This document shows, piece by piece, positions 1 to 9,605 of a stretch of 9,605 nucleotides of DNA. The notes under the pieces were generated by a model. That model worked only from the letters and a program-made list of their open reading frames with translations. It made no database searches and was not told where the DNA came from. The stretch spans positions 1 to 9,605 of the forward strand of contig JACRGO010000002.1 in NCBI GenBank assembly GCA_016212295.1, read 5' to 3'. The position numbers and the translations under genes are program-made. Source of the stretch: Nitrospinota bacterium (lineage in GTDB: Bacteria > Nitrospinota > Nitrospinia > JACRGO01). Every line of letters begins with the position of its first letter. The first letter of the stretch is position 1.

Positions 1-179
1 CCTTACATAACAAAATTTAATTTTAAAACGGTTGAGCTTCAATATTAACGGGAAACCTAACGTATTTTAGAGCTTAACCCCAAAAAACGCCTCATAAAAA
101 TTCCTTAACTTAATGGCAGTGAGGGAGGACCCTGGGAGCGAGGGCCAGAGAAAACTATGTTTGCACTATTATGAGACTG

Positions 180-1412
180 TTAATAATTCTTGCCCATTGC
201 TACTGCTAACCGCTTACCGCCGGTCCCGGGGATGAAGCCCAGATTTTTCAAGCTCAGCACGAAGGGGAGTGACATAAGGAAATAAATCGCCATAATGACC
301 TCACTGTCGTAAAAATTGCCTTCAAACATACCGGTCGCCAGAAAGGCCGCGACGCAAGAGATGCTGCCTATGACCACGGAGCGAAAGAAGGGGTCTGAAT
401 CCCCGATGCTCTTATAAATCAAACCGCATCTGAAAAAAAACGTGGCCCAGATAAAGATCCATGTGGTGATTCCCAGTATCCCCGCGTCGGTGATGATTTG
501 GAAGAAGTTGCTGTGCAGTCCCCCGACCTTCTTTTGCTTTGCCTTCACCCTGTAATTCTCGAACACTTCCGAAAGCGTGTAATATCCCGTTCCGGTCAGG
601 GGATAATCCTTGAACACCTTGATGCCCATTTTCCACATATCTATCCTGGAAATTCTGGTGGGGTCCGTGGGATCAAAAATACTCTTGAACCTATGACCCA
701 CCTGGCCTGGAAATGCCATAACGGCCACTGCCAGCAACACCGGGACTATCATGAACAGCCTCTTGTTTTTCAGGAAAATCAATATGGACAGCCCCAGGAG
801 GAAGCCTACCCAGGTGCTCCTTGTCAGAGAGAGGGCAAGGCCGGTGAGGTTGACTATAAGGACCGGGACCAGCCACCAATTTTTTTTCAGGTTGAATTCA
901 AAGAAAAGGAAGGAAAGGACCATCAGGGCGTTCACCATCATCAAGGCGCCGAAAGTCACGTAAACGCTCATGGTGCCCTCTGCCCGCGTGGACAGACTAA
1001 GGCCGTATTCAAAACTTTGGAAGCACGCGTACAGGCCCGTCAAACCGGCGGCAATGAAAATGACATATAAGAGCCTTCTTATCTGGTCCGGGCCCTTTAA
1101 ATTATTTAAAAACATGAAAAAAATAAAAATCTGAACCAGCTTTTTCAGAAAGTGCAGGCTTTTGGATGGATTGATGGAAAACAAAATGGAAAGGATGGAG
1201 GCAAGGGTAAAAAGGGAGAAGGCGATCCCCATGGGAAATTGGATATCCTCCCAGGAGTTTTTAAGAAAAACCACGTAAAACCAGGCCAAGGCCCCCATTG
1301 TAAAGGCTATTTGCGTAAAGCTGATGGAAACCAAGCAACTTAGGGCAAACAGAAAAAAGCTGAAGGCTATAATTTTTTCGCCGAAGGCGATCCTGGTTCT
1401 TATATTATTCAT
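180..1412 (-). CDS. O-antigen ligase/polymerase family membrane protein (Wzy_C type)
   Basis: A 410-residue, very hydrophobic protein with about 11-12 predicted membrane segments (roughly residues 12-50, 60-103, 112-130, 148-172, 180-234, 305-328, 345-388). A large loop at about 236-304 sits between segments, as in the WaaL/Wzy superfamily, whose members transfer or polymerise lipid-linked glycans on the periplasmic face of the inner membrane. Family-type marks are an Arg in LTRSTWVG (R198) at a membrane boundary and a His at the end of the loop in GLHSNFFQ (H300), followed by DAGILG, typical of the Wzy_C signature. Ligases and polymerases cannot be told apart by sequence alone, and no glycosyltransferases are present to decide. 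The ATG start gives a proper N-terminal hydrophobic segment, but no strong Shine-Dalgarno precedes it. It lies 158 bases after the TIM-barrel gene, across a repeat island, so co-transcription is uncertain. Confidence 0.85.
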   Translation of the reverse strand: MNNIRTRIAFGEKIIAFSFFLFALSCLVSISFTQIAFTMGALAWFYVVFLKNSWEDIQFPMGIAFSLFTLASILSILFSINPSKSLHFLKKLVQIFIFFMFLNNLKGPDQIRRLLYVIFIAAGLTGLYACFQSFEYGLSLSTRAEGTMSVYVTFGALMMVNALMVLSFLFFEFNLKKNWWLVPVLIVNLTGLALSLTRSTWVGFLLGLSILIFLKNKRLFMIVPVLLAVAVMAFPGQVGHRFKSIFDPTDPTRISRIDMWKMGIKVFKDYPLTGTGYYTLSEVFENYRVKAKQKKVGGLHSNFFQIITDAGILGITTWIFIWATFFFRCGLIYKSIGDSDPFFRSVVIGSISCVAAFLATGMFEGNFYDSEVIMAIYFLMSLPFVLSLKNLGFIPGTGGKRLAVAMGKNY

Positions 1413-1451
1413 GCCTGAATTTTTCGTTAAAGAGGAAATGGAACGCGGATA

Positions 1452-1468
1452 AACGCCCTTCGGGCGGA
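1452..1468. repeat. 17-base GC hairpin, copy 1
   Basis: The sequence AACGCCCTTCGGGCGGA contains a 5-bp stem, CGCCC/GGGCG, around a TTC loop. An identical 17-base copy lies at 5580-5596. Both copies are intergenic and sit immediately beside a block of 7-base tandem repeats, so hairpin and heptamers look like one composite intergenic element. There is no T-run after the stem on either strand, so it does not look like an intrinsic terminator. Confidence 0.75.
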
Positions 1469-1535
1469 GTCATTAGTCACTGGTCATTAGGGCGTCTTCC
1501 TGCTTATATCAATGACAAATGACTATTGACTAATG
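1469..1535. repeat. 7-base tandem repeat island, two blocks in opposite orientation
   Basis: On the plus strand three heptamers run 1469-1489: GTCATTA, GTCACTG, GTCATTA. On the minus strand a second block covers 1510-1535 and reads CATTA, then GTCAATA, GTCATTT, GTCATTG. The blocks are therefore inverted relative to each other and could fold as an imperfect hairpin about a 20-base centre. The phase of seven is kept while the bases drift. Short heptameric tandem repeats (STRR) are known from filamentous cyanobacteria; this is a structural analogy only. No coding function is evident. Confidence 0.7.
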
Positions 1536-1570
1536 CCATTTTTATTTGTGTATTTTGTCGAAAATTTAAG

Positions 1571-2386
1571 TCAAAGGCCGTCCCAAAGCCCTGAAAACCG
1601 GTCTCGCGCCTGATTGAGAAGGGAAGGGGGCTGGGGCCACTGTTCCATAATCACGCAACCTGAAAATCCCCGTTTCTTCAAGCGGGAAACGGCCCCGCGC
1701 ATTCCGGCGTCGTCCCTTCCCGCTGGTCCAGTGAAGGCGGGCAGATGCGCGTCATAGTCGCCGTGGTTTTCATGTAAATGTAAATGTATTACCGGGACCA
1801 TCCTTTCCAAGCGGTCCATGAATCCAAGATAATCATTCTGGGTGGATGCATGGAGATTTGCGTGCCCCAGGTCGAGGCACATCCCAACATGGGAAAGGGA
1901 CGGGCCGCCTTGCTTTTGGAGCAGCGTGAACAGGGCATTGAAATCTTCCGGACTGGTAAGGGGGGTGTTTTCAATTGTAAGCAGTATTCCCTCCTTCACG
2001 GCGCGCCTCAGCACGGGACCTATGGCGTCCGCAAAGGCCGGTATCCCCTCTTCGGCATAAAGATGGATATTAAGAAGCCTGGCGCCTATGTCCTTAGCCA
2101 ATTCCAGGCCCACGAAAATCAATTCCCTGGTCCCGGATTTCAAGGGATTGGCCAACAAAGGGGCGTGGACTGAGAGGGTTACATCGTGGGCCTCCGCGGT
2201 TTCTTTTATGTAACGGCGAAAATCCTGCCCGATATCACCGGCTTCCCAGCCGGCGCCGGATTCTTTTTTGTCCGGGAACCATTCGAAGGCGCCGAAATGA
2301 TTTTCAATGGCATACTGAAAGGGGAGAGCGGGCTCCATGGCGGAGAAGGCGGTTTGATTGCCCACCCGGATTTGTTTTTTTTTCAT
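1571..2386 (-). CDS. Sugar phosphate isomerase/epimerase-like TIM-barrel protein (AP endonuclease 2 fold)
   Basis: A 271-residue protein with the xylose isomerase-like/endonuclease IV-like TIM-barrel pattern. Metal-ligand type positions recur at strand ends: SVHAP (H74), NIHL (H108), TIENTP (E139), DLGHAN (D172, H175), the His-rich HLHLHENHGDYDAH stretch (201-214) and IMEQW (E248). This is the usual layout of divalent-metal isomerases/epimerases that act on sugars, sugar phosphates or cyclitols. The substrate cannot be read from the sequence. The ATG start is followed by three AAA codons and lies 12 bases after the cheD-receiver stop; the leader is AT-rich with no clear Shine-Dalgarno. The tight spacing puts it in the che transcript, which is unusual company. 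It could instead belong functionally with the downstream O-antigen ligase gene in carbohydrate metabolism. An actual DNA-repair endonuclease IV is less likely because the full set of nine family ligands is not apparent. Confidence 0.8.
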   Translation of the reverse strand: MKKKQIRVGNQTAFSAMEPALPFQYAIENHFGAFEWFPDKKESGAGWEAGDIGQDFRRYIKETAEAHDVTLSVHAPLLANPLKSGTRELIFVGLELAKDIGARLLNIHLYAEEGIPAFADAIGPVLRRAVKEGILLTIENTPLTSPEDFNALFTLLQKQGGPSLSHVGMCLDLGHANLHASTQNDYLGFMDRLERMVPVIHLHLHENHGDYDAHLPAFTGPAGRDDAGMRGAVSRLKKRGFSGCVIMEQWPQPPSLLNQARDRFSGLWDGL

Positions 2387-2398
2387 GGTTTTATATTA

Positions 2399-3340
2399 TT
2401 AAGCGTCCCCGACCTCCGAGGCGGTCTTCTTTTTAACCAAAATCTTGGCTGCGGCCTTTATCTTGTCAGTTAGTATGCCCTGCAGTTTGCCGGGGTCGGA
2501 ATAGAGGGCCAGCTCTTCCTTGTCGATAACGTCCACGGCGCCGATCTCCCCGGCCCGGGTCCTGACCGCGCTCCCCTTTTGCGCTATGGAGCTTATGATG
2601 ATCACCGGGAGTGGGTAATGCAGCATCAACTTCTTCAGGAATTTTATTCCATCCATCTTGGGCATGATGATGTCGAGGGTCACCACGTCCGGCTCCAACT
2701 CCAATATTTTTTCCCTGGCCTCAAAGGCGTCCGAGGCCGTCCCCACCACCTCAATGTCCGGGTGGCCGTCCAGCGCGGTTTTAATGATCTGCTGAATCAG
2801 GCTGGAATCGTCCACTACCAGCACCTTTATTTTATATTTGGAAAAATATTTCTCTTTTTCCGAAAAATGGTGCGTTTGCTCGGATTTCTGAATGGCGCGC
2901 ACCTGTATATCATTGGTCCATGTCTTGTAATGCAGTTTCCTGCCGCTTGTCCCTCCGGTTTCCTCCCGGATGATGGGGATTTTAAATTCCTCAAGGACCC
3001 TTTTAGCGATCTCGATGTTCTTTTCGCCTATATTGGAAGAGCTGGTCAGGGATTCCGTCACAGCCGCGCCGCCGAAGACCATGGATTGCAGGTTCCTCAT
3101 GGAAGGATCGTTCCTGCTCATTATGTTGACCATTGTCCTTATGGAAAAATCGCCGTATTTCGCGTCGCCCTTGGTCCCCGCCGGCTGCGTAGGCAGCATA
3201 TAGTGGTTCATCCCGCCGAAGCCCTGCTTGCGGTCGAACAGGCATACAGCGACGCATGAGCCCAGCAGCGTGGCGATCAGGTAAGGTTCCTTGCTGACAT
3301 GAAATTCTCCGGGAAGTAAAAATATTCTTTTCTCTTCCAT
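2399..3340 (-). CDS. cheD: CheD receptor deamidase fused to a CheB-type receiver domain, no methylesterase domain
   Basis: A 313-residue two-domain protein. Residues 1-155 are CheD, which deamidates glutamines in chemoreceptors. ATLLGSCV supplies T24 and the nucleophile C29, GGMNHYMLP supplies H46, and a GG-TSGRK segment at 129-135 follows. A charged linker leads to a receiver at 170-280 with acidic pair D177/D178, phosphoacceptor D223 in LDIIMPKMDG, ISS at 249-251 and K274. The receiver resembles the N-terminal half of CheB (PVIIISS, then GAVDVIDKE), but only about 35 residues follow it, so the CheB methylesterase domain is missing. I infer that phosphorylation by the neighbouring CheA controls the deamidase, or that the receiver is a phosphate sink. 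Start: ATG with AAGGAG six bases upstream, overlapping the cheA stop codon, so translational coupling is likely. Confidence 0.9.
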   Translation of the reverse strand: MEEKRIFLLPGEFHVSKEPYLIATLLGSCVAVCLFDRKQGFGGMNHYMLPTQPAGTKGDAKYGDFSIRTMVNIMSRNDPSMRNLQSMVFGGAAVTESLTSSSNIGEKNIEIAKRVLEEFKIPIIREETGGTSGRKLHYKTWTNDIQVRAIQKSEQTHHFSEKEKYFSKYKIKVLVVDDSSLIQQIIKTALDGHPDIEVVGTASDAFEAREKILELEPDVVTLDIIMPKMDGIKFLKKLMLHYPLPVIIISSIAQKGSAVRTRAGEIGAVDVIDKEELALYSDPGKLQGILTDKIKAAAKILVKKKTASEVGDA

Positions 3341-3346
3341 TTAATG

Positions 3347-3353
3347 CTCCTTA
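3347..3353 (-). promoter_or_regulatory. Ribosome binding site of cheD-receiver, overlapping the cheA stop codon
   Basis: On the minus strand TAAGGAG joins the cheA TAA stop to an AAGGAG Shine-Dalgarno lying six bases before the ATG at 3340. This fixes the start and points to coupled translation of kinase and deamidase-receiver. Confidence 0.75.
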
Positions 3354-5534
3354 TTTATATTTGTTTCCAAACAGGTTGGACAAAAGCCCTTCCACGCTTA
3401 ACACCAACCCGACTCTCCCGTCGCCCATGATGGCCCCGCCCATGATATTTCTGGACTTGGAAAGCCCGTCCAGGCTTTTCAGCACCACCTGCTGCTGCTC
3501 CAGGAGTTCGTCCACCCATATCCCGGCCTCCTGGTCCTTGTTTTTTATCAGTATGCAAACCCTGTCCTTCATGCTTTCCCTGGGCCTCGAGGCATGGAAC
3601 AGCTCATCCAGCCGGATAATCGGAAAAAGTTTTCCACGCACGTTCACCGCCTCCCCGGTCCTCTTCACCGTAATGATCTGGTCCGGGGTCGGCTTGAAGG
3701 ATTCCAGGATGTTTATCATGGGAATTATATAGGAATTGTCCGCCACCTTTATGATCAGGCCGTTGATAACGCCGAGGGTCACGGTCAGAGGGGTCTGGAG
3801 GCGGACTATCGTTCCCTTCCCCTTTTCGGTGGTGATGTGGACGCTTCCGCCTTGTTTTTTTATCCCCGAAAGGACCACGTCCATCCCGACTCCGCGCCCG
3901 GACACCTCGCTCACCTTTTCCGACGTTGACAATCCAGGGAGAAATATCAGGTTTATGATTTCCTGCTCGGACATGGCGGCAAGCTCATCCCGGCCGCACA
4001 TTCCCTTGGCCTCCGCCACGCGCTTGATCTTTTCCAAATCAATCCCCTTGCCATCGTCCTTTATATTGACATGGAGATATTTATCATCGTTATACGATTC
4101 GATCAGTATTTCTCCCCTGGGCGGCTTGCCGGCCTTCTTCCTCTCCTCCGGGGACTCTATGCCGTGGTCAACGGTGTTTCGTACTATATGCATAAGGATG
4201 GCGTCAAGATCGTTCAGCAAACTCTTGTCCAGGTAGCTGTCCTCACCCGTGATGGTCAGGGTGACTTCCTTGCCCATTGACCTGGCCAAGTCCCTGACCA
4301 GCCGTGGGGTGTTGTTAAGTATCTGCCGGATTTCCACCCGTCTGAGCTGCATCAATGAGTCCTGGAGGGTGAATATCTGCTCCCCGAAGACCATGTTGGC
4401 GGATTTATATTCCTTCTTCAGGGCCGGGTCGATCTCCATCATGGCGTCCATTTTTTTCTGTATATAATTGAAGACCTCCCCTATGGTTATCAATTCCCCC
4501 ACGCCGTCGAGGAACATATCAATTTTTTCCTCGTTGACCCTGATGGTCTTGGCCATGGCCATTGACGCCTTGGGTTTTTCCTTTTCCTTCTTTTCTTCCC
4601 GCTTAGCGGCGGACTCTTCAGGGGCGGCCTCCTTTTCCGGCTCAACCGCTTCCAGAAGCTCCTTGATATCGTTGATAACGGAGAAAAAATACTCCATCAT
4701 CAATTCATCCATTTCCAGGTCCTGCATCTCAAAAACGGTTATGCTCTCCTCGATTTCCGTGATGATTTTTTCGATGTCCCTGTCATTGGCCTTTTTAAGC
4801 ATTTCCAGCAGGACCTTGAACTTTCCAAAAAAACCGGCGACCTCCTCCGCTTGGACGGGCTCCTCCTGCTTTTTGCACTTTCTTATATAATTATGGCACG
4901 GGACGAAAAATTCCGTTACCTCCAGCGCTTTAAAATACCACCGGGTCTTTTTTTCCTTTTCCTCCTTTTCCCTCTCCGCGACGTCGGTCTTTTCAAAACA
5001 CATTCCCAACTCTTCCAGTTGCTGCACGAATTCATGAAGTTGTGAATCCGACTGCAAGATTGCCTTTACCTTATGAAAAGCCTCGCATGTGCGTTGCGCG
5101 CAGAAATCCACGCTGAGAATGCCGGTATTTAATCGCTTGAAACATTGGTCCAGTTTCTCCAGGAAATCCGTGTCGGTTTTTCTCTCCTTGCGGTCCTTGG
5201 ATTCAGGGGACTTCAGGAAACCGTTGAAGATGCCCTTCAGGTGGTCCATGCCCTCGAAAAGGACATCAATGATTTCCTTGGAAACCACCTTTGTGTTGTT
5301 TTTCACCCAGTCCAGAATGTCCTCAAGCTTATGGGCGGTGTTCTTAAGGCTTTTAAACTGGAAGAGGCCGGCGGAACCCTTGATGGTGTGCATCCTGCGG
5401 AAAATGGACTCTATAAGCTGCATGTCCCCGGGGCCGTGCTCCAGGTTGACAAGATCATTGTCCATGGAGGCAAGGGCGTCCTTGGTTTCCGAAATAAAAA
5501 TATCTAAAAACTCGGAAAAATCTTCTTCTTTCAT
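3351..5534 (-). CDS. cheA: Chemotaxis-type histidine kinase CheA
   Basis: A 727-residue CheA. Order: Hpt/P1 domain (about 1-105, phosphorylated His H49 in RRMHTIKGSAGLF); a long helical, charged linker (about 110-325); P3 dimerisation segment (about 328-405, starting TIRVNEEKID); HATPase (about 410-582) with N box HIVRNTVDHGIE (449-460), DDGKGI (493-498) and GRGVGMDVV (547-553); and a CheW-like P5 domain (about 583-725). It would autophosphorylate in a receptor-CheW array and donate phosphate to receivers. A recognisable ferredoxin-like P2 domain is not seen. The linker instead holds several Cys/His (C131, C145, C150, H154, C179, C213, H214, C220) and two Glu/Lys-rich runs near 186-197 and 298-322. 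The ATG start opens directly into the Hpt helix; the leader is AT-rich without a clear Shine-Dalgarno. cheD-receiver follows after 10 bases. Targets are probably that receiver and the CheY-like protein upstream. Confidence 0.95.
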   Translation of the reverse strand: MKEEDFSEFLDIFISETKDALASMDNDLVNLEHGPGDMQLIESIFRRMHTIKGSAGLFQFKSLKNTAHKLEDILDWVKNNTKVVSKEIIDVLFEGMDHLKGIFNGFLKSPESKDRKERKTDTDFLEKLDQCFKRLNTGILSVDFCAQRTCEAFHKVKAILQSDSQLHEFVQQLEELGMCFEKTDVAEREKEEKEKKTRWYFKALEVTEFFVPCHNYIRKCKKQEEPVQAEEVAGFFGKFKVLLEMLKKANDRDIEKIITEIEESITVFEMQDLEMDELMMEYFFSVINDIKELLEAVEPEKEAAPEESAAKREEKKEKEKPKASMAMAKTIRVNEEKIDMFLDGVGELITIGEVFNYIQKKMDAMMEIDPALKKEYKSANMVFGEQIFTLQDSLMQLRRVEIRQILNNTPRLVRDLARSMGKEVTLTITGEDSYLDKSLLNDLDAILMHIVRNTVDHGIESPEERKKAGKPPRGEILIESYNDDKYLHVNIKDDGKGIDLEKIKRVAEAKGMCGRDELAAMSEQEIINLIFLPGLSTSEKVSEVSGRGVGMDVVLSGIKKQGGSVHITTEKGKGTIVRLQTPLTVTLGVINGLIIKVADNSYIIPMINILESFKPTPDQIITVKRTGEAVNVRGKLFPIIRLDELFHASRPRESMKDRVCILIKNKDQEAGIWVDELLEQQQVVLKSLDGLSKSRNIMGGAIMGDGRVGLVLSVEGLLSNLFGNKYK

Positions 5535-5570
5535 TATATTTTTTATTTAGAAAAACGAGAGGCCGGGAAC

Positions 5571-5598
5571 GGCGGACTTAACGCCCTTCGGGCGGACT
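5571..5598. repeat. 17-base GC hairpin, copy 2, with flanking direct repeat
   Basis: Bases 5580-5596 are identical to 1452-1468 (stem CGCCC/GGGCG). Here the hairpin sits across a direct repeat, GGCGGACTT, at 5571-5579 and 5590-5598. It lies in the leader of cheA, about 45 bases before its ATG on the minus strand, and could affect the mRNA 5' end; that is inference. Confidence 0.7.
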
Positions 5599-5608
5599 TT
5601 AAAGAATT

Positions 5609-5690
5609 AACATCGAACGTCGAAAAAGGAAGAAAGAATTTAACATACTTCGATGTTGGACGTTCGGTGTTCAATGTTCGATGTTCAAGT
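5609..5690. repeat. 7-base tandem repeat island between the receiver gene and cheA
   Basis: Six consecutive heptamers fill 5649-5690: TTCGATG, TTGGACG, TTCGGTG, TTCAATG, TTCGATG, TTCAAGT. A shorter block at 5609-5624 carries two heptamers in opposite orientation (TTCGACG, TTCGATG on the minus strand). Phase seven with drifting bases and inverted blocks is the same architecture as at 1469-1535, though the heptamer differs. Translated, the array spells a low-complexity LDVRCSMFDV-like peptide, which should not be taken as a gene. Confidence 0.75.
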
Positions 5691-5765
5691 TTTTCCCTCT
5701 TCTATATTTAGTATCTCGTTGATTCATAAACGTAAAAAATGGAAATCCCCATGCCGTGTTCCTAA

Positions 5766-6161
5766 TCAATCCTGGGAATCCGACGTGTCCGGCTTTTGCT
5801 TTATGACCTTGTTGACGGCGCTTAAAACGGCATTTTCATCGAAAGGCTTCATGATGTATCTTTTCGCGCCGGTTTTAAGGCATTGCATCACTATCTTCGC
5901 GTCCGAGACCGACGAGACCATGACTATATTGGCCTCGGGATATTTTTCGAGCACCTCCTTGAGGACCTGTGTGCCTCTTTTGAGCGGCATCTCTATGTCA
6001 AGGGTCATCAAATGGGGCTTGTGCTTATCGAAAAGCTCCACGGCCTCTTCGCCGTTTTTCGCCTCGGCTATGACCTCGATATTGTTTTCGCTCAATATCT
6101 TTTTAAGGAGCGCACGCATCAATGGCGAGTCGTCCGCGATAACTACCTTGGTTTCTTCCAT
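5766..6161 (-). CDS. Stand-alone CheY-like response regulator receiver
   Basis: A 131-residue single receiver domain with no output domain. It has acidic pair D10/D11 in IADDSPLM, phosphoacceptor D55 in LDIEMP, the conserved Ser/Thr position in MVSSVS (S83/S84) and K105 in IMKPF, so all phosphorylation residues are intact. The common MPxMDG motif after the phosphoacceptor reads MPLKRG. I chose the ATG at 6161 because GAGG lies eight bases upstream and it begins exactly at the first receiver strand. An in-frame ATG further upstream, at 6254, would add 31 residues translated from the repeat element and is unlikely. The gene lies between pilB and cheA, with repeat-filled gaps on both sides, so it may have its own promoter. 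It is probably phosphorylated by the neighbouring CheA; whether it acts on a flagellar motor, a pilus motor or another target is not visible. Confidence 0.9.
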   Translation of the reverse strand: MEETKVVIADDSPLMRALLKKILSENNIEVIAEAKNGEEAVELFDKHKPHLMTLDIEMPLKRGTQVLKEVLEKYPEANIVMVSSVSDAKIVMQCLKTGAKRYIMKPFDENAVLSAVNKVIKQKPDTSDSQD

Positions 6162-6166
6162 CTTTC

Positions 6167-6173
6167 TTTCCTC
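6167..6173 (-). promoter_or_regulatory. Ribosome binding site of the receiver gene
   Basis: GAGGAAA on the minus strand, with GAGG eight bases before the ATG at 6161. It decides this start over the longer in-frame alternative at 6254. Confidence 0.65.
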
Positions 6174-6196
6174 AAAGAGGGGTGTGGACCCGTTTA

Positions 6197-6384
6197 TAGT
6201 AAACGCAAAAAATAAGTAGACATGGGCCGCTCCCGCATCCGGCCGGATAGTCAACGCTTTTTAAAAAAGCGCCTTTAATTTTCTCAATAAATTTGGGGCG
6301 TTTCCGCATGTATACTTATTTTTTGCGTTTACTATCCGCTTCCTTGCCTGAAAAATCATGGCGCTTTTTAAAAAACGTTGACTA
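6197..6384. mobile_element. Outer MITE-like element with TA flanks, interrupted by a second copy
   Basis: The left end begins TA then GTAAACGCAAAAAATAAGTA (6199-6218). The right end, read on the minus strand, begins TA then GTCAACGTTTTTTAAAAAG. The short terminal inverted repeat is GT(A/C)AACG. Removing the inner element leaves about 99 bases between the TA dinucleotides. Joining the flanks over one TA gives CCCGTTTATATAATCGGG, an 18-base near-perfect palindrome (8 of 9 pairs), as expected if it entered a palindromic TA target. IS630/Tc1-mariner elements duplicate TA, so this is probably a non-autonomous relative, but no transposase is present and family assignment is inference. Confidence 0.6.
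6248..6334. mobile_element. Inner MITE-like element, same termini, opposite orientation
   Basis: TA at 6248-6249 and 6333-6334 bound 83 bases. The right arm (6307-6332) is the reverse complement of the outer element's left arm (6199-6224) with one mismatch in 26. The left arm (6250-6273) matches the reverse complement of the outer right arm with one substitution and one length difference in an A-run. The centre (about 6274-6306) is unrelated AT-rich sequence. Collapsing the insertion to a single TA regenerates CGGATATCCG, a perfect 10-base palindrome. Its left arm contains a CGCTTTTT/AAAAAGCG hairpin that any pilB read-through transcript would carry. Confidence 0.6.
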
Positions 6385-6401
6385 TAATCGGGATGAAAAG
6401 C

Positions 6402-8651
6402 TTATGCGCCCGCAACGGGCTTAACTTGCAGAGCGGCCAGCTTCTTGGCCATTTCCGCCAATTTCCTGTCCGCCGAGTTTAAACGGAAGAGGCAGGACGT
6501 GATGACCTTATAGGCTATTTCAGGATAATTCTCCAGGGTCTCCCTGAGCTTGTCGCCAGGGAACGCCTTGACCCGGCTCTTCCCCTTGGAGATGATGGTT
6601 GCGTTCCTGGGTTTGTTCATCAATGCGCTCATTTCCCCGAAGTATTCGCCTGGCTGGGAAATCTCCGCCACCACGGCGCCCGCCTTTTTGATGACCAGGC
6701 TGCCTTGAATGAGTTGGTAAAAGGTGGTGTCCGTGTTTCCCTCCTTGATGATCATGTCGCCGTTTTCAAAGGTAAGTTCATCAGGAGTCAGAAGATATTG
6801 GGGAAGGGCCTCCTTCACATGCACGGTATGCTTCAGGGCCTCGTCAAGGGTGGTGATCCCGGCCCTGACCTTGGACAAGGCGTCCTGGCGAAGGGTCCTC
6901 ATGCCCTCCTTCATCGCCACCTTTCTTAACTGGTCCTCCGGCAATTGGGCGGTAATGGCCTGCTTGATAGATTCGTTGACCTCCATCAACTCATAGGCGG
7001 CCACCCTTCCCTTGTATCCCTTGCCCTGGCACGCGGGGCATCCTTTTCCCTTCATGATCTTAAGGTCCTTCAGATCATCCTCGAAAAAGCCCATCTCTAT
7101 CAATTTTTTCCTGTCGCGCTCAACGTCCCAGGCCGGATCGGCCTCCTTGCATTCGGCGCATATCCGGCGCATAAGGCGCTGGGAAAGAATCATGGTCAGG
7201 GCGGAGGACACCATGTAGCCTGGTATTCCTATGTCTATAATGCGTCCCACGGTGGAAGGGCAGTCGTTTGTATGAAGGGTGCTGAAGACAAGATGTCCTG
7301 TCATGGCGGCCTTGATGGCGATCTCGGCGGTCTCCGCGTCCCGGATTTCCCCCACAAGTATTATTTCCGGGTCCTGGCGCAAAAACGCCTTCAGGGCCGC
7401 GGCAAAGGTCATCCCGACCTCGTTCCGGACCAGAACCTGGTTGATGCCGGCAAAATTGAATTCCACGGGGTCCTCGGCGGTCAGTATCTTGTTGTCAACG
7501 TTATTCAAGGCGTTGACCGCGGAATAGAGGGTGGTGGTCTTGCCGCTGCCGGTCGGGCCGGTCACCAGCACAAGGCCGAAGGGGTTCTTGATGGCCTTAT
7601 TGAATTTCGCGAAATTTTCCGGGGAGAATCCGAGCTTGCCCAGGTCAACGTTAAGATTGGACTTGTCGAGTATCCTGAGTACCATAGACTCCCCGAACAA
7701 GGTAGGCAGGCACGACACACGGAAATCCACGGCCTGCTTCTTGCCCAGGCGCAGCTTGATCCTGCCGTCCTGGGGGACCCTTCTCTCGGCGATGTTCAAT
7801 GAGGCGAGGATTTTAAGGCGCGAGACAAGGGCGTTTTTTATCTGCAACGGAAGATTGAGGGAAACATACAGGGCCCCGTCCAGCCTGTACCGCACCCTGA
7901 AACTTTTTTCGTAAGGCTCGATATGGATATCGCTCACCTTCAACTTGATGGCCTTGGTGAGGATGCCGTTGACCAGTTTGATGATTGGGGCCGCGTCGGC
8001 GCTCAACTCGTCCTTTATCTCTTCTTCATCGCCCGCCTCCACGTCCTCCGCCGCCTCGGACACCAGGGAGCCGATATCGTCTATTTCCTTTATTTCCACG
8101 CCTGTTTCCTCTGACTCCTCCCCGATCTTTTTAAAGAAGGATTGATACTCCTCCGGGCTTATCTTGTAATATTTTTTATAGGCCTCGACTATGTCCTTTT
8201 CAGTGGTTATAACTGATTTTATGGAAAGCTGGGTGGCGTTGTGGACCTCCTCGATGGCGTCGGTGTTGGTGGGGTCGGCCATGGCGAGGGTCAGCACCTT
8301 GGCCGCTACCCTCACCGGGAAAACCATATGCTGCTTGGCGAGGTCGTACTGCACCAGGGAAATGGTTTCCGGGTTTATCATCAACTCGGAAATGCTGATT
8401 ACCGGGAGGTTCAGTTGGCGGCTGGCGAAGCTGACGATGTTTTCCGGCTCTATGACATCAAGCGCCGTGAGCGCCCGCACGAGAGTGGTCCCGGCCTTTT
8501 TCGAGAGGGCCACGGCCTCATCCAGTTGCTCCTTGGTGATTTGCCCCTCCTTTCGCAGCATTTCTCCAAGTTTGCTGGTGGAGGTCTGGCTCTTGCTTAT
8601 GGATTGCTTGAATGACGACTGCTTCGCCGTCTGGGGCGGGGTTGAAGCCAC
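6402..8651 (-). CDS. pilB: PilB/GspE-type secretion ATPase with C-terminal cyclic nucleotide-binding domain
   Basis: A 749-residue hexameric-type ATPase that would power type IV pilus extension (or type II secretion) at the inner membrane. An MshEN-like N-terminal domain covers about 27-135, though its Gly and Gln positions for c-di-GMP binding are partly changed (GTTLVRAL, ALDVI). The ATPase core has Walker A GPTGSGKT (365-372), Asp box ILTAEDPVEF (389-398), Walker B region ILVGEIRD (431-438), His box GHLVFSTLHTND (452-463) and a zinc tetracysteine (C498/C501, C538/C541). After the usual PilB end near 610, residues about 620-735 form an extra cNMP-binding domain, with the phosphate-cassette-like FGEMSALMNKPRNATI at 671-686. 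The start is GTG at 8651 with GGAGG nine bases upstream. pilC, pilT and pilin genes are not in the window; a GspE or MshE role is possible. Confidence 0.92.
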   Translation of the reverse strand: MASTPPQTAKQSSFKQSISKSQTSTSKLGEMLRKEGQITKEQLDEAVALSKKAGTTLVRALTALDVIEPENIVSFASRQLNLPVISISELMINPETISLVQYDLAKQHMVFPVRVAAKVLTLAMADPTNTDAIEEVHNATQLSIKSVITTEKDIVEAYKKYYKISPEEYQSFFKKIGEESEETGVEIKEIDDIGSLVSEAAEDVEAGDEEEIKDELSADAAPIIKLVNGILTKAIKLKVSDIHIEPYEKSFRVRYRLDGALYVSLNLPLQIKNALVSRLKILASLNIAERRVPQDGRIKLRLGKKQAVDFRVSCLPTLFGESMVLRILDKSNLNVDLGKLGFSPENFAKFNKAIKNPFGLVLVTGPTGSGKTTTLYSAVNALNNVDNKILTAEDPVEFNFAGINQVLVRNEVGMTFAAALKAFLRQDPEIILVGEIRDAETAEIAIKAAMTGHLVFSTLHTNDCPSTVGRIIDIGIPGYMVSSALTMILSQRLMRRICAECKEADPAWDVERDRKKLIEMGFFEDDLKDLKIMKGKGCPACQGKGYKGRVAAYELMEVNESIKQAITAQLPEDQLRKVAMKEGMRTLRQDALSKVRAGITTLDEALKHTVHVKEALPQYLLTPDELTFENGDMIIKEGNTDTTFYQLIQGSLVIKKAGAVVAEISQPGEYFGEMSALMNKPRNATIISKGKSRVKAFPGDKLRETLENYPEIAYKVITSCLFRLNSADRKLAEMAKKLAALQVKPVAGA

Positions 8652-8660
8652 GAAAAATTT

Positions 8661-8665
8661 CCTCC
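8661..8665 (-). promoter_or_regulatory. Ribosome binding site of pilB deciding a GTG start
   Basis: GGAGG on the minus strand, nine bases before the GTG at 8651. It lies inside a 10-base palindrome, CCTCCGGAGG (8661-8670), which could partly hide the site in the mRNA. It supports the non-ATG start. Confidence 0.75.
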
Positions 8666-8712
8666 GGAGGAAGGATTGGATTTGCGCTTAAAAATCAAGC
8701 AGTTACTAGGGT

Positions 8713-8741
8713 ATTATGCAAAAAAGAGGCGGGAAAAGCAA
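8713..8741 (-). promoter_or_regulatory. Candidate sigma-70-type promoter for pilB
   Basis: On the minus strand TTGCTT (8741-8736) and CATAAT (8718-8713) are separated by 17 bases. The -10 matches the consensus at 5 of 6 positions, the -35 at only 3 of 6. The predicted transcript start would give a leader of roughly 55 bases. It was found by eye in an AT-rich spacer, so chance is a real possibility. Confidence 0.3.
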
Positions 8742-8856
8742 GCTGATTCCTTTTATATTATTACGTTCAAAAATTTGTATTTTCCGCGCAAATTTTCAAC
8801 CGCTTCCTGGAGCGCGCATTGACTCAATCAAAATAAATTTCTCCTGAAGCATTCAA

Positions 8857-8885
8857 CGCTGATTTTATTTCAAGCGGAATCAGCG
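8857..8885. other. Stem-loop in the pilB-arfB spacer
   Basis: CGCTGATT (8857-8864) and AATCAGCG (8878-8885) form a perfect 8-bp inverted repeat around a 13-base loop. On the plus strand it is followed by an A-run and then a T-run rather than an immediate T-run, so it is a poor intrinsic terminator. It may be an operator or an mRNA structure; its function is unknown. Confidence 0.4.
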
Positions 8886-9032
8886 GCAAAAAAAGATTTT
8901 TTCCTTGCGAACTGTTAAAATAGCCCCATCGTCCCCTTATATCCTTTTTTAAGGAAGGAGAGGGGGGAGGGGCAATTCACTAAAGGTTTGATGCCATTTT
9001 GCGTCAATTCATGCCTTTATACGTGGCCATCC

Positions 9033-9452
9033 ATGCTAAAAATATCAAATCAAGTAACGATTCCGGCCGCTGAGATCGATTTGCAAGCGATACGCTCTCA
9101 AGGCGCGGGCGGGCAGAATGTGAACAAAGTGTCCACTGCTGTTCATTTGCGGTTTGACATAAAGGCTTCATCCTTGCCCGATGATTATAAGGAAAAATTG
9201 CTGGTCCTGCGTGATAACCGCATTTCCAGGGAGGGGGTTATTATCATCAAGGCGCAACAATACCGAAGCCAGGAAAAGAACAGGGAAGACGCGCTCCATA
9301 GACTTCAGGAGCTTATAAAAAGCATTGCCGTTCCCCGTAAGAAGCGGAGAGCGACAAGGCCAACAAAAGGATCACTGGAAAGGCGCTTGGCCGGCAAAAT
9401 AAAACTGGGCCAAAAAAAATCTCTGCGGGGAAAGGTTGACAGCCAGTATTAA
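9033..9452 (+). CDS. arfB: Ribosome rescue peptidyl-tRNA hydrolase ArfB (YaeJ/ICT1 family)
   Basis: A 139-residue class I release-factor-like protein lacking codon-recognition domains. It hydrolyses peptidyl-tRNA on ribosomes stalled at mRNA ends. The catalytic GGQ is at residues 26-28 within RSQGAGGQNVNKVSTAVHLRF, followed by the family block VIIIKAQQYRSQEKNR (69-84). The tail from about 101 is basic (PRKKRRATRPTKGSLERR, then KSLRGKV), as expected for the segment that enters the empty mRNA channel. I chose ATG 9033 because MLKISNQVTIP aligns without gaps to the start of E. coli YaeJ and gives nearly the same total length. No good Shine-Dalgarno precedes it. The ATG at 8991, with AAAGG just upstream, would add 14 residues and cannot be excluded. 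It is transcribed away from pilB and is probably functionally unrelated to it. Confidence 0.93.
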   Translation: MLKISNQVTIPAAEIDLQAIRSQGAGGQNVNKVSTAVHLRFDIKASSLPDDYKEKLLVLRDNRISREGVIIIKAQQYRSQEKNREDALHRLQELIKSIAVPRKKRRATRPTKGSLERRLAGKIKLGQKKSLRGKVDSQY

Positions 9453-9476
9453 CACCCCGTCTGCTTAGATACTTAC

Positions 9477-9605
9477 TCGCCTATTCTGAGAATTTATCTC
9501 GCACATTTCATTTCGGCAATGAGCCAAAAATATTTGAAATTTCAAAAAGGCGGCAAAAAGTGAAACGTTTTATGGCAAAAAGAGATAAATTTTCGGAATA
9601 GGCGA
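9477..9605. repeat. 129-base imperfect palindrome downstream of arfB, reaching the window edge
   Basis: Arms 9477-9500 and 9582-9605 are inverted repeats matching at 22 of 24 positions, both ending in TCGCCTATTC (outer end). The centre holds a perfect 14-base palindrome, TTTGAAATTTCAAA (9533-9546), close to the midpoint of the arms, with partly complementary sequence between. The whole could fold as one long imperfect hairpin. It is either a small MITE/REP-like element or part of the arfB 3' region. The window ends exactly at the right arm, so the true boundary and any target duplication cannot be seen. Confidence 0.6.

Follow-up and report, generated by a model that had tools for sequence, protein, structure and literature searches.

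Results

Gene content of the locus and domains of the encoded protein

The window, i.e. the whole stretch of DNA analysed here (9,605 nt), is one entire contig of a Nitrospinota bacterium, and the operon on it was seen up to the contig ends only. Its minus strand carries a gene for a CheD-receiver fusion, which starts with ATG, has no internal stop and encodes a single chain (Table 1). cheA and a cheY-like gene lie upstream; for the latter, the probable start is the ATG at 6161, and the listed open reading frame begins at a TTG at 6254. Downstream, the next gene, for a TIM-barrel protein, begins 12 nt past the stop of the fusion, so a methylesterase remnant does not follow it. At 6402-8651 the minus strand encodes a PilB/MshE-type ATPase that carries a cyclic-nucleotide-binding domain (PF00027) at its C-terminus.

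Table 1. Positions of the fusion gene, its parts and the neighbouring chemotaxis genes in the window
Feature	Position	Strand	Remarks
CheD-receiver fusion gene	2399..3340	-	313 aa + stop
CheD deamidase domain, aa 1-150	2891..3340	-	T24, C29, H46 intact; CheC-contact site V94-T95
Interdomain linker, aa 151-169	2834..2890	-	predicted helix aa 154-168; length differs among relatives
CheB-type receiver, aa 170-290	2471..2833	-	D177, D178, D223, S250, K274
C-terminal tail, aa 291-313	2402..2470	-	point where CheB would run on into the methylesterase domain
cheA	3351..5534	-	10 nt upstream of the fusion; Hpt, dimerisation, ATPase and CheW domains
cheY-like single receiver	5766..6161	-	upstream of cheA; groups with CheY-like receivers, apart from the fusion

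The original prediction was that an intact CheD and a complete receiver are joined in one chain from which the catalytic half of CheB is absent. Pfam, NCBIfam and PDB matches agree with this. Pfam detected CheD at aa 48-148 (E 8e-23, 81 bits against a cut-off of 25) and Response_reg at aa 173-275 (E 2e-20). The same search of the 313 residues found no third domain and no CheB_methylest (PF01339), so the protein is not filed as a CheB. The CheD models of NCBIfam span aa 6-167 and its CheB models aa 170-307, both under the whole-protein cut-offs because each model covers half of the chain. The closest PDB sequences were Thermotoga maritima CheD (2f9z_C, aa 10-156) and the CheB receivers 6ymz, 1a2o and 3t8y (aa 162-306).

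An AlphaFold2 model computed with 50 fusions (mean pLDDT 91, pTM 0.54) consists of two well-defined domains with helix 154-168 between them, whose mutual orientation is not reliable at this pTM. Foldseek matched the CheD half to 2f9z_C (TM 0.84 by target length, 36% identity in the structural alignment) and the receiver half to 3t8y (TM 0.89 by target length). A full-length match to the fusion was not found among the 50 matches listed. The architecture, made of known domains in a conserved order, is probably functional.

The fusion is a widespread conserved family

A profile scan of the GTDB species genomes recovered 54 relatives whose match spans over two thirds of the query; almost all are full length. 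Adding the window protein, a second copy in its own genome, one receiver fragment and the protein of G138, a complete genome of a different phylum, brought the alignment to 58 fusions, about 55 of them full length. Each of 50 aligned members is exactly CheD plus receiver by Pfam (50/50). The hosts belong to Nitrospinota or Nitrospirota, Adiutrix and other Deltaproteobacteria, Planctomycetota, Lentisphaerota and one Omnitrophota (labels of metagenome-assembled genomes are the depositors'), a spread that the original prediction had not foreseen when it proposed a genome survey. A genus mate of the window carries the fusion at 77% identity, and it is also found in the closed chromosome CP026657 (Adiutrix-type Deltaproteobacteria) and in a complete genome of four contigs. 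In the phylum of G138, 20 of 24 species have it. Of 392 genomes in the Planctomycetota-type phylum, 30 have a match at 1e-60; unfused neighbours account for at least 4 of these matches. Among 77 genomes searched in the window's class, the fusion is confined to the window's genus, so transfer or differential loss may explain its presence there. These results show that the CheD-receiver fusions make up a conserved and widely distributed family rather than an isolated case. A description of it was not found in the open-access literature, searched mostly at title and abstract level.

The second copy in the window's genome lies on contig C125 (L026:4216-7196), is 43% identical to the window's and belongs to the Planctomycetota-type branch. 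At 339-361 aa, the Adiutrix-type fusions (L054, L059, L060, L061, L062) exceed the roughly 312 aa of the other members. One of them, L059, was read out, and its additional residues form an Ala/Pro-rich insertion that separates CheD from the receiver. With this longer linker a rigid allosteric relay is unlikely in the Adiutrix type, and occlusion or tethering is favoured. Three loci (L158:2588-4135, L159:2976-4562 and L121:1477-3315) encode CheD at the C-terminal end of open reading frames of 515-612 aa. Pfam finds nothing in the N-terminal part of L121, which may be another fusion or an over-extension of the start codon.

Catalytic and phosphorylation residues are kept

The residues that were predicted to be intact (T24, C29, H46, D177, D178, D223 and K274) are present and essentially invariant over the 58 fusions. 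For CheD, T24 is kept in 55/55, C29 in 55/56 and H46 in 56/56; this conservation across several phyla suggests that catalysis by the fused CheD matters. L058:8001-8936 has the CheD nucleophile Cys29 changed to Ser, with all other key residues kept. D177, D178, D223, S250 and K274 of the receiver are found in 58/58, and all marks of a response regulator are present (acid pair, phospho-Asp, Thr/Ser and Lys).

The receivers also have a signature of their own, I225, A253 and D273-K-[ED]-x-L-x-x-Y280. Two residues past the phospho-Asp, 55 of 56 fusions have Ile, versus Glu in 26 of 31 CheB receivers. Position 253 is Ala in the fusions versus Thr in CheB receivers, and the D-K-[ED]-x-L-x-x-Y motif stands where CheB receivers mostly have Lys-Pro. 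These sites cluster round the receiver active site and its beta5-alpha5 end, which makes a changed function or interface of the receiver plausible.

A Met-Phe pair, M101-F102 in Bacillus subtilis, marks CheDs partnered by CheC (PMC3513319). The window fusion, which does not class as CheC-partnered by this pair, has V-T at the site; V-V occurs in 45 of the 57 readable fusions and M-F in none of the 57.

The receiver is derived from CheB

A receiver tree was built from 31 fusions and 66 other receivers; with 121 columns, its deeper forks are weak. All fusion receivers fall into one clade (bootstrap 100, SH-aLRT 99), which joins the CheB receivers (99/89) and is apart from the CheY-like receivers, including the window's own. 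A CheY-derived receiver is ruled out by this tree, and the predicted CheB derivation was borne out by it. The CheD halves form one clade as well (91/81, not starred). The fusions thus have a single origin.

It had also been proposed that the methylesterase was lost after a fusion or rearrangement of cheB and cheD, with which the relatives of the CheD halves agree. Their nearest stand-alone CheDs include ones encoded directly upstream of cheB. In four Planctomycetota genomes, cheD and a full-length cheB lie in the same frame 12-33 nt apart, an arrangement that loss of the stop would turn into a fusion. Contig C148 of the window's genome has a complete cheB whose start is overlapped by an unfused cheD. 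A CheD-receiver-methylesterase intermediate was searched for and none was found. Judged from these sequences, the fusion most plausibly arose from a pair of upstream cheD and downstream cheB whose methylesterase half was lost.

Chemotaxis genes of the hosts and of the fusion loci

Chemoreceptors (MCPs) are encoded in all 22 fusion-bearing genomes checked. A full CheB is encoded elsewhere in 22/22 too, so the fusion does not stand in for CheB in these genomes. G138 and two Lentisphaerota have no CheD other than the fusion, and every CheD gene of two more genomes is of fused length. Weak and patchy CheC-family matches (the CheC profile is short) occur in 12/22 hosts, so CheC is not missing everywhere. 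Receptor deamidation has the target motif [AS]xx[QE]Qxx[AS]; it was seen in 6 of 11 readable host MCPs, at inconsistent places. Contig C70 of the window's genome carries three CheD-like genes (L138:1995-2450, 5555-6013 and 9782-10234, minus strand) among HDOD-like genes, as read from the sequence, and single-receiver genes. Their LGSC motif reads IGAGIA, VGVGIA and LCGSLV, and by this the three proteins look like CheD pseudo-enzymes.

cheA lies directly upstream of the fusion and in the same direction at 33 loci in several taxa (31 from the scan, the window and G138). Hpt, ATPase and CheW domains are present, and His49 is invariant, in all complete CheAs that were sampled (27/27). Judging from gene order and these domains, the product of the window's cheA is the probable phosphodonor of the fusion receiver. 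About a third of the fusion loci, including the second copy in the window's genome, have no cheA alongside. Most Planctomycetota copies follow a SurA/PpiD-type gene with no cheA nearby; such a gene stands directly before the fusion in L065, L069, L070, L071, L074, L081 and L085 (by Pfam in L065 only). The copy on C125 follows genes for a histidine kinase and a receiver-LMW-phosphatase protein.

Discussion

We propose, with a probability of about 0.6, that the fusion acts as a feedback regulator of the CheB kind, has CheD as its output and is switched by CheA instead of CheC and CheY-P. CheA, coupled to chemoreceptors via its CheW-like domain, would autophosphorylate and then phosphorylate the CheB-derived receiver at D223. 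The phosphorylated receiver would then alter how far the N-terminal CheD binds and deamidates chemoreceptors, and the adaptation feedback loop would be closed within one protein. The neighbouring cheA and the lack of variation at the phosphorylation residues would fit control by CheA in cis. Phosphotransfer from the CheA of the locus, the gating in cis and its direction, and the choice of receptors as substrate are inferred. By analogy with CheB, phosphorylation would activate CheD. After the logic of B. subtilis, where CheA is activated by CheD binding, it would have to release CheD.

In B. subtilis, binding of CheD to CheC and receptors outweighs its deamidase activity in importance (PMC3513319), so it may be binding, rather than catalysis, that phosphorylation gates. 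Going further, the receiver might control the docking of CheD on receptors, activating or releasing CheA, with deamidation incidental. We regard this as unlikely but worth keeping in mind. The F102E mutant of B. subtilis CheD keeps deamidase activity and loses chemotaxis (PMC3513319), and the Ser in place of Cys29 in L058 points the same way. However, T24, C29 and H46 are kept in nearly all fusions of several phyla, which suggests that catalysis matters.

A rather unlikely possibility concerns the Planctomycetota-type branch, including the second copy in the window's genome, which may serve other kinases and maybe a target that is not a receptor. The missing cheA, the SurA/PpiD-type neighbour in most Planctomycetota loci and the histidine kinase and receiver-LMW-phosphatase protein beside the C125 copy are consistent with it. 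However, all these genomes encode MCPs, so receptors are available, and the key residues are identical.

It is improbable that the receiver serves the adjacent CheA as a phosphate sink or as a module for docking to the array, with a constitutive CheD tethering the sink to receptors. Three observations are in its favour: packing between the domains is not confident in the AlphaFold2 model, linker length varies among relatives, and the window has a gene for a separate CheY upstream of cheA. However, the strict clade signature at the receiver active site favours regulation, and the receiver descends from CheB, where it gates the enzyme in cis (title of 1a2o). An assembly or frameshift artefact, raised by the original prediction and conceivable in that cheD and cheB adjoin in many genomes, has next to no chance and is refuted by sequence evidence: the fusion recurs in dozens of independent assemblies (among them the genus mate, the closed CP026657 and the four-contig genome), is under purifying conservation, forms its own clade and has no methylesterase found downstream.

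The proposed CheA-switched regulator resembles CheB in several respects. Its receiver descends from or within CheB receivers, and it is expected to be a CheA substrate, to modify receptors and to have its enzyme gated by the receiver in cis. Unlike CheB, its enzyme domain is CheD, lies at the N-terminus and stands without the methylesterase, and its receiver bears the clade signature. With the stand-alone CheDs of B. subtilis and T. maritima it shares the fold and the catalytic T/C/H; in contrast to them it carries its own receiver and lacks the M-F residues tied to the CheC partnership. Like the CheC/CheD/CheY-P system of B. subtilis, it would link the output of CheA to what CheD does at receptors, but within one chain and by direct phosphorylation, not via CheY-P and CheC. 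CheV (CheW-receiver) is a precedent for a receiver fused to an adaptation protein of the receptor array (PMC3513319), whereas its partner domain is the non-enzyme CheW. The fusion also differs from CheY, being neither a single-domain receiver nor within the CheY branch. A bolder and more tentative suggestion, which we find possible, is that CheA and the CheD-receiver protein make up an adaptation circuit complete in itself and different from methylation/CheB, CheV and CheC/CheD/CheY-P. In this circuit CheD would have become the direct output of a response regulator, and in some lineages (G138, Lentisphaerota) the fusion would have taken the place of free CheD.

Work on CheD has so far dealt with a separate protein under the control of CheC and CheY-P. 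The fusions keep the catalytic residues of CheD and not those of the CheC contact, which would make them a natural experiment on whether its enzymatic or its binding role is what matters. As single-chain proteins that often adjoin their probable kinase, they are good material for reconstitution. If our main reading is true, CheD as the output of a CheB-derived response regulator would amount to a direct kinase-to-deamidase feedback.
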